The notes beneath the pieces were generated by a model. It was not told the origin of the DNA and ran no database searches. It saw nothing but the letters and a program-made list of their open reading frames with translations. Both the position numbers and the translations under genes were made by a program. A stretch of DNA of 64,000 bases from Parvibaculum sp. (GTDB lineage: Bacteria > Pseudomonadota > Alphaproteobacteria > Parvibaculales > Parvibaculaceae). Positions 1-64,000 of the stretch are shown here, piece by piece. The DNA is taken from contig JAUSMV010000030.1 in NCBI GenBank assembly GCA_030645235.1, positions 248,001 through 312,000 of the forward strand. Reading direction: 5' to 3'. Positions within the stretch are counted from its first letter, which is position 1. Every line of letters begins with the position of its first letter.

Positions 1-1424
1 TCATATGAACCGGCCGCGGCATTCAGCGATGTCTTTTTTCTTCCTCTGGCCAAAAGCTTCACCGCTTCAGGATCGTCGGCTATTCCAAGCTCTGCCAGCA
101 AGCACGATGCTGTCGCAAGATCATTCAGTTGACCGAGCTGATGCAGAAGCCCTTCGAGGGAGCCCATGAAGTTTCGATATCGCGGCTTTTCGGACTCATG
201 GTCGAAAAGTCCTGCGAAGAACTCCGCCGCATAACGCAGCTTCTTGGCGTCCTTGCGCGTTTCATGCCGGGTTGCATCATCGGCATGGACGAGATCGCGC
301 CCGTGTTTCTTCACTTTGCGGCGAAAGCGACTGAGCGCAGCAATGGCAAATTCACGTGCCGACTGATCGTGATCCACGCCGGTGTCGGGCGCGTTCAGCC
401 AGTCGTCGCCCGCGGTCCATTCCGCAAGATCCAACAACAGCGACCGCACCCGCGACGATGCCAGCACATCCCCGACCCGGACATAGGCAGCTTCATGCGC
501 CGTCACGATACGGTCATGCAATGCGCTGGTTGTCGCAAGTTCGAGCAGAACATCGAGATTGCGCGCATCTCCCAGTTGCGAAGAAAGCCAGCGCAGTTCC
601 CCGCTCAGTCTTGTCTTGGTATCCCCGCCGACCAATGGCTTGAAAATGGAGAAGGCTGATCGCAGGCGGCGCAGCGCCACGCGTGCCTGATGCAAGGCCG
701 CGGCGTTCCGATCCGCCAGTAACAGAGCCTCGTTCAACCGGAATTGCCGCACACAATTATAGACGATATGACGGAACGCCTGATCTGCCGTCATGTCACC
801 GGAGAGCGCCACCGGCTCGGCCTTAAACATTGTTGCAACCGGACCGGCAAGACGATAGCCCCGTTCGGATTTGGTCTGCACACCGAGACGGACGGGGACG
901 ACCATGCCGATCCGACGCGCTAATCCGAACAGCGCTACGGGATCGCCTTCCTTCAATTCCAGTTCGATCTCGCAGATCGGGGATTTGCGATCGCCGACCA
1001 GCGCCTCGCCGCGGTCAAGAACCAGTTCGATCATCGCGCCGCCCTCACTGACGAGCCATTTATGCCGCGTTATCCGCACCTCAAAGACAGGCGCAATCGT
1101 ATCGACCGCATCGCCGAGCAATGCCCTGATCGGTGTCGTGTCGTCGAGGATCGGCTTGTCGCTCCTGAGAGCGCGTTCCCATTCGGAGCGCGTGAACAGA
1201 CCGGCCGCACAGGCACTGCTCACCTTCACGGTCTGGAGGCGTTTTCTGCCCGAACGGCGGATGCGGAGCGCCAAGCCGCGCGCGTTCAAGGCGTGATCGG
1301 GCGTGTCGAAATAGACTGATATATGCTCGGCCCTTTGCGGTTCGCCGAGCATTAATGAAGAAGCCTCAAACGCATTGGCGGCGTCCGGCGTCAGTTCGAG
1401 CTTCAGTTCGATTTCATCCGCCAT
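1..1424 (-). CDS. CYTH and CHAD domain protein (inorganic triphosphatase-like), partial
   Basis: The reading frame is open from an ATG at 1424 to the left edge (474 residues visible), so the C-terminus is missing. The N-terminus carries the CYTH signature E4-x-E6-x-K8 (MADEIELKLEL). A tunnel-type triphosphatase domain fills roughly residues 1–200. The remainder is a helical, Arg/His-rich CHAD domain with conserved-looking histidines in ALHQARVALRRLRSAF and RHETRKDAKKLRYAAEFF. CYTH domains of this type hydrolyse inorganic triphosphate, and CHAD domains bind polyphosphate. The combination matches ygiF-like proteins of alphaproteobacteria. The protein is probably cytoplasmic: no signal peptide is visible. 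It stands alone, divergent from the arsenic-type operon. Family assignment is secure; the exact substrate is inferred. Confidence 0.88.
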   Translation of the reverse strand, partial: MADEIELKLELTPDAANAFEASSLMLGEPQRAEHISVYFDTPDHALNARGLALRIRRSGRKRLQTVKVSSACAAGLFTRSEWERALRSDKPILDDTTPIRALLGDAVDTIAPVFEVRITRHKWLVSEGGAMIELVLDRGEALVGDRKSPICEIELELKEGDPVALFGLARRIGMVVPVRLGVQTKSERGYRLAGPVATMFKAEPVALSGDMTADQAFRHIVYNCVRQFRLNEALLLADRNAAALHQARVALRRLRSAFSIFKPLVGGDTKTRLSGELRWLSSQLGDARNLDVLLELATTSALHDRIVTAHEAAYVRVGDVLASSRVRSLLLDLAEWTAGDDWLNAPDTGVDHDQSAREFAIAALSRFRRKVKKHGRDLVHADDATRHETRKDAKKLRYAAEFFAGLFDHESEKPRYRNFMGSLEGLLHQLGQLNDLATASCLLAELGIADDPEAVKLLARGRKKTSLNAAAGSY

Positions 1425-1650
1425 ACACGCCTGCTTTGTGGACGGGGCTGTGCTTCACGACTGTGAACATCAAGCCGCATCACTTTGCCCGATACATTAC
1501 TCAGTTATTCAGTTTCTGAAATGGGGGATATTGCGTCAAATGCAGCTGCTTAGGCTCAGGGAAACTACCTAGATCATCAGACAGAGACTTCAACTAAATA
1601 GGTTTTGCAACCTTCCTTCAGCGCATGGATGCTGCTTTTTATTTGTGCTT

Positions 1651-1666
1651 ATGCGCATTTCCGCAT
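1651..1666 (+). promoter_or_regulatory. Inverted repeat, candidate ArsR operator
   Basis: ATGCG–CATTTC–CGCAT is a perfect 5-bp inverted repeat with a 6-bp spacer, just upstream of the preferred ATG of the ArsR-family gene (1678). ArsR repressors commonly bind such repeats near their own promoter. The function is inferred from position and symmetry only. If translation starts at ATG 1651 instead, the repeat would lie inside the coding region. Confidence 0.4.
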
Positions 1667-1677
1667 GTAATGAAAGG

Positions 1678-1998
1678 ATGCCTCAAGCTTATTCCGCCGA
1701 CGATCTGATTTCTGCGCTTAACGATCCAACGCGACTGCGTGCTTTGCAGATCATCTGGGACGGCGACGAGCATTGCGTATGCGAATTGATGGACCTGCTT
1801 GATGTGACGCAGTCGAGAATGTCGCGGCACATGTCACGCCTGAAACAGATCGGCTTGCTGACCGACCGGCGCGATGCCCAATGGGTTCGCCATCGTCGCA
1901 ACCCCGACCTGCCGGCCAGTTGGGTCGCCATCGTTGATGCCGTGTTGGCAGCCCTGCCACCACGCACCAAACCCCATCGCAAGAAGAAGGCTGCTTAA
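1678..1998 (+). CDS. arsR: ArsR/SmtB-family metalloregulator
   Basis: This is a winged-helix repressor of about 106 residues. DPTRLRALQII near the N-terminus opens the ArsR fold. EHCVCELMDLL matches the classical ELCVCDL-type element that supplies the cysteine pair sensing As(III)/Sb(III) in many ArsR proteins. The recognition helix follows (TQSRMSRHMSRLKQIGL), and the tail is Lys-rich. The start is uncertain: GTG 1645, ATG 1651 and ATG 1678 are in frame and none has a well-spaced ribosome site. I chose 1678 because it gives the usual family length and leaves the inverted repeat at 1651–1666 upstream. The gene ends one base before the permease ATG, so it is the first gene of the operon and likely autoregulates it. 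Confidence 0.88.
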   Translation: MPQAYSADDLISALNDPTRLRALQIIWDGDEHCVCELMDLLDVTQSRMSRHMSRLKQIGLLTDRRDAQWVRHRRNPDLPASWVAIVDAVLAALPPRTKPHRKKKAA

Positions 1999-1999
1999 G

Positions 2000-3055
2000 A
2001 TGAACAGCGTCACGGCGTCTATCAATGCGGCGCGCAGGTCCCAAGGGGTGTGGTTCACCGGCCTCGCGATCACGATCGGCCTATGGTTCGTCCTGTACCA
2101 ACAATTGCTTCCTCTGGCGCAGTGGATGGTGGCGCAAATGCCCATTGCGCCGGGTAGCCACCTCGCCTCATCGGTCGAGTTTTTCTTTTTCGACACGCCC
2201 AAAGTGCTGATGCTGCTGACGCTGGTCGTTTTTGCCATGGGGGTTGTGAGAACATTCTTCTCGCCCGAACGTACCCGCGCCCTGCTGGCCGGGAAGCGCG
2301 AGGGGCTCGGCAACATCGCCGCTGCTCATCTCGGCGTCGTGACGCCCTTCTGTTCCTGCTCTGCGGTCCCCCTGTTTGTCGGCTTCGTCTCGGCGGGCGT
2401 GCCGCTAGGCGTGACCTTTTCGTTTCTGATCGCAGCGCCCATGATTAACGAGATCGCTCTCGGCCTGCTCTTCGCTCTGGTGGGATGGAAGGTCGCGCTG
2501 ACCTATCTGGGCTTCGGCTTAACCATCGCTATCGTCTCGGGCTGGGTCATCGGTCGCCTTCACCTAGAGCACTGGCTGGAGCCGTGGGTTCTCAAAGTCC
2601 GCGCCGGAACCGTCGAAATTGAGGATGCGCATCTCTCATGGATAGACCGGTTCGAGGCAGGCTGGGACGCCGTAAAAGAAATTGTCGGCAAAGTCTGGTA
2701 CTGGATTATCGCCGGTATCGCCGCTGGCGCCTTGATCCATGGCTATGTGCCAGCCGAACTGCTTTCCGGGATCATGGGAGCGGACTCCTGGTGGTCGGTG
2801 CCCGCCGCAGTCGTGCTCGGTATTCCCATGTATTCCAACGCCGCCGGCATCATCCCGGTGATTGAGGCGTTGCTCGGCAAAGGCGCGGCGCTCGGCACTG
2901 TGCTGGCGTTCATGATGTCGGTAATCGCGCTGTCGCTCCCGGAGATGATCATCCTGCGCAAGGTGCTCAGCATCAAACTAATAGCCGTGTTCGTGGGGGT
3001 TGTCGGAGCCGGCATACTCGCCGTCGGCTTCCTGTTCAACGCACTCTTTTCCTGA
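2000..3055 (+). CDS. arsP: ArsP-like permease (COG0701/DUF318 family)
   Basis: This is an integral membrane protein of 351 residues with about eight hydrophobic segments. The family hallmark TPFCSCSAVPL is present, with Cys118 and Cys120 in a membrane segment, followed by a second conserved stretch (GIPMYSNAAGIIPVIEALL). COG0701 permeases include ArsP, which exports trivalent organoarsenicals; other members have been linked to other metal(loid)s. ATG 2000 is chosen because it follows the arsR stop directly and gives the usual N-terminus; the frame is open further upstream but would overlap arsR. Position between an ArsR-type regulator and a CxxC protein supports a thiophilic metalloid substrate. 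Arsenic specificity is inferred. Confidence 0.85.
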   Translation: MNSVTASINAARRSQGVWFTGLAITIGLWFVLYQQLLPLAQWMVAQMPIAPGSHLASSVEFFFFDTPKVLMLLTLVVFAMGVVRTFFSPERTRALLAGKREGLGNIAAAHLGVVTPFCSCSAVPLFVGFVSAGVPLGVTFSFLIAAPMINEIALGLLFALVGWKVALTYLGFGLTIAIVSGWVIGRLHLEHWLEPWVLKVRAGTVEIEDAHLSWIDRFEAGWDAVKEIVGKVWYWIIAGIAAGALIHGYVPAELLSGIMGADSWWSVPAAVVLGIPMYSNAAGIIPVIEALLGKGAALGTVLAFMMSVIALSLPEMIILRKVLSIKLIAVFVGVVGAGILAVGFLFNALFS

Positions 3056-3067
3056 AGGGACTTCCCA

Positions 3068-3304
3068 ATGAAAAACATCAAGGTGCTCGGTCCGGGCTGC
3101 AAACGGTGCCAGGCGACGGAGGGTATGGTTCGGGCAGCTGCGAACGCGCTCGGCCTTGAAGTCACTGTCGAAAAGATCACTGACTACGCCGAAATCGCGG
3201 AGTACGGGATTGCCGCCACGCCGGGCATCGTAATCGACGGAAAAGTCGTCCACGCCGGAGGGTTGCCCAAAGAAGATGATCTGCGGCGCTGGCTGCAGGC
3301 GTGA
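3068..3304 (+). CDS. Small redox-active disulfide (thioredoxin-like) protein
   Basis: This 78-residue protein starts [14 protein letters not shown] and has a CxxC redox centre (Cys11, Cys14) and a cis-proline-type [10 protein letters not shown] segment, as in the TIGR00412 'redox-active disulfide protein 2' family. It is cytosolic, as no signal peptide is present. It lies 12 bp after the permease and overlaps the next gene by 4 bp. Members of this family are frequently encoded beside COG0701 permeases, where a role in delivering or reducing the thiol-bound substrate has been suggested. That role is an inference here. Confidence 0.85.
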
Positions 3305-4356
3305 CGGCGGACGTGCACGACGTCATCGTCATCGGCGGCGGCCAGATGGGGCTGTCGCTCGGCTACTACCTGCGCCGTGCGGGGATGGACTATGTGATCC
3401 TTGATGCCGAGGACGGTCCCGGAGGCGCTTGGCGACACGGGTGGGACTCGCTGCGGCTGTTCTCACCTGCGGGATACAGTTCCCTGCCCGGCTGGTTGAT
3501 GCCGCCTCCGACCCATGCAGGCTATCCGATGCGCGACGATGTTCTTGACTATCTGACCCGCTACGAAGCGCGGTACGAATTGCCGATCCGGCGACCAGTT
3601 CATGTCCAGACGGTGCGTCGCGGCCCGGATCATCTTGAACCGATCACCGATCATGGGTGTTTCGCGACGAAGATGGTCATCAGTGCCACCGGCAACTGGT
3701 CGCACCCTTATATTCCCGACATTCCCGGGCGCGACATCTTCAAGGGCGAGCAAATGCATTCGGCCCGCTATCGGGATCCCGAGCCTTTCGCGGGGCAGAC
3801 GGTGCTGGTGGTCGGCGGCGGCAATAGCGGTGCGCAGATCATGGCTGAAGTGGCGCCGGTCGCGCACGCGCTGTGGGTCACAACCGAGGATCCGCTTTTC
3901 CTGCCGGACGACGTCGATGGCCGCGTCCTGTTCGAGCGTGCGGTTGCGCGGATGAAGGCGGGACCGGAAGATATGCCGGTCGGCGGCATTGGTGACATCG
4001 TGATGGTACCCCCCGTTAAAGACGCCAGGGCACGGGGCGACCTCAAGACCGTTCGCCCCTTCCGACAGATGACGGCGAATGGTGTCATCTGGTCCGACGG
4101 ATCGAAAATGGCTGTGGACGCTATCATCTGGTGCACAGGGTTCCGGCCTGCGCTCGCTCACCTCGCGGACCTTGATGTTGTCGAACCGGATGGACGAGTA
4201 CTGGTCCAGGGTCAGAGATCTATCAAGGAACCCCGCCTATGGCTTGCAGGCTACGGCGACTGGACCGGCCCCGGGTCCGCCACGCTCATGGGCGCGGCGC
4301 GAACGGCGCGTGATCTCGTGAAAGAACTCTCAACGAAAGCTTTCAGCGGAAGCTGA
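3301..4356 (+). CDS. arsO: ArsO-like flavin-containing monooxygenase/oxidoreductase
   Basis: A protein of 351 residues starting at GTG 3301, whose first bases overlap the preceding stop (GTGA). The N-terminal FAD-binding Rossmann motif is [16 protein letters not shown] (glycines 12–17). A second dinucleotide motif, [14 protein letters not shown], lies mid-protein and presumably binds NAD(P)H. An ATG-like site ([11 protein letters not shown]) precedes the last third. The architecture is that of class B flavoprotein monooxygenase-like oxidoreductases, and the setting with an ArsR regulator, permease and redox protein matches the ArsO family. Its reaction in arsenic metabolism is not firmly established. 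No arsC, arsB or arsM is visible nearby. The gene symbol is a best match by context. Confidence 0.72.
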
Positions 4357-4398
4357 TCGCACGTCGTCAACGATGTGATCAAACGTGATTGCCGCTGC

Positions 4399-5949
4399 TC
4401 ACTCCCACTCAATCGTTCCCGGGGGCTTCGACGTTACGTCATAGACGATGCGGTTGATGCCTTTGACTTCGTTGATTATGCGGGTGGACACGCGACCGAG
4501 GAAGTCGTGCGAGAACGGATAGTAGTCTGCCGTCATGCCGTCGGTCGAGGTGACGGCGCGCAGGGCACAGACGTAGTCGTAGGTGCGGCCGTCGCCCATC
4601 ACGCCGACTGTGCGGACGGGGAGCAGCACGGCGAAGGCTTGCCAGATCACGTCATAGAGGCCGTCTTTGCGGATTTCGTCGAGATAGACCGTGTCGGCCT
4701 TGCGCAGGATGTCGAGTTTTTCGCGCGTAATCTCGCCGGGGATGCGGATGGCGAGGCCCGGTCCGGGGAACGGGTGGCGGCCGACGAAATCTTCCGGCAG
4801 ACCAAGCTCGCGGCCAAGCACGCGCACTTCGTCTTTGAAGAGTTCGCGCAAGGGTTCGACGAGCTTCATGTTCATGCGTTCGGGGAGGCCGCCGACATTG
4901 TGATGGCTTTTGATCGTGACAGAGGGACCACCTGTGAAGGAGACGCTTTCGATGACGTCGGGATAAAGCGTGCCCTGCGCCAAGAAATCCGCGCCGCCGA
5001 TTTTTTTGGCTTCGGCGTCGAAGACGTCGATGAAGGTCGAACCGATGATCTTGCGCTTCTGTTCAGGGTCGGTGATGCCTTCGAGCTTGCCGAGGAAGAG
5101 ATCGCTCGCATCACTATGAACAAGCGGGATGTTGTAGTGATGGCGGAAGAGATTGACGACCTGTTCGGCCTCACCTGCACGCATCATGCCCGTGTCAACA
5201 AAGACGCATTGCAGCTGATCGCCGATAGCCTCGTGCAGCAGCACGGCGACAACGGACGAGTCCACGCCGCCGGAGAGGCCGCAAATGACTTTGCTTTTGC
5301 CGACCTGCTTGCGGATGCGCGCGATTTCAATGTCCTTGAACGCCGCCATCGTCCAGTCGCCTTTGCAACCAACAATTTTGTGCGTGAAGTTGCGCAGGAT
5401 GTCGCGTCCGCGCGGTGTGTGCGCGACTTCGGGGTGGAACTGCACGCCGTAGAATTTGCGTTTCTCGTCGGCAATGGCCGCGAAGGGTGCGTTGCCGCTG
5501 ACGCCGATGACTTTGAAACCTTCGGGGATTGCGACGACGCGGTCGCCATGGCTCATCCAGACGGGTTCACTTTCACCCACTTTGATGACGCCGTCGAACA
5601 AGGCTGAGTCCGCCACGACATTGATCGCGGCGCGGCCAAATTCGCGCTCATCGTCAGAGCCTTCAACGCGGCCACCAAGCTGGGCACACATAGTCTGTTC
5701 GCCGTAGCAGATGCCAAGCACCGGAAGCCCTGCGGTGAAGACCCAATCGGGTGCGCGGGGTGCGTCGGGTCCGATGACGCTTGCCGGACTGCCTGACAGG
5801 ATCACGCCTTTGGGTTTGAATGTTTCGAGCATCCCTTCAGCTTTGTTGAAGGGAACGATCTCGCAATAGATGCCGCTTTCGCGCACGCGGCGCGCGATGA
5901 GCTGCGTTACCTGGCTGCCGAAATCGATAATCAGAATATTGTCGGTCAT
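4399..5949 (-). CDS. guaA: GMP synthase (glutamine-hydrolysing)
   Basis: The enzyme converts XMP, glutamine and ATP to GMP in the last step of guanine nucleotide synthesis. It has 516 residues, normal for the family. The N-terminal class I glutamine amidotransferase contains the nucleophile elbow GICYGEQ (Cys81) and the His172/Glu174 pair (QFHPE). The ATP pyrophosphatase P-loop GLSGGVDSS occupies about residues 224–232. The dimerisation domain ends with the canonical KPPGTIEWE. Its ATG overlaps the upstream TPR gene stop (ATGA), so it is translationally coupled and probably transcribed with the RsmB-like gene and possibly guaB. It faces the ArsO-like gene convergently with a 42-bp gap. Confidence 0.98.
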
Positions 5950-6434
5950 TGTTTATCCATTGGGCTGGGCTTATCCGTCGGGCTGGCGTTTGGCATTGCG
6001 TTGAGTTTTGCACCGAGCGCGCGTGTTTCGCTGCAGGTGGCGCAAACAGTTTTGAGAATGATGTAACGCTCTTCAGCCGCGCTGCGCTTGCCGTCAGCAA
6101 GATCGAGCTGCGCCAATCCGCTCAACGCTCTCACATCAGACGGATCGACCATTAAGGCGTTATTGAAATATTTGCGTGCGACGGCAGGCTTACCCGCGAC
6201 GACATAATGCTCTCCCAAGCCGCTTATCGCTTTGGTGTTTGACGGATCGGCCACAAGCGCCTGTTCAAGCAACTTGCGGGCTTTGTCCTGATCGCTCGCC
6301 TGCCCCGCTTTTTCAATCAGGCGTTCGGACGCGGCCCGCATGGTTGCGCTCGCCGCTTCGACCGGACCTGTCACACAAGCAATTGCTGCGAGTACTGCGA
6401 GAAAGCGAAACTGGCGGGCGATCAGATTTTTCAT
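5946..6434 (-). CDS. Periplasmic TPR-repeat protein
   Basis: This 162-residue protein has an N-terminal signal peptide ([23 protein letters not shown], cleavage near VEAASA), so it is exported. The mature part has about three tetratricopeptide-like helices: [38 protein letters not shown], then a helix ending in a CATC motif whose two cysteines could form a disulfide. The start at 6434 overlaps the stop of the RsmB-like gene (ATGA), and its own stop overlaps guaA. The function is unknown: TPRs mediate protein contacts. Its placement between a rRNA methyltransferase and guaA looks like transcriptional convenience rather than a shared pathway. Confidence 0.82.
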
Positions 6435-7744
6435 GCCGTTGCCGTCGGTGCCTTCCGCTTGAGGATCGCCACGTAGAAGCCATCCGTGCCATTGCTTGCA
6501 GGGCTGAGACGCAATGCGCCGCCCTTGGGACAATTGGGCAGATCGAGACCCACGGGCCAGAACTCCTGCCAGTTGCGCAAGGTGAAATCGGGATGCGCTT
6601 CGAGGAAGGCGGCAATGCGCGCGTCGTTTTCGCAGGGCAGAACCGAGCATGTCACATAGACGATGCGACCGCCGGGCTTCACAGCAATCGCGCCGCGCGC
6701 CAGCACTTCGTTTTGTGCTTCGATGTAGCTCTCCAGCAATTCCGGCGTCAGACGCCAGCGCGCATCGGGGTTTCGACGCCATGCGCCCGTGCCGCTGCAA
6801 GGTGCATCGACCAACACGCAATCCACTTTGCCTTCGAGATCGTTGAGGTCTGCGTCTACGCCGCCGACCAAGGCGTCGGGTTTCAGAAAGCGTGTTTGAA
6901 TGTTGCGGGCACCGGCGCGTTGCGCGCGCGGCATCAGCTTGCCCAAGCGACGACGATCTGTGTCGCAGGCATGGATCTGGCCGCGATTGGCCATCATGGC
7001 TGCGAGCGACAGAGCCTTGCCGCCGCCACCGGCGCAGAGGTCAACGACCTGCTCGCCGGGCGTGACGGCTGTCAGCAAACACGCGAGCTGCGAGCCTTCG
7101 TCCTGCAATTCGATCAGCCCGTCGCGAAAGGCTTCAAGCCCCTGCACATTGGCGCGCGCTTTAAGGCGGAGACCGAGCGGCGCAAGCGGTGTCGGTTCAA
7201 CATCCACACCGGCTTCGGTGAGCACGGCCAGAGCGGTTTCGCGGTCGCCTTTAAGCATATTGACGCGCAGGTCGGTCGGTGCGCGCATCATCAGCGCGGC
7301 CATTTCTTCTTCGAGCTTCGGGCCGAAACCTGTTTCGAGTTCGCTCTGCAACCATTCGGGATAATTGAGACGCACATGCGCGGGTGCATCATCGTCCGGC
7401 ATCACAGCGTCGCGCAGCGCGGTTGCTTCTTCCGGCTCCAACGGGGCGGGCGCATGACGCGTGCCATCGGCCAATGCCATGGCGGCGGCGGGACCGGCTT
7501 CGTCGAGGAGCGACACAGCACCCAGCACCAACAGACGCGGCTCTTCGCTGCCCATAGCGGTCGCAAGTTCTGAGCGGTGACGCAGCACCTTGAACACAAG
7601 CTCGCCCACAGCCGCGCGGTCTTTCGACCCCGCAAAGCGGCTACCGCGCGCCCAGCCATCGAACACGCGGTCGGCCGGATGGCGCGTTTCCGCGATGTTG
7701 GAAAGAATCTCGATGGCCGCTTGAAGACGAGCGCCGGGGGTCAT
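6431..7744 (-). CDS. RsmB/NOP-family RNA (cytosine-5) methyltransferase
   Basis: A SAM-dependent methyltransferase of 437 residues. The NOL1/NOP2/Sun catalytic elements are visible: motif IV DAPCSGTGAWRRNPDARW and motif VI YVTCSVLPCEN, which supply the two cysteines used for m5C chemistry. The SAM-binding site VVDLCAGGGGKALSLAAM lies upstream of these. The N-terminal helical region (residues 1–130) resembles the RNA-binding NusB-like part of RsmB. The likely substrate is 16S rRNA, but several paralogues exist in proteobacteria, so I do not assign the symbol. It lies 20 bp after guaB and overlaps the TPR gene. Confidence 0.93.
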   Translation of the reverse strand: MTPGARLQAAIEILSNIAETRHPADRVFDGWARGSRFAGSKDRAAVGELVFKVLRHRSELATAMGSEEPRLLVLGAVSLLDEAGPAAAMALADGTRHAPAPLEPEEATALRDAVMPDDDAPAHVRLNYPEWLQSELETGFGPKLEEEMAALMMRAPTDLRVNMLKGDRETALAVLTEAGVDVEPTPLAPLGLRLKARANVQGLEAFRDGLIELQDEGSQLACLLTAVTPGEQVVDLCAGGGGKALSLAAMMANRGQIHACDTDRRRLGKLMPRAQRAGARNIQTRFLKPDALVGGVDADLNDLEGKVDCVLVDAPCSGTGAWRRNPDARWRLTPELLESYIEAQNEVLARGAIAVKPGGRIVYVTCSVLPCENDARIAAFLEAHPDFTLRNWQEFWPVGLDLPNCPKGGALRLSPASNGTDGFYVAILKRKAPTATA

Positions 7745-7764
7745 GGTGTCGCCTGACTGGTGTG

Positions 7765-10120
<2,356 letters not shown>

Positions 10121-10124
<4 letters not shown>

Positions 10125-11470
10125 ATTCTGCTTTCCTGCGGCCTGCCACCTGACTTACCGCCCGATTGGCCGCCTCTGCGCCGACGTCGGCGACGGCCGC
10201 GTCCGCTGCTGTCTGCCTCCATCAGCGACAGCAATATTCCTTCGCGCAATCCACGGTCGGCCACACGCAAGCGCTCGGCAGGCCAGGCGCGCGCAATCGC
10301 CTCGAATATAGCGCAACCGGCCAATACGAGATCGGCCCGCTCGCGCCCCACGCAAGGGTGCGCCGCACGATCAACATAGCTCATATTGAGCAGCGAGCGC
10401 GTCACGCCCTGCACATCGCCCGGCGTAATCCAGATACCGTCAACCCGCGTGCGGTCATAGCGCGGGAGCCCAAGATGCACACCCGCAATGGTCGTCACCG
10501 TGCCCGATGTGCCGAGCAGGTGAAAATCCGCTCCGAAATCCACCTGCGTCGCGCGCAAGCGCGTGACGAAAGGCTCAACGCGGGCCGCCACTTCTGCCAC
10601 CATGCGCTCATAAAGATCATGTGACACATCGACCCCGCCATGACTTTCGGCGAGCGTCACCACCCCACAGGGAAGCGAAACCCAGTCTTCAATTTTAGGT
10701 TTTGCCTGAGGCTTGGCATTACCCTCACCTGCCATGCTGACCCAAATGAGTTCCGTCGAGCCGCCGCCAATGTCGAAGACCAGCGCCGAACGGCAGCCGC
10801 GATCCAGCAGTGGCGAACAGCCCGCCACGGCGAGGCGCGCCTCATCCTCGTTCGATACAACTTCCAACGCCAAGCCTGCTTCGGCTTTGACCCGCGCAAT
10901 GAACTCTGCCCCGTTTGATGCCGCGCGGCAGGCTTCGGTTGCGATAAGCCGCGAACGCGTGACGCCGCGTCGCTCCATCTTGTCGGCACAAATCTTGAGC
11001 GCCTCGATGGCGCGCGCCATGGCCTCGTTGCTCAAAGCGCCGCGTGCGCTCAGGCCTTCGCCGAGGCGGACAATGCGCGAATAAGCATCAACCACACGGA
11101 ACCCCTCGCGTGTGCGTCGTGCGATCAGCAGGCGACAATTATTGGTGCCGAGATCAAGTGCGCCATAGACCGGACCTTCATTGGCCTGAATATCTAAAAT
11201 AACACGTGCCACAGCATGGCGAGCCTGCTCAACCGGCGGGGGTTGGGGGTCGGTTTGTATCTGAGACGTTTGGCTCTGAGGCTGGGAAATCTTTGGACTT
11301 CCGCCTTTTTCGCGCGCCTTGCGCCGCGCACGCTTACGACGACGCCCTTTGCGGGGCATCGGCGATGGCGTGCCGGCATCGGCGGCAGGCGCGCCTGTGG
11401 GCGCTCTGCCAGCATCGGACACGGGGGGCTCCGACGGCCCTCCCGCACCCTTATCACCTTCTGGGTGCAC
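10121..11470 (-). CDS. Ppx/GppA-family phosphatase
   Basis: This family hydrolyses polyphosphate or guanosine pentaphosphate. The two ASKHA phosphate-loop signatures are clear: [16 protein letters not shown] and [14 protein letters not shown]. The conserved segment [17 protein letters not shown] follows. The core begins near residue 100; the preceding about 95 residues are a low-complexity Pro/Gln/Lys-rich extension including [16 protein letters not shown]. The C-terminus is also strongly basic ([11 protein letters not shown]). Both tails could bind RNA or polyphosphate, which is inference. The GTG at 11470 is the longest start; ATG 38 codons further in is an alternative. The protein is truncated relative to two-domain enzymes, as it lacks the HD-type domain III/IV. 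Confidence 0.9.
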
Positions 11471-11778
11471 GATTGACCAAGACCCGGGAAGCAGCGAATT
11501 GCCAAAAAGGCGCGCCTCCGACCGGGCTCCTTATCTTTTCAGTTGAGGGGAGCTTAACAGGTTGTGGACTATGGTAAAGCCACGTAGCCAAGCCCAGGAC
11601 TGATCCAGCCGCTCACCCGTCCTCCAGCCACCTCGCCGCAGCCGCCCGTTTTTGGCCGTGAGAGAGTTGACGAGCGGTCTCAGCCTGACTAGGTTCCGCG
11701 CAACCAAGCCGCTTCGGCCCTGAGATTCTCAATTTATGGGATAATGTCTCAACCGCCGAGTGCGCGCCGCTTTCAGCT
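11471..11778. other. Intergenic region before tRNA-Gln
   Basis: This 308-bp gap lies between the start of the Ppx/GppA gene (minus) and tRNA-Gln (plus), so it must hold divergent promoters. A possible −10 element for the tRNA is GGATAATG around 11739–11746, about 33 bp before the mature tRNA, but no clear −35 accompanies it. No conserved ORF, repeat or structured RNA is apparent. Confidence 0.4.
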
Positions 11779-11852
11779 TGGGGGATCGTCTAACGGTAGG
11801 ACTGCAGACTCTGACTCTGCCTATCTAGGTTCGAATCCTAGTCCCCCAGCCA
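11779..11852 (+). tRNA. tRNA-Gln (anticodon CUG)
   Basis: A 74-base cloverleaf can be drawn by hand. The acceptor stem is TGGGGGA paired with TCCCCCA, followed by discriminator G and an encoded CCA. The anticodon stem GCAGA/TCTGC encloses the loop CTCTGAC, giving anticodon CTG at 11811–11813, which reads CAG. The T-arm contains GTTCGAATC. It stands alone, with the sensor kinase gene ending 13 bp downstream on the opposite strand. There is no duplicated tRNA 3' end in the visible flanks, so no integrated element is indicated. Confidence 0.97.
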
Positions 11853-11865
11853 AAGCCAACAATGT

Positions 11866-14010
11866 CTACGCCACAGACTGACCGAGCGCTGTTGCATTTT
11901 CCGCGTTGACCACACAACGCTCCGTCGGAAACACAACCGTTACAGTCGTTCCTACGCCCGGTTTACTTTCAATGTTCAGCCTGCCGCCGTGCTGTTCTGT
12001 GAGAGCCTGCACAATCGAAAGACCTATGCCCAGACCTTCATACTTCCGATTCAGATTTCCATCGACCTGAACGAAGCGGGCGAGCGCTTTGGGAATGTCG
12101 CTCTCTGACATGCCGATACCCGTGTCGCACACGCTGATATAGAAGCCTTCCGGCTCACAAAAAAGTCTGACCGTTACAGTTCCATTTGAAATGTTGAACT
12201 TGATTGCGTTGCTTACGAGATTGATCAGGATTTGCCTGATCTTGCGTTCATCTGCGGTGAGCCTCGGCAGATCGTCTGATGCCTCAAGTGCACATTGAAC
12301 ACCGACATTGTCGGCCTGCATTTTCGTGGATTTCAAAACCTGTGTCGCGATATCGCGCACCTGCACGCGCTCCTCAAACAATGTATCGCTTCCGGCCTCA
12401 ACCCTGGAAAGATCCAGAATGTCGCTCACCAGATCAAGAAGATGCGTGCCCGCATCATTTATATCTTTTGAATAAGCGGCATATCTCTCGTTCCCGATGG
12501 GGCCAAACATTTCAAGTTTCATCACTTCGGAAAAACCGATGATGGCATTCAGAGGCGTTCTCAGCTCATGACTCATTGTAGCGAGAAACTCTGTCTTGGC
12601 ATGCGAGGCAACTTCTGCAAGTTGAAGTGCGCGCCCAAGTTCAGAGGCTTTCGTCTCAAGAATTTCGTTTGCGTCACGCAGGTTTTGTGTCAGTGCATTC
12701 CGTTCGCGCTCGACCCGTCTGAACTTGAGAACAAATGCCCGCACATGCAGAGACGTGACAAAAATGATGAGCAAATTCGACAACTCCATTGAGGAGTGGA
12801 TGAATTTCATGCTCGACAAAATTTCATATACAAACGTTGACAATGCGGCAATCAGGACGATCAGCGCATCACTCTTTGCCTCCTTGTCAAACAACAAGGT
12901 GCGTATGACCGTCACGCCGAGGACAACGCAAATCACAACCCATAAGAGCTGAAATGGTTCGCGAAGCAGGGTTATCGTTCCGGGCGGGAAGAAGGGCGCG
13001 GCGAAAAGGGCAAAGGCGCAGAACGCCGCCGAAATCACATAGACCACTTTGTCAACGCGCAGCACGCGTCCGTCACGGAACAAGTAGCAGACGAAAGCGT
13101 AGTAAGCGGTCGTCATCATAAACAACGACAGATACTCGAAATCGTATTTCCGGGCTTCGGAAAATGCGGGGAGATAATCCCAGACAAGATTGCTGACAAA
13201 AAAAGTGCGGAATGCCGACGTCGCAGTCAGCATCGCAAAAATCGCATGACCGCCGTATTGATCATGCGATCGCCCGATGATGAGCGTCACAGCCGACACT
13301 ATCAGCAGCACCAGGATTAATGCTGTCGGCAACGCGCTTTCACGACGCTGCATGGAGTCGAAATGCTGCAGGTAGCCGATCCGGGGGACATCGACAATGC
13401 CACCCTGCTTGTGGACATAGTTTGCAAGCTGAACGACAAGCTTGAAGTGCTGAACTTCACGAGGAAGCGTAATCACCGGAGCGGTCGGATTGTTCGCCAC
13501 AGCCTCTTTGGCGGAAGTGGGATCACCATTTGAATGCAGAAGGAACGGCCGCTCTTCTTCGCCGTTGGGGCCCTCCGTCAATGCATAGATTTGGTAGATT
13601 GATCGTGTTGTCCCCATGCGTAACGCAAGAAACTTCGTCACCTGCGGAAGCGTGATTCCGATGCAATAAGTTGCTGTGCCGTGACCGCTTGAAACATCCG
13701 AGGTAAATGCAGGACCCCAGATATCGGGAAGCGATATCTGTTGTGCGACCGCCCCCGCATCGACCAATTGGCAACTATTATTTGCAAATCTGGCCGCCGG
13801 AATAATCACGTTTCGATAGACGGTCCAATTGTCTTTGAGAAAAAAATCTTCGCCCCGGCTTAATTGCGGCTCAACGGAAACAGTCGGTACACTTGCCGAG
13901 ATCTCTGCAAACGCACCTGTAACGCTGCCGACAAAGATTGTCGCCACGCAGGTAATAGGCCAAACAGCAAGCCGAACTGTTCGCCTAATGAAATTTTGCA
14001 GCCGATGCAA
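11866..14010 (-). CDS. 7TM-DISM-type sensor histidine kinase (orphan)
   Basis: A membrane sensor kinase of 714 residues. An N-terminal signal segment (about residues 1–35) is followed by a roughly 180-residue periplasmic region and then seven hydrophobic segments, as in 7TMR-DISM receptors. A coiled linker leads to the HisKA domain (ATMSHELRTPLNAIIGF, phospho-acceptor His481). The HATPase_c domain follows with the N box (NLVSNAIKFN), G1 (VCDTGIGM) and G2 (YEGLGIGLSI). I place the start at TTG 14010 because GGAGG lies 8 bases upstream and the signal peptide follows directly; the frame is open to 14046. No receiver domain or response regulator is adjacent. The ligand is unknown. Confidence 0.9.
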   Translation of the reverse strand: MHRLQNFIRRTVRLAVWPITCVATIFVGSVTGAFAEISASVPTVSVEPQLSRGEDFFLKDNWTVYRNVIIPAARFANNSCQLVDAGAVAQQISLPDIWGPAFTSDVSSGHGTATYCIGITLPQVTKFLALRMGTTRSIYQIYALTEGPNGEEERPFLLHSNGDPTSAKEAVANNPTAPVITLPREVQHFKLVVQLANYVHKQGGIVDVPRIGYLQHFDSMQRRESALPTALILVLLIVSAVTLIIGRSHDQYGGHAIFAMLTATSAFRTFFVSNLVWDYLPAFSEARKYDFEYLSLFMMTTAYYAFVCYLFRDGRVLRVDKVVYVISAAFCAFALFAAPFFPPGTITLLREPFQLLWVVICVVLGVTVIRTLLFDKEAKSDALIVLIAALSTFVYEILSSMKFIHSSMELSNLLIIFVTSLHVRAFVLKFRRVERERNALTQNLRDANEILETKASELGRALQLAEVASHAKTEFLATMSHELRTPLNAIIGFSEVMKLEMFGPIGNERYAAYSKDINDAGTHLLDLVSDILDLSRVEAGSDTLFEERVQVRDIATQVLKSTKMQADNVGVQCALEASDDLPRLTADERKIRQILINLVSNAIKFNISNGTVTVRLFCEPEGFYISVCDTGIGMSESDIPKALARFVQVDGNLNRKYEGLGIGLSIVQALTEQHGGRLNIESKPGVGTTVTVVFPTERCVVNAENATALGQSVA

Positions 14011-14428
14011 CGCCGAAACCTCCGATAAACCCTGAAAGCATCGCAAAATCGCATTAAATAAGTGTTGGCCTCCCCCTCAATGATCACGTCTTTACCGCCG
14101 GACTGGGCCATCTATGGTTGCGCTGGTGGCCATTCACAAACCCAGGATGCGCTGCGTTTACCCTCGGTACCGAACATCACCTTACGGGACTTCCCGCCGA
14201 AGCCCGATTTCGTCTTTGTGTTGACAATTCGTGTTGAAAAGTTGGAATGATTGTTTATCCCACGTTCATCTTTTCCGCCTGAAGCCGGATACGCGCATTG
14301 CCCATGATAATGTCTTTTTCCAAACGTTGAGTTGAGTTGTGTTCGCGTTGCCAATTCCCGCCTGACTTGCCCGCGCGCCGCATATCAAGCACTCTTCCGC
14401 GCAACTTTCATTCCCGTCGAGAAGCATC
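14011..14428. other. Divergent promoter region, sensor kinase / aldo-keto reductase
   Basis: This 418-bp region has both flanking genes reading outward. TTGACA at 14221–14226 could be a −35 for the reductase but has no well-spaced −10. An open frame at 14062–14250 has no ribosome site or recognisable protein features. I see no repeat or RNA structure. Confidence 0.35.
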
Positions 14429-15421
14429 ATGTCAAACACACGCAAAGTCGGACCCTTCACCGTCGCTCCCATCGGCTTTGGCTGCATGAGCCTGTCGCAT
14501 TCCTATGGACCGCCGCCGTCCGAAGATCAGGCGACACGAGTGCTGCTTGGTGCAATCGATAAGGGATATACGTTTTTCGACACAGCCGCCGTCTATGGTC
14601 TCGGCCACAATGAGCGCCTTGTCGGGCGCGTGCTGAAGCCGCATCGCGACAAGATCGTGCTCGCATCGAAATGCGGCATGACGCGCGGCGAAGAGCGCGA
14701 CCTCAACGGGTCGCCTGAAAGGCTCAAGCAGACATGTGACGAAAGCCTCACACGTCTCGGCGTTGATGTGATCGATCTTTACTATCTGCACCGCTGGGAC
14801 AAACGCGTGCCAATTGAAGAGAGCGTCGGTGCGTTGGCTGATCTTGTTAATGCCGGGAAAATCAAAAGCATCGGATTGTCGGAAGTCGGCGCGACGACAT
14901 TGCGCAAGGCCCATGCGACGCACCCCATCGCCGCATTGCAAACCGAATATTCACCATGGACACGCAATCCGGAAATTGCCGTGCTTGATGCCTGCCGTGA
15001 ATTGAGCGTCGCGTTTGTGGCCTTCAGCCCCGTGGCGCGCGGCTTTCTTGCGGGCGGCGCAAACGACCCTGCTAAATTCGGTCCGGGTGATTTCCGCAAA
15101 GGCATGCCACGCTTTTTGGGTGATGCGTTTGTCACAAACCTCAAACTCCTCGATGGGTTCAAAGCATTGGCGCAAGAGGCGAACTGCACACCCGCACAAC
15201 TTTGCCTTGCGTGGCTGCTCGCCAAAGACCCGATCATCGTGCCGATCCCCGGCACATCACGCCCTAAACACATGTCCGAAAATTTCGGAGGCGTCGCGGT
15301 AAACCTAACGCCGGAACTCATCGGAAAGATCGACACACTCATAAACGAAAAAACCGTCGCCGGCGCTCGCTATTCAGATGCGATGCAGGCGACGGTTGAT
15401 ACGGAAGACTGGATGAACTAG
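14429..15421 (+). CDS. Aldo/keto reductase
   Basis: This is an NADPH-dependent carbonyl reductase of the aldo/keto reductase superfamily, 330 residues, cytosolic. The catalytic tetrad can be placed: Asp51 and Tyr56 in FFDTAAVYG, Lys81 in LASKCG and His121 in YYLHRWD. The NADP-binding end is present as IPGTSRPKHMSENFGG. The sequence GCMSLSHSYGPPP near the N-terminus is typical of the AKR13/YhdN-like group. It starts at ATG 14429 with GAGAAG a few bases upstream. It stands alone; its physiological substrate cannot be inferred. It converges on the small membrane protein gene 18 bp downstream. Confidence 0.95.
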   Translation: MSNTRKVGPFTVAPIGFGCMSLSHSYGPPPSEDQATRVLLGAIDKGYTFFDTAAVYGLGHNERLVGRVLKPHRDKIVLASKCGMTRGEERDLNGSPERLKQTCDESLTRLGVDVIDLYYLHRWDKRVPIEESVGALADLVNAGKIKSIGLSEVGATTLRKAHATHPIAALQTEYSPWTRNPEIAVLDACRELSVAFVAFSPVARGFLAGGANDPAKFGPGDFRKGMPRFLGDAFVTNLKLLDGFKALAQEANCTPAQLCLAWLLAKDPIIVPIPGTSRPKHMSENFGGVAVNLTPELIGKIDTLINEKTVAGARYSDAMQATVDTEDWMN

Positions 15422-15439
15422 CCCTGTCTCGGGACTCCT

Positions 15440-15580
15440 CTATCGACGTGTATAGGGGAGCACATATTTTGCGAACAGAATGATGACGACCGCGAATAAA
15501 ACAATGGTCACAAAATCAGCGAGACGCGTCTCGCTCACCACCATTTCGTTACCGATCATCCGCCCAATCATTTCATTCAT
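15440..15580 (-). CDS. 46-residue single-span membrane protein
   Basis: This is a small ORF starting MNEMIGRMIGNEMVVSETRL, with a strongly hydrophobic helix (about residues 22–40, DFVTIVLFAVVIILFAKYV) and a basic end (YTRR). A GAGGG ribosome site lies 8 bases before ATG 15580. The amphipathic N-terminus, single span and positive C-terminus suggest an inner-membrane protein with N-out topology. It is the third of three small envelope genes on this strand (16346 to 15440), 25 bp after the collagen-like gene. No family is recognised and its function is unknown. Confidence 0.65.
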   Translation of the reverse strand: MNEMIGRMIGNEMVVSETRLADFVTIVLFAVVIILFAKYVLPYTRR

Positions 15581-15605
15581 TTAAGTACCCTCTGCGTCTG
15601 ACAGA

Positions 15606-15917
15606 TCACGGATTGATAATGACAGTGCTACCGCCATCTTCGCCCGTATCGCCGGTCGCGCCTGTGGCGCCCGTATTGCCGGTATCACCTGCGCTGCCCG
15701 TGTCACCGGTCGCGCCCGTCGCACCGGTGTTGCCCGTGTCGCCCGTTGCGCCCTGCGGACCTGCGGGGCCGGTTATGCTGGTGTTTGCGGGCTGCGGCTC
15801 GCCGCCGATGCGGCCTGTGTAGAAAAGCCCGCCGATAAGAATGCCTGCGAACAAAAGTCCGCCCACGATGAAATAGAGTCCATTGTTGCTGTTCGAATCG
15901 TTCTGTTCGTAAGCCAT
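15606..15917 (-). CDS. Membrane-anchored collagen-like (Gly-X-Thr repeat) protein
   Basis: This 103-residue protein has a short polar N-terminus ([13 protein letters not shown]), one hydrophobic span ([19 protein letters not shown]), then about 15 Gly-X-Y triplets ([19 protein letters not shown] and similar) rich in Thr, Asp and Ala, and a short STVIINP tail. Bacterial collagen-like repeats of GAT/GDT type form triple helices and are usually surface exposed. The anchor implies the repeat projects into the periplasm or beyond. GAGG lies upstream of ATG 15917; an earlier in-frame start is less likely. Codons in the repeat are varied, not an exact DNA repeat, so the repeats appear maintained at the protein level. 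Confidence 0.78.
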
Positions 15918-15971
15918 GTCAAACCTCAATATGTTGCCTGATTAAATTCAATTCTGATGACAACTCAGGTG

Positions 15972-16346
15972 TCATTTCTGATAGCGGTTCGAGCCGCCTT
16001 GTCCGCTTCTGTTGCGTCCACGGTCATTGTCATAGTCGCGATTGTTGTGGTCGTAGTGGCTGCGATCCCGCTGGTCGGCGCGGAACTGCGAGCCGCCATG
16101 AAACTGCTCACGACGAAAATGACGCTGATCGTCGCGGCGATAGCGATTGTCGCTGTCGCGATAATAAAAATAGCCGTCATTATGCCAATAACCGCCGGAA
16201 TATGCGCCGTAGTAACCGTCGTAATAACCGTCATAGGTCGCACTGCCCTGCACATAGGCCGGCTGATGAGGGGGACCGGCATAAACGCAACCCGACATCG
16301 CAAGCGCGACTGTGAGACCACATGCAGCCTTCAAAACATTGTTCAC
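15972..16346 (-). CDS. Predicted lipoprotein, Tyr/Gly/Asp/Arg-rich
   Basis: This 124-residue protein begins at GTG 16346 with GAGAGG 9 bases upstream. It has a lipoprotein signal peptide with lipobox LAMSGC, so Cys20 would be lipidated. The mature part is unusual: a Tyr/Gly-rich segment (YDGYYDGYYGAYSGGYWHNDG) followed by an Arg/Asp/His/Asn-rich tail without clear hydrophobic core, probably disordered. Similar low-complexity lipoproteins are common in alphaproteobacteria, and no function is established. It lies 54 bp upstream of the collagen-like gene and may be co-transcribed with it. Confidence 0.75.
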   Translation of the reverse strand: MNNVLKAACGLTVALAMSGCVYAGPPHQPAYVQGSATYDGYYDGYYGAYSGGYWHNDGYFYYRDSDNRYRRDDQRHFRREQFHGGSQFRADQRDRSHYDHNNRDYDNDRGRNRSGQGGSNRYQK

Positions 16347-16523
16347 GGAAAGGACCTCTCTGATTGTCGCGCCCGAATTGAGCGCGCCAGCGTGGCCGGA
16401 TCGTCGTGAAATTATGCAGGAGTTATGTCATCACGACCGAATGCGACACCTTATTGGTATGGCAAATGGTCCTGCGCGCGCAGGCTCGGAAACTACTCAT
16501 TTCGAGAGGTGCACAAAATAAAG

Positions 16524-16554
16524 AGGCCGGGCGGGATATAATCCCGCCCGGCCT
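16524..16554 (-). terminator. Rho-independent terminator of the monooxygenase gene
   Basis: A perfect 14-bp G+C-rich stem (AGGCCGGGCGGGAT paired with its complement, 3-base loop) is followed on the minus strand by CTCTTTATTTTG. It lies 21 bp after the stop of the Baeyer-Villiger monooxygenase gene and separates it from the small envelope genes. Confidence 0.85.
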
Positions 16555-16575
16555 TCAAATGAATCCGAGCTTTAT

Positions 16576-18393
16576 CTACTGCAATTCCAATCCCGGCAGG
16601 TCGCCCTTGGCGCGCCAGTCTTCCAGCAGTTTAATGAAGGCGATTGAGCCTGCACCGTAAGACCCGTTGCGGATCGCGCGATCTGACGGCTGGCCTTCGT
16701 TGTTGTAATAGCCCGGCGTACATTCTTCGAGATAACGACGGTTGAACACAGCCGATTTGATGACTTCATCCACCCAGTTCTTTTCCGCTTCGTCCGACAC
16801 TTCAACAACGCGGGCCTGACGGTCGATGCATTCTTTGGTGATGTAGGCCAGATGCTTGCTCTGCTCGTTCAGCATGTGCGGGTAGTTCGCGGTGAAACCC
16901 GCCTGCGAATTTCCGACAATGAAGCAGTTGGGGAAACCACGGCTATGCATGCCGTGCAGCGTCGAAACGCCGTCTTTCCATTTGTCGGTGAGCGTCTGGC
17001 CGTCGCGGCCATAGATTTCAAAGCCCGCCCGGCGTGTGTAGCTCGTGCCGACTTCGAAGCCCGTCGCGTAAATCAGGCAATCCACTTCGAACTCTTCGCC
17101 ATTGGCGATGATCGAGTTTGCGGTGATACGCTCCACGCCCTGACCCTGCGTATCAACAAGGCGCACGTTGGGGCGGTTGAACGTGTCGAGATATTCGTCA
17201 TGGAAGCAAGGGCGCTTGCAGAACTGGTTGTACCAGGGCTTCAAAGCCTCGGCTTTTGCCGGGTCTTTCACGACGCTCGACACGCGGTCGCGGATCGAAT
17301 TCATTTTCTGAAAGTCAGCAAGCTGCACAATCTTCGCCATCTCTTCCGGCGAGCGGCCCATCGCACCTTTGCGCGCCATCACGAGCAGATTGCCGATGAT
17401 GTCGGTCCAGCCGTCATTGACGAGGTCTTCCTCGGCAAAGCCGCCGGAGACGAGCGTGTTGAAATTATCCATACGCGCCTGCTGCCAACCGGGCTGAAGG
17501 CTCTTCTGCCATTCAGGGTCCGTCGGGCGGTTGTTGCGCACGTCAATCGATGACGGTGTGCGCTGGAACACGGTGAGTTCCTTCGCCCATGCGCCCAGAT
17601 GCGGCACGCATTGCACGGCCGTTGCGCCTGTGCCGATAATGCCGACGCGCTTGTCTTTGAGGCCCGTCAGATTGCCGTAAGCATCACCACCCGTGTAGGC
17701 GTAGTCCCAGCGGCTCGTGTGGAACGAATGGCCCTTGAAACCTTCAACGCCGGGGATGCCCGGGAGTTTCGGGCGATGCAACGGGCCGCTCGCCGTCACA
17801 ACGAAACGCGCGCGGATGGCGTCGCCGCGATTGGTCTTGACGATCCAACGGGCAATATTGTTGTCCCAATGAAGCTCGGTCGCCTCTGTCTGAAACAGCG
17901 CATCCTTGTAGAGATCGAAATGTTCACCGATCTTTTTGCAATAGGCGAGAATTTCTGACGCTTTGGTGTATTTTTCGACGGGCATGTAGCCCACTTCCTC
18001 GAGCAGCGGCAGATAGATGTAGCTTTCGATGTCGCAAGCCGCACCCGGATAACGGTTCCAATACCACGTGCCGCCGAAGTCGCCGCCCTTTTCGATCATA
18101 CGCACGCTCGCGACGCCCGCCTCGCGCAGACGCGCGCCGGCGAGCAACCCGCCGAAGCCGCCACCGACGACAACGACATCAACTTCGTCTGTCAGCGGTT
18201 CGCGCTTGAAACCTGTTTCGACATAAGGGTCTTCGAGATAATGCGCGTACTGACCTTTGATCTCGACATATTGCTCATTGCCATCTTTGCGCAGACGCTT
18301 GTCGCGCTCGACACGATATTTTTCTTTAAGGGCTACGGGGTCAAAACCGAGGTCATCGGCTACGGATTGGTTGCCTGAATTTGCGTCAGCCAT
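16576..18393 (-). CDS. Baeyer-Villiger-type flavin monooxygenase
   Basis: This 605-residue class B flavoprotein inserts oxygen next to a carbonyl, turning ketones into esters or lactones, using FAD and NADPH. The first Rossmann motif is [13 protein letters not shown] (Gly 77–82) and the second [11 protein letters not shown] (254–259). Between them lies the BVMO fingerprint F219-K-G-H-S-F-H225-T-S-R-W229-D. The Asp after Trp and the overall length place it near cyclohexanone/phenylacetone/steroid monooxygenases. Substrate specificity cannot be read. It has its own promoter with a palindrome (18478–18505) and a strong terminator, so it is a regulated single-gene unit. Confidence 0.94.
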
Positions 18394-18477
18394 TTGGCGT
18401 CACTCCCATCATCATTGTTACCGGCCGCCGTCTTTCGGGCGGTTGATGCGGGTGCCTCCTCCCGCGCGTTGGGAGGG

Positions 18478-18505
18478 ATGATAACTCTGGGTTATCATCT
18501 GTCAA
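18478..18505 (-). promoter_or_regulatory. Promoter with embedded operator palindrome
   Basis: Read on the minus strand, TTGACA (18505–18500) and TATCAT (18483–18478) are separated by 16 bp, a good sigma-70 promoter about 85 bp before the BVMO ATG. A perfect 8-bp inverted repeat, ATGATAAC–5 bp–GTTATCAT (18478–18498), fills the spacer and covers the −10. This is the classic layout for a TetR-type repressor site. No such regulator gene is adjacent. Confidence 0.6.
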
Positions 18506-18619
18506 AGACAAATGACAAAAAATCAGCATGAAATTCCAGCTTCGCAAGATGACGCCAGCGTCACCAAAACCTGCAGACCCACCGAACTTAAGCCCGCCCC
18601 AACGTCCGCGCCGTGTTCG

Positions 18620-20395
18620 TCAGGCGCGTTGCTTGCGGATAATCATCCACAACCCGAAGCCGATCAGCAGCAACAGGCCCACCAGCACCAGAGGCCCCCA
18701 CCAGTAGAACTCCATCTGCCGCTTCAGTGTGTTCGTGGTAATCTGCTCCAGCGAGTTATAGCCCGCCGGCATTTCTAGTACGCCCATCTTCCTGGCATAG
18801 GCAGCATAGTCAGCCTTCAACTCGGCGAGACGCCCGGGGTCGCTCGCAGCAAGATCATGGACCTCGCCCGGATCGCTGACAAGATTAAACAGCCGCCACA
18901 CGCCGTCACCCACAGGCGCCACATTGCGCACGATCTTGTAATCGCCCTTGTAGAGCGCCGAATTGCCCGAGACTTCAATGCCGATCGTATCGTCGGGCCC
19001 ATAGGTCTCGTTGCTCTTGCCGAACAGAACCGGCGCAAGGCTGCGTCCCGTCATGTCGGAAGAGTCGTCGTTCACGCCTGCCAGCGACAGGATCGTGGGT
19101 GTGATGTCGGTCACCAGCGCCGCCGAGCCGATGCGTTCCACGCCAACGCCCGGTCCTGCCACGATCAACGGCACGCGCACGCCGCCCTCGGAGGCATAGA
19201 ACTTGAAGAGGTCACTCGGGCTAGCCGTGGCGCTCGCCCATTCCGGACCAATGAAGTTCCAGCTTCCTTTTTCACCAATGCCTTCAAGGCCGGTGTGATA
19301 GCTGTTAAGCGCCATCCAGAATTTCAAGCGGCCATCATTGTCGCCGCGCGATGGCTCCGGCCCGTTGTCCGATGTGACGATAAAGACCGTGTTGTCATAT
19401 TGCCCCGTCTCCCTCAGATGCGCGATCAGACGACCGATATGCTGGTCCATCGCTTCGAGCATCGCGGCCTCCACCTGCATGCGCATGGCATAGAGATGTT
19501 GGTCGTCTTTCGAGAGTGAATTCCAGTCGCGCATGGATGGATGCATGGGGGCCAGCGCCGCATCCCGCGGAATAAGCCCCAGTTCCTTCGCGCGCTGCCA
19601 GCGCTTCTCGCGCAGCACCTGCCAGCCGGCGTCATAGACACCGTTGTAATGCGCCGTCAATTCCGGCGGTGCCTGCACAGGTATGTGGATCGCCTGAAAG
19701 GCCAAATAGGCGAAGAAGGGTTTCGACGTGTCCGATCCCTTGTCGAGATAGTCGATCATTTTATCGACGATGAATTCCGACGAATAGAAATCCTCCGGCA
19801 GCGTCGCAGGCTTGCCATCTTCAAACCAGGGTGCGTCCTTGTAGTAAGGCATGTAGGACTTCTGTTCCCAATTGTCCGCGCCGGAAGCGTCCAGCGCGAA
19901 GGAACGATCAAAGCCATGCATGTTGGGCAGGTCACCCTTCTTGCTTCCCATATGCCACTTGCCCGCCATCAGTGTGCGGTAACCTGCGGGACGCAGGCGG
20001 TCGGCCAGCGTTTCCACACCGGGCTCCAGCGCCATGCCATAGCCCGGCATGCCTACATGTTCCGGCGGCAGAACTTCCGGAATGGTGGCAACGCCCGTCT
20101 TGTGATTGTCCATGCCGGTCAACAGCATGGCGCGTGAGGGTGAGCAGAGCGGCGAGGTGCGATAGTTGGTGAACATGGCGCCGCGCGCCGCCAGAGCATC
20201 GATGTTGGGCGTATGTGCTTCGCCGCCATAGGCACCAATGTCCATCAACGCCGCGTCGTCGATCAGCAACACCACGAAGTTCGTGCGCGGGCCATCCGCC
20301 TGCGCCATGGGCGTAGGGAAAGCACCAAAGGTGAAAGCCAATGACACCAGCATCGCGCGGACCCTGCCGCCCGTCATGGTCGATAAGACTGCCAA
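18620..20395 (-). CDS. Arylsulfatase, exported, C-terminal membrane anchor
   Basis: A type I sulfatase of 591 residues that hydrolyses sulfate esters. The formylglycine signature C-S-P-S-R occurs at Cys84–Arg88 (SPLCSPSRAMLLTG); metal ligands include the early Asp pair (LLIDD) and a later VTSDNGPEPSRGD. An N-terminal signal peptide and a C-terminal hydrophobic helix (WWGPLVLVGLLLLIGFGLW) plus basic RKQRA tail place it in the periplasm, tethered to the inner membrane. The TTG at 20395 is chosen because GAGGGA sits upstream; ATG 20377 is the alternative. It needs a formylglycine-generating enzyme, not seen here. It lies 102 bp after the COG3687 gene. Confidence 0.94.
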   Translation of the reverse strand: MAVLSTMTGGRVRAMLVSLAFTFGAFPTPMAQADGPRTNFVVLLIDDAALMDIGAYGGEAHTPNIDALAARGAMFTNYRTSPLCSPSRAMLLTGMDNHKTGVATIPEVLPPEHVGMPGYGMALEPGVETLADRLRPAGYRTLMAGKWHMGSKKGDLPNMHGFDRSFALDASGADNWEQKSYMPYYKDAPWFEDGKPATLPEDFYSSEFIVDKMIDYLDKGSDTSKPFFAYLAFQAIHIPVQAPPELTAHYNGVYDAGWQVLREKRWQRAKELGLIPRDAALAPMHPSMRDWNSLSKDDQHLYAMRMQVEAAMLEAMDQHIGRLIAHLRETGQYDNTVFIVTSDNGPEPSRGDNDGRLKFWMALNSYHTGLEGIGEKGSWNFIGPEWASATASPSDLFKFYASEGGVRVPLIVAGPGVGVERIGSAALVTDITPTILSLAGVNDDSSDMTGRSLAPVLFGKSNETYGPDDTIGIEVSGNSALYKGDYKIVRNVAPVGDGVWRLFNLVSDPGEVHDLAASDPGRLAELKADYAAYARKMGVLEMPAGYNSLEQITTNTLKRQMEFYWWGPLVLVGLLLLIGFGLWMIIRKQRA

Positions 20396-20497
20396 GATGT
20401 TCCCTCGAATTTACGCGCATACCCACGCACCAGCGCAGGCCCTGCCCTGCTCCTTTGGTAAACCACTGACATCAATGGCGTCAATTAAATTGCTGGA

Positions 20498-21358
20498 TCA
20501 GGATGGAGCGCCTGAGGCGCGGGCGTTCAATTCCTGCATGTTGCTGACGATCTCCGCGCGGTTGTCGTGATCCCAAGGATGAAAGTCACGGCGGAAATAA
20601 TCAAGATAGGTGCGGCCAAGCCCACGATAGACACCGCCTTTGCCGAACAGGAATCGCAGGCCGTTGAACCAAAGCGCCGTGCGGGATCCTCCATAATTCC
20701 TCAGCATCAGACGCATGTGGCGGAACGTGTCCCAGAAAAACTGCACGGTCACGACAAACATCATATAGCGGCGCAAACCGAGCGTTCCGCCGACTGCGCG
20801 ATAAACGTCAAAGGCCACCGCCTTGTGCTCGCTTTCCTCAATCGCGTGCCAGCGCCAGAGCGCCGCCATTTCAGGGTCGGCGCCGGCAAGCGCTTCATGC
20901 TTTCGCAGCAGCGCATCCGCCAGCATCGCCGTCCAATGTTCGTAAGCGACCGTTGAAGCAAGATGGACAATGGACGAGAGATGTTTCAGTGCCCAGACCT
21001 GACGACGGCGAATAGGCTTCTCAAGCCGATCCAGCGAATAACCGCGCAATGCGCAAAGCGCTTCATTGTAACGCTGATGCTCGCGGCGATGAATATATTC
21101 CTGCGCCGAGAAGGCTTGCGCATGTTCACGCAATGCCGGATCAGTAATCTGACCACGATAAAATTTCACGCTATCAATAAAATGCTGCTCGCCAATGGGA
21201 AACATGATCGACAGCGCATTGAAATAGGCCGTGCGAAAGGCGTCACCACCATGCCAATCGTGACTTAGTGCTTCAACGGAAAAGTGCATATTGCGCGGCG
21301 TGATGTCGAAGCCTTCAGGCGTGCGTGAGGCCGCACCGATCGTCGCAGAATCTCTCAT
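20498..21358 (-). CDS. COG3687-type predicted metal-dependent hydrolase
   Basis: This 286-residue helical protein belongs to the PF10118 family, with the diagnostic His/Glu-rich core: EQHFIDSVKFYRGQI, then FSAQEYIHRREHQRYNEAL, and later WHAIEESEHKAVAFDVY. These carboxylate/histidine clusters look like a di-metal four-helix-bundle site, although the family name 'hydrolase' is not proven biochemically. It starts at ATG 21358 with AGGAG 8 bases upstream; upstream in-frame codons are rejected. COG3687 genes often sit in steroid, terpene or hydrocarbon catabolic regions, consistent with neighbours here. It may be co-transcribed with the sulfatase. Confidence 0.88.
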   Translation of the reverse strand: MRDSATIGAASRTPEGFDITPRNMHFSVEALSHDWHGGDAFRTAYFNALSIMFPIGEQHFIDSVKFYRGQITDPALREHAQAFSAQEYIHRREHQRYNEALCALRGYSLDRLEKPIRRRQVWALKHLSSIVHLASTVAYEHWTAMLADALLRKHEALAGADPEMAALWRWHAIEESEHKAVAFDVYRAVGGTLGLRRYMMFVVTVQFFWDTFRHMRLMLRNYGGSRTALWFNGLRFLFGKGGVYRGLGRTYLDYFRRDFHPWDHDNRAEIVSNMQELNARASGAPS

Positions 21359-21482
21359 ATCATAAGCTCCTGTTATCAAAACTGCCGCAACAAACATATC
21401 ATCTCAAATGTAAGAACCTGCACATGCACAACAAGGACCGGAAGCGGCCATCAGGAGGTCATTTCCGGCCAGTGCGTGCTTC

Positions 21483-21521
21483 AAAAAGGGTCCGGCCCGG
21501 CTTGAGGAGAAGCCGGACCGG
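21483..21521 (-). terminator. Rho-independent terminator of the DUF1302 gene
   Basis: On the minus strand GGTCCGGCTT pairs with AAGCC…CCGGACC (one small bulge), followed by CTTTTTG. It starts about 43 bp after the DUF1302 stop and precedes the COG3687 start, so the two genes are separate units. Confidence 0.78.
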
Positions 21522-21563
21522 ATGTTTGCGTCGGCGGGTGGGGCTTGCACGACGCGGGGGGTC

Positions 21564-23582
21564 TCAAAATGTGTATGAGAAAGACACGCTGGCAAAATCC
21601 TTGTCAGCCATAGCGTTGCGATATTCTCCACCGAAGCTCTTTGTATAATCGAGCTTGACCTTGTAGGTGGACTGGTAGTCAAGGTCGACACCAAGCCCGA
21701 TGGTCTTCACATCTTCCACAAAACCCGGACCAATCGGACCTGCCGAATTGCCTTTGACGTCATGTGCAAAATAAACGCGGGGTGAAACTGTGTAAGGCGT
21801 ACCGAGGAAGGAATTGTATTGCAGTATGGAGAGCAGACGATACCCCCATGAGAAGGACGAGGCATATTTCGGAGCAATGTTGCAAGTGCCCTGCCCTATG
21901 CAACTGTCACCGAGGACCGCCGCCATGCCGGGATTAGCATGGCTCTCACCCGAACGCGGGATCGCAAAGCGGTTGCCTTCCGCATCAGGCAGATATTGCA
22001 GGCCCGCATTGGCCACCACGATCCACAGGTCGGCGCCGGTCGTTTTCACAACAAAGTTTGACGGCGTGAACGTGCTGAGCGTATAGGCCTGCGCAACCAG
22101 CGCCTTCGTCCGCGCATAGCCCGGAATGAGCGCACCAGGCGCAACAGGCGCACCCTGATAGATATCGGGTTCGCCTGGTTGTGCAATGAAGCCCGCATTT
22201 TCAAAATCAGCACCGAGCAATTCTGTCGTGTCGATCTGGAACGGCATGTTGTCATAGTAAGCAATGTCACCGGAAAGCGCTGTGCCGTTCATAATATTCA
22301 GAGTCGTATTGAAGCTCGACCCAACCATATGAATGTCATCGACATATTGCACCTGCAGTTGCTTCCCGCTGGTGCGGGCATCGAGACCCAAAGCACCACC
22401 ACATGTCGAGATCGGTTGCCCGGCTTCGTTAGTGATCAGCGGCAACTGACAAGCGATGCTGTTCATATTCCCGAATGAAAGAAGCGAGACAAGGCCCAGT
22501 GTTGTGGTGCTTGAATTTGCAGTGAAGGTTCCTATCGGCAACTTGCTATGAAAATTCACATAGTAAGCAGCAAGTTCCGTACCCTGATTGAGCCAGTCGG
22601 CGAAGTAACGCAATGCGGCACCCCATTGGCCCTGATCGCTCGCATTCTGATTTTCACCGCGCGGCACGAAGAGCGGATCGGTGAGACCCGATGTTGAACG
22701 GGGGCTGCCATCGGCGTTAGAATAAAACTCGCCATTGCTCATCGCATATGTACAGCCGTCAGCCGCTGCATCGCTCGGCGAAAAAAAAGTGCCGCATGGC
22801 GGCAGCGGGCTTTTTTCCCATTCAGCGATATACATACCTTCGACAGTGATATTCGCAGGCAGTCCGAGGCTCGCGTAAGCGGTTGCTTGCGGCAGGAACA
22901 CTTCTTTGAGTTCTGTGCCGGGCTGCGTGAATGCGGCAACGTCAAGCGGCAGATAGGAAGACACACCACCTTGAATGAAAAGGCTTTCACCCCAGTTCAC
23001 AACCTGTCTGCCGATACGCACATTAAGCGGCAGATCGCCGATGTTGTAATTGCCGTAAACGAAGGCATCGAGCAATTTGATTTGGCTCACCTGCCGGTCA
23101 TAAGCATCGTCACCACGAAAGGCATCTCTCAGATTGCGGCGTTGCGGTGTTGTCGCCGCAATGGGGCCATAGCTGCCATCGCCTGTGCCGAGATCATGAG
23201 CAACGGGATCCCAAAAGGCTTTACCACGGACAAACACACCGTAGTTCTGCCACTTTGCTTCAATTTCAGAGACAATTTTTTGTGGCGCTGCGATCAGTTC
23301 GCCGCGTTGCACGTTGACGTTGCCGTCGTCAGAGTTGACGTCATAGTCCGCCCCGTTGGCACCCTGACAGCCACCGTTGAACACGGAGATATGATCGCAA
23401 CTCTGACGCGACGTGCGTATGCTAGCACTTGAGGAAATTGTATTGGAGAGGTTGAACTGGACATCGCCGATCTTAAATTCGGATGCCGAAGCCCTTCCCG
23501 AAATAGAAATCATGATGAATAAGGTGACGTAGAGAAAAAAAGTTGAGAGTAAAGTTATGTGAAAATTTTTATTCGAAATCAT
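21564..23582 (-). CDS. DUF1302 family outer-membrane protein
   Basis: This 672-residue protein has an N-terminal signal peptide (hydrophobic about residues 8–30, cleavage near GRASASEF) and many amphipathic beta segments ending in a C-terminal aromatic strand (FASVSFSYTF), the pattern of an outer-membrane beta-barrel. Its conserved stretches (RIGRQVVNWGESLFIQGGVS, FAAFTQPGTELKEVFLPQA-like) match the DUF1302 family, which accompanies DUF1329 and RND genes in hydrophobic-substrate degraders and is thought to help uptake or export of lipophilic compounds. No DUF1329 partner is visible. Codon use and flanks are more A+T-rich than the neighbourhood. A divergent AraC gene likely controls it. Confidence 0.87.
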   Translation of the reverse strand: MISNKNFHITLLSTFFLYVTLFIMISISGRASASEFKIGDVQFNLSNTISSSASIRTSRQSCDHISVFNGGCQGANGADYDVNSDDGNVNVQRGELIAAPQKIVSEIEAKWQNYGVFVRGKAFWDPVAHDLGTGDGSYGPIAATTPQRRNLRDAFRGDDAYDRQVSQIKLLDAFVYGNYNIGDLPLNVRIGRQVVNWGESLFIQGGVSSYLPLDVAAFTQPGTELKEVFLPQATAYASLGLPANITVEGMYIAEWEKSPLPPCGTFFSPSDAAADGCTYAMSNGEFYSNADGSPRSTSGLTDPLFVPRGENQNASDQGQWGAALRYFADWLNQGTELAAYYVNFHSKLPIGTFTANSSTTTLGLVSLLSFGNMNSIACQLPLITNEAGQPISTCGGALGLDARTSGKQLQVQYVDDIHMVGSSFNTTLNIMNGTALSGDIAYYDNMPFQIDTTELLGADFENAGFIAQPGEPDIYQGAPVAPGALIPGYARTKALVAQAYTLSTFTPSNFVVKTTGADLWIVVANAGLQYLPDAEGNRFAIPRSGESHANPGMAAVLGDSCIGQGTCNIAPKYASSFSWGYRLLSILQYNSFLGTPYTVSPRVYFAHDVKGNSAGPIGPGFVEDVKTIGLGVDLDYQSTYKVKLDYTKSFGGEYRNAMADKDFASVSFSYTF

Positions 23583-23803
23583 GTTTCTTCCCCAATTCGT
23601 ATAGGTTTTTCTTCAGAGCAAATTTTCATCCTTATTCGTACAAAATTTTTACGATCTCCAATTTCGCAAAATGAACACAATTCAACTGAATCATCCGCAC
23701 ACTCGATTCATCGACAACCTTGTACCGCGCATGATTTTCATGAATATGGTTCGCTTGGGTGAGGTCTGGCTTGGCCAATTGGGGGGTCAATTTTGGACGC
23801 GAT
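23583..23803. promoter_or_regulatory. A+T-rich divergent control region with direct repeats
   Basis: This 221-bp intergenic region sits between the DUF1302 gene (minus) and the AraC-type gene (plus). ATTCGTA followed by an A/T-rich stretch ending in T-runs occurs at 23595–23601 and again at 23634–23640, a 39-bp direct spacing. AraC proteins bind direct repeats, so these are candidate activator sites. The composition is markedly A+T-richer than the window. Confidence 0.4.
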
Positions 23804-24832
23804 ATGAAAATAAATTCCGCATACGTCACAGCATTCAAACAAGCGATCCGTGATTCAGGCCACGATCCATCGATCTTCTTCGACGACACGGTGGCAATTG
23901 ATGAGGTTGAATTTTATCAATTGTGCAACAAAGCGGCCGAATCGATTAACGACCCGACATTCGCACTGCGCTATGGTTCGGCGCTGCACCTCGGCACGCA
24001 TGGCGTTCTTGGAAATGCCCTAATGAGTTGCCGGACACTTCGTCAGGCTGCTGAATTTCTGGTACGGCACAATCCTGTGAGCACGATGGAGGCGCATATC
24101 CATTTCGCATTCGATCACGACAACGCGATTCTTTCTTTCACACCCGGCATCGAACTTCCAGCCGCGCCAAATTTTCTACCCGAAGTATTCTTCATGGCCG
24201 CTATCAACGGAATCAGCGAGATGGTCGGCGTGGAGCTTGCCGGATGCCGCGTCGAATTTGCATTTGAACCTACAATGCCGGAGGAGATCTATACACGCTT
24301 TATCGGCTTGCCCGTTCATTTCGGCGCAGGCGTCAATCGCTTTATAGGTCCACGCGACGCGGTGAACCTGCCCTTGGCTGCAGCAGGAAACGAGGTTGCG
24401 GATATTTATGTGCGACAGTGCAGCAAGATATTGATTGAGCGCAGCCGCAGCGCCAATTGCGCGGCACGGGTTCGCCGCATCCTTCTTAATGCCAATAATA
24501 AGATCACCAGCGAGCATGCTGTGGCTGAGCGTTTGAAAATGAGTGCTCGCACATTGCGCCGTCGTCTCTCAGACGAAAAAACATCGTTTCGCGAAATCTT
24601 CGACGAGTTGCGCCGCGATATGGCGATGGCTTATCTGAGTGAAACGCGTTTGCCTATTGCAGAGATTGGCTTACTTCTCGGATTTGATGATGTTGCGAAT
24701 TTCCGCCGCTCCTTCCGCCGCTGGAACGGAAACTCTCCTCAAACATATCGAGAACAAAAAATAATTGATGATAAAACAAACATTACTGGGAGCTTGGATT
24801 CCAACGCGACGTCTCCGTTGTCATGTTCATAA
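23804..24832 (+). CDS. AraC-family transcriptional regulator
   Basis: This 342-residue regulator has an N-terminal ligand-binding region of the PF12625 type (ALRYGSALHLGTHGVLGNALMSCRTLRQA, with NPVSTMEAHIHF following). The C-terminal pair of helix-turn-helix motifs comprises HAVAERLKMSARTLRRRLSDE and PIAEIGLLLGFDDVANFRRSF, ending in the AraC hallmark NGNSPQTYR. ATG 23804 is preferred; GTG 23759 would add 15 residues. Related regulators control catabolism of lipids, sterols or amino acids. Divergence from the DUF1302 gene across a shared control region makes that gene its probable target, likely activated by a hydrophobic inducer. Confidence 0.92.
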   Translation: MKINSAYVTAFKQAIRDSGHDPSIFFDDTVAIDEVEFYQLCNKAAESINDPTFALRYGSALHLGTHGVLGNALMSCRTLRQAAEFLVRHNPVSTMEAHIHFAFDHDNAILSFTPGIELPAAPNFLPEVFFMAAINGISEMVGVELAGCRVEFAFEPTMPEEIYTRFIGLPVHFGAGVNRFIGPRDAVNLPLAAAGNEVADIYVRQCSKILIERSRSANCAARVRRILLNANNKITSEHAVAERLKMSARTLRRRLSDEKTSFREIFDELRRDMAMAYLSETRLPIAEIGLLLGFDDVANFRRSFRRWNGNSPQTYREQKIIDDKTNITGSLDSNATSPLSCS

Positions 24833-25028
24833 CTCTCTGCATTTGCAGCACATTGCGCTTATTTCGAACGATACAATGGCAATATGATAAACCATCGTTA
24901 TTTTATAATTGTCTATTAGCGAGACGGGACTTTTTTCCAACATCGCTGAAACACATTGTCGCCTCATATGTTTTCTAGCTTTCAGTCAGCGGAGGAATTC
25001 CTCCTGCGAAACAAACTGGAGAGCTGCT

Positions 25029-25601
25029 ATGACGAACATCAGAAGTCTTTTTCTCGCAACTTCGCTCGCCCTTGCAACCACAGTGACAGGTGTATCGGTT
25101 GCCGCGCTCACAACAACAGCGCAGGCCGCGACCGCAGAGGATCTCAACGCCGATGCCAAGCAGGCATTGGAGAAACTCTACAAAGCAAACCCCACAGCTA
25201 AAGCGGTCTCCGAAAAGGCCGTTGCGGTTCTCGTGTTCCCCAATATTGTGAAGGCCGGTCTTATCTTCGGCGGTGCCTATGGTGAAGGCGTGCTGCAGGA
25301 TGGCGCAAAGAACCACAAATACTACAACTCGCTGACAGGCTCGTGGGGCCTTCAGGCCGGTGCGCAATCCTATGGTTATGCCGTGTTCTTGATGAACAAG
25401 AATGCTGTCAAATATCTCAACGACACGCATGGCTTGGAAATCGGCGTGGGCCCCACCGTTGTCGTGGTTGACGAAGGTGTTGCCAAGAACTTCTCAACGT
25501 CTTCACTCAAGGATGATGCCTATGCCTTCATCTTCGACCAGCAGGGCCTGATGGCCGGTGTCAGCATCGAAGGCACAAAGATCACCGAGATCAAACGCTA
25601 A
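25029..25601 (+). CDS. SYLF (Ysc84) domain lipid-binding protein, exported
   Basis: This 190-residue protein has a signal peptide (MTNIRSLFLATSLALATTVTG, cleavage after AQAA). The mature part is a single SYLF domain: AKAVLVFPNIVKAGLIFGGAYGEGVL-like core, YYNSLTGSWGLQAGAQSYGYAVFLMN, then VGPTVVVVDEG and the YAFIFDQQGLMAGVSIEGTKI end. SYLF domains bind phosphoinositides in eukaryotes; bacterial versions are periplasmic and of unknown role. ATG 25029 has GGAGAG upstream; the frame runs further back to 24909 without a better start. A strong hairpin follows the stop, so it is monocistronic. Confidence 0.93.
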   Translation: MTNIRSLFLATSLALATTVTGVSVAALTTTAQAATAEDLNADAKQALEKLYKANPTAKAVSEKAVAVLVFPNIVKAGLIFGGAYGEGVLQDGAKNHKYYNSLTGSWGLQAGAQSYGYAVFLMNKNAVKYLNDTHGLEIGVGPTVVVVDEGVAKNFSTSSLKDDAYAFIFDQQGLMAGVSIEGTKITEIKR

Positions 25602-25625
25602 ACTAGAGCGTTTCGTCCAAAATGA

Positions 25626-25660
25626 GCGGCCCCGCCAGCTTGAAAGCTGCGCGGGGCCGC
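25626..25660 (+). terminator. Hairpin terminator after the SYLF gene
   Basis: GCGGCCCCG pairs with CGGGGCCGC and an inner AGCTT/AAGCT extends the stem; the total is about 14 bp. The following TTCATGCTT is only weakly T-rich. It lies 24 bp after the SYLF stop and ahead of the PhyH gene. Confidence 0.65.
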
Positions 25661-25695
25661 TTCATGCTTACGTCCGGTGATTGAGGGAGGCGACC

Positions 25696-26460
25696 ATGGA
25701 TTTGACGGCCAAGAAAAAACAACTCAACGACGAAGGCTATTGCATCATCTCCGACGTGCTTGATGCCGCATCCGTCACCGCACTCCGCGACAAGCTCTGG
25801 GCGGCTGCTGACCTCAGCGAAGCACGCGGGCTTCGGACGCGCAATATCGGCATTGACCCCAATGAGCACAATGTCCGCGTCTTCAATCTCATTGATCTTG
25901 ATCCGGCTTTTATCGATATCGCGCAGCATGATCTTGCCATGGACATCGTGACGCATCTCCTCGGCCCCGATTTTCTTCTATCGAACCTCACCGCCAACAT
26001 TGCTCTGCCCGGTGCCAAGTCGATGAAGATCCATTCCGATCAGGGGATCGTCGTGCCGGAGCCGTGGTTCAACCCGTGGTCTATCAACATTATCTGGTGC
26101 CTCGACGACATTTATGAGGCCAATGGCGCAACGCGATTCATTCCGGGTAGCCAACATTACAAATGGGCCAGCGAACTTCCCGCCGATGCTGCCGCGCGCA
26201 CCGTCGCATTTGAGGCCAAAGCCGGTTCCGTCATCGCGATGGACGGCCGCACATGGCACACGTCCGGTGCGAATGTCACGAAAGACAAACAGCGCGCACT
26301 TTTGTTTGGCTATTATTCATCGGCCTTCATCCGGCCGCAGCAAAACTGGAATGCGGCTTTGTCGGAGACAACGCTCAACAGTCTCAATCCACAGATGCGT
26401 GAGATGCTTGGATTAGGTGCCGTTGCCAATACGCGACTTGGGCGCGTGCTGGTGACTTAG
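25696..26460 (+). CDS. Phytanoyl-CoA dioxygenase (PhyH) family protein
   Basis: This 254-residue Fe(II)/2-oxoglutarate-dependent hydroxylase is cytosolic. The facial triad is visible as His113-x-Asp115 (KIHSDQG) and His188 (TWHTSGANV), with Arg200 twelve residues later as a likely 2-oxoglutarate ligand. The substrate is unknown; the family hydroxylates branched lipids, quorum signals, natural products and osmolytes. ATG 25696 is preceded by GAGGGAGG. The gene is monocistronic on its strand and its stop overlaps that of the convergent surface-protein gene by 4 bp. Confidence 0.9.
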   Translation: MDLTAKKKQLNDEGYCIISDVLDAASVTALRDKLWAAADLSEARGLRTRNIGIDPNEHNVRVFNLIDLDPAFIDIAQHDLAMDIVTHLLGPDFLLSNLTANIALPGAKSMKIHSDQGIVVPEPWFNPWSINIIWCLDDIYEANGATRFIPGSQHYKWASELPADAAARTVAFEAKAGSVIAMDGRTWHTSGANVTKDKQRALLFGYYSSAFIRPQQNWNAALSETTLNSLNPQMREMLGLGAVANTRLGRVLVT

Positions 26461-29390
26461 TCTATCGGTGCCGAAGGTGACGATGACTTCCTACCGCCGC
26501 CGCCAACGCCCACACCGAATTGCACATTATCGAGCACGTCACCAAAGAATGAACTCTCTTTGACGCATTTGCCGTCCTTCAACTCCATGCCCTTTTCGCA
26601 TTCTGGTGCGGGCGGTGTTACCGGTGGCGTCACGACGGGTTCTTCTTTCTTGACAGGGAGATCGGGCTTCACAACCGGCTTATCCGTCTGCTTCGGTTTT
26701 TCCGGCACTTTGGGCACAACACAACCGACGCCTTCAACGAGTATCTGTCCGTTAGGGCAGCCGCATTCCGTTTTCGAAATACGTGACATGCCGGGATAGA
26801 GACACTGGCAGGTCTCGCCTTTCGCTTTCGTAGACCACTTATCGCATTGCAGCTTTTTCTTCACGCAGCCTTCGCCGGCCACAAGCGTTTGCCCGCTTGG
26901 GCAAGAGCATGCCGTCGCGCTCTTGCGCGTCATACCTTCATAGCGACAGGCACATTCATCACCCTCGAGCTTCGTGCTGCGCTTCTCGCAGACCGGAGGT
27001 GGTGGCGGCGGGTTGTCGTCGTCCGTTACAACAACGGGAGGCTCCTCAATGACAATGTCTTCTTCCGACACCGTATGCTTCACTGTCGTTGAGCAGCAAA
27101 GATCGGTGCCGGGTTTGCTGCCCCCGCCCTGTTCCACCGCGTCAATTTTGAACGTCACGACAGTGCCGGTCACAAGACCCGTCAGCGCCCATGTGCCGAC
27201 GGTCTGTCCCGTGCTGAAGGTTTGCTCTGAATTGGTGACAATCACGCCGCCTGTTTGCGTCGTCACGCGTACCACAGTCGGCGTAACGCTTGGCGGTCCG
27301 CTCAAAGTCAATGTCAGCGTGCCGCTGCCGCCCAATGACGTCAGAGTCGATGTGAGTTCAAGACAGTCACCAATGAGACTGCACTCTTCGCCCTCGACCA
27401 TGCCGAGATTGACGTCAGCTTCAATCAACGAGCCTTCGTTGTCCAACACCGCATGGTTTGACACTTCACCGCAGCTCTCGATCGTCGTCTTGTAGCAAAT
27501 CTGCGGCATCTCATCGGTCTCATAGCCGAGACGCAATTGATAGTCGGTTGTCGGCGGCGTGTTGCCTGCATAGGTCGGTGTGAACTCAATCGTGACGGCG
27601 CTGTTCAATCCCACCGCCGACAGATTGACGGCATATGTATTGCCGGAACCGACTGTGATCGTCTGCAACACTGTGCCCGCGCTGTCCTTGATGACAATGG
27701 TGCCGCCCGTAAGCCCGCCTGGCCGGTTCAGAATGTCGAGATTGGTCCATGTCGCTTCAGTGGGTTTGGCAAAGCAATACTGATCGTCGGCGCTGAATGT
27801 TTCCGCATAGGTTTGCGGCACACATGAGCCCTTGGCTTCAGTGCCATCGGGGTTGAAGCGCACCAGCGTTCCACCGTCGCCAAGTCCATAGATGCAGGTG
27901 TCCGGCGCTTGCGGGTCGACCGCAAAGCCATAGTCGCCGACATAGCTTGCAGGATTGCCACCACTGTCCGTCCAGGGCCCGTTGTTGTCCCAATAGGGCG
28001 TGAACGGTGTGCAATAGGCATTAGCCGCAAAGTCGTAGCATTTCGAATTTGCACCCGCCATGCCGAGATAGGCTGGAAACAACACTTTCGCCGTGTTTGG
28101 CAAATGGTAGGCCGAGAAAATACGCTGCGTGGACATTGAAGCCGGCCACATATTATTCACAGCTGCGCTTGTCGCAATATCGATGCATTTGAAATTGCTG
28201 GCATTGAACCCCTGCACGATGCAGATCGCTGTCATCGCGCCTGAACTGTCGATACCGGGCCCGAGGAATGTCGTCGCCATCGTTGCGCCGCCGGTGGTGC
28301 CGGTCGCAGCCCAGCCGTTGCATGTCGCGCCGCTTGCAAGTTCATAACAGAAGACACGCGGCAGAGTGTTTGAAATGAAAAGACGCGTGCCGTTTTCTTC
28401 AACAAACATGTCTCGCGAGCGACCAAGCGAACTATCGGGACTGACGGTCTGAATGGTCCACCCCGCACAAGTCGGCGCGCCGGGGAGCGCCACATCCACG
28501 CAATAGAGTTTGTCGAGTGCATAGACATAAAGGCGCGATGGATTTGCCGGATCAGCACGAACACCGGTCACATAGCCGTCGAGCAACGTGCCCGTATAAG
28601 CCGAGATCGGATTTGAGCCGGTATTGATGACCGGATTGCCGGGCAACAGGACAAACGGGCAAGGCACGTCATTTTCCGCATCCCAGCAACCCATGCCGAG
28701 TTCAATCACCTGATTATTGTTGTTCGTGCTGCCGTAATAGCGTGCGGCCGGATAATAGATTTTCTTCTGCCAGACGGAGGCATGCGGCAAGTCGGGCGTC
28801 GCGCGGCGTTCGGCGCCGACACCCGCCATCATCGGATAACTGGAATTGCAGGCTGCAAGCGATCCGCCATACCAGCACATGATCCTCGGATCGCTGCCGC
28901 CGGACGGCATATGATGATGGATGCCGAATACCTTTGTGCCCGTTGATGTCACCACCGGCACGGGTTCATAACCGTCGCCGGTTCCCACTTTCAAACCAAC
29001 CGTGCCTGTGACAGCGGGGATCGAAAGTGTGAAGTTCGTCGGCCCCAAGCCAGGATGCGAATAAACTTCTGTGTTGGCATTGTACTCGGGCGTCGAGATC
29101 GTCCAATCAGGAGCCACAATCGTGTTCGGCACGTAAGTCTGATTGGCGCTCAGCACATCGGTGATGGTGACAGGGCCTGACATTGCGGCAGGGTTATAAC
29201 GCAGCACATATTGAATGAGCTGCCCAACAGTCGTCGGACCGGTCAGTACATTGCCGTTTTCATCGTAAGCCGTTTTGGTGAAGTCCGTGCCCGGCTGCGG
29301 ATCCGGCAGGATGAACATCTGCATGGCAACATAGGCGACCGCCGCCACCGCAACCCCCGCAATGCCGATCCTCCCCCACAGCGCGTTCAT
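26457..29390 (-). CDS. Large anchored extracytoplasmic protein with DUF11-like, CC-motif and Cys-rich repeat regions
   Basis: This 977-residue protein has an N-terminal hydrophobic anchor (residues about 9–29). A DUF11-like beta domain follows (TVGQLIQYVLRYNPAAMSG then VTITDVLSANQTYVPN). A long central part with repeated DPANPSRLYVYALDKLYCV-type strands suggests a beta-propeller. A CC-containing domain lies near 27060–27335 (TGQTVGTWALTGLVTGTVV, DLCCSTTV). A hexaproline leads into two 43-residue Cys-rich repeats (CxCxYxGMxRxSxTxCxCPxGQxLVxGxGCV), then a Lys/Pro linker and a Gly-rich end. ATG 29390 overlaps the stop of the upstream partner. No known family covers it; disulfides imply a periplasmic or surface location. 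Function is unknown. Confidence 0.8.
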   Translation of the reverse strand: MNALWGRIGIAGVAVAAVAYVAMQMFILPDPQPGTDFTKTAYDENGNVLTGPTTVGQLIQYVLRYNPAAMSGPVTITDVLSANQTYVPNTIVAPDWTISTPEYNANTEVYSHPGLGPTNFTLSIPAVTGTVGLKVGTGDGYEPVPVVTSTGTKVFGIHHHMPSGGSDPRIMCWYGGSLAACNSSYPMMAGVGAERRATPDLPHASVWQKKIYYPAARYYGSTNNNNQVIELGMGCWDAENDVPCPFVLLPGNPVINTGSNPISAYTGTLLDGYVTGVRADPANPSRLYVYALDKLYCVDVALPGAPTCAGWTIQTVSPDSSLGRSRDMFVEENGTRLFISNTLPRVFCYELASGATCNGWAATGTTGGATMATTFLGPGIDSSGAMTAICIVQGFNASNFKCIDIATSAAVNNMWPASMSTQRIFSAYHLPNTAKVLFPAYLGMAGANSKCYDFAANAYCTPFTPYWDNNGPWTDSGGNPASYVGDYGFAVDPQAPDTCIYGLGDGGTLVRFNPDGTEAKGSCVPQTYAETFSADDQYCFAKPTEATWTNLDILNRPGGLTGGTIVIKDSAGTVLQTITVGSGNTYAVNLSAVGLNSAVTIEFTPTYAGNTPPTTDYQLRLGYETDEMPQICYKTTIESCGEVSNHAVLDNEGSLIEADVNLGMVEGEECSLIGDCLELTSTLTSLGGSGTLTLTLSGPPSVTPTVVRVTTQTGGVIVTNSEQTFSTGQTVGTWALTGLVTGTVVTFKIDAVEQGGGSKPGTDLCCSTTVKHTVSEEDIVIEEPPVVVTDDDNPPPPPPVCEKRSTKLEGDECACRYEGMTRKSATACSCPSGQTLVAGEGCVKKKLQCDKWSTKAKGETCQCLYPGMSRISKTECGCPNGQILVEGVGCVVPKVPEKPKQTDKPVVKPDLPVKKEEPVVTPPVTPPAPECEKGMELKDGKCVKESSFFGDVLDNVQFGVGVGGGGRKSSSPSAPID
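26706..26994 (-). repeat. Two tandem Cys-rich protein repeats
   Basis: Two units of about 43 residues follow the pattern C-(D/E)-K-x-S-T-K…C-x-C-x-Y-x-G-M-x-R-x-S…C-x-C-P-x-G-Q-x-L-V…G-C-V. The amino acid pattern is closer than the DNA, so the duplication is old. They look like small disulfide-knit modules comparable in size to EGF or TIL domains. A partial third unit (ECEKGMELKDGKCV) closes the series near 26560–26600. Confidence 0.7.
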
Positions 29391-31525
29391 TGCGGCACCT
29401 CGCACATTTCGGTCGGCACCGTCACGTTGATCGTCGCATGACAGCAGTCGTAGGGCTCACCGCTCTGGCGCGCGACAGCGTCGAAGCCGCAAACATCAAT
29501 CGCCACCGTTTGGCCTGGCGTGGTGCCCGCGAGCGAGATCACGCCGGGCGGCGGCACCAACGTAATGTCAGGTCCGTTCGTTACAGTCACACCCGTTGTC
29601 GCCGACAGAACAGTTAGCGTGTTGAGCCCGATACCCGCATTGTCGAGAGCCGTGAGCTTATAGACCCAGCCGCCGCTTTCCGGATCGCATTCTGCCTCGC
29701 CGTCCACCATCATGCATTGCTCAGGGTCTTCATCATCGGTCGGGCAATCCGGGCCTATGCATTCCTCGCAATCAGGCCCGACGCATTCGGGATCACCCGA
29801 CGGCGGACAATCAGGACCCGGTTCGGTGCAAATTGGTGGCGGTGGAGGAGGAGGTGGTGGTGGAGGTGGCGGCAAGATCGCGCCGGTCTTGTCATCATCC
29901 GGTATCGTGGTCACGCCGCCCGCAACGGCCACGCATGACGGCTTGGCGCAGCCCAACCGATAGACCGCCACATCGCCGACGCGACCGGCGAGATCGTCGC
30001 TCTCCATCTCGTCAGCATAGTTAGTGAAATAGCTGATCGACGGCGGTGCATTAAATCCGCGCACAGGCCGCGCAGGGCTCACCTGCAATCCGGTCAGACG
30101 CAATTCGCCTTCGGCCACGATTTCGTCTTCGACTTTGCGGAAAGTCCTGAGATTATCGCCGGTGAAGAAAATTGCTGTCTCGCAATCATCAAAGTTCATA
30201 ACGACATTGCCGTCTTTGTCGTAATGGTAGCCATAGCCCAGCGCGATGCCGCCTGCACTCGCACGATGGCCGTCACCAAAGCCCACCGCATATTCTTCCG
30301 GTGCCTGATACCAGATGCTCTCGGTTTCCCTATCATCCGGCGTTTCGCGCCAGAAGCGATAGACATGCGCTGTGCCGTCGGCATTGAGCGGTTTGTAATC
30401 ATATGTCGTGCCGATAATTGCGCGTTCCGCCACGATCATCTCGCCGGATTTCGCAAACACGATGTCGGAGACCTGCGCCTTGCCGCTGCCGTCAGGCAGT
30501 GAGATTTCCACACGAGCGTCTTTGGCGAAGTCGCCCGTCTTGGTGAGACCCACCGACCATATTTGCCCGCCGGGTTCCGTATCTTGTGCGTGGCCCTCGC
30601 GTGTAACGCCTTTGGCCACCGCGTAATAGAGACGCCCGCCGTTTACCGCCAGGCCCCAGACGCTTCGCGTCGGCGGTGTAAAGCCCCATGTCTCCGGCTT
30701 CTCGGTATTGAATGCGCGCGCCGCAATGCTTGTGCGTGTGCCTGCATCAAACTCAGCACCGACAATCCTGCCGTGATCGAAGTGACCGAGGTCTTTTCCC
30801 TTGAGATCGAAGCGATGGATCATGCCGCTCGAAAGATCGGAGACAAACAACTGACGATGCCCGCCATCATAGGCAATATTGCCAAGCCCCGCCGGACCTG
30901 TGCCGGTGCCATCAAACGCGACGTCTGCAAACTTCGTCACCGCACCCGTCCGCCCGTCCACTTTCCAAATGCTGCCGGGTCCGCCGTCAGGTCCGAATTG
31001 TCCCGCCGCCCAGCTCGCCTCCGGCTCGCCCCTCTTGGCGCGCTTAATGCGGCCTTCAAGCGTGGGCACATAAATGTTGAGACCATAGACAGAGGTCGCG
31101 GTGAGGTAGAGGTCGGGGTAAGCGCGATTATTCATCGTCACGCCAAAGACCTGCCCGATGGCGCTCGCTGGAATATCGCGCCGTTTCGGCATCGCCCAGA
31201 ATTTTCCGTTCCAGACAAAATCAGGCGTACGCGGATTAAATATCCGCACCGACGGTCCGTCGAGATTGATGAAGGTCTGATCGTCTTTGGATTTACCTGT
31301 CGGCAGCGGTGCGTTGGGGTCAGGCACTTTCACACCCGCAAAACCCGTCACCACAGTATCGCCAAGGGCCAGCACCGGCCCCTTATCCAGCGGGTGCAGA
31401 ACCTCCGCTGTTTCGCGCCTATCGCAATAGCTCATAAGGAGCAGGAGGATCACAATAAGCGCGCCAAAGAAGAGGACCAAAGCCGTCCTCTTACGCCGCC
31501 TCTGCTTGTCGGTGTCGTCTGCCAT
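29387..31525 (-). CDS. Large membrane-anchored beta-propeller-like protein with poly-Pro stalk
   Basis: This 712-residue protein has a short basic cytoplasmic tail, one membrane helix (about residues 14–36, ALVLFFGALIVILLLLMSY), and a large extracytoplasmic part with propeller-like strands (IWKVDGRTGAVTKFADV, NIAYDGGHRQLFVSDL, VWGLAVNGGRLYYAVA). A run of 13 prolines (552–564) is followed by GPDC-type repeats rich in Cys, Asp and Glu. A C-terminal domain (TTGVTVTNGPDI … PGQTVAIDVCGFDAV … DCCHATINVTV) resembles the CC domain of the downstream protein. ATG 31525 is preferred since AGGGG precedes it. It overlaps the downstream gene by 4 bp, so the two are produced together. The function is unknown. 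Confidence 0.8.
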   Translation of the reverse strand: MADDTDKQRRRKRTALVLFFGALIVILLLLMSYCDRRETAEVLHPLDKGPVLALGDTVVTGFAGVKVPDPNAPLPTGKSKDDQTFINLDGPSVRIFNPRTPDFVWNGKFWAMPKRRDIPASAIGQVFGVTMNNRAYPDLYLTATSVYGLNIYVPTLEGRIKRAKRGEPEASWAAGQFGPDGGPGSIWKVDGRTGAVTKFADVAFDGTGTGPAGLGNIAYDGGHRQLFVSDLSSGMIHRFDLKGKDLGHFDHGRIVGAEFDAGTRTSIAARAFNTEKPETWGFTPPTRSVWGLAVNGGRLYYAVAKGVTREGHAQDTEPGGQIWSVGLTKTGDFAKDARVEISLPDGSGKAQVSDIVFAKSGEMIVAERAIIGTTYDYKPLNADGTAHVYRFWRETPDDRETESIWYQAPEEYAVGFGDGHRASAGGIALGYGYHYDKDGNVVMNFDDCETAIFFTGDNLRTFRKVEDEIVAEGELRLTGLQVSPARPVRGFNAPPSISYFTNYADEMESDDLAGRVGDVAVYRLGCAKPSCVAVAGGVTTIPDDDKTGAILPPPPPPPPPPPPPICTEPGPDCPPSGDPECVGPDCEECIGPDCPTDDEDPEQCMMVDGEAECDPESGGWVYKLTALDNAGIGLNTLTVLSATTGVTVTNGPDITLVPPPGVISLAGTTPGQTVAIDVCGFDAVARQSGEPYDCCHATINVTVPTEMCEVPQ
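29834..29872 (-). repeat. Poly-proline codon run (13 Pro)
   Basis: Thirteen consecutive proline codons of mixed CCA/CCT/CCG use, encoding residues 552–564 of the propeller-like surface protein. The mixed third positions argue for selection on the protein, a rigid stalk between the propeller and the Cys-rich tail. Such a run normally demands elongation factor P. Confidence 0.9.
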
Positions 31526-31805
31526 GCCCCACCCCTTGCGATTAACCATAGTACAATCTTGGTCTTTCTCCTAAAGCCACAGACCCGCTGCGGCCGGCGT
31601 CCAAGGGCACGCGCGCCCCGCTCAAAAACATCAGGAAATCTCTGTCGTTTGCCACTGTTGCGATTAAGTCGCAGAGTCACATTCAATGCGAAACCCGTCT
31701 GTTTTTAACTGAGATGCAATTGCAACTAACTCTTACTTACTTTAGGACGTGAAGAAATGCCGTGCCCAGGGGGCGGCGCGGCAATTCTTGGAGCAATTAC
31801 ACGAC
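31526..31805. promoter_or_regulatory. Divergent region upstream of the TonB receptor
   Basis: This 280-bp region lies between the surface-protein pair (minus) and the siderophore receptor (plus). The palindrome TGCAATTGCA at 31715–31724 sits in an A+T-rich patch about 80 bp before the receptor start. That is a plausible location for an iron-responsive operator, but it does not match a Fur consensus well enough to name. Confidence 0.3.
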
Positions 31806-33986
31806 ATGTCGAACACAGCCATCCGCCATTTCAAGGCCTTCCTCTTTGCATCCGTTGGCATGGTGGCGCTCGCCACAGCGCCCGCGCTCGCCGCCGACCC
31901 GGTGAAAGACGAAGAAGCCACCGAGCTACCCGATCTCGTCATCAAAGGCGAGGCCGACAAGGTCGAAGACAACAAGCTTGCCCCCGCCTATGCCGGCGGT
32001 CAGGTCGCCCGCGGCAGCCGTGTAGGTGTGCTGGGCAATCAGGACATCATGGATGTGCCCTTCAGCTCGACGAGCTATACCGAGGAGCTGATCCGCAATC
32101 AGAACGCGACGACCCTTTCCGACGTGATCGCCAACGATCCGTCCGTACGCATGGGCTTCGGCTTTGGCAACTTCTCGGAGCAGTTTATCATTCGTGGCTT
32201 CCCGCTCTATGCCGAAGACATTTCGATCGATGGCCTCTACGGCGTCACACCGCGTCAGGTCATTTATCTTGATATGTATGAGCGCGTTGAAGTGCTCAAA
32301 GGCGCGTCGGCCTTCCTCAATGGCGCAGCCCCCAGCGGCACCGGCATCGGCGGCGGCATCAACCTTGTGCCCAAGCGCGCAGGCGATGAAGCGCTCACGC
32401 GCGTCTCCGGCATATACAGCATGAACGGCCAGCTCGGCGGCCATGTTGACAGCGGTATGCGCTTTGGTGCCAACAAGGAATGGGGTATTCGCCTCAACGT
32501 CGGCGGCAATGATGGCGAAACATCAATCGACGATGAAAAGCGCTGGTACGCGCTCGGCGCTGCTGCCATCGACTATCGCGGTGAGAACACACGTGTCGCA
32601 GTTGATCTCTACTCGCAGAAAACCAAAATCGAAAAAGGCCGTCCTGTCGTCTATCTCGGTGGCTTGACCTCGGTTCCCGATGCGCCGGATGCCGACACCA
32701 ACTATGGTGCCGACTGGTCCTACTCAACACTGCGCGACACCTCTGCCATTCTTTCAGTCGAGCATGACCTCACAGCAAATCTGATGGTCTATGCCAAAGC
32801 GGGCTACCGCGAGATGCGCGAAGACGGTGTCTATGGCTCACCCACTCTCAACAATGCCAACGGCGATGCCGACATGTCGCGCCTCAACGTGCCGCGTGAA
32901 GACAAAAACATCTCGGCCACAGGCGGCATCCGCGCGAAGTTCGTCACAGGCGGCGTCAACCACGCGCTCAACCTCGGCGCCTCGACGCTCACCACGGAAA
33001 ACCGCAACTCCTATGAGTTCGGCTTCACCAGCCCGACCAATATCTACAATCCGGGCAACCCTGCTTATCCCGCAACATGGTTTGGTGGTGGTAGTTTCAG
33101 CGATCTACCGCTTGTCTCGCGCGTCAAGACCTCGAGCGTCTATCTCTCCGACACGGCCAACTTTCTTTCAGACCGCGTTCACCTGACACTCGGGTTGCGC
33201 AGCCAGAAACTCCACGTGCAAAACTTTGACCGTACAACCTTCATCAACACGGACGACTATGACGAATCCGCTGTGACACCGGTTGTAGGCGTTGCCGTCA
33301 ACGTCACGGAAGAAGTCTCGCTCTACGCCAACCGCATCGAAGGCCTGGCACAGGGTCCGACCGCTCCGGGCACGGCCGCTAACGCCGGCCAGATTTTCGC
33401 GCCTTACAAATCCGTCCAGTATGAAGTTGGTGGCAAAGTTGATCTCGGCACACTCGGCTTCGGTGTCGCCGTCTTCCAGACAGCGCAGCCCATCGGTATC
33501 GATAGTGGCATCGGCACTCTCTTCACGGTTGACGGCGAACAGGAAAACACCGGCATCGAACTCACAGCCTTTGGTGAAATCACCGAAGGTCTGCGTGTCC
33601 TCGGTGGCGTGACTTACATCGATGCTGAACAGACCAAAACGTCGAGCGGTACCAATGACGGCAAGACAGCGCCCGGCGTCCCTGAATATCAGGCCAATAT
33701 CAGCACGGAATATGATCTGCCCTTCCTCAAGGGTTCAACAGTTCTCGCCCGTGTGGTCTATACGTCGGAACAATACTTCGACGTGGCAAACATGATCGAG
33801 CTGCCCTCATGGACACGCCTTGATCTCGGCGCACGTTATACGCTCGACGCCGGTGGCCGTCCGCTGACATTCAACCTCACGGCTGAAAACGTCACGAATG
33901 AAGGTTATTGGTCGTCGGCTGCCGGCGGTTACCTGACACAGGGCAAGCCGCTCACAGCCAAGTTCTCCGTCTCGACGGAATTCTGA
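31806..33986 (+). CDS. TonB-dependent siderophore receptor
   Basis: This is an outer-membrane ferric-siderophore transporter. The 726-residue protein has a signal peptide ending APALAADP, an energy-coupling TonB-box region near the mature N-terminus (ELPDLVIKGE), and a plug domain (DVPFSSTSYTEELIRNQNA, NFSEQFIIRGFPLYAEDISIDGLYG, ERVEVLKGASAFLNGAAPSGTGIGG). A 22-strand barrel ends in the aromatic-terminated KFSVSTEF. ATG 31806 is preferred as it leads directly into the signal peptide; GTG 31749 would add 19 residues. The PepSY protein follows 30 bp downstream, consistent with an iron-acquisition operon, probably iron-regulated. Confidence 0.95.
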   Translation: MSNTAIRHFKAFLFASVGMVALATAPALAADPVKDEEATELPDLVIKGEADKVEDNKLAPAYAGGQVARGSRVGVLGNQDIMDVPFSSTSYTEELIRNQNATTLSDVIANDPSVRMGFGFGNFSEQFIIRGFPLYAEDISIDGLYGVTPRQVIYLDMYERVEVLKGASAFLNGAAPSGTGIGGGINLVPKRAGDEALTRVSGIYSMNGQLGGHVDSGMRFGANKEWGIRLNVGGNDGETSIDDEKRWYALGAAAIDYRGENTRVAVDLYSQKTKIEKGRPVVYLGGLTSVPDAPDADTNYGADWSYSTLRDTSAILSVEHDLTANLMVYAKAGYREMREDGVYGSPTLNNANGDADMSRLNVPREDKNISATGGIRAKFVTGGVNHALNLGASTLTTENRNSYEFGFTSPTNIYNPGNPAYPATWFGGGSFSDLPLVSRVKTSSVYLSDTANFLSDRVHLTLGLRSQKLHVQNFDRTTFINTDDYDESAVTPVVGVAVNVTEEVSLYANRIEGLAQGPTAPGTAANAGQIFAPYKSVQYEVGGKVDLGTLGFGVAVFQTAQPIGIDSGIGTLFTVDGEQENTGIELTAFGEITEGLRVLGGVTYIDAEQTKTSSGTNDGKTAPGVPEYQANISTEYDLPFLKGSTVLARVVYTSEQYFDVANMIELPSWTRLDLGARYTLDAGGRPLTFNLTAENVTNEGYWSSAAGGYLTQGKPLTAKFSVSTEF

Positions 33987-33989
33987 TAA

Positions 33990-34005
33990 CATGCCGCAAG
34001 GCATG
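33990..34005 (+). other. Intercistronic GCAA-tetraloop hairpin
   Basis: CATGCC–GCAA–GGCATG forms a perfect 6-bp stem closed by a GNRA tetraloop, exactly between the receptor stop and the GAGG ribosome site of the PepSY gene. It has no T-run and so is not a terminator. It could tune processing or expression of the second cistron. Confidence 0.5.
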
Positions 34006-34016
34006 AGGATAACAAG

Positions 34017-35153
34017 ATGACGAACGGTGCAATCAGGGCATGGTATCAGGTCCATAAATGGACAAGCCTTGTTTGCACCGTTTTTCTTTTGATGCTCTGC
34101 ATCACCGGCCTGCCGCTCATCTTCCACGAGGAAATTGATCATTTGCTGGAAGGCGAACAGACACTCACTGCTCTGCCCGCCGACACACCGATGCGCTCGC
34201 TCGACGAAGCACTCGCCACCGCGCTCAAGGCGCATCCCGGCGAAGTTCCGCTTTTTATGAGCTTTGACGAAGACCGTCCGGTCGTGAATGTCACGACCGC
34301 TCTATCCGTCACCTCGCCCGTCGAAGCCATGAACTTCACGTCGCTGGACCTACGCACGGCTGAGATTGTCGCCCAAGGCAATTTCGCCACCGATGGTGTC
34401 ATGGATTTCATCCTGCAACTTCACATCGATATGTTCTTGGGCCTCAAGGGCGAGTTGTTTCTCGGCTTCATGGGCCTTCTCTTTTTCACCGCACTCGTAT
34501 CCGGCGTGGTCGTTTATGCACCCTTCATGCGCCGCCTGAATTTCGGCACGGTGCGCGCCGCGCGCCCGCGCCTCAAATGGCTCGACACGCATAATCTCAT
34601 CGGCGTTGTTACACTCATGTGGGCTGTCGTCGTCGGCCTCACTGGCGTCATCAACACGCTTGCCACGCCGCTCACGGATTATTGGCGCTTCACTGAGCTT
34701 GCCGACATGATCGCGCCTTATGAGGGCCAACCCGTTCCGACCCAAATGTCCTCGCTCAACGAAGCGGTCCTCATCGCCAAAGCCGCAGCGCCGGGCACAC
34801 GCCCACAATTCGTTGCCTTCCCCGGCGTGCGCTTCAGCTCCAATCATCACTATGCTGTGTGGCTCAAGGGCGCGACGCCCGCGACGGAGCAAATCCTTAC
34901 GCCCGCGCTCATCGACGCGACCAATGGCACACTCACCGACATACGCAAAATGCCATGGTACATGCTGGCGCTGCGCCTCTCGCAGCCATTGCACTTTGGT
35001 GACTATGGCGGCATGCCCATGAAGATCCTCTGGGCGCTTCTGGACATCGCCACAATCATCATGCTCTCGACAGGTGTCTGGCTCTGGCTCGCTAAACGCA
35101 AATCCTCGACACCGCGCATCGCCGTGACGGCACAAGTGAAACCTGCCGAATGA
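34017..35153 (+). CDS. PepSY-associated transmembrane protein
   Basis: This 378-residue inner-membrane protein belongs to the PepSY_TM (PiuB-like) family. It has an initial helix with the family's WYQVHKWTSLVCTVFLLMLCITGLP-like start, two extracytoplasmic PepSY-like regions (about residues 60–120 and 240–310), and further helices including WLDTHNLIGVVTLMWAVVVGLTG. Conserved His residues in HKW and DTHN are in positions typical of heme- or metal-binding members. Such proteins are found beside siderophore receptors and are thought to reduce or release iron in the periplasm. The stop overlaps the next gene (ATGA). Confidence 0.92.
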   Translation: MTNGAIRAWYQVHKWTSLVCTVFLLMLCITGLPLIFHEEIDHLLEGEQTLTALPADTPMRSLDEALATALKAHPGEVPLFMSFDEDRPVVNVTTALSVTSPVEAMNFTSLDLRTAEIVAQGNFATDGVMDFILQLHIDMFLGLKGELFLGFMGLLFFTALVSGVVVYAPFMRRLNFGTVRAARPRLKWLDTHNLIGVVTLMWAVVVGLTGVINTLATPLTDYWRFTELADMIAPYEGQPVPTQMSSLNEAVLIAKAAAPGTRPQFVAFPGVRFSSNHHYAVWLKGATPATEQILTPALIDATNGTLTDIRKMPWYMLALRLSQPLHFGDYGGMPMKILWALLDIATIIMLSTGVWLWLAKRKSSTPRIAVTAQVKPAE

Positions 35154-35341
35154 GACTTAGTCGTCGCCTCTCCCTCAGCGAGATTTTTCTTGTGCCGCTC
35201 ATCCTGTTCATCGCAACGGGTGTGGGGCTTGTCACGGCGCTTCTCGGCGCAGGCCTATGGGACATCATTTCATGGGTCGGCCTGCTCGCGCCCGTCGCCG
35301 TCATTGTCTGGGCATGGAACCGCCGCAGCCACAAGCACTAA
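35150..35341 (+). CDS. 63-residue two-span membrane protein
   Basis: This small protein has two hydrophobic helices (about residues 12–33 and 39–56) separated by WD, a basic N-terminus (MRLSRRLS) and a His/Arg-rich end (NRRSHKH). It overlaps the PepSY gene by 4 bp, so it is translated with it and probably forms a subunit or accessory in the same iron-uptake unit. Small membrane ORFs at this spot are common in proteobacterial TonB–PepSY operons but are not functionally characterised. Its last 4 bases overlap the convergent sulfotransferase gene. Confidence 0.75.
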   Translation: MRLSRRLSLSEIFLVPLILFIATGVGLVTALLGAGLWDIISWVGLLAPVAVIVWAWNRRSHKH

Positions 35342-36234
35342 CTGCCTTTAAGCCATGCCGCGCAGCCGGGTCCGAGTTCTTTCAGCGCCCTCGCCTCGTA
35401 AGCAGCACTTTCCTCTGCGTTCAACATACCCTGCCAACGTCCGTTGATACCTTTATGCACGAAGGTCTCTGCACCCCCATCCCAGAAGGCACCGCCCAGC
35501 GGCACGGACGGCGTTGCATTCGCCTTCATATAATCAAAGCTGCAATGCTTCAGAATCGTCTGCCATTTCGACTCATCAACTTTGATGCCGAGAAATTCCG
35601 CAATCTTCCAGATCTCACCTTCCATGTCGCGTTTCAGATCAGCGAAATGCAACATGTACACATTAGGCAGATTGCGGATCGCCCACCACGAGCGAATATT
35701 CTCCCAGAACGGCCAGAATGGAAATCCATCCTCCGCCAGCCATTGATTGAAGTAGGCCACAACGTCCTTGGACGGCGGATCAATCGGCGGGCCAACGCGA
35801 TTAGGCGTGTCATTTAATGCCTCATACCAAAGCGCGTTAGCATGAGTGTGGTGATTATAAAGACTCCACACAACATCGCGTCCGTCGCGGCCGATATAGA
35901 TGTATTTAGCCTTTGGCGAAAAGACGAGCGCGTCCACGGGCAAATGCGTTTTAATAAATCGGCGATGCGCTTGTTCATTCAACGCGCCGAGCTTCACTTC
36001 CTTAGGTGGCACGCGCAAATCGAGCCAAGGCGACATGTCAGCCACTTGCAACCCCGCTTCACCGTTAAAAATCAGCTGGCTGACAATTTGCTGCACCCAG
36101 GTCGTGCCGGATTTCGCATAGGTCGAGATGATGATGTCATCATCGCGGAAGCCAAATTCATTCCAGATCGTCGAGTCAAAATGATGGCTGTGAATTTCAC
36201 GGGCCTTGGTCGGCCACACCACATCTTCAGACAT
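35338..36234 (-). CDS. PAPS-dependent sulfotransferase
   Basis: This 298-residue cytosolic sulfotransferase transfers sulfate from PAPS to hydroxyl or amine acceptors. The 5'-phosphosulfate loop is K41-S-G-T-T-W46 and the 3'-phosphate site includes YIGRDGRDVVWSLYNH. The length and the absence of a signal peptide match the soluble SULT-like PF00685 family. ATG 36234 follows GGGGGA; the frame is open 22 codons further but without a ribosome site. It begins 25 bp after the OYE-like gene, suggesting co-transcription. The acceptor is unknown, possibly a lipid or secondary metabolite. Confidence 0.92.
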   Translation of the reverse strand: MSEDVVWPTKAREIHSHHFDSTIWNEFGFRDDDIIISTYAKSGTTWVQQIVSQLIFNGEAGLQVADMSPWLDLRVPPKEVKLGALNEQAHRRFIKTHLPVDALVFSPKAKYIYIGRDGRDVVWSLYNHHTHANALWYEALNDTPNRVGPPIDPPSKDVVAYFNQWLAEDGFPFWPFWENIRSWWAIRNLPNVYMLHFADLKRDMEGEIWKIAEFLGIKVDESKWQTILKHCSFDYMKANATPSVPLGGAFWDGGAETFVHKGINGRWQGMLNAEESAAYEARALKELGPGCAAWLKGS

Positions 36235-36259
36235 GTTCTCCCCCAAGAGATAAAGATCG

Positions 36260-37363
36260 TTATTCTGCTGCCGTTTCTGCCGCCTCGTCCTGCACAACAA
36301 ACCCTTTCCAGGTATTCATGTACTCAATGAAGGCCGGGCCCAGCCGCTCACTGCGCAGATAATCGCGCGTCACCGGTAAAGCAATTGTTTTGAAATCCGC
36401 ATCTGCCTTCACGCATAGCGGGAAATCGTGATGCAAAATCGCGCCGCGTCCGATCAGTGAGAAGTCAGCGCCATGCGCCAGCACCTTGCGGCAGGCCTCC
36501 GCGCTCATGATCTTGCCCGCGACGCCGAGCTTCGTATTGCCGCGCGGCAATGCGGCAAACCAATCAATCAGAGGTTTATGCGCGAAGTCCGTTTCCACCG
36601 GCGCCTTAAACACATCCCAAAGCGACATATCGAGATAATCAATGTCGCCGGACGTCATCACTTGTTCTGCAACCTGCAAAGCCTCAGCCAACTTTATGCC
36701 GAAGCGTTCCGGCGACAGACGCAGGCCGAGTTGAAAATCCTTACCCGTGCGTGCGCGAATGCCTTTGATAATGTCGAAGACAATACGCGAACGATTTTCG
36801 AGTGAGCCGCCGAAGCGGTCAGTGCGTTGGTTCGTTTCGCTGCTCAAAAACGCACAGAGGATATAGCCGTGTGCGCCATGCAGTTCGACGCCTTCAAAGC
36901 CCGCCTTCTCGCAGCGCACTGCTGCGGCGATGAAATCCTCTATCAATGCTTCGACTTCCGTCGTCGTCAGCGCCCGTGCATTAGTCTCGGCAAAATCCGA
37001 CGGACCGACAGGCCGCTCTCCTGTCAGCGCTTCAGGACTGCGAATGCCCGCATGATGAAGCTGCACGGATGACAATGCGCCCCGCGCCTTGATCTCAGCG
37101 GCGAGCCGCGTCAGCCCCGCCAAATGCTCATCACCGAACACGCCGAGCTGACCGGGAAAGCCTTGCCCTATGCGCTGCACATGCGCGGCGCAGCTCATCA
37201 CCATGCCGAAACCGCCCGTCGCTCTGTATGTGAGCCAGTTGAATTCATCATCCGACATTTTGCCGTCGGGGTGACTCTGGCTATTCGTCAGCGGCGCCAG
37301 CATAAAACGGTTTTTCATCGGCTTGCCGCGCGTAAAGGCCAGCGGCTCAAATAAATCGGCCAT
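36260..37363 (-). CDS. NADH:flavin oxidoreductase (Old Yellow Enzyme family)
   Basis: This 367-residue FMN-dependent (beta/alpha)8 enzyme reduces activated C=C bonds of enones, nitro compounds or related molecules. Characteristic stretches are NRFMLAPLTNSQS, the substrate-binding LHHAG region, ELHGAHGYILCAFLSSETNQRTD, FGGSLENRSR and the late IGRGAILHHDFP phosphate site. ATG 37363 is preferred, since GGGGAG precedes it; TTG 37372 is possible. It lies 64 bp after the HxRRGD protein gene and 25 bp before the sulfotransferase gene. The physiological substrate is unknown; the context suggests tailoring of a hydrophobic metabolite. Confidence 0.93.
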   Translation of the reverse strand: MADLFEPLAFTRGKPMKNRFMLAPLTNSQSHPDGKMSDDEFNWLTYRATGGFGMVMSCAAHVQRIGQGFPGQLGVFGDEHLAGLTRLAAEIKARGALSSVQLHHAGIRSPEALTGERPVGPSDFAETNARALTTTEVEALIEDFIAAAVRCEKAGFEGVELHGAHGYILCAFLSSETNQRTDRFGGSLENRSRIVFDIIKGIRARTGKDFQLGLRLSPERFGIKLAEALQVAEQVMTSGDIDYLDMSLWDVFKAPVETDFAHKPLIDWFAALPRGNTKLGVAGKIMSAEACRKVLAHGADFSLIGRGAILHHDFPLCVKADADFKTIALPVTRDYLRSERLGPAFIEYMNTWKGFVVQDEAAETAAE

Positions 37364-37427
37364 GTATCTCAACTCCCCGAATGATGCAATTTTGATGGGG
37401 AATCCGTATCACAAACCGGCCTGTTAC

Positions 37428-38354
37428 TCAAAACCTGGCCGACAAAGCCCGCACGTCAAAGATTCCGTCCGCGTCGAGCTTCAACCAATCATCAGGTGCA
37501 ATGCTTTGATAGGGCTCATAAAGTTTGACACCCGTTGAAATCAAGCCTGCCACAAAGCTAAAGGCGCTTTTCGCCGTCACCAGCACGTCGCTCATCGCAA
37601 GGTTATGCACGGTTTCAAAGACGTCACGCCCGATATGAAGATGGCACCCCATATCGGCGAAGAGTTTGAAATCCTCCGCACGACCTTCCGAATAGATATT
37701 GACCCGCGCCGTCTTTCCCTTGGCCTTCAGAACCGCCAGAACTTCGCTCACTGTATGCGCGATGCGCTCATCTCTCGTAAATCGCTCCGCCGTTGCCGCG
37801 TCGCTCACCGACACATCGCCGCGCCTTATATGCACCGCGACGGTTACATCTTCCGCACCGCGATCCAGAGCAATACCCGACTTATCATGCGCGTGATATT
37901 TTTCCCGCAAAGCCGGAATGATGGCGGCGTACATTTCCGGATGCGCATTGCAGATGCCCTGAAAATGCTGCGCCTCGACAACGAGCCCGTCGCGCTTCCA
38001 AAGTGATGCCTGATCAAGAAATGTTTTGATGCCCACTGCTTCTTCAGTGGGCGCAATCACGCGCTCGCCAACGCCCAGTCCAAAGAACTCTTCCCACTTC
38101 GTTGTCCAAGCCGTCTGATCGCCCTCGGCATGTTCGACAAACTGAAACGGTGTATGGAGGTAGGTGATCCCCGTTGCCCTCGCAAAGGCCATGGCCGAGA
38201 TACAGGCATTGGCCTGCGCCCCGCCGCCGTCCCGCTTGCCGCGACAGGTGATCGCCAACGACGGCGACACGCGCCCTGCCTTCACCACGTCATAAAACTG
38301 AAGATCGTTCGGGACCCGGCGCAGCTTTTTATAGAGTCGCAAGAGTCCCGGCAT
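37428..38354 (-). CDS. Glycosyltransferase-like protein with HxRRGD motif
   Basis: This 308-residue cytosolic protein has no signal peptide. VAVHIRRGDVS in the middle is the GDP-sugar-binding HxRxGD motif seen in fucosyltransferase-like folds (GT11, GT23, GT65, GT68). ARVNIYSEG and DVLVTAKSAFSFVAGLIS follow, matching the second Rossmann half where the nucleotide and a Ser-rich loop sit. The N-terminus also has GGGAQANACISAMAFARATG, a typical Gly-rich first strand. A fucosyl- or related transferase is the best guess; sugar and acceptor are unknown. ATG 38354 follows AGGA; the RND pump stop is 20 bp upstream, an odd but tight neighbour. Confidence 0.65.
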   Translation of the reverse strand: MPGLLRLYKKLRRVPNDLQFYDVVKAGRVSPSLAITCRGKRDGGGAQANACISAMAFARATGITYLHTPFQFVEHAEGDQTAWTTKWEEFFGLGVGERVIAPTEEAVGIKTFLDQASLWKRDGLVVEAQHFQGICNAHPEMYAAIIPALREKYHAHDKSGIALDRGAEDVTVAVHIRRGDVSVSDAATAERFTRDERIAHTVSEVLAVLKAKGKTARVNIYSEGRAEDFKLFADMGCHLHIGRDVFETVHNLAMSDVLVTAKSAFSFVAGLISTGVKLYEPYQSIAPDDWLKLDADGIFDVRALSARF

Positions 38355-38374
38355 CCAAAATCCTGTCAATCGCT

Positions 38375-41300
38375 TCAGTCGGCCGCTTTTGCCGCATCGC
38401 TCGTGAACCGCGTCACGATGGCCTCATGACGGGGGCGCCGGTTGCGCCCCTCACGGATCACCGTTGGTGCCGCGAGCAAAACAGGAACAAGGACCAAGGT
38501 CAACAAGGTCGCAAAACCAAGACCAAAGATCACGGATGTTGAAAGCTGCACCCACCACACAGCCACAGGCCCGCCAAGAATGATTTCGCGATTGGCGAAA
38601 TCAAGGTTGATCTGCAAGGCCATCGGTAACAGGCCAAACATCGTGGTGATCGTTGTTAGCAGAACGGGTCGCAAGCGCTGTCCCGCTGTGCGCAACACTG
38701 CCTCAACCACGTCCATCGATTCCTTACGCAGGATTTGATAGGTGTCGATGAGGATGATCGAATTGTTCACTACGATACCCGCGAGCGCCACGATGCCCGT
38801 GCCGGTCATAATGACCGAAAATGTTTGACCGGTCACAACCATACCGATCAGCACACCCATCGTGGAAAGCACGACCGTCGAGAGCGTCAGGATGGAATGG
38901 TAGAAGCTGTTGAATTGCGTCAGCAGAATAATAAACATCAGGAACAATGCGCCAAGAAGCGCGCCGCCAAGGAAGGTGGCGCTCTCATCCTGCTCTTCGC
39001 TTGCGCCGCGAAAGGCGATTTTGACGTTGGGATCAAATTTCTGCGCCGTCACCCATTCCGACAATTCACCCACGACCTTATCGACATTGATTTTTTCGCC
39101 CGTTGCCGGATCAATGGCTGTGTTGGCCTTAATCTCTATGCGGCGGAAGCCGTTGATACGTTCGATAGAACTCACCTGCGGTGCGGCTTCGCGCTTCACG
39201 AAGTTCGAAATCGGCACGAGTCCTTGTGAAGTCTGCACACGCAAACTGTCCAGTTGATCGAGAACGCGGTAATCCGCCGGAAAACGTGCGCGGATGTCGA
39301 GTTCGTCCTGCGCGTCATCAGGCCTGTATTCGCCGATCATAATGCCGTTGGTGACAAGCTGAATGACTGCACCAACAGAGGTCACGTCTGCACCGAAGCG
39401 TCCGGCAAGCTCCCGGTCCACTGTCAGCACCCATTCAATGCCGGGCAGCGGACGCCCGTCTTCAACGTCGATGAGGCCCGGCACCTCCTTGTCGAGGTGA
39501 TCGCGGATACGGCCCGTCAGATTGAGCAGGGCGTTATAGTCAAGCCCCGTCAGCTCGATCTGAATATCCTTGCCGGTCGGCGGCCCGTCCTCCTGCTTAC
39601 GCAGTTCGACTTTGATGCCCGCCATGTCTTTGGTCTTCTGGCGCATTTCTTCCAGAATAACCTCACCCTTGCGGCGCTCCTCATAGGGTTTCAATTCGAC
39701 CATCATCTGCGCGACAAGATCTTTGGGCACATCGTCGCCACCGTTATTGCCGGACGCCATGCCGGGACCGGCACGGGTGAACACGGTTGAGACACCTTCC
39801 GTGTTCATGACAATTTTTTCGACATCCTGTGCGAGCGCCAATGTGTCTTTGGCCGAGAGGTTGCCGCGTGCGCTGACGAGTACAATCGCGCGTTCCGGTT
39901 CGGTGTTGACGAAAAATTCAACGCCGTTGTTGAACATGCTGAACAGCACAATGACCGCCACAAGCCCCGCGCCTGTAGCACTCAGCACTCTCAAAGGGTG
40001 ATGCACAAGCTTGTCGAGCAGGCGCACATAGGCACCTGTCAGGCCGGACAGATTGCGGATGTCGCCTGTCTCTGCGTCTTCAAGCTGCTTCAATACGGCG
40101 TTGTTGGCAGATTCTGCCTTTCCGAACAATGCACCGAGCACAGGCGTAAACAGAAGCGCGGTCAAAAGAGACGCCGCGAGCACGACAATAAGCGTGATGG
40201 GCAGATAGCTCATAAACTTGCCGCTCACCCCCGGCCAAAGGAGCATGGGCAGGAAGGCGGCCAGCGTCGTCGCTGTGGAAGAGACAACCGGCCAGAACAT
40301 GCGCTTGGCGGCTTGCGTATAGGCTTCGCGGCGGTCGAGCCCTTCCGACATTTTACGGTCAGCATATTCGACCACGACGATGCCGCCATCGACGAGCATA
40401 CCGACCGCGAGCAACATGCCGAACATCACCATCATGTTGATCGTGTAACCGGCGGTGGCAAGGAAGAACAAGCCGATCAGAAATGACGTCGGGATGGCAA
40501 TGCCGACAAGCAGGGCAGAGCGGAATCCAAGCGTCGCCACGACAACGATCATCACCAGAATGATGGCGGTAAAAAGCGACGCTTCAAGTGAACCGAGTGA
40601 ACGATGGATCCAGTTCGAGGCGTCGAGCGTGTAGTTCACCTTGATCGAAGAAGGCAGATCTTTGGTCGCCGCTTCCACGGCTTTACGCACCAGCAAATTA
40701 TTCTCGATAATATTGGTGCCGATGCGTTTGGTGATTTCAATGGCAATGGCAGGATGCCCGTTGAAACGGGCATAGCCGTCCGGGTCTTTGAAGGTCCGGC
40801 GGATATCGGCAATGTCCGACAATGTCACAACGCCGTCGCCCGATGTTTTGATCGGCAGACTGAGCACGTCTTCACGCGTCTCAAACAAGCCCGGCACTTT
40901 CACCGAGAAGCGCCCCTGCCCCGTATCGATATTGCCCGCAGCAACAAGGCGGTTGTTCATCGACACGATATTGATGAGTTCGCCCTGCGAGACATTATAG
41001 GATTCGAGCTTCGCCGGATCGACCACCACTTCGAGCACTTCTTCGCGGTGCCCGACAAGCTCGGCTTCCAGCACCGTCGGCACAGCTTCAACTTCGTCCT
41101 TCAGACGGCGCGCGGCCTCATAGAGCGTGCGTTCAGGCACATCACCTGAGAGCGTGACGATGAGCACAGGAAAGAGCGCCGTGTTGAATTCGCGCACGGT
41201 CGGCTCTTCGGTGTCACTCGGCAGTTTGGCTTGCGCCATATCGACCCGCTCGCGCACATCCTGCAGTGCCGCGTCTTTGTCGAAATTGATATCGAACTCA

Positions 41301-41581
41301 AGCAGGATGCCCGCATAGCCTTGCGAGGCAAAAGCTGTGATGTCTTCAAGCCCTTCCAGCGAGCGCAGTTCCGTTTCCATCGGTCGCACCAGCAGACGCT
41401 CGGCGTCTTCCGGCGAAATGCCGTGATGCACGATGGAGACGAAGAAAATCGGGATCGGAATATCCGGATCGGCTTCTTTGGGAATATTGATATAGGACAC
41501 ATACCCCGCCACGACGAGCAGAAGCATCGTCGTCAGCACCATGCGCGTGCGCGACATGGCGGCATCGATAAAGGCGTTCAA
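38375..41581 (-). CDS. RND efflux transporter permease (AcrB/HAE-type)
   Basis: This 1068-residue inner-membrane proton-driven pump is of normal length for the family. It shows the 12-span RND pattern with two large periplasmic loops. The N-terminal helix is followed by NIPKEADPDIPIPIFFVSI, and a TM4 segment (GMLLAVGMLVDGGIVVVEY) contains the Asp used for proton coupling. The last transmembrane block is AGIVVNNSIILID. The closest group is the multidrug/solvent or metabolite exporters rather than heavy-metal CusA types; the substrate cannot be read. Its start overlaps the adaptor stop (ATGA). No outer-membrane TolC-like factor is encoded in the cluster. Confidence 0.95.
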   Translation of the reverse strand: MNAFIDAAMSRTRMVLTTMLLLVVAGYVSYINIPKEADPDIPIPIFFVSIVHHGISPEDAERLLVRPMETELRSLEGLEDITAFASQGYAGILLEFDINFDKDAALQDVRERVDMAQAKLPSDTEEPTVREFNTALFPVLIVTLSGDVPERTLYEAARRLKDEVEAVPTVLEAELVGHREEVLEVVVDPAKLESYNVSQGELINIVSMNNRLVAAGNIDTGQGRFSVKVPGLFETREDVLSLPIKTSGDGVVTLSDIADIRRTFKDPDGYARFNGHPAIAIEITKRIGTNIIENNLLVRKAVEAATKDLPSSIKVNYTLDASNWIHRSLGSLEASLFTAIILVMIVVVATLGFRSALLVGIAIPTSFLIGLFFLATAGYTINMMVMFGMLLAVGMLVDGGIVVVEYADRKMSEGLDRREAYTQAAKRMFWPVVSSTATTLAAFLPMLLWPGVSGKFMSYLPITLIVVLAASLLTALLFTPVLGALFGKAESANNAVLKQLEDAETGDIRNLSGLTGAYVRLLDKLVHHPLRVLSATGAGLVAVIVLFSMFNNGVEFFVNTEPERAIVLVSARGNLSAKDTLALAQDVEKIVMNTEGVSTVFTRAGPGMASGNNGGDDVPKDLVAQMMVELKPYEERRKGEVILEEMRQKTKDMAGIKVELRKQEDGPPTGKDIQIELTGLDYNALLNLTGRIRDHLDKEVPGLIDVEDGRPLPGIEWVLTVDRELAGRFGADVTSVGAVIQLVTNGIMIGEYRPDDAQDELDIRARFPADYRVLDQLDSLRVQTSQGLVPISNFVKREAAPQVSSIERINGFRRIEIKANTAIDPATGEKINVDKVVGELSEWVTAQKFDPNVKIAFRGASEEQDESATFLGGALLGALFLMFIILLTQFNSFYHSILTLSTVVLSTMGVLIGMVVTGQTFSVIMTGTGIVALAGIVVNNSIILIDTYQILRKESMDVVEAVLRTAGQRLRPVLLTTITTMFGLLPMALQINLDFANREIILGGPVAVWWVQLSTSVIFGLGFATLLTLVLVPVLLAAPTVIREGRNRRPRHEAIVTRFTSDAAKAAD

Positions 41582-42714
41582 GAGGCGTCTCCCGCCTGAT
41601 CAGCAGGCACCGCTTCCACCTTCTCGCCGTCTTTCACATAGTTCTGCCCGACAGTGATGAGCGTCACTTTGGGCGGCAAGCCTGTCACCCAGAGGCCCTC
41701 CGGCGTGTCGTCGATCAGCTCAATGCGGTTGAACTCGACGACACCTTGCGTATTCACGGTGCGCACGCCGACAATGCCGCGATCATCCAGCGTGATGACC
41801 GCGCTCGGAATACGATGCGCAATAATCTCTTTGCCCGGCACCGTGATTTCTGCCGTCACACCGGCGCGCATCGCGAAGTCCTTATTGGGCACTTCGAGTT
41901 CCACGCGAAATGTGCGCGTCTCGGGGTCTGCCGACTTCGCCACAAAGCTAATCGTGCCTTCCGCCACATCACCGGTCACAAGTTTTGCGCTGCCCTTGGA
42001 CCCGATCGTCAGTGTATTGACGCGGTCTTCGGCCACCTGCCCCACCACCAACAGCGGATCAAGCTCAACCACAAGGCCACAAGGGTCGCCCATGCGCATA
42101 TAGTCGCCAATCTCAACAGGGCGCTCATCAAGCACACCGTCGAACGGCGCGATGATCTCGGTCTGTTTCAGTTCGATCTGCATACGCTTCAGGTGAGCCG
42201 ACGCCGCATCATAAGCCGCCTTTGATCCGGCCGCCGTTGTTGCGGCGCGATAGCCCTTCGCAGCCAATTGGCGCGAGGCATCATGTTCGAGCTGGCGCTG
42301 GCGCATCACAGCCTGCGCTTCGGCGAGCTGCGCGCCGCGTGCATCCACATTGAGGTGACATAAAATCTGCCCCTTCTTGACCCGCTCGCCTTTTTCCACC
42401 GGCAGCGCGCTCACTGTGCCCTGCGTTTCGGCCCGCACCTGCACAGCGCGTTTGGCCGCTGTGCGTCCGCGAATGACAATAGCTCCGCGCCGCTCACTCG
42501 CCACCGATTGCACGACGCGCACGCGCGTCGCGGCATCACTGGCCGCGTCGATTTCCGCCGCCGTCACGCCATTCTCACCTTGCGACGATCCGCCCAGCAT
42601 GCCCGACAGAAACCACAGAAAAATCACCGCCCCGATACCAATGGCAATGTAATGAGAGCGATGGAGCCCCCCGCCGAACACTTTTTTCATTTCGTCTTTC
42701 TGCCGGTCAAACAT
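41578..42714 (-). CDS. RND efflux periplasmic adaptor (membrane fusion protein)
   Basis: This 378-residue adaptor links an RND pump to an outer-membrane channel. A basic N-terminus and a single membrane helix (HYIAIGIGAVIFLWFLSGML) anchor it. A split lipoyl domain follows (VRAETQGTVSALPVEKGERVKKGQ and APFDGVLDERPVEIGDYMRMGD) around an alpha-hairpin rich in Ala/Gln/Arg. The beta-barrel and membrane-proximal domains complete it. ATG 42714 is the likely start; ATG 42690 is also possible. It is the first gene of the minus-strand cluster running down to the sulfotransferase gene. Confidence 0.94.
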   Translation of the reverse strand: MFDRQKDEMKKVFGGGLHRSHYIAIGIGAVIFLWFLSGMLGGSSQGENGVTAAEIDAASDAATRVRVVQSVASERRGAIVIRGRTAAKRAVQVRAETQGTVSALPVEKGERVKKGQILCHLNVDARGAQLAEAQAVMRQRQLEHDASRQLAAKGYRAATTAAGSKAAYDAASAHLKRMQIELKQTEIIAPFDGVLDERPVEIGDYMRMGDPCGLVVELDPLLVVGQVAEDRVNTLTIGSKGSAKLVTGDVAEGTISFVAKSADPETRTFRVELEVPNKDFAMRAGVTAEITVPGKEIIAHRIPSAVITLDDRGIVGVRTVNTQGVVEFNRIELIDDTPEGLWVTGLPPKVTLITVGQNYVKDGEKVEAVPADQAGDAS

Positions 42715-43040
42715 TGGGCACCACGTCACATGGCGATGCCCCAACCGCGATTTGTCCGGCAGAAAAACCAGACAGTCAGCAAGGCTATTGCCACCGTCAA
42801 AGGTCAGGCCAAACGTCGGGATTCAGAGCAAACAACCCGAAAGATATATGTATCAATTCTGAGCTCCAAAAGGGTGCCGCCCAAAAATTGTGCGTTTTTT
42901 TGATGGAAAATGCGAAATATTCGCAGCCTTTGACTTCTCTGCCACAGCCAGCCGCAAACAATCAAAATGGAATCAGAAGCGCAGCCTCCGCAGATGTGAC
43001 TATGCTACCCAAAAAACGAATTCAGGGACGAAATCTCCAC
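42715..43040. other. Divergent intergenic region, RND adaptor / hydrolase
   Basis: This 326-bp region lies between two outward-facing genes. It is A+T-richer than its surroundings near 42840–42930. I see no clear −35/−10 pair, palindrome or ORF with supporting signals. An open frame that extends the hydrolase back to 42714 lacks coding character. Confidence 0.3.
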
Positions 43041-43835
43041 ATGAGCGACACCAATTCCGACGAGATTGAGACGCTGGCCCAACAGGTGCTGGACGCGATG
43101 AACACGCCTAAGCGCCGCGTCCGCCCGCGCATTGCCGAGGCCTTTCGCGACGCTATCGACATTGAGGTCGAAACACCCTGCGGCCCTGTGATGAGCTGGC
43201 GCCTCGGCAAAGGTCCGGCAACGCTCCTCGTGCATGGCTGGGAGGACGACAATTGCCTCTGGGGGCCCATCGCCGACAAATGCGCTCAGCTTGGCCGCGC
43301 CGTTGTGGCCGTCGATCTGCCCGGTCACGGCTTCACCAAAGCCGACATGGCGCGCCCGCATCTCATCGCCGAGGCGCTCATCGCGGTTGCTGCCGCGCAG
43401 GGACCGATCGACACGATCGTGGCCCATTCTTTCGGTTGCCTCGTCTCGATGATCGCCCTTGCCAAAGGTCTTGATGTCAAACGCATCGTGATGATCGCCA
43501 CGCCGCTTGCACGCACGTCCCAGCGTTGGGAACGCATCGCCGCCAAGGGCATTCCCGATGATGTGATCGAACGTGTGAAGGCGATGATCGACGCCGAGGA
43601 GAGTGTGCCCGCGCCCTATGACATGGAAGCGGAAGCCGAAAACATGACCACGCGCGCGCTCTTCGTGCATTCGCTCGACGACGATGCCTGCCCCGTCGAG
43701 AACTCACAAAGCCTCAAGCGCCTGTGGCCGCGTTCCAAAATCATCCTCACGGATGAACTCGGCCACCGCCTCATCGCGCAGGACAGCGCGACCCTCGACC
43801 GCATCATCGATTTCGTCGAAGGCTTCGAGCCATAA
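43041..43835 (+). CDS. Alpha/beta hydrolase
   Basis: This 264-residue cytosolic enzyme has the alpha/beta hydrolase order: oxyanion-hole strand LLVHGWEDDNCLWG, then VVAVDLPGHG, the nucleophile elbow VAHSFGCLVS (Ser in A-x-S-x-G rather than G-x-S-x-G), a candidate acid in FVHSLDDDACPVENS, and the catalytic His in DELGHRLI. Substrate is not predictable; esterase, lactonase or C–C hydrolase activities all occur in this group. ATG 43041 is chosen since the conserved domain begins about 45 residues later; upstream codons look non-coding. A bidirectional terminator lies 6 bp after the stop. Confidence 0.9.
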   Translation: MSDTNSDEIETLAQQVLDAMNTPKRRVRPRIAEAFRDAIDIEVETPCGPVMSWRLGKGPATLLVHGWEDDNCLWGPIADKCAQLGRAVVAVDLPGHGFTKADMARPHLIAEALIAVAAAQGPIDTIVAHSFGCLVSMIALAKGLDVKRIVMIATPLARTSQRWERIAAKGIPDDVIERVKAMIDAEESVPAPYDMEAEAENMTTRALFVHSLDDDACPVENSQSLKRLWPRSKIILTDELGHRLIAQDSATLDRIIDFVEGFEP

Positions 43836-43841
43836 GAAAAA

Positions 43842-43860
43842 GGGCACCGCCAGGGTGCCC
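43842..43860. terminator. Bidirectional terminator, hydrolase / DEAD-box helicase
   Basis: GGGCACC–GCCAG–GGTGCCC hairpin between two convergent genes. On the minus strand it is followed by TTTTTCTTAT, a strong T-run ending the helicase transcript; on the plus strand the tail (TCATTCTCTT) is weaker. Confidence 0.85.
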
Positions 43861-43868
43861 TCATTCTC

Positions 43869-46268
43869 TTATTTGCTTTTGCTGTAATTCGGCTTGCCGC
43901 CGACCTTATGAGCGGGCTTGCCGCCGCCCGCGCCTTTCGGCTTGCCCTTATAAGCAGGCTTGCTCGATGTAGCCTTAGGGCGATCCGAGAAGCTCAGACG
44001 CTGACCGGGATTGCGCGCGTCGCCCCGATCTGGGCGAGAAGAGTCGGGACGCGCCGCGCCTTCTGCCTTGGGTTTACCCTCGTAAGGCTTTCCTTCGTAT
44101 TTCGGCTTGCCCTCATATTTGGGTTTGCCTTCATACTTCGGCTTGCCTTCATATTTCGGTTTGCCCTCATATTTGCCTTTTGGCTTTTCTGAGCGTTCAG
44201 CCGACGGATTGAAGTCCGGTTCCGGTGTGAAAGCGGGTCGCTGATCGCGCGGCTCCCATTTCTTCTTCGGGCCGTCTTCGCGCTTTTCGTAATTCTTCTT
44301 TTCACCAAAGGGACGCTTCGCGGCATAGTCGCGCTTCTCGCCGCCGCCCTGCTTTTCAGAAGGGGCACGCTTCGTCCAATCTTCTTTGGAAGGTCTGGCT
44401 TCTTTGGACGGACGCTCAGCGCGAGGCTCCACACGCGCCGGACGATCTTCATAACGCGGCGCTTCTTCGCGCGCAGGACGCTCCTCACGGGGCGCACGTT
44501 CTTCGCGCGCTGGTGCGGCCTTCGGCTCGCTCGTCTCTTCGCCCGGTTTCATCGGCTCAATGCGCACTTCGCCTTTGGGCACCTCGCGCACGGAGTTAAG
44601 GAACCCATCCGCCGCAACGCCCGCCACTTCCACGCGTGTTTCATGTTCAAAAATACGGATCGCGCCGATCTCGCGCTTTGTCACGCCACCCTGACGGCAG
44701 ATCATCGGCAGGAGCCAACGTGCATCAGCATTCTTGTCGCTGCCCACATTGAGCTTGAACCAAACGCTGCCACCTTCCATCGGCGTTCCCGCCTTGGGGC
44801 GCGGCGCACGGGGCGCACGTTCTTCACGGGGACGATCTTCACGGGGGCCACGTTCTTCACGCGGACCACGATCAGCGTCACGCTCGCGACGGCCTTTGCG
44901 TTCGCCGCGCGGGCCCCCATCTTCCCGATTAGAGTCACGCATATCGCGCGGGGCCGGACCGGAATCGTTGACGTCTTCAGCAGCGGGCAGTTGCGCGCGG
45001 TACATGCGCGCCAGGGCCATCGCAATGTCTTCGGCGGAACGCACGGCGAGCAATGACGCAGCCATCGCCTGATCTTCTTCCGAGTTTTCACCGGTGAAGA
45101 TCGCGCTGTCCATCAGACGTTCATGGTCAAGCTTGCGAATGTCGTCAGATGACGGAGCGAGCGGCCAGCTCGGGGATACGCGCGCATTGCGCAGCAAAAT
45201 TTCGGCCTTGCGACGACGCGAATGCGGCACCAGCAGAACACTGACGCCCTTGCGGCCCGCGCGGCCTGTGCGGCCTGAGCGATGCTGCAACACTTCAGGG
45301 TCATGCGGCAGATCGGCATGGATCACAAGGCCAAGGTTCGGCAAGTCAATGCCGCGCGCGGCAACGTCGGTCGCCACGCAAACGCGCGCACGTCCGTCGC
45401 GCAGAGCCTGCAACGCATGGTTGCGTTCGCTCTGGCTCAGTTCGCCTGACAGCGACACGGCAGAGAAACCGCGCTCCTGCAAAGTCGCATGGAGATGGCG
45501 CACGGATTCACGCGTGTTACAGAACACGATGGCCGAGGGAGACTCGATATAACGCAGCACGTTGACAACTACGTGCTCGAGATCGCGCGGCGCGACCGCA
45601 ATCGCGCGATATTCAATATCGGCATGGCCGCGTTCGCCGCCACCGGCCTGAATGCGATGCGCGTCGCGCTGATAGGTTTTCGCCAGATGCACGATTTCTT
45701 TGGGCAGCGTCGCCGAGAACATCAGCGTGCGGCGCTCGCTCGGTGTCGCCTGCAAAATAAATTCAAGGTCTTCGCGGAAACCGAGATCGAGCATTTCGTC
45801 AGCTTCGTCGAGCACAACGGCGCGGAGCGAGCCGATGCGCAGACGGCCGCGTTCCAGATGGTCACGCAAGCGACCGGGTGTACCGACAACGATGTGAGCG
45901 CCTTCGTTCAGACGGCGCGCTTCGCCCTTGGGGTCCATGCCGCCGACGCAGGAGACGACTTTCGCGCCCGCATGGGCATAGAGCCATGTCAGTTCGCGGT
46001 GAACCTGCAACGCCAATTCACGTGTCGGCGCGACCACGAGAGCCAGAGGCTCTTCGGCGCGACCGAAATATTCTTCATCGCCGAGCAGCGTTGAGGCGAT
46101 GGCGATACCAAAAGCCACTGTCTTGCCGGAGCCTGTCTGCGCCGAGACGAGCAGATCGCGTTCAGCGGCTTCGGGTTCCAGCACAGCCAGCTGCACGGGG
46201 GTCGGTTCGTTATATTCTTTTTCAACGAGGGCGCGCGCGAGCGGCGCTACGGTCGGGGGAAATGCCAC
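43869..46268 (-). CDS. DEAD-box RNA helicase with DbpA-type RNA-binding domain and repetitive tail
   Basis: This ATP-dependent RNA helicase has 799 residues, far longer than DbpA. The core motifs are motif I AQTGSGKT (43–50), motif II DEAD (154–157), motif III SAT (185–187) and motif VI HRSGRTGRAG. After an Arg/Glu-rich linker comes a DbpA-like RNA-recognition domain (GSVWFKLNVGSDKNADARW … IGAIRIFEHETRVEVAG). The last about 200 residues are basic, disordered and include five KYEGKP-type repeats. The start is GTG 46268. Related enzymes assist ribosome assembly or cold adaptation, which is known family biology; the tail probably binds RNA or drives condensation (inference). Confidence 0.95.
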   Translation of the reverse strand: MAFPPTVAPLARALVEKEYNEPTPVQLAVLEPEAAERDLLVSAQTGSGKTVAFGIAIASTLLGDEEYFGRAEEPLALVVAPTRELALQVHRELTWLYAHAGAKVVSCVGGMDPKGEARRLNEGAHIVVGTPGRLRDHLERGRLRIGSLRAVVLDEADEMLDLGFREDLEFILQATPSERRTLMFSATLPKEIVHLAKTYQRDAHRIQAGGGERGHADIEYRAIAVAPRDLEHVVVNVLRYIESPSAIVFCNTRESVRHLHATLQERGFSAVSLSGELSQSERNHALQALRDGRARVCVATDVAARGIDLPNLGLVIHADLPHDPEVLQHRSGRTGRAGRKGVSVLLVPHSRRRKAEILLRNARVSPSWPLAPSSDDIRKLDHERLMDSAIFTGENSEEDQAMAASLLAVRSAEDIAMALARMYRAQLPAAEDVNDSGPAPRDMRDSNREDGGPRGERKGRRERDADRGPREERGPREDRPREERAPRAPRPKAGTPMEGGSVWFKLNVGSDKNADARWLLPMICRQGGVTKREIGAIRIFEHETRVEVAGVAADGFLNSVREVPKGEVRIEPMKPGEETSEPKAAPAREERAPREERPAREEAPRYEDRPARVEPRAERPSKEARPSKEDWTKRAPSEKQGGGEKRDYAAKRPFGEKKNYEKREDGPKKKWEPRDQRPAFTPEPDFNPSAERSEKPKGKYEGKPKYEGKPKYEGKPKYEGKPKYEGKPYEGKPKAEGAARPDSSRPDRGDARNPGQRLSFSDRPKATSSKPAYKGKPKGAGGGKPAHKVGGKPNYSKSK
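44071..44178 (-). repeat. 18-bp tandem repeat encoding KYEGKP
   Basis: About five or six head-to-tail 18-bp units in the 3' part of the helicase gene encode Lys-Tyr-Glu-Gly-Lys-Pro. Units differ at third positions and one copy (PYEGKPKAEG) is altered. The whole-codon period makes copy-number change in frame, so length may vary between strains. Confidence 0.9.
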
Positions 46269-46513
46269 GGGGTTCCAGCCTTATTTGCCAAGAGGGTCCC
46301 GCACACCAAGGGGCGGTTAAAGCACACGCCAGTCGGGAGAAGCGGGCAATAGCGCGAGCCTGCCTCCCAGTCACGCACGAAGTTGACGCAACCCTCCGAA
46401 AACGCCTCAATTCGGCGCTTTCGGGCACCAAAACAGCATAATAGCGACGTTAGACCGCAGCGCGGGCAAGTGCAATCGTCCGGCGTCTTGCTTAACGCCC
46501 TGCTTGCGGCCCG

Positions 46514-47710
46514 TCAGAGATTCAAGATTCGTTTGGCGATGATGTTCTTCTGAATCTCATTGGACCCGCCATAGATCGACTGCGCCCGCGCACCGAAGTA
46601 AGCCGCGACGCTCGGGGCGGCAGATGCGGGAATAGCGAAATTATCGGAGCCGTCGGGCACAACCGAGTCCGGAAAGGCCGGTTGCGCATAGGGTCCGAAG
46701 GCTTCGGCCCCCAGCTCCGTGATGTCCTGCGCAAGCTCCGTCGCAATGACTTTCAGGATCGAGGACTCTTCGCCGGGCGCGCCGCCATCGGCCACCGAGG
46801 CGAGTACGCGCAGCACTGTCAGTTCCAGCGCATCAAGCCGGGCTTCCAATGCGGCGAGCTTGGCCGCAAATGCGGCATCATCAATGAGGCTCGCGCCGTC
46901 CGCGCCGGTCTTCATCGCGGTCGCGCGAATGTTGCGCAATTGCTTCCGCTTACCCGCCACATGCGCATAGGACGTGCGCTCATGGCCAAGCAGATAATTG
47001 GCATAGGTCCAGCCCTTGCCCTCTTCACCGATCCGGTTTTTCTGCGGCACGCGCACATCGACGAAATCAACGGCATTGAGCGAATGCTTGCCGTCAATCG
47101 TGATGATCGGGCGCACGGTGATACCGGGTGTTTTCATATCGATGCAGAGGAAGGTGATCCCCTCCTGCTTCTTGCCGGAATTGTCTGTGCGCAAGAGACA
47201 GAAAATCCAGTCGGCATGTTGCGCAAGGCTCGTCCAGATTTTTGTACCGTTGACGATGTAATCATCGCCATCAGGTTCGGCCTTCGATTGCAGCGAGGCG
47301 AGATCTGAGCCTGACTCCGGCTCCGAGTATCCTTGCGCCCAGAATGTCGTGCTGTTCAAAATACCGGGCAACCACTCTGCCTTTTGCGCGTCACTGCCGA
47401 ATGTGTAGATCACGGGTCCGACATAGAGCAATCCCATCGGCACGACGTTCAATGCGCCTGCGCGTTCCAGTTCCTCATCGAAAATATATTTCTGGTTCGA
47501 CGTCCAGCCGGTGCCGCCCGCTTCTTTGGGCCAGTTGACGGCGACCCAGCCTTTGCTGTCGAGCGCGCGTTCCGAACGCTGATAATCCGCCTTTGACGGC
47601 GAATGACCTTTCGCCATTTTGGCGATCAGGTCTTGCGGATACTCATGCTCAAAGAAGTGCCGCACTTCCATGCGGAATTCCTGGTCCGCACGCGAAAAAG
47701 AAAAGTCCAT
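46514..47710 (-). CDS. Acyl-CoA dehydrogenase family protein
   Basis: This 398-residue FAD enzyme catalyses alpha,beta-dehydrogenation of acyl-CoAs. The N-terminal helical domain begins MDFSFSRADQEFRMEV. The middle beta-domain holds the FAD signature FWAQGYSEPESGSDLASL and WTSLAQHADWIFCL. The C-terminal end carries QSIYGGSNEIQKNIIAKRIL. The residue that aligns with the catalytic Glu of medium-chain enzymes (Y-E-G-T) is Gly here, so the base is probably elsewhere, as in isovaleryl-type and several steroid-related members. ATG 47710 has GGAG close upstream. It lies 62 bp after the GOLPH3-MFS gene. Confidence 0.92.
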   Translation of the reverse strand: MDFSFSRADQEFRMEVRHFFEHEYPQDLIAKMAKGHSPSKADYQRSERALDSKGWVAVNWPKEAGGTGWTSNQKYIFDEELERAGALNVVPMGLLYVGPVIYTFGSDAQKAEWLPGILNSTTFWAQGYSEPESGSDLASLQSKAEPDGDDYIVNGTKIWTSLAQHADWIFCLLRTDNSGKKQEGITFLCIDMKTPGITVRPIITIDGKHSLNAVDFVDVRVPQKNRIGEEGKGWTYANYLLGHERTSYAHVAGKRKQLRNIRATAMKTGADGASLIDDAAFAAKLAALEARLDALELTVLRVLASVADGGAPGEESSILKVIATELAQDITELGAEAFGPYAQPAFPDSVVPDGSDNFAIPASAAPSVAAYFGARAQSIYGGSNEIQKNIIAKRILNL

Positions 47711-47772
47711 AGTCTCCACCCCAATCAAAATTTCTTTGGGGGTTTATAGCAGACAAGCCGATGCCTTTGCGC

Positions 47773-49653
47773 TTACGAATTTGCTTTTTCATGAGGGCCG
47801 CGGATGGAGGCCATAAAAAACGAGATCACCCCTGCGGCAGCGAGATAAAAAGCGGGCGACAGCACGTTTTCTGTTTCTGAAATCAGAAGCACGGCCACCA
47901 CGGGCACGGTGCCGCCGAAGATCGTCAGGGCCAGATTGTAGCCGACTGAAAGGCCGGAACAGCGCACATGCTTGGGGAAGGCTTCCACCATGAAAGCAGG
48001 GCTTGCGCCGGTGAAGCATGAGAGGAAAAGCACAAAGCCGAGTTGCCCCGCCAGAATAGAGGGAACCGTGCCTAGGCTCATCAGCCAGAAGAGCGGCCAC
48101 GCAAAAATCGCCATACCCGCCGTGCCGATCAGCAGCATGGGCCTGCGCCCGATATGGTCGGACAGAATACCCGACAGGGGCGTCATCACCATCAGCATGA
48201 AGAGCGCCACCGAGTTCAGCGCCAGAGCTTCTGCCTGCGGGATACCCGCCACCATGTTGAGCCATGTCGTCGCATAGACGAAGCAGAGATAGAAACCGAT
48301 GGCATTGACGAGATTGAGGCCGATCACGCGCAGAATGGTTCTCCATTGCGTCTGGAATGCCTCGACGATAGGCGCTTTGCGGGCGGCTTCGGCGTCGAGC
48401 ACGACATCTTCCGGCGGCAGACGGCGGCGGATGAAATAGACGATAATGCCGATCACCATGCCGAGGATAAAGGCGATACGCCAACCCCAGACGGCTGACA
48501 TTTCCGGCGAGAGGATGCTGGTGATCGTCGCGCCGATGGCGGAGCCGAGCAACAATCCGCCAAAGGCTCCGAAAGGTGCGAAACTGCCGACGCGCCCGCG
48601 CCGTTTGGGTTGCGCTTCTTCAACCAGCAACACCATCGACGTTGTGTATTCGCCGCCGACCGCGAGGCCTTGCGCGAGACGCAGCAGAATAAGAATGATC
48701 GGCGCGGCCACGCCGATCTGCGCATAGGTCGGCAGCAGGCCCATGAGGAATGTCGGCACGACCATCAGCACAACGGAGGCGATGACGGCAAAGCGCCGCC
48801 CCATCCGGTCGCCGATATGCCCGAACATCACGCCGCCCAGCGGTCGCGCGAAAAAGCCCACGGCGAAAACGCTGAACGAGGCGAGCAGCGATGTCGATGG
48901 ATTGTCAGACGGGAAAAACTGCGAGCCGATGGCAGCGGCGAAAAAACCATAGACGCCGAAGTCGTACCACTCCACCACATTGCCCGCGAGACCGGCGAGC
49001 ACCGTGCGCCTCTCGGCTTGCTTGAGTTCGACATTCATCGTCTGCGCTGTCTGCGCGATGATGCCGCCGATCAGGTCCATCCGCACGAGTTGCGCAATGC
49101 GCGGGCGCACTTCCCTGAGAGACGACGGCGACAGGATGCGCTCGAACACACCACAGGCGTCTGCGAGCGCGACCAGACAAATATCGGCAGGGTCCGGCAA
49201 TTCATCATTGAACAGCAGCGTCAGAATACGCCGCTTGGCTTCCTGCCGTTCCGTCCCGCCGCTGGTCGGATAGCGCCGCCCCTTCATCACCCACATATAG
49301 GTGCGGTCTTCCTGACGCAGCACACCCTGATTTATGAGCGAGGCCAGCGCCCCGTCGCGGATGAAGGACGCATCCTTGGCAAAGCGGCTGATCCAGCCGC
49401 GCGCATCAAGCGGCACGGGTTCTTTGACAATTTCGGCAAGCACGGCGTCGGGCACTTTCGCGCCGGTCGGTGCCGCGTCACTCACCCAAAGCTGATGCAG
49501 GTCGCTGTCGATCCGGCCCTTGAGCGCGAGGTCCATCAGCACCGCGCCGGCCAGTCCGCAATTCAGTTGCGTATCAGGAATACTATCAAACTCGCCGCCC
49601 TCATCTTCGAGCGTCAGCAACAAAAATTCTTCAACCAGTCCCAACTGAGCCAT
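47773..49653 (-). CDS. GOLPH3/GPP34-like domain fused to MFS (MHS-type) transporter
   Basis: A single uninterrupted frame of 626 residues. Residues 1–205 resemble the GOLPH3/VPS74 (GPP34) fold: LVEEFLLLTLEDEGGEF, then CGLAGAVLMDLALKGRI, SDAAPTG…LDEAL-like VLAEIVK, DGALASLINQGVL, and ALADACGVFERIL. From about residue 213 a complete 12-span MFS protein follows, opening with the MHS-family GNVVEWYDFGVYGFFA and holding GHIGDRMGRR. An internal ATG at 49038 would give a normal transporter but has no ribosome site, supporting a true fusion. GGGGG precedes ATG 49653. GOLPH3 proteins bind phosphoinositides and membrane-protein tails. Transport substrate is likely a small carboxylate or betaine (family-level inference). 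Confidence 0.85.
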   Translation of the reverse strand: MAQLGLVEEFLLLTLEDEGGEFDSIPDTQLNCGLAGAVLMDLALKGRIDSDLHQLWVSDAAPTGAKVPDAVLAEIVKEPVPLDARGWISRFAKDASFIRDGALASLINQGVLRQEDRTYMWVMKGRRYPTSGGTERQEAKRRILTLLFNDELPDPADICLVALADACGVFERILSPSSLREVRPRIAQLVRMDLIGGIIAQTAQTMNVELKQAERRTVLAGLAGNVVEWYDFGVYGFFAAAIGSQFFPSDNPSTSLLASFSVFAVGFFARPLGGVMFGHIGDRMGRRFAVIASVVLMVVPTFLMGLLPTYAQIGVAAPIILILLRLAQGLAVGGEYTTSMVLLVEEAQPKRRGRVGSFAPFGAFGGLLLGSAIGATITSILSPEMSAVWGWRIAFILGMVIGIIVYFIRRRLPPEDVVLDAEAARKAPIVEAFQTQWRTILRVIGLNLVNAIGFYLCFVYATTWLNMVAGIPQAEALALNSVALFMLMVMTPLSGILSDHIGRRPMLLIGTAGMAIFAWPLFWLMSLGTVPSILAGQLGFVLFLSCFTGASPAFMVEAFPKHVRCSGLSVGYNLALTIFGGTVPVVAVLLISETENVLSPAFYLAAAGVISFFMASIRGPHEKANS

Positions 49654-49735
49654 GCGAATCCCCCCCGCCCGGATACGCTCAGCATAGAGAAAATCACGGC
49701 CTCACAAAAGCCTTCAGGCAGACGGATGCCAATCT

Positions 49736-50620
49736 TCAGACTTCGGGATGTCTGTGTGTGCCATCAAGGGTCAGCAGGTCGCCATAGAGGTCCACGCGGC
49801 GGTCGCGGAAGACGCCCCACTCGATCCGTGTGCGGCGGTTCGCTTCAAGGTCAAATGTATGGGTCAGCACCGCATCTTCGGTCTCGCCGGCTTCGGCCAC
49901 TTTCGCGCCCGTATTGTCGGCAATGAAGGACGAGCCGTAAAAGGTGATCTCGCAGCTGCGGCCCACTTCGCGCCCGATGCGGTTCGATGCCACCACCGGC
50001 GTCAGGTTCGCCGCCGCATGGCCCTGCATGGTCCGCTGCCAATGATCGCGCGAATGGATCTTCGGATTATGCGGTTCGGAACCGATCGCGGTCGGATAGC
50101 AGATAATATCCGCCCCCTTCAGGGCCAGCAGGCGGGCGGCTTCGGGAAACCACTGGTCCCAGCAGACCGCCGCGCCGATGCGCCCGACCTTGGTGTTCCA
50201 GACCTGGAGCCCCGTATCGCCCGGCGAGAAATAATATTTCTCTCCATAGCCCGGCCCGTCGGGAATATGCGACTTGCGGTAAAGCCCCAGCACCTCGCCG
50301 TCCGTGTCGATCATCACGAGCGTATTAAAGAGCGCCGAATTGGCGCGTTCATAGACCGAGACGGGCAGCACCACGCCGAGGCGCTTGGCCACCTCCCGCA
50401 TTTTTTTGACAGCCGGATTGTCCTCGATAGGCACCGCCAGATGCAACAGGTCCGGCGCCGTGTCCTTGCAGAAATAATGGGTCTCAAAAAGCTCCTGCAA
50501 CAGGATGAAGCGCGCGCCCTTTTCCGCCGCTTTGACGACCATGGCTTCGGCCTTGGCGATATTCTCGTCACGGTCGGTGCTTGCCGCCCATTGAGTCGCG
50601 GCCACGGTGAGTTCGCTCAT
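49736..50620 (-). CDS. aguB: N-carbamoylputrescine amidase
   Basis: The enzyme hydrolyses N-carbamoylputrescine to putrescine, CO2 and ammonia in the agmatine route. The 294-residue nitrilase-fold protein has the catalytic triad Glu43 (LLQELFETHYF), Lys116 (GLYRKSHIP) and Cys153 (AAVCWDQWFPE), and the family-specific IPDGPGYGEKYYFSPGDTG. ATG 50620 is chosen, with AAGGA 8 bases upstream; ATG 50635 and GTG 50638 are in frame. Agmatine deiminase (aguA) is not in the window. It is upstream of the GOLPH3-MFS gene by 82 bp, so transport and polyamine metabolism might be linked, which is speculative. Confidence 0.93.
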   Translation of the reverse strand: MSELTVAATQWAASTDRDENIAKAEAMVVKAAEKGARFILLQELFETHYFCKDTAPDLLHLAVPIEDNPAVKKMREVAKRLGVVLPVSVYERANSALFNTLVMIDTDGEVLGLYRKSHIPDGPGYGEKYYFSPGDTGLQVWNTKVGRIGAAVCWDQWFPEAARLLALKGADIICYPTAIGSEPHNPKIHSRDHWQRTMQGHAAANLTPVVASNRIGREVGRSCEITFYGSSFIADNTGAKVAEAGETEDAVLTHTFDLEANRRTRIEWGVFRDRRVDLYGDLLTLDGTHRHPEV

Positions 50621-50817
50621 ATTCTGATCCTTCATCACCTCACCCTTTCGGGCGACTGAAACCTGTTCTGGTGTGCCTTAAAGTAACAGTCTCGGCACAA
50701 AATCCCGCCATCGCAACAATAAGTATTTCATCCTCTTTTCTAAGCCCGGAACCAGCGCCAAACTCCATCCAGTCGATTCGCCACCCCGGATTTGCAACAG
50801 ACCCGCCGTGAGGACCC

Positions 50818-52275
50818 ATGATGACCAAATCACAGAATGAACCCGTTACAGTTGCAGGCCATCCCGTGGGTGGCGCACTTCTCAGCACCGCCACCAAAGC
50901 CTTTTATATCGGTGCCGACACAACGCGCTTCGGCCGTTCTGTCGTCACTGTCCATGCCGCCAAATCCGTGGTGAGCGCGGGCGAGATGACCGCCCTTGCC
51001 GCCGGGATGCGCGAACGCGGCCTCACCGCCGCCATCCGTCTGCGCCGCCACAGCGACAAGCGTCTGGCGCGTCCCCGCTCCATCGAGAGCTTCGTCAAAA
51101 TGTTCGGCCATGCCACGTCTCTGCATGACGCCACCGGCGCGATTGATCGCGGCCATGCCCTCGTCGCCTTCTCACGCGCCATGCGCGCCGAGCTTGGCGA
51201 TAAGCTCGCCGGTCTCTATTGGAACCCGCGCTGGCGCACCGCTTACATCGTGCTCAACCACAAGCATTTCATCCGCGACGGCATGTTGCGTGAGGCCGAA
51301 CTTGCCGCCATGGAAGAAGTGGCCCTGCGCAATCTCGTTGCCTCAACGTCGGGCCTCGGTGAAGATTTCAAACCTGCGCTGCGTCTCTCCTTCGAGCTGC
51401 CCTCCATCGCGCTGGTGCCGATTGATGCCCGCTCGCAGGCCGCCCGCGCGTTGTTCAGCGTCTTGCGCTCGCGCAGCCTGATGATCCCGGCGCTCGGCGC
51501 CATGATCGGCTTCGGCTCGGTGGGTGCTGCTGCCGCCGCTGAGGACACGTCCGCCCCCGCCGTCTCGGCCATCAACGGCAAGATCGCCATCATGGGCAAT
51601 TATTCTGACACGGACTCCGTTGAAGACATCTATGGCGGTATCGCTGCCGGTTCGCTCACCATCCCCGGCGACCACCGCTTCGGCGTGCAGTTCGACGGTG
51701 TTCTCGGCACTGATCACGATTCCCATGTCGCGGGCGTTGGCGGCCATTTCTTCTGGCGCGATCCCACAAAGGCGCTGGTCGGCCTCACCGGCTCTTATGT
51801 TGTCAAAAACAATGACAACGCATCTGATCAGTCCGCCTCGCGCCTCGGTGCCGAAGGCGAGCTTTATCTCGACCAGTTCACCGTGTCCGCCCGTGGCGGC
51901 TATCAGTTCGGCTCCAATGTCGATGACGGCACCTATTCAGGCCTCGATATCTCCTGGTACGCCACGGACAATCTGAAATTCTCCGTCGGTGCCGCCAACG
52001 ATCCGCAATTCGACACAACGGGCCGCGCCGGTGTTGAATTCCAGCCGGGCCTCTTCGGCGTGGCAGGCCTCTCCTTCTTCGCCGATGGTGCGGTGGGTGA
52101 CGATGGCTTTGCCACGGCTTCCGTTGGCGTCCGCTTCTATTTCGGCGACAAGGAAAAGACCCTCAAAGATCGCCATCGCTATGATGATCCGGAAGAAAAC
52201 CTTGCGCTCAACACCTTCAGGTCGATCTCCGGCGGCAGCGTGAAGAATAACTATACCGCGCCTTACGAAACGTGA
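50818..52275 (+). CDS. Unrecognised protein: soluble N-terminal region, internal hydrophobic segment, C-terminal beta-barrel
   Basis: This 485-residue protein starts at ATG 50818 (a second ATG follows directly; GAGG is upstream). Residues 1–215 look soluble and Arg/Ala-rich, with no signal peptide (IRLRRHSDKRLARPRSIESF). A hydrophobic stretch (LMIPALGAMIGFGSVGAAAAAED, about 225–250) resembles a signal peptide with an AAAE cleavage site. The remaining 230 residues alternate polar and aromatic residues (GVQFDGVLGTDHDSHVAGVGGHFFW, FTVSARGGYQFGS, ASVGVRFYF) like an outer-membrane barrel. I recognise no family. The layout could be a fusion or an autotransporter-like design. Confidence 0.72.
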   Translation: MMTKSQNEPVTVAGHPVGGALLSTATKAFYIGADTTRFGRSVVTVHAAKSVVSAGEMTALAAGMRERGLTAAIRLRRHSDKRLARPRSIESFVKMFGHATSLHDATGAIDRGHALVAFSRAMRAELGDKLAGLYWNPRWRTAYIVLNHKHFIRDGMLREAELAAMEEVALRNLVASTSGLGEDFKPALRLSFELPSIALVPIDARSQAARALFSVLRSRSLMIPALGAMIGFGSVGAAAAAEDTSAPAVSAINGKIAIMGNYSDTDSVEDIYGGIAAGSLTIPGDHRFGVQFDGVLGTDHDSHVAGVGGHFFWRDPTKALVGLTGSYVVKNNDNASDQSASRLGAEGELYLDQFTVSARGGYQFGSNVDDGTYSGLDISWYATDNLKFSVGAANDPQFDTTGRAGVEFQPGLFGVAGLSFFADGAVGDDGFATASVGVRFYFGDKEKTLKDRHRYDDPEENLALNTFRSISGGSVKNNYTAPYET

Positions 52276-52302
52276 CGGCAACCGCCTGTTTGCTATACTT
52301 AC

Positions 52303-52334
52303 AAACGGCCGGTGTCCTCACCGGCCGTTTCTCT
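52303..52334 (+). terminator. Strong Rho-independent terminator
   Basis: AAACGGCCGGTG and CACCGGCCGTTT form a perfect 12-bp stem with a TCCT loop, followed by CTCT. It lies 28 bp after the barrel-protein stop and just before the glycosyltransferase gene. The A- and T-rich ends make it usable in both directions. Confidence 0.88.
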
Positions 52335-52351
52335 GTCCGGCTTGAACATTT

Positions 52352-53551
52352 ATGAAAACCATCCTCTTTGTCGCCGAACTCGGTGCCGGCATGGGCCATG
52401 CGATCCCGCTCCTGCGCATCGCCTCGGCTTTGCGCGCCGCGTTGAAGGCGCAAGGCAAAGAAGATTTCCGCGCCGTCTATGTTCTCCATGATCCCCATCT
52501 GATCCGCAGCCAGCTCCGGCACGGCGACCTCGCACTGTCGGCCCCGCGCCCCGTCGCTCAGGGCGAGATCCGTTCACATACGGCGAGCTATGCCGAAATC
52601 CTTGCGCTTGCCGGCTTTGCCCGCAAAACCGATCTCGAAGCGGGCCTTGCCACATGGGATGATATTTTCGCGCTCACCGCGCCTTCCGTCCTCGTCGCCG
52701 ATCACAGCCCGCTTGCAGTCCTCGCCGCCCGCGGCCGCATCCCCACGCTCGTCACAGGCAATGCGTTCAACGCGCCACCCGTGAACCTCAAGCAATATCC
52801 CGCCCTGCTCGCACATGCATCGGCCCCGCCTATCCAGCAGTCGATGCTCTCAATCGTCAACGAGACCATCCGGCAGCGCAACGGCAAGGAGATTGCGCAT
52901 CTGCCTCAGGTCATGGCGGGCGACGCGCGCGCCGTCTTCATGCTGCCCGTGTTCGATCCTTACGGCCCTTTGCGCGACACGCCGCTTTTCGGCACCTATG
53001 AGACAGGTCTCACGCCGACACCCCCGCCCGCGGCCCCGTCTGTTTTTCTCTACAGCCACAGCAATCTTCCGCTCGCACCTAAACTCGTACAGGCGGTTGT
53101 GCAAACAGGACTTCCGGTCACGGCTTTTATGCCCGGCAATGAAAGTGAGACGACGAGCTTTCTCAAACGTCAGGGCGTCACGATGCTCTCAAGCGCCCCG
53201 GCGCTTACCGACATTCTGCCGCGCGTCTCCGTTGTCGTCTCCCATGCAGGCGCAGGCTTGTCTCAGGCCGCCTATGCCAGTGGCCGCGCGCAGGTCGTCG
53301 TGCCAATCCATTCGGAATCCCAGATGATTGCGCGTCAGATTGAAAAATTGGGCACCGGCATCTGCTTTGATCCGACCCATGGCGACATCGACGCGACTGC
53401 ACTTGGCCGCGCCATCGGGCAGGTCGCGACAGATGAAACCATTGCCGCAACAACACTCACTCAGGCCCGCGATCTTGCCCGCCTCGGCCTTCCCGCCGCC
53501 CCGCTCCGCGACACGGCGCAGATCATCATCAGCCTGCTGAGTAAATCCTAA
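52352..53551 (+). CDS. GT1-like glycosyltransferase (UDP-glycosyltransferase fold)
   Basis: This 399-residue GT-B enzyme opens with LFVAELGAGMGHAIPLLRIA, the Gly/His-rich acceptor-side motif of MGT/UGT-type transferases. The C-terminal half holds the nucleotide-sugar motif VVSHAGAGLSQAAYASGRAQVVVP followed by HSESQMIARQIEKLGTG. No signal peptide or membrane helix is seen, so it is cytosolic. The acceptor could be a lipid, carotenoid or secondary metabolite. It starts at ATG 52352, just after the terminator, without an obvious ribosome site. It is separate from the barrel gene and ends convergently with the GT2 gene, overlapping it by 4 bases. Confidence 0.85.
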   Translation: MKTILFVAELGAGMGHAIPLLRIASALRAALKAQGKEDFRAVYVLHDPHLIRSQLRHGDLALSAPRPVAQGEIRSHTASYAEILALAGFARKTDLEAGLATWDDIFALTAPSVLVADHSPLAVLAARGRIPTLVTGNAFNAPPVNLKQYPALLAHASAPPIQQSMLSIVNETIRQRNGKEIAHLPQVMAGDARAVFMLPVFDPYGPLRDTPLFGTYETGLTPTPPPAAPSVFLYSHSNLPLAPKLVQAVVQTGLPVTAFMPGNESETTSFLKRQGVTMLSSAPALTDILPRVSVVVSHAGAGLSQAAYASGRAQVVVPIHSESQMIARQIEKLGTGICFDPTHGDIDATALGRAIGQVATDETIAATTLTQARDLARLGLPAAPLRDTAQIIISLLSKS

Positions 53552-54573
53552 TGTGCCCGCAGCGCCGCTGCATCTGCGTCTGAAAAATCGACATAGCGTT
53601 CGGCCAGCCGTGGCGGTTGCGGCAGGGCTTTATTGTCCCTGATGCCCGCACGGCGCATCACACGGTACCAGCCTGTTTCAAATTCAAATGTCAGCGCCGC
53701 CAGAACAAAAGCACGATAGATTTTCGCACGTCCCGACAGGGTCTTGTCGCCCTCGTCTTCGCGCCGCTGCGCCGCGAAACGCTCCGCCGCCCGCGTCACC
53801 GCCTGGGCGACAGAGCCCGTCCCGTGCCGCTTGGCCAGCTTCCAGAACCCGCGCGACAATGTATAGGCCGCCGCATGCGACCCGTATTGGCGAAACCGCC
53901 GCGCCACCGGCCAGTAGCGAAGCTTCGCCACATGAAAAATCTGCCAGTCAGGCACAACCATGTAAGACGCACCGGCACGGATCAGCTTTTGTGTGATGTC
54001 GCAATCTTCCGTGCCGCGCAGATCGGCGGAGAAGCCGCCCGCGCGTTCGTAAATCTCGCGCTTCATCACCAGATTGGCCGTCACCGCCGTCATCAATCCA
54101 TCGGCAAAAACAACCTGCGAAGCATTGTCATCCAAAATCGACAGGGCCCGCTCCCAATCGCCGGGCTCTGTCTCGAAATAGGGCCGCACATCACCGGCAA
54201 ATAAATCAACCGACGGATGGGCTGCAATCATCGCCTCCAGCCAGTCAAGCCAGTCGCGCGACGGGATGCAATCATCATCAATGCAAACGAGATAATCTTC
54301 CGTGGCCCCCTCAAAAGCTGCCCGCCTTGCCGCGCCGCAGCCTCCGTTCCGGGGCAGGACCCGATAATCCACAATGCCGGTATAAACGCCCATTACCCGC
54401 TCATAAGCCGCGTCATGGCTCCCGTCATTTGCCACACAAAGGCGGATATGAGGCCGCGTAATCACCAGCGGCACAAGCCGCTTCAGCAAGTCATAGAGCT
54501 TGTCCGCGCGCCGGTAACTCGGCACCCCAATACAAATCGTCGCCACAGCCTGTAACCTTCTGTCTGCGCTCAT
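53548..54573 (-). CDS. Glycosyltransferase family 2
   Basis: This 341-residue GT-A enzyme begins ICIGVPSYRRADKLYDLL and has the Asp-rich metal site YLVCIDDDCIPSRDWLDWLEA. The acceptor-side GGFSADLRGTEDCDITQKLIRAG provides the catalytic-type Glu-Asp pair. The last about 100 residues form a helical, basic region (YWPVARRFRQYGSHAAAY, FAAQRREDEGDKTL) without strong membrane spans. It is an inverting transferase acting on a lipid- or protein-linked acceptor, substrate unknown. It is divergent from the cytochrome gene across 39 bp. Confidence 0.92.
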   Translation of the reverse strand: MSADRRLQAVATICIGVPSYRRADKLYDLLKRLVPLVITRPHIRLCVANDGSHDAAYERVMGVYTGIVDYRVLPRNGGCGAARRAAFEGATEDYLVCIDDDCIPSRDWLDWLEAMIAAHPSVDLFAGDVRPYFETEPGDWERALSILDDNASQVVFADGLMTAVTANLVMKREIYERAGGFSADLRGTEDCDITQKLIRAGASYMVVPDWQIFHVAKLRYWPVARRFRQYGSHAAAYTLSRGFWKLAKRHGTGSVAQAVTRAAERFAAQRREDEGDKTLSGRAKIYRAFVLAALTFEFETGWYRVMRRAGIRDNKALPQPPRLAERYVDFSDADAAALRAH

Positions 54574-54612
54574 CGTATTTATGCTAGCATGATCCGCAAG
54601 GGGAGCTAAAGC

Positions 54613-55242
54613 ATGTCAAAAGCCGGGCCGCCAAAATCTCATCCGCTCTTTGTGCGCATCACCCATTGGATCAATGCACTCGCCATGATCCTGATGATCG
54701 GTTCGGGCTGGCGCATCTATAATGCATCGCCTCTGTTTGATTTCACTTTTCCGCGCGAGATCACACTCGGCGGTTGGCTCGGCGGCGCGCTGCAATGGCA
54801 CTTCGCCGCCATGTGGCTGCTGGTCATCAACGGCCTTGTCTATCTCATCTATGGCCTCGTCACCGGCCATTTGCGCGCGAGCCTTCTGCCCCTGTCGCCG
54901 CGCACTGTCTGGGCCGACACAGTTGCCGCCCTCAGGCTCAAACTCGATCACACCACAGGCCGCTACAACGCTGTGCAAAAGCTGCTCTATCTCGGTGTTC
55001 TGGCGCTCGGCGTCCTTGTCGTTCTCTCCGGCCTCGCCGTCTGGAAGCCCGTGCAACTCTGGTGGCTCGCTGCCCTCATGGGTGGCTATGAAGGCGCACG
55101 CCTTGTCCACTTCTTCTGCATGTCCGGCATCGTCGCCTTCGTCATCGTCCATCTCGCGCTTGTCTTCCTCGTGCCCGCGACCTTCCTGCCGATGATCACA
55201 GGCCGCGCGCCCGCACCTAAAACCAATGAGGCCAATGAATGA
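54613..55242 (+). CDS. Cytochrome b561-type membrane protein
   Basis: This 209-residue four-helix di-heme cytochrome b belongs to the Ni,Fe-hydrogenase/cytochrome b561 family. Histidines lie in helices in HPLFVRITHWINALAM, WHFAAMWLLVING and the last helices (LVHFFCMSGIVAFVIVHLALVF). GGGGAG precedes ATG 54613. It overlaps the following molybdopterin oxidoreductase gene by ATGA. Such pairs pass electrons between the quinone pool and a periplasmic molybdenum enzyme, so this is the membrane partner. Confidence 0.93.
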   Translation: MSKAGPPKSHPLFVRITHWINALAMILMIGSGWRIYNASPLFDFTFPREITLGGWLGGALQWHFAAMWLLVINGLVYLIYGLVTGHLRASLLPLSPRTVWADTVAALRLKLDHTTGRYNAVQKLLYLGVLALGVLVVLSGLAVWKPVQLWWLAALMGGYEGARLVHFFCMSGIVAFVIVHLALVFLVPATFLPMITGRAPAPKTNEANE

Positions 55243-56000
55243 AACGCGACAAAAGCCTCATCGCTGCAACACTGAAAGACATAGCGCCCGACCTCAAACG
55301 CATTGAGCGCCGTCTGTTCCTGCGCCAAAGCCTTTCGCTCGGCGCCCTCACCATGCTATCCGGTTGCGACCTCGGCAGCGGCAATGCCGTGCAGGGCGCA
55401 CTCGATGCCATGTCCAAATGGAATGACGGCGTGCAGGCCGCTTTATTCAGTCAGACGCGGCTTGCCAAAACCTATGCCCCGTCCGACATCACGCCGAACT
55501 TTCCCTTCAACGCCTTCTACACCGAAGCGGAAGCCCCTGTTATCAACGGCAAAACCTACAAGCTCCAATTGTCGGGAAAAATCACGGACAAAAAACCGTG
55601 GTCCATTGCTGATCTGCGCACCTTGCCGCAGGAGAGCCAGATCACGCGCCTTATCTGCGTGGAAGGCTGGAGCGCCATCGGCCATTGGGGCGGTGTACCG
55701 CTCCACGTCTTTCTCGACCGCATCGGCGCTGACAAAACCGCCAAATATGTCGGCTTCAAATGCGCCGATAAATATTACTCAAGCATCGACATGCCGACAG
55801 CGCTGCACCCGCAAACCATTTTGGCGCTCGACTACGCCGATGAACCATTGCCCACACCACTCGGCTATCCGTTGCGCATCCGCATCCCGACGAAACTCGG
55901 TTTCAAGAATCCGAAATTCATCACAGAGATTTTCGTCACCAACGACTATCCCGGCGGCTATTGGGAAGATCAGGGCTATAATTGGTTCAGCGGCTCCTGA
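55239..56000 (+). CDS. Molybdopterin-dependent oxidoreductase (sulfite-oxidase fold), Tat lipoprotein-like
   Basis: This 253-residue protein has a twin-arginine motif R24-R25-L-F-L followed by a hydrophobic stretch ending in a lipobox (TMLSGC, Cys43), so it is likely exported folded by Tat and possibly lipidated. The sulfite-oxidase-type Moco domain places Cys140 (ITRLICVEGWSAIGHWGG) as the molybdenum ligand; YVGFKCADKYYSSID and GYPLRIRIPTKLG follow. It is close to the MsrP/YedY group, although the partner here is a b561 rather than the MsrQ type. The reaction is unknown (sulfoxide or other oxyanion reduction is plausible). Co-translated with the cytochrome gene. Confidence 0.92.
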   Translation: MKRDKSLIAATLKDIAPDLKRIERRLFLRQSLSLGALTMLSGCDLGSGNAVQGALDAMSKWNDGVQAALFSQTRLAKTYAPSDITPNFPFNAFYTEAEAPVINGKTYKLQLSGKITDKKPWSIADLRTLPQESQITRLICVEGWSAIGHWGGVPLHVFLDRIGADKTAKYVGFKCADKYYSSIDMPTALHPQTILALDYADEPLPTPLGYPLRIRIPTKLGFKNPKFITEIFVTNDYPGGYWEDQGYNWFSGS

Positions 56001-56002
56001 GT

Positions 56003-56040
56003 CCTCTCCCGCTTGCGGGAGAGGGTTGGGTGAGGGGCTT
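56003..56040. repeat. REP-like palindromic element, copy A
   Basis: CCTCTCCCGC–TT–GCGGGAGAGG is a perfect 10-bp hairpin followed by GTTGGGTGAGGGG. This motif recurs as a short dispersed repeat in many alphaproteobacterial genomes. It lies directly after the molybdopterin gene stop and may also serve as a transcript-stabilising or terminating stem. Confidence 0.65.
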
Positions 56041-56051
56041 ACTTAACTTCC

Positions 56052-56441
56052 TTAAACAACAATCTCTGCCATCACCAACACAAGACCAAGCGTCGCCGCG
56101 TTCCAGCTAAACGTCCGGAGCCACGGCACGCCCGCGGCATAAAGCGGCAGAAAAATAACGCGCCCGCACAAATAAATAGTCGCGCCCCAAAAACTCAACA
56201 CACCCGCCGCGTCCAAATGCTCAACCATCAGCACCGCCGCGACAAAGATCGGGAATGTCTCCAGAAAATTCCGCTGCGCCCGATCGAGCCGCGCCGCAAC
56301 ACCCGTCGGCTTTAACTCCTCGTCCCGCGCCCCGACCGTATAGCGGTTTCCCACCTGCGCCTTAAACGTGAACGACGCCGCGGACAGATGCACCAGCCCC
56401 AAAACCATCGCGCCAAATAAACACCAAAGTTCGACCGACAT
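56052..56441 (-). CDS. MAPEG family membrane protein
   Basis: This 129-residue four-span inner-membrane protein belongs to the MAPEG superfamily (membrane-associated proteins in eicosanoid and glutathione metabolism). The family core is visible as RAQRNFLETFPIFVAAVLMVEH after the first loop, with YTVGARDEELKP preceding it and RVIFLPLYAAGVPWLRTFSW near the end. Bacterial members may be glutathione-dependent or have lost activity. ATG 56441 has GGAGG upstream. The gene is flanked by two inverted REP-like repeats. Confidence 0.92.
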   Translation of the reverse strand: MSVELWCLFGAMVLGLVHLSAASFTFKAQVGNRYTVGARDEELKPTGVAARLDRAQRNFLETFPIFVAAVLMVEHLDAAGVLSFWGATIYLCGRVIFLPLYAAGVPWLRTFSWNAATLGLVLVMAEIVV

Positions 56442-56490
56442 ATGCGTCCTCCATTGCTCCGCATAAATCATATCACATTACTCAACCCTT

Positions 56491-56535
56491 GACCCCCGCC
56501 CCAACCTCCCCCACGCTCTCCCCAAAACGGGAGGA
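56491..56535. repeat. REP-like element, degenerate copy B
   Basis: CCCCCGCCCCAACCTCC … CTCTCCCCAAAACGGGAGGA resembles the reverse complement of copy A (56003–56040) with mismatches. It sits 49 bp upstream of the MAPEG start and 6 bp before the VOC gene start, so the pair bracket the MAPEG gene in opposite orientations. Confidence 0.45.
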
Positions 56536-56541
56536 CCACAA

Positions 56542-57309
56542 ATGCGCCTGCGCCAGATCGCCCTCGTCGCTCACGACCTTGAACCGCTTGCCACCGCCCT
56601 TCACGCCACGCTCGGCCTCAACGTCGCCTTCCGCGATCCGGGTGTCGCCGTTTTCGGCCTCGTCAATGTTGTGATGCCGGTCGGCGGTGAGTTTCTTGAA
56701 ATCGTCCAGCCCGTCCGCGATGATGCCTCCGCCGCGCGCTATCTGAAACGCCGCAATGGCGACGCGGGCTACATGGTCATCCTGCAAGACAAGGACGCGC
56801 TCGCCCATCGCGCCCGCCTCCTCGCCGCCGGTGTCCGCAAGATCGCCGAACATGAAGGTCGCTACACCTTCACGCATTTTCATCCGGGCGACTTCGACGG
56901 TGTGCTCACCTCCATCGACAGTGTTGGCAATGTCGCCGACCATCTCGTCAGCGACAGCGACTGGCCGCCCGCCGGTCCCGATTGGCGCGCGCATCTCAGC
57001 CCCGCCAATGTGCTGGGCCTCCCCGCCGTCACCATCCAGTCGCGCGATCCGGAAGCCGCCGCCAAACGTTGGGCCGCACATCTCGCGTCATCCGTCAGCG
57101 GGAAAACCAGCGTCACGCTCACCAAAGGCGAGATCCGATTCGTCCCGCCGGTTGACGCGGACGGGACCGGCGTTATCGGCATCGACATCGCCGTGCGTGA
57201 CGCTGCCCCCGTTCTCGCGGCCGCCAAAACGCATGGTTTGACCGTTTCCGGCCATGGATTCAGAATTTGCGGGATAAATATTTCGCTGGTTTCAGAATTT
57301 GCGGGATAA
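56542..57309 (+). CDS. VOC/glyoxalase-like protein with altered C-terminus
   Basis: This 255-residue protein has two VOC-type beta-alpha-beta halves (MRLRQIALVAHDLEPLATAL; AVTIQSRDPEAAAKRWAAHL), the first with an early His and FLEIVQPV, typical of glyoxalase-3-like domains. Enzymatic role is unknown. The natural end appears to have been GFRICGINISPV followed by TAG: a 32-bp tandem duplication (57259–57318) shifts the frame, so the gene now reads LVSEFAG and stops at 57309. The change affects only the last residues, so the fold is probably intact. It faces pbpC convergently. Confidence 0.82.
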   Translation: MRLRQIALVAHDLEPLATALHATLGLNVAFRDPGVAVFGLVNVVMPVGGEFLEIVQPVRDDASAARYLKRRNGDAGYMVILQDKDALAHRARLLAAGVRKIAEHEGRYTFTHFHPGDFDGVLTSIDSVGNVADHLVSDSDWPPAGPDWRAHLSPANVLGLPAVTIQSRDPEAAAKRWAAHLASSVSGKTSVTLTKGEIRFVPPVDADGTGVIGIDIAVRDAAPVLAAAKTHGLTVSGHGFRICGINISLVSEFAG

Positions 57310-57318
57310 ATATTTCGC
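57259..57318 (+). repeat. 28-bp perfect direct repeat, 32-bp period
   Basis: Two identical 28-bp copies (57259–57286 and 57291–57318, each starting TTCAGAATTTGCGGG) are separated by TGGT. The second copy lies in the reading frame position that would have ended the VOC gene with TAG. This looks like one recent tandem duplication rather than a mobile element. Confidence 0.95.
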
Positions 57319-57329
57319 CCGTCTAGATT

Positions 57330-59552
57330 TCAGCGCACCGTGAAGCTCACGGGGCCGAGACTGACAGTATCCCCATCCGCGCGCTCCACTTCGGCGTCGA
57401 GCACATACTGTCCCCGCTCTACGCGCCAATTATAATCCCCGCCCTGGCTGATCCCCGCGATTTCGTCATTCACGATCCACGTCACTTTATCCTCAGGTCC
57501 GACCGACCCGAGGATAAAACGGAACGATTGTTTGTCGGCTGGCAGGCGCGGATCGAAAGCAAGGCGCAAATTTTGCGACGGCTGCTGAATGAAGGGCGCA
57601 GAATTATCCTCACCTGAGGATTGCGATTTTGTTGACGCCGATTTCAGATCAACAATCTGACTACAATCTCTGCATGAAAACCTATGATTCTCTTGCAAGA
57701 AAAGCTCGGAATCGAGTGTCAGTTTCGAGCTGTTTTGGTCCCTGTTGAGATAGGCAAACAGTCCCCTGAGGACGAGTGCCGGACCCGTCGAACCCGTGAT
57801 TCCGTCCGTGGGTGACTGGTCCAAATTCCCCATCCATATCCCCACCACATAGCGGCTGTCATATCCTATCGCCCAGGCGTCGCGGTAGTCCGTCGAAGTC
57901 CCTGTTTTGACAGCCGTTTGGATCGGCAGATCGAGCAAAGAATAGCGTCCGAATTCCAACGAACGCGCCCAGGGATCAGACAGGATATTGCCGACCATCG
58001 ATGTCGCCTGAGCACTGAATATGCGTTTTGATTGTTCTTTATACGGATTGTTATTCTTCACTGCCACCAAAGGCTTTACGACACCTTCATTAGCAAGAAC
58101 CGTATAGCCCTGTACCATTTCTAAAAGTGAGACTTCACCATTTCCAAGAGCCAATCCATCGCCGTAAAAGCCCGCGCTTTTGGTGAGGGAGTTGAAACCC
58201 AGACGATGCAAGAGGTTCAGATAATGTTCAGGTCCGACAAAGTTCACCGTATGGATCGCTGGTATATTCAGCGAGTTGCCAAGCGCCTGACGCACCGACA
58301 CGTCGCCGTAAAATTGGCGACTGTAATTGTTGAACTGATGCATGCCGGTGCCGACAGCTTCCGTCAACGGAGCATCTTCAATGCGCGTGCCGGGCGACCA
58401 TCCGGCATCAAAACTCGCGGCATAGAGAAAAGGTTTCAACGCCGATCCGGGTTGACGCGGAATGAGCACCGCATCGAGATAACGTCCGGGTGTCTTCGTG
58501 TTGGGCGACGCGCCCGCCACCACCCAGGTGAGAATTTCGCCCGTGCGCCGATCCACAATGAGAGCCGCGCCGTTGCGCACGCGGCGTCCCTTCAGTGCCG
58601 CGATACGCTGATCAACGAGCGCTTGTGTGAACTGCATCAAACCACCGTCGAGCGTCGTCGTCACACGTTGCGGTTTGGTGAGGTCAGCGGACTTCTGCAA
58701 CTGCCGTTCGACGTAATTCCGGAAGTGGCCGATCGTCACTTCCTCGCGATGCCGCTCCAACGTCAGCGGTGTCTCGATAATGTTTTCCCATTCGTCGCCA
58801 TTGAGAAACCCATCATGCCGCATTTCATTTGCCAGATGCACGCTTCGCTTGTCGAGAAAGCGCGCGCCGTTGCGATAGGGGTCCAGTCCCGATGGCGCAC
58901 GTGGCAGAATGGCAAGCGCCAGCATCTCGCGCCCATCCAGCGTATCGACATCACGGTTGAAATAGTAATGGGCCGCCGAGACAACGCCGCGCCGGTTCGC
59001 GGCGTATGGAACCTGATTAAGATAGAACTCCAGAATGTCCGTCTTCGTCACCATGCGCTCAAGACGCTTTGCGTCGAAACCTTCAACCCATTTGGACCAG
59101 AGCGTGCGCGGCCGCGGCACCAGCATCCGCACCACCTGTTCGGTGATGCTGCTCGCACCGCGCACATTGCGTCCGGCTTTCAAGCCTTGCCACACAGCAT
59201 GCGCGCGCGCCAACCAATCGACACCGCGATGATTGTAGAAGCGCTGGTCCTCCGCTGTCAGCACCGCCTGCTGCAAACGCTGCGGCACTTTGTAGAGCGG
59301 GATCTGATCCTGCACATTCCACTGGCTCACATCTTCCGCCAGCGGATGACCATCGCGGTCGAGCAGAATTTGCCGCGACGCAATGACCTGCAAGCGCAGG
59401 TCCTTCGTATCCGCCAAACTCATCCATGTCGCGCCGGTGAGCGTGATCACCCCGACAACAACTAAAAGTAAAAGCCAATGCGTGACACGCCAACGCCGCC
59501 AGACGTCAAACCGCCACTCACTCGCTCCGATGCTCCAGCGCAACCATTCCAT
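57330..59552 (-). CDS. pbpC: Penicillin-binding protein 1C
   Basis: This is a bifunctional peptidoglycan glycosyltransferase/transpeptidase of 740 residues. After a single membrane helix (about 25–45) the GT51 domain carries Glu101 in TAEDQRFYNHRG and the RGASSITEQ motif. The transpeptidase site has Ser370-x-x-Lys373 (PGSALKP), S427-L-N429 and K549-T-G551. The C-terminal part matches the BiPBP_C domain of PbpC proteins. It begins 6 bp after the alpha-2-macroglobulin stop, the canonical yfhM–pbpC arrangement. PbpC is thought to repair the wall where the macroglobulin traps proteases. Confidence 0.97.
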   Translation of the reverse strand: MEWLRWSIGASEWRFDVWRRWRVTHWLLLLVVVGVITLTGATWMSLADTKDLRLQVIASRQILLDRDGHPLAEDVSQWNVQDQIPLYKVPQRLQQAVLTAEDQRFYNHRGVDWLARAHAVWQGLKAGRNVRGASSITEQVVRMLVPRPRTLWSKWVEGFDAKRLERMVTKTDILEFYLNQVPYAANRRGVVSAAHYYFNRDVDTLDGREMLALAILPRAPSGLDPYRNGARFLDKRSVHLANEMRHDGFLNGDEWENIIETPLTLERHREEVTIGHFRNYVERQLQKSADLTKPQRVTTTLDGGLMQFTQALVDQRIAALKGRRVRNGAALIVDRRTGEILTWVVAGASPNTKTPGRYLDAVLIPRQPGSALKPFLYAASFDAGWSPGTRIEDAPLTEAVGTGMHQFNNYSRQFYGDVSVRQALGNSLNIPAIHTVNFVGPEHYLNLLHRLGFNSLTKSAGFYGDGLALGNGEVSLLEMVQGYTVLANEGVVKPLVAVKNNNPYKEQSKRIFSAQATSMVGNILSDPWARSLEFGRYSLLDLPIQTAVKTGTSTDYRDAWAIGYDSRYVVGIWMGNLDQSPTDGITGSTGPALVLRGLFAYLNRDQNSSKLTLDSELFLQENHRFSCRDCSQIVDLKSASTKSQSSGEDNSAPFIQQPSQNLRLAFDPRLPADKQSFRFILGSVGPEDKVTWIVNDEIAGISQGGDYNWRVERGQYVLDAEVERADGDTVSLGPVSFTVR

Positions 59553-59558
59553 GATGGC

Positions 59559-62500
59559 TTACTCCGTGACGATCAATCGTCCCGCGCTACCGAAACCAAA
59601 GACGTCGGGATCGTACATCTCTTCGGCCTTCACCGCGCGATGTGCAAAGTCGCCCGTCGCCACAGCTTGCGCCATATAGCTCAGATGATAATTGCCGGCG
59701 GTGAGATAGTCCGAATAGAAGCGCACGCTCTCGTCACGCATTTCCTGATGATAGAAAGACCAATAGCCCGACGCGTATGGAATCCAGTCTTTGAATTTTT
59801 CGATCCAGCTTCCTTCCGGCATCACGAAATCGGCTTTGTCGGCATCGACAACCGACGTCGTTGCCAGATCACGATTGACAGGTTCAAGCCCACCCGGCAC
59901 CGGATCATCCACGACAACAAAGTTACGTGCAGCCGGCAGCGACAGGAAGAGATCAACACGCACCAGCTCACCGCGTTTGATCTCCGCTTTGTCAGCGAGC
60001 AACACGCGCTTGCCGTCGCGCTCGACGCTGTACTCGCGGTGAATCTCGATACCGCTATTGACAGGCTCCGTCACACCTTCCGTCGGCGCATAGCTCAGGC
60101 GCGTCGCATAGTAGAGACGGCCTTCACCTTCGCGTTTCAGATCAAGTGTCGTTTTGCGGCCTGCATCATTGGCATCGATCTCATGTGTCACCGTGACCGG
60201 CTTTGCTTTCAAACCGTCAATCGTCGCGTCGCCCATCGGCTTGTCGCCGAGAGAAACAGCGACAGTCAGTTTCGGTTCTGTCTTTTCATAGGCCGCCGCA
60301 TAGTCAGCAAGGGCATTGGCGCAGAACATATTCTCCTGCGTGTTGCCCCAATAGCCTTCCTTGCGTTGGCTCTGCGAGATCGAACGGACAAGTTTGAACG
60401 CGACGTCAAAAATGTCTTTCCGTTCCTCACTGCCTTTGGAATAGGCCACAAGGCTCGACAGGATCGCGCAATTGTCGCGCAACGGTGTCGCCAGAATACG
60501 CGCGAAGCCCTCGCCTCTCTCTTCTGAGAAAAGGAACTTGCCCGATGTCTGATTGGAATGCGCCAAAATGATGTCCGTCATTTCACGCGCGAGCTTATTT
60601 CCTGTGTCGTCCTTCAACGACAGAGACGCTTGCAGCAACATCGCGTTGCCGAAGATGCCCATTGTCTTGAAGTCGGGACGCAAGCGTTCAATGTCACGCG
60701 CGGTCACATGCCCGTTGCGTCCTAACGCCGCGAGTGCAACAGCGCGCACCGAGGCGGTCATCCGGTCTGAGTAATAGTCCGGCGCGGTATCTTTGCGGAG
60801 GAACTCTTGCAAATAGGCATCCAGCTTCTCACTCACAGGCGACGGCGCATCCGTGCCGCGATCTTTGAGCCATGTGAATCCCAGCGCCGTGTAAGCGGAG
60901 AGATAGGGGTCCACACGATCATTCGACGCGACCCAATAGGACATGCCACCATTGGGCGCCTGGAAATCCGCCGCGCTATCAATTGTCGATTTCAGGGTCG
61001 CCGGAGCGTCAGCCCATCGCAGATCGTCAGGCAGATATTTCCGGAGCGCGGCAAAGTTCGCCGCCATCACGCCTTTGGTGAGGCGCTGCTCCCAGCACAG
61101 GAACGGATAGGCCGCGATGTAGCGGAAGGCCGAGGACACATCCGTGATGACCGTCGGGCTCAGTGTCACCGAAAGCTCGCCCGCATCAGGACGGATCGCT
61201 TTTGGAAACTCAATCGGCGTCGTCACGTTGTCTTTGTCGGTCGTGCCATAGGCGGCAGCCGTGACGAGATCAATGCTCTTGCCGACCGGCAAGGTGAATA
61301 TGTAGCCGTCTTTATCGACAACATCTCCCGCCGTTACTTTGTAGGTGATCTTGCCTTCGCTGACATCGCGCCGCTTGGCAATGACGCCCGCTTTCATCGG
61401 CATGAAAACAGTTGTGCGGGCGAAGGGTTCGAGCTTCACGATTTGAGAAACAGATTTCACCTTCTCTTTGCCGTCAATGTCACCCTGAGCTTCAACCTTC
61501 ACAGTGATGCTGCGCGCTTTGTCTGTGCGGTTCATCACACTGAACCCCGCCGAGAAATCATCGCCTTCCAAAACCTGATTAGGCATCACGGGTCTGATTT
61601 CGGTGGGCCGGTTGACTTTGAAATCTGCCGTTCCAAGTCCCGCCGTCTCTTCAGGCGTAACGGCGAGAGCAAGCACACGCCAGCCCGTCAGATTGTCGGG
61701 CGAGACAAAGTCAATCGACGCATTGCCCTTTGCATCCGCTTTGATCGACGGATTCCAATAGGCAACAAATTTCGATACGTCACGGAATTTGAAATCAACG
61801 CCGCCATCGCCACCGGGATTGGCACCCTTCTTTTCAAACTTCTGACGCCCAACGAGGTTCAGCAACAAATTATAATTGCGAACATCCAATCCATCGAGGC
61901 GATAGAAGCCGCGATAGGGATCGAAGTAAGCATCGCCTCCCGTCACCAGATCGAACACGGCCTGATCGAGCACGGCGACCGCAAATTCAATCGGCTTGCC
62001 ATCCGCCTTATGGCGCGGAGCGGCATGAAGTTTCACGCTTACCTTCTCGCCCGGACGATACTCAGGACGATCAGACGATGCCGTCACCACCATTTCATTG
62101 AACGGGTCCGTGACGGGCACAGAGACATAACCCATGCGGAAAGCAGGTTTGCCGAGATCGACCATATTCTCGTCCAGCGGTTTATCAACGCGCGGGCTGA
62201 CAAGCACGATGGAGACATAAAATCCGGGTGCGTATTCCGGCTTCACAGGGAACTCGACGATAGGCGTCGATGTGTCGAAGGTTTTGACGAAACTATCAAT
62301 GACGCCATAACGCTCAATGGTGATGAGGGCTTTGGCGTTCGGATAAGGATTTTTGATGAGATAGCGCGCGATATCGCCCACCTTGTAACTCGGCTGCTCA
62401 GGGAACATTTGCAAGGCTGTGTCCGGCTCGCTCTCCCACAAGACGACATTGCGGCCCGTCACCCAGAAGTTGCTCAGTGCCTTATGCGTCTTGCCTGTCG

Positions 62501-64000
62501 TGCCGGTCACGATTGCCGTGATCTTGTATTCACCCGCTTCACTTGGGGTGAAGGCGCAGGTTTCAGGTTGCAATGTGGAGGTGCCGGAGCAGGTGCCCGC
62601 CTTGTCCCATGTCGTGTTGTAAATCGTCTGATAGACATTGCCCGCCGATTTGACGCGGGCGGCCGTCACGTTTTTGCGCAGAATTTCCAACTCAACTTTG
62701 GCGTCGGCGACCGGTGCACCCGCCGGATCGACAACAATGTAGGTGTAAGAAGCTTCTTTGCCCGCTTGAAAAATCCAGGCCGTCGGCTTCAATCCGACAA
62801 AGCGATCTGTCGCGGCATAGGTGGCTTTTGCTGAACTCGCGATCGACTTGCCGCGATCATCGGCCACGGCAACTTCAAATGTCAGGTTGCCGTAGCTTTG
62901 GTCGGTCTGTTCGGGAATCTTGACCGAAACCTTTGCTACGCCGTTGCCATCAAGCGGTTGCTCCAACTGCGCAACCATCCGTTGCGATGCGTATTGCACC
63001 TCGTCGCTGCCGGAGAAATTATAACTCGCAGCGACAGGATGCGTTGACTGCATCACCTGCGGTTCGAACATCGCCGTGATGCGCGCCGTCGCATTTGTGT
63101 AAGCACCACCGGAATGGAGAGCGGCCTTGCCCTCCACTTCCGCTATTTGATCGCCGGAGAAAAGCGTGCCGTTGACCGATGTCGAAACACGGAACGAGGC
63201 GGGCGTGAAGTCGCTCACCAACACCTGCATCGGCTTCCAGGCAAACCAACCGTCGCCGACTGTGCCTTCTTCCGTATCGAAATTGTCGATGGCTTTGGCC
63301 GTTGCATAGAGCTTTTGCAGGATGCGGAAGCGATACCAACCCACGGCACCTGTCTTCGACAAAGCAAACTCGCCGGAGGTTGCGCCGAACTCGTTGAGCG
63401 AAATGTCCTTCGTCTCTCCAACCAGTTTACCCGTCGGGTCGATCAGTTGAACGCGGTAGAGCGAGGACGGCGCAGCGGTCAGACCTTCATTGCCCTGACC
63501 ACGCACATAGATTTTATACTGAACGGTGTCGCCCGCTTTATAGACGCCCTGAGCAGTCGTGCCCCACACGCGCATATGCTCTTGCGCTGACACATTGTTC
63601 GGCCAGATTTGCTCGCCGGATGCGCGGTAGGTGTCCGCTTCGAATTGGTAATAGAGCGGCAGGACCGCAATGTCAGCGCCCTTTGTCGCTTTGATGGTGA
63701 GCGCCGTATCGCATGGCGATTCCCAAACACCCGCCTTGGGCGCCTTGCCCGGCAGATTGGCGAGACCATTGGCGTCGGTGATCGCAAAAGCTTGTTCGGT
63801 AGCCGGAGCCCATGTGCCGTTAAACGTGGCATTGCAAAGCGCGGTGAACAATGTCGTGTCGGCATTGAGAGACACGCGCACACCGGCGACAGGTTCGCCC
63901 GTCACCAAATCGGAAACCCAGACAAGCGTATTGAAATGTCCGATCTTGGTATGAAGTGCAAAGGGTGTGACCTGCGCGAACACCAGCGGCGCGGTTTTGC
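59559..64000 (-). CDS. Bacterial alpha-2-macroglobulin, partial
   Basis: This is a large periplasmic protease-trap protein; 1480 residues are visible and the frame stays open to the right edge, so the N-terminus is missing. The visible part starts in macroglobulin-like beta-domains (HTKIGHFNTLVWVSDLVTG). It then shows the bait and A2M regions (FVSPDNLTGWRVLALAVTPEE). The thioester domain contains Cys-Trp-Glu-Gln (PFLCWEQRL, about 61083–61094), preserving the CxEQ thioester motif. The C-terminal domain carries VDDPVPGGLEPVN. This resembles YfhM. A GTG at 63983 is not a real start, as coding character continues beyond it. Coupled to pbpC. Confidence 0.95.
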   Translation of the reverse strand, partial: KTAPLVFAQVTPFALHTKIGHFNTLVWVSDLVTGEPVAGVRVSLNADTTLFTALCNATFNGTWAPATEQAFAITDANGLANLPGKAPKAGVWESPCDTALTIKATKGADIAVLPLYYQFEADTYRASGEQIWPNNVSAQEHMRVWGTTAQGVYKAGDTVQYKIYVRGQGNEGLTAAPSSLYRVQLIDPTGKLVGETKDISLNEFGATSGEFALSKTGAVGWYRFRILQKLYATAKAIDNFDTEEGTVGDGWFAWKPMQVLVSDFTPASFRVSTSVNGTLFSGDQIAEVEGKAALHSGGAYTNATARITAMFEPQVMQSTHPVAASYNFSGSDEVQYASQRMVAQLEQPLDGNGVAKVSVKIPEQTDQSYGNLTFEVAVADDRGKSIASSAKATYAATDRFVGLKPTAWIFQAGKEASYTYIVVDPAGAPVADAKVELEILRKNVTAARVKSAGNVYQTIYNTTWDKAGTCSGTSTLQPETCAFTPSEAGEYKITAIVTGTTGKTHKALSNFWVTGRNVVLWESEPDTALQMFPEQPSYKVGDIARYLIKNPYPNAKALITIERYGVIDSFVKTFDTSTPIVEFPVKPEYAPGFYVSIVLVSPRVDKPLDENMVDLGKPAFRMGYVSVPVTDPFNEMVVTASSDRPEYRPGEKVSVKLHAAPRHKADGKPIEFAVAVLDQAVFDLVTGGDAYFDPYRGFYRLDGLDVRNYNLLLNLVGRQKFEKKGANPGGDGGVDFKFRDVSKFVAYWNPSIKADAKGNASIDFVSPDNLTGWRVLALAVTPEETAGLGTADFKVNRPTEIRPVMPNQVLEGDDFSAGFSVMNRTDKARSITVKVEAQGDIDGKEKVKSVSQIVKLEPFARTTVFMPMKAGVIAKRRDVSEGKITYKVTAGDVVDKDGYIFTLPVGKSIDLVTAAAYGTTDKDNVTTPIEFPKAIRPDAGELSVTLSPTVITDVSSAFRYIAAYPFLCWEQRLTKGVMAANFAALRKYLPDDLRWADAPATLKSTIDSAADFQAPNGGMSYWVASNDRVDPYLSAYTALGFTWLKDRGTDAPSPVSEKLDAYLQEFLRKDTAPDYYSDRMTASVRAVALAALGRNGHVTARDIERLRPDFKTMGIFGNAMLLQASLSLKDDTGNKLAREMTDIILAHSNQTSGKFLFSEERGEGFARILATPLRDNCAILSSLVAYSKGSEERKDIFDVAFKLVRSISQSQRKEGYWGNTQENMFCANALADYAAAYEKTEPKLTVAVSLGDKPMGDATIDGLKAKPVTVTHEIDANDAGRKTTLDLKREGEGRLYYATRLSYAPTEGVTEPVNSGIEIHREYSVERDGKRVLLADKAEIKRGELVRVDLFLSLPAARNFVVVDDPVPGGLEPVNRDLATTSVVDADKADFVMPEGSWIEKFKDWIPYASGYWSFYHQEMRDESVRFYSDYLTAGNYHLSYMAQAVATGDFAHRAVKAEEMYDPDVFGFGSAGRLIVTE

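Follow-up and report, generated by a model that had tools for sequence, protein, structure and literature searches.

Introduction

The role of GOLPH3-type domains in bacteria is essentially unknown, and in passages of one study of Streptomyces such proteins are stated not to have been previously described in prokaryotes, 218 bacterial species being counted there (PMC12402492). A gene in the window, by which we mean the whole 64,000-nucleotide stretch of Parvibaculum sp. DNA analysed in the current work, appears to place a domain of this family (GPP34) directly in front of a solute carrier. This raises the questions of whether the two parts truly form one protein, how widely such a protein occurs, and what the domain could do for the carrier to which it is attached.

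Results

The fused gene and its two domains

The gene consists of a single frame of 626 codons specifying 626 aa, which opens with ATG and contains zero internal stops (Table 1). A Pfam search assigned residues 6-202 to GPP34 (PF05719) with an E value of 2.4e-37 and a score of 129.4 bits (cut-off 29.1), the match covering profile positions 1-197 of 201, and from there the frame runs unbroken into a complete MHS-like MFS carrier. Membership of the carrier half in the MFS is indicated by a Sugar_tr/MFS_1 match above cut-off (residues 219-571) and by the MFS fold of its model. The NCBIfam model TIGR00883 ('metabolite/H+ symporter') aligns with residues 224-611 over profile positions 1-399 of 400 (E 1e-109) and locates this half in the MHS region of the MFS, but the score of 367.2 bits lies under the curated cut-off of 443.45. 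Both halves of the original description, a GPP34/GOLPH3-like N-terminal domain followed by an intact carrier, were thus upheld, the latter with this reservation as to subfamily.

Table 1. Features of the fused gene and its flanks (positions of the window; all on the minus strand).
Feature	Position	Strand	Remarks
Whole fused gene, GPP34-MHS-like carrier	47773..49653	(-)	626 codons
GPP34 domain, residues 6-202	49048..49638	(-)	PF05719 E 2.4e-37; model pLDDT 85.6; Z 20.1 to GOLPH3
Hydrophobic beta-hairpin region, residues 112-126, invariant W121, then RRYP	49276..49320	(-)	Counterpart of GOLPH3 190-201 hairpin
Junction, modelled as one helix (197-222), GPP34 end to first carrier helix	48988..49065	(-)	0 gaps in 11/11
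MHS-like MFS carrier, residues 223-616	47806..48987	(-)	Pfam, NCBIfam, models
Internal ATG (Met206)	49036..49038	(-)	Met in 2/11 homologues; without SD-like motif
G-rich SD-like run upstream of ATG 49653	49660..49666	(-)	By eye
Upstream neighbour, carbon-nitrogen hydrolase (PF00795)	49736..50638	(-), same strand as fusion	Pfam
Downstream neighbour, acyl-CoA dehydrogenase	46514..47728	(-), same strand	ATG start probably near 47710

Conservation of the fusion

A scan of genome_contigs, which by the description of the tool covers 84,980 species, returned 57 loci, ten of which (L008-L017) align with the query through the junction of GPP34 and carrier at 47-72% identity; as the scan relies on short peptide patterns, ten represents a lower bound. 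All ten fused frames are uninterrupted, and two further fusions (L162 and L163) were encountered in the genome that contains L017, giving 13 fused genes in 11 genomes. Pfam recognised both GPP34 and MFS in each of the 11 aligned fusions as well as in L162 and L163, and the alignment across the junction is free of gaps throughout the 11. In eight pairs the dN/dS of the GPP34 half ranged from 0.07 to 0.31, and that of the carrier from 0.04 to 0.35 in the seven of eight pairs with finite dS, values that are rough for both halves given that dS exceeds 1 in most pairs; pN/pS was below 0.5 for both halves alike in 8/8 pairs. Judged by these ratios, both halves are under purifying selection.

In a tree of 76 GPP34 domains (L092, being short, and L075, a duplicate, were left out) the 13 fused domains form one clade with support of 100/99, the bootstrap not being fully settled. 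In a tree of 55 carriers, obtained by a quick search and with free carriers sampled as relatives of the query, the 13 fused carriers fall on one side of a branch with an SH-aLRT value of 94. Because each half forms a single clade, one fusion event, followed by retention of the fused gene, would be the simplest reading. One genome (G693) carries three distinct GPP34-MFS fusions (L017, L162 and L163) and one stand-alone GPP34 gene. The contig of L011, with which L082 and L108 are grouped, is titled Candidatus Kuenenia stuttgartiensis; its fused frame is the same as that of contig G297:C34, from a genome assigned by the tool to the window's class, and the title looks wrong.

One protein rather than an artefact or two products

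The assembly of the window's genome comprises 86 contigs, which leaves some room for a chimeric join or for the loss of a stop codon. Against this stand the 13 uninterrupted fusions in 11 genomes and the selection seen on both halves in the tested pairs, and since the same fusion with the same gapless junction occurs in independent genomes, chance and chimerism are excluded and the probability of an artefact is negligible. The fusion is accordingly a genuine context for GPP34: neither a missing GPP34 match nor a sequencing-derived stop loss, the two outcomes that would have spoken against the first-pass annotation, was observed.

That annotation had also held that the only internal ATG able to yield a free carrier has no ribosome-binding site nearby. 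The missing motif was borne out, and codons other than ATG could also serve as internal starts. Position 206 is Met only in the window and L008, with no SD-like motif before either; GTG occurs at residue 218 in 5/11 fused proteins, of which only that of the window has an SD-like motif before it, and the TTG at position 206 of L012 is likewise preceded by such a motif. These codons lend some credit to the view that in practice carrier and GPP34 arise as two separate products, through internal initiation or cleavage. Met206 is missing in 9/11, the two motif-bearing starts fall at different residues so that no internal start codon with an SD-like motif is common to two homologues among the 11 fused proteins, and the junction is kept without gaps. 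An internal translation start was rejected on these grounds, and a two-product arrangement is considered highly improbable.

Comparison of the modelled domain with GOLPH3 and Vps74

An AlphaFold2 model of the domain (pLDDT 85.6, pTM 0.84) matched GOLPH3 9qpq with a Z score of 20.1 over 195 residues at 2.8 Å, GOLPH3 3kn1 with Z 18.5 and Vps74 with Z 17.3-18.4, these matches spanning 190-195 residues, and the nearest unrelated fold scored Z 3.9; the predicted structure therefore agrees with the family assignment. The full-length model (pLDDT 81.0, pTM 0.71) matches MFS carriers, to which the carrier half is related by sequence in the PDB only distantly. Residues 197-222 are predicted, from 11 sequences only, as a continuous helix that leads from the end of GPP34 to the carrier's first helix.

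Sections of one paper on GOLPH3 name W81, R90, R171 and R174 as its PtdIns(4)P residues, include D247, D258, D262 and D273 among its client-binding acids, describe acylation of C84, and report simulations in which a hydrophobic hairpin (190-201) enters the bilayer (PMC13408441). With alignment columns read by hand, the four lipid-binding residues correspond to P26, A35, S96 and R99 of the window protein, so that one of four, R174, is conserved; for the acids the count is 0/4, D258 falling in an insertion; C84 aligns with Q29. The hairpin is conserved as (Y/F)(M/L/Q)WV(M/L) in 11/11 fused proteins, is followed shortly by an invariant RRYP, and forms two strands in the model. The idea of phosphoinositide sensing, drawn from the eukaryotic proteins, consequently fared poorly, and a phosphoinositide reading of this domain would be weak. 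Because the hairpin is kept and the ligand residues are mostly lost, a role in membrane contact appears plausible and binding of PtdIns(4)P or of Golgi clients in the known manner does not.

Distribution of GPP34 and an empty site

Of 385 genomes in the Alphaproteobacteria class sample, 29 had a GPP34 match above the cut-off, as had 3 of 299 in a phylum sample containing the window's genome. Within the genus of the window it was found in 4/27 genomes and was fused in two, namely the window's own (G000) and G015. A below-cut-off match in G017 and two partial GPP34 matches in the class sample (G294:C1:645765 and G100:C202) were dropped. Among actinomycetes a match was obtained in 62/148 genomes, 59 of them over the cut-off, and the supposition that GPP34 is mainly actinobacterial is supported by this much higher frequency (59/148 versus 29/385).

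In the sister species G003 (L217:1440-1560, corresponding to window 47710-49736) just 5 nt separate the hydrolase gene from the dehydrogenase gene and no other gene intervenes, an empty site which implies that the fused gene was either gained in the window's lineage or lost in G003. For 21 further genus-mates the hydrolase was absent within the fetched flank of the best dehydrogenase locus. The fusion of G015 sits among genes different from those around the window fusion. Among the neighbours listed, no clade-wide conserved neighbourhood was found: the sharing of genes next to the fusion is confined to two close pairs, L009/L011 and L012/L013, except that a helicase-like frame lies downstream of both L015 and the window fusion, the two being 31% identical. 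This patchy spread suggests horizontal movement of the fusion.

A tblastn search returned four plasmid records in which 80% or more of the query aligned, each at less than 60% identity. The two that were fetched (Caballeronia and Rhodococcus opacus) gave no GPP34 match and were rejected as candidate plasmid-borne fusions, being MHS carriers without the extra domain in which the alignment extends further by chance.

Other proteins carrying an N-terminal GPP34 domain

The class sample contains 47 GPP34 genes (48 rows, two of which represent one gene). By the length left after GPP34, 29 were counted as single-domain and two partial genes were set aside, and 16 possess a C-terminal partner, this being MFS in two, a P450 in six, a membrane domain with four His in three, and a domain characterised by the motif WEWRAFW in five. 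Attachment of GPP34 to varied proteins is thus a wider, hardly studied habit of Alphaproteobacteria. In the GPP34 domain tree the P450 and four-His fusions form one clade each, separate from the MFS clade, and the WEWRAFW rows have long branches and an unsure position.

The GPP34-P450 proteins L101, L102, L103, L104 and L105 are each encoded in one frame of ~700 aa, and these five were confirmed by Pfam; L106 is truncated and matches GPP34 only, its P450 part being unconfirmed. In L097, L098 and L100 the partner is a domain with 4-5 TM segments and four invariant His arranged in two H-x13-H pairs, for which neither a Pfam match nor a PDB sequence match below E 0.2 was obtained; by their spacing, the pairs may ligate a di-heme centre in a cytochrome b-like manner. 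In L084, L088, L090, L092 and L109 GPP34 is followed by a domain of ~190 aa with an invariant WEWRAFW, with no Pfam match and no PDB sequence match below E 0.5.

A GPP34 profile match was present in 34 of 35 actinomycete loci (L149 had none), with no more than 70 aa following the domain in any of them, and no second Pfam family was detected in the ten longest actinomycete GPP34 frames. Long frames that suggested actinomycete fusions reach far upstream of the domain and were taken as 5' extensions in GC-rich DNA.

An RsbW/STAS neighbourhood of stand-alone GPP34 genes

The window's genome holds a second, stand-alone GPP34 paralogue (G000:C55), which adjoins an RsbW-type HATPase_c_2 gene, STAS genes and a Na/Pi-cotransporter-like gene, with a HAMP-SpoIIE phosphatase gene ~4 kb away. 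Genome-wide, the HATPase_c_2 match beside this paralogue is, at 74 bits, the single strong one in a stand-alone frame, the next (28.5 bits) lying inside a 718-aa frame, and the adjoining STAS match is the best of five. Ten stand-alone GPP34 genes were compared, from eight fusion-bearing genomes (G000, G015, G297, G686 and G690-G693) and the genus-mates G006 and G020; their loci are L112, L113, L114, L164-L168, L195 and L212. An RsbW-type gene was present in the fetched locus of all ten, being Pfam-confirmed in five and otherwise resting on local profiles built from eight of the same clusters plus L010, and STAS was present in nine, the tenth lying at a contig end. Some of these loci also hold a Na/Pi-cotransporter-like gene and a frame of ~240 aa without a Pfam match. 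An equivalent Na/Pi-cotransporter-like label for the gene upstream of L163 was dropped, this gene being a Na/H exchanger.

The fusion-bearing genomes G687-G689 gave no stand-alone GPP34 match. In G687, where the fusion is the sole GPP34 match, it lies within the arrangement STAS / GPP34-MFS fusion / RsbW / cNMP-SpoIIE (L010:3513-7625): the STAS gene is divergent and 56% identical to the STAS beside the stand-alone GPP34 of the window's genome, and the RsbW and cNMP-SpoIIE genes are on the strand of the fusion and overlap at ATGA. Such a partner-switching neighbourhood accompanies one of 13 fusions, several of which are on short contigs, and the window fusion is without one. In L014 a STAS stretch occurs inside a nearby 779-aa multi-domain frame only, and an RsbW-like match at L009 was discarded as a HWE histidine kinase.

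Across the class sample, RsbW, STAS or SpoIIE genes were found within ~5 kb, or to the contig end, of 13/29 single-domain versus 0/16 multi-domain GPP34 genes (1/16 with a weak SpoIIE match; Fisher p 0.001 or 0.008), from which it follows that fused copies may mostly have left the RsbW/STAS module. None of 35 actinomycete loci, for which shorter flanks were available, had RsbW, STAS or SpoIIE genes nearby.

Discussion

What the domain could do for the carrier

The preferred reading, advanced tentatively and with a little less than even confidence, is that GPP34 acts as a cytosolic, membrane-facing module which positions, clusters or gates the carrier, the two having been joined by a single event and retained since then as a single polypeptide. 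As the N-terminus of MFS carriers is cytosolic, GPP34 would lie on the inner face of the membrane. The recipient would have been an MHS-like carrier, probably H+-coupled, which gained the domain at this N-terminus on one occasion within Alphaproteobacteria; the domain would touch the bilayer through its hydrophobic hairpin, would be coupled to the carrier through the predicted continuous helix, and would position, cluster or gate the carrier as the state of the membrane or a protein partner dictates. The RsbW/STAS partner-switching module would be the best candidate for such a partner, because stand-alone GPP34 genes of these genomes adjoin one, as does the fusion in one genome; the gene neighbourhoods would be accounted for if a partner switch acted on GPP34.

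Two other arrangements of the same parts deserve consideration. GPP34 might serve as a passive scaffold that oligomerises the carrier or holds its place in the membrane with no regulation of transport, much as GOLPH3 holds Golgi enzymes; such a role would account for the retention of the hydrophobic hairpin and for the occurrence of GPP34 as a movable N-terminal unit in front of unrelated partners, which include membrane proteins, but an integral 12-helix carrier requires no membrane anchor and the link of GPP34 genes to a phosphorylation switch suggests control, so that this reading is judged somewhat unlikely. The flow of information could also be reversed, with the carrier half acting as sensor and GPP34 relaying substrate occupancy to the RsbW/STAS switch as its input rather than its output. 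The position of the L010 fusion between the STAS and RsbW-SpoIIE genes is what such a transceptor would predict, yet this holds for a single fusion out of 13 and the window fusion lies between metabolic genes, which makes a transceptor distinctly less probable than a scaffold.

In a bolder reading, alphaproteobacterial GPP34 could be the output of a sigma-independent RsbW/STAS/SpoIIE partner switch. A kinase and its antagonist would take up GPP34 at the membrane or let it go, and fusion would place a carrier, a P450 or a four-His membrane domain directly under that switch; GOLPH3 would then represent, in eukaryotes, one branch of a membrane-switch module of bacteria. This is a speculative and, on balance, unlikely proposal, ranked slightly above the transceptor.

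The covalent fusion names a client, tying GPP34 to a carrier and, in the sister fusions, to P450s and other domains, which brings the role of GPP34 within reach of standard assays of transport and binding. A further point of attack is the link to RsbW/STAS, which also opens a way to the function that GOLPH3 had ancestrally.

Relation to known systems

Among the matches listed from the open PMC literature no paper on a GPP34/GOLPH3-MFS fusion was found, and most of those listed for 'GPP34' with bacteria deal with a pesticidal protein that shares nothing but the name. Both halves belong to known families; their conserved fusion is new. On the GPP34 side one bacterial counterpart is SCO4440 of Streptomyces, a member of the same Pfam family, which passages of the study cited at the outset describe with a GOLPH3 domain and with synteny to a carboxypeptidase gene (PMC12402492).

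The carrier half resembles the MHS family (TIGR00883, with the models for ProP, TcuC and the shikimate transporter) in its full-length match, but differs in its score under the TIGR00883 cut-off, in its 205-residue N-terminal domain and in forming its own clade. The neighbourhoods of the stand-alone GPP34 genes and of the L010 fusion resemble RsbW/RsbV(STAS)/RsbU partner switching in their HATPase_c_2, STAS and SpoIIE genes, and differ in the presence of GPP34 and in that no sigma factor was found among the neighbours scanned, these being part of the ORFs; STAS-only proteins whose targets are unknown or other than sigma factors are on record in portions of another paper (PMC8256260). With GOLPH3 and Vps74 the domain shares its sequence family, a modelled fold at Z 17-20, the hydrophobic beta-hairpin and a counterpart of R174, and it departs from GOLPH3 in lacking W81, R90, R171, the four client acids, C84 and a segment of ~10 residues before R171. 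Finally, whereas GOLPH3 and Vps74 bind the tails of membrane enzymes, the GPP34 domain of the window is covalently joined to its carrier.
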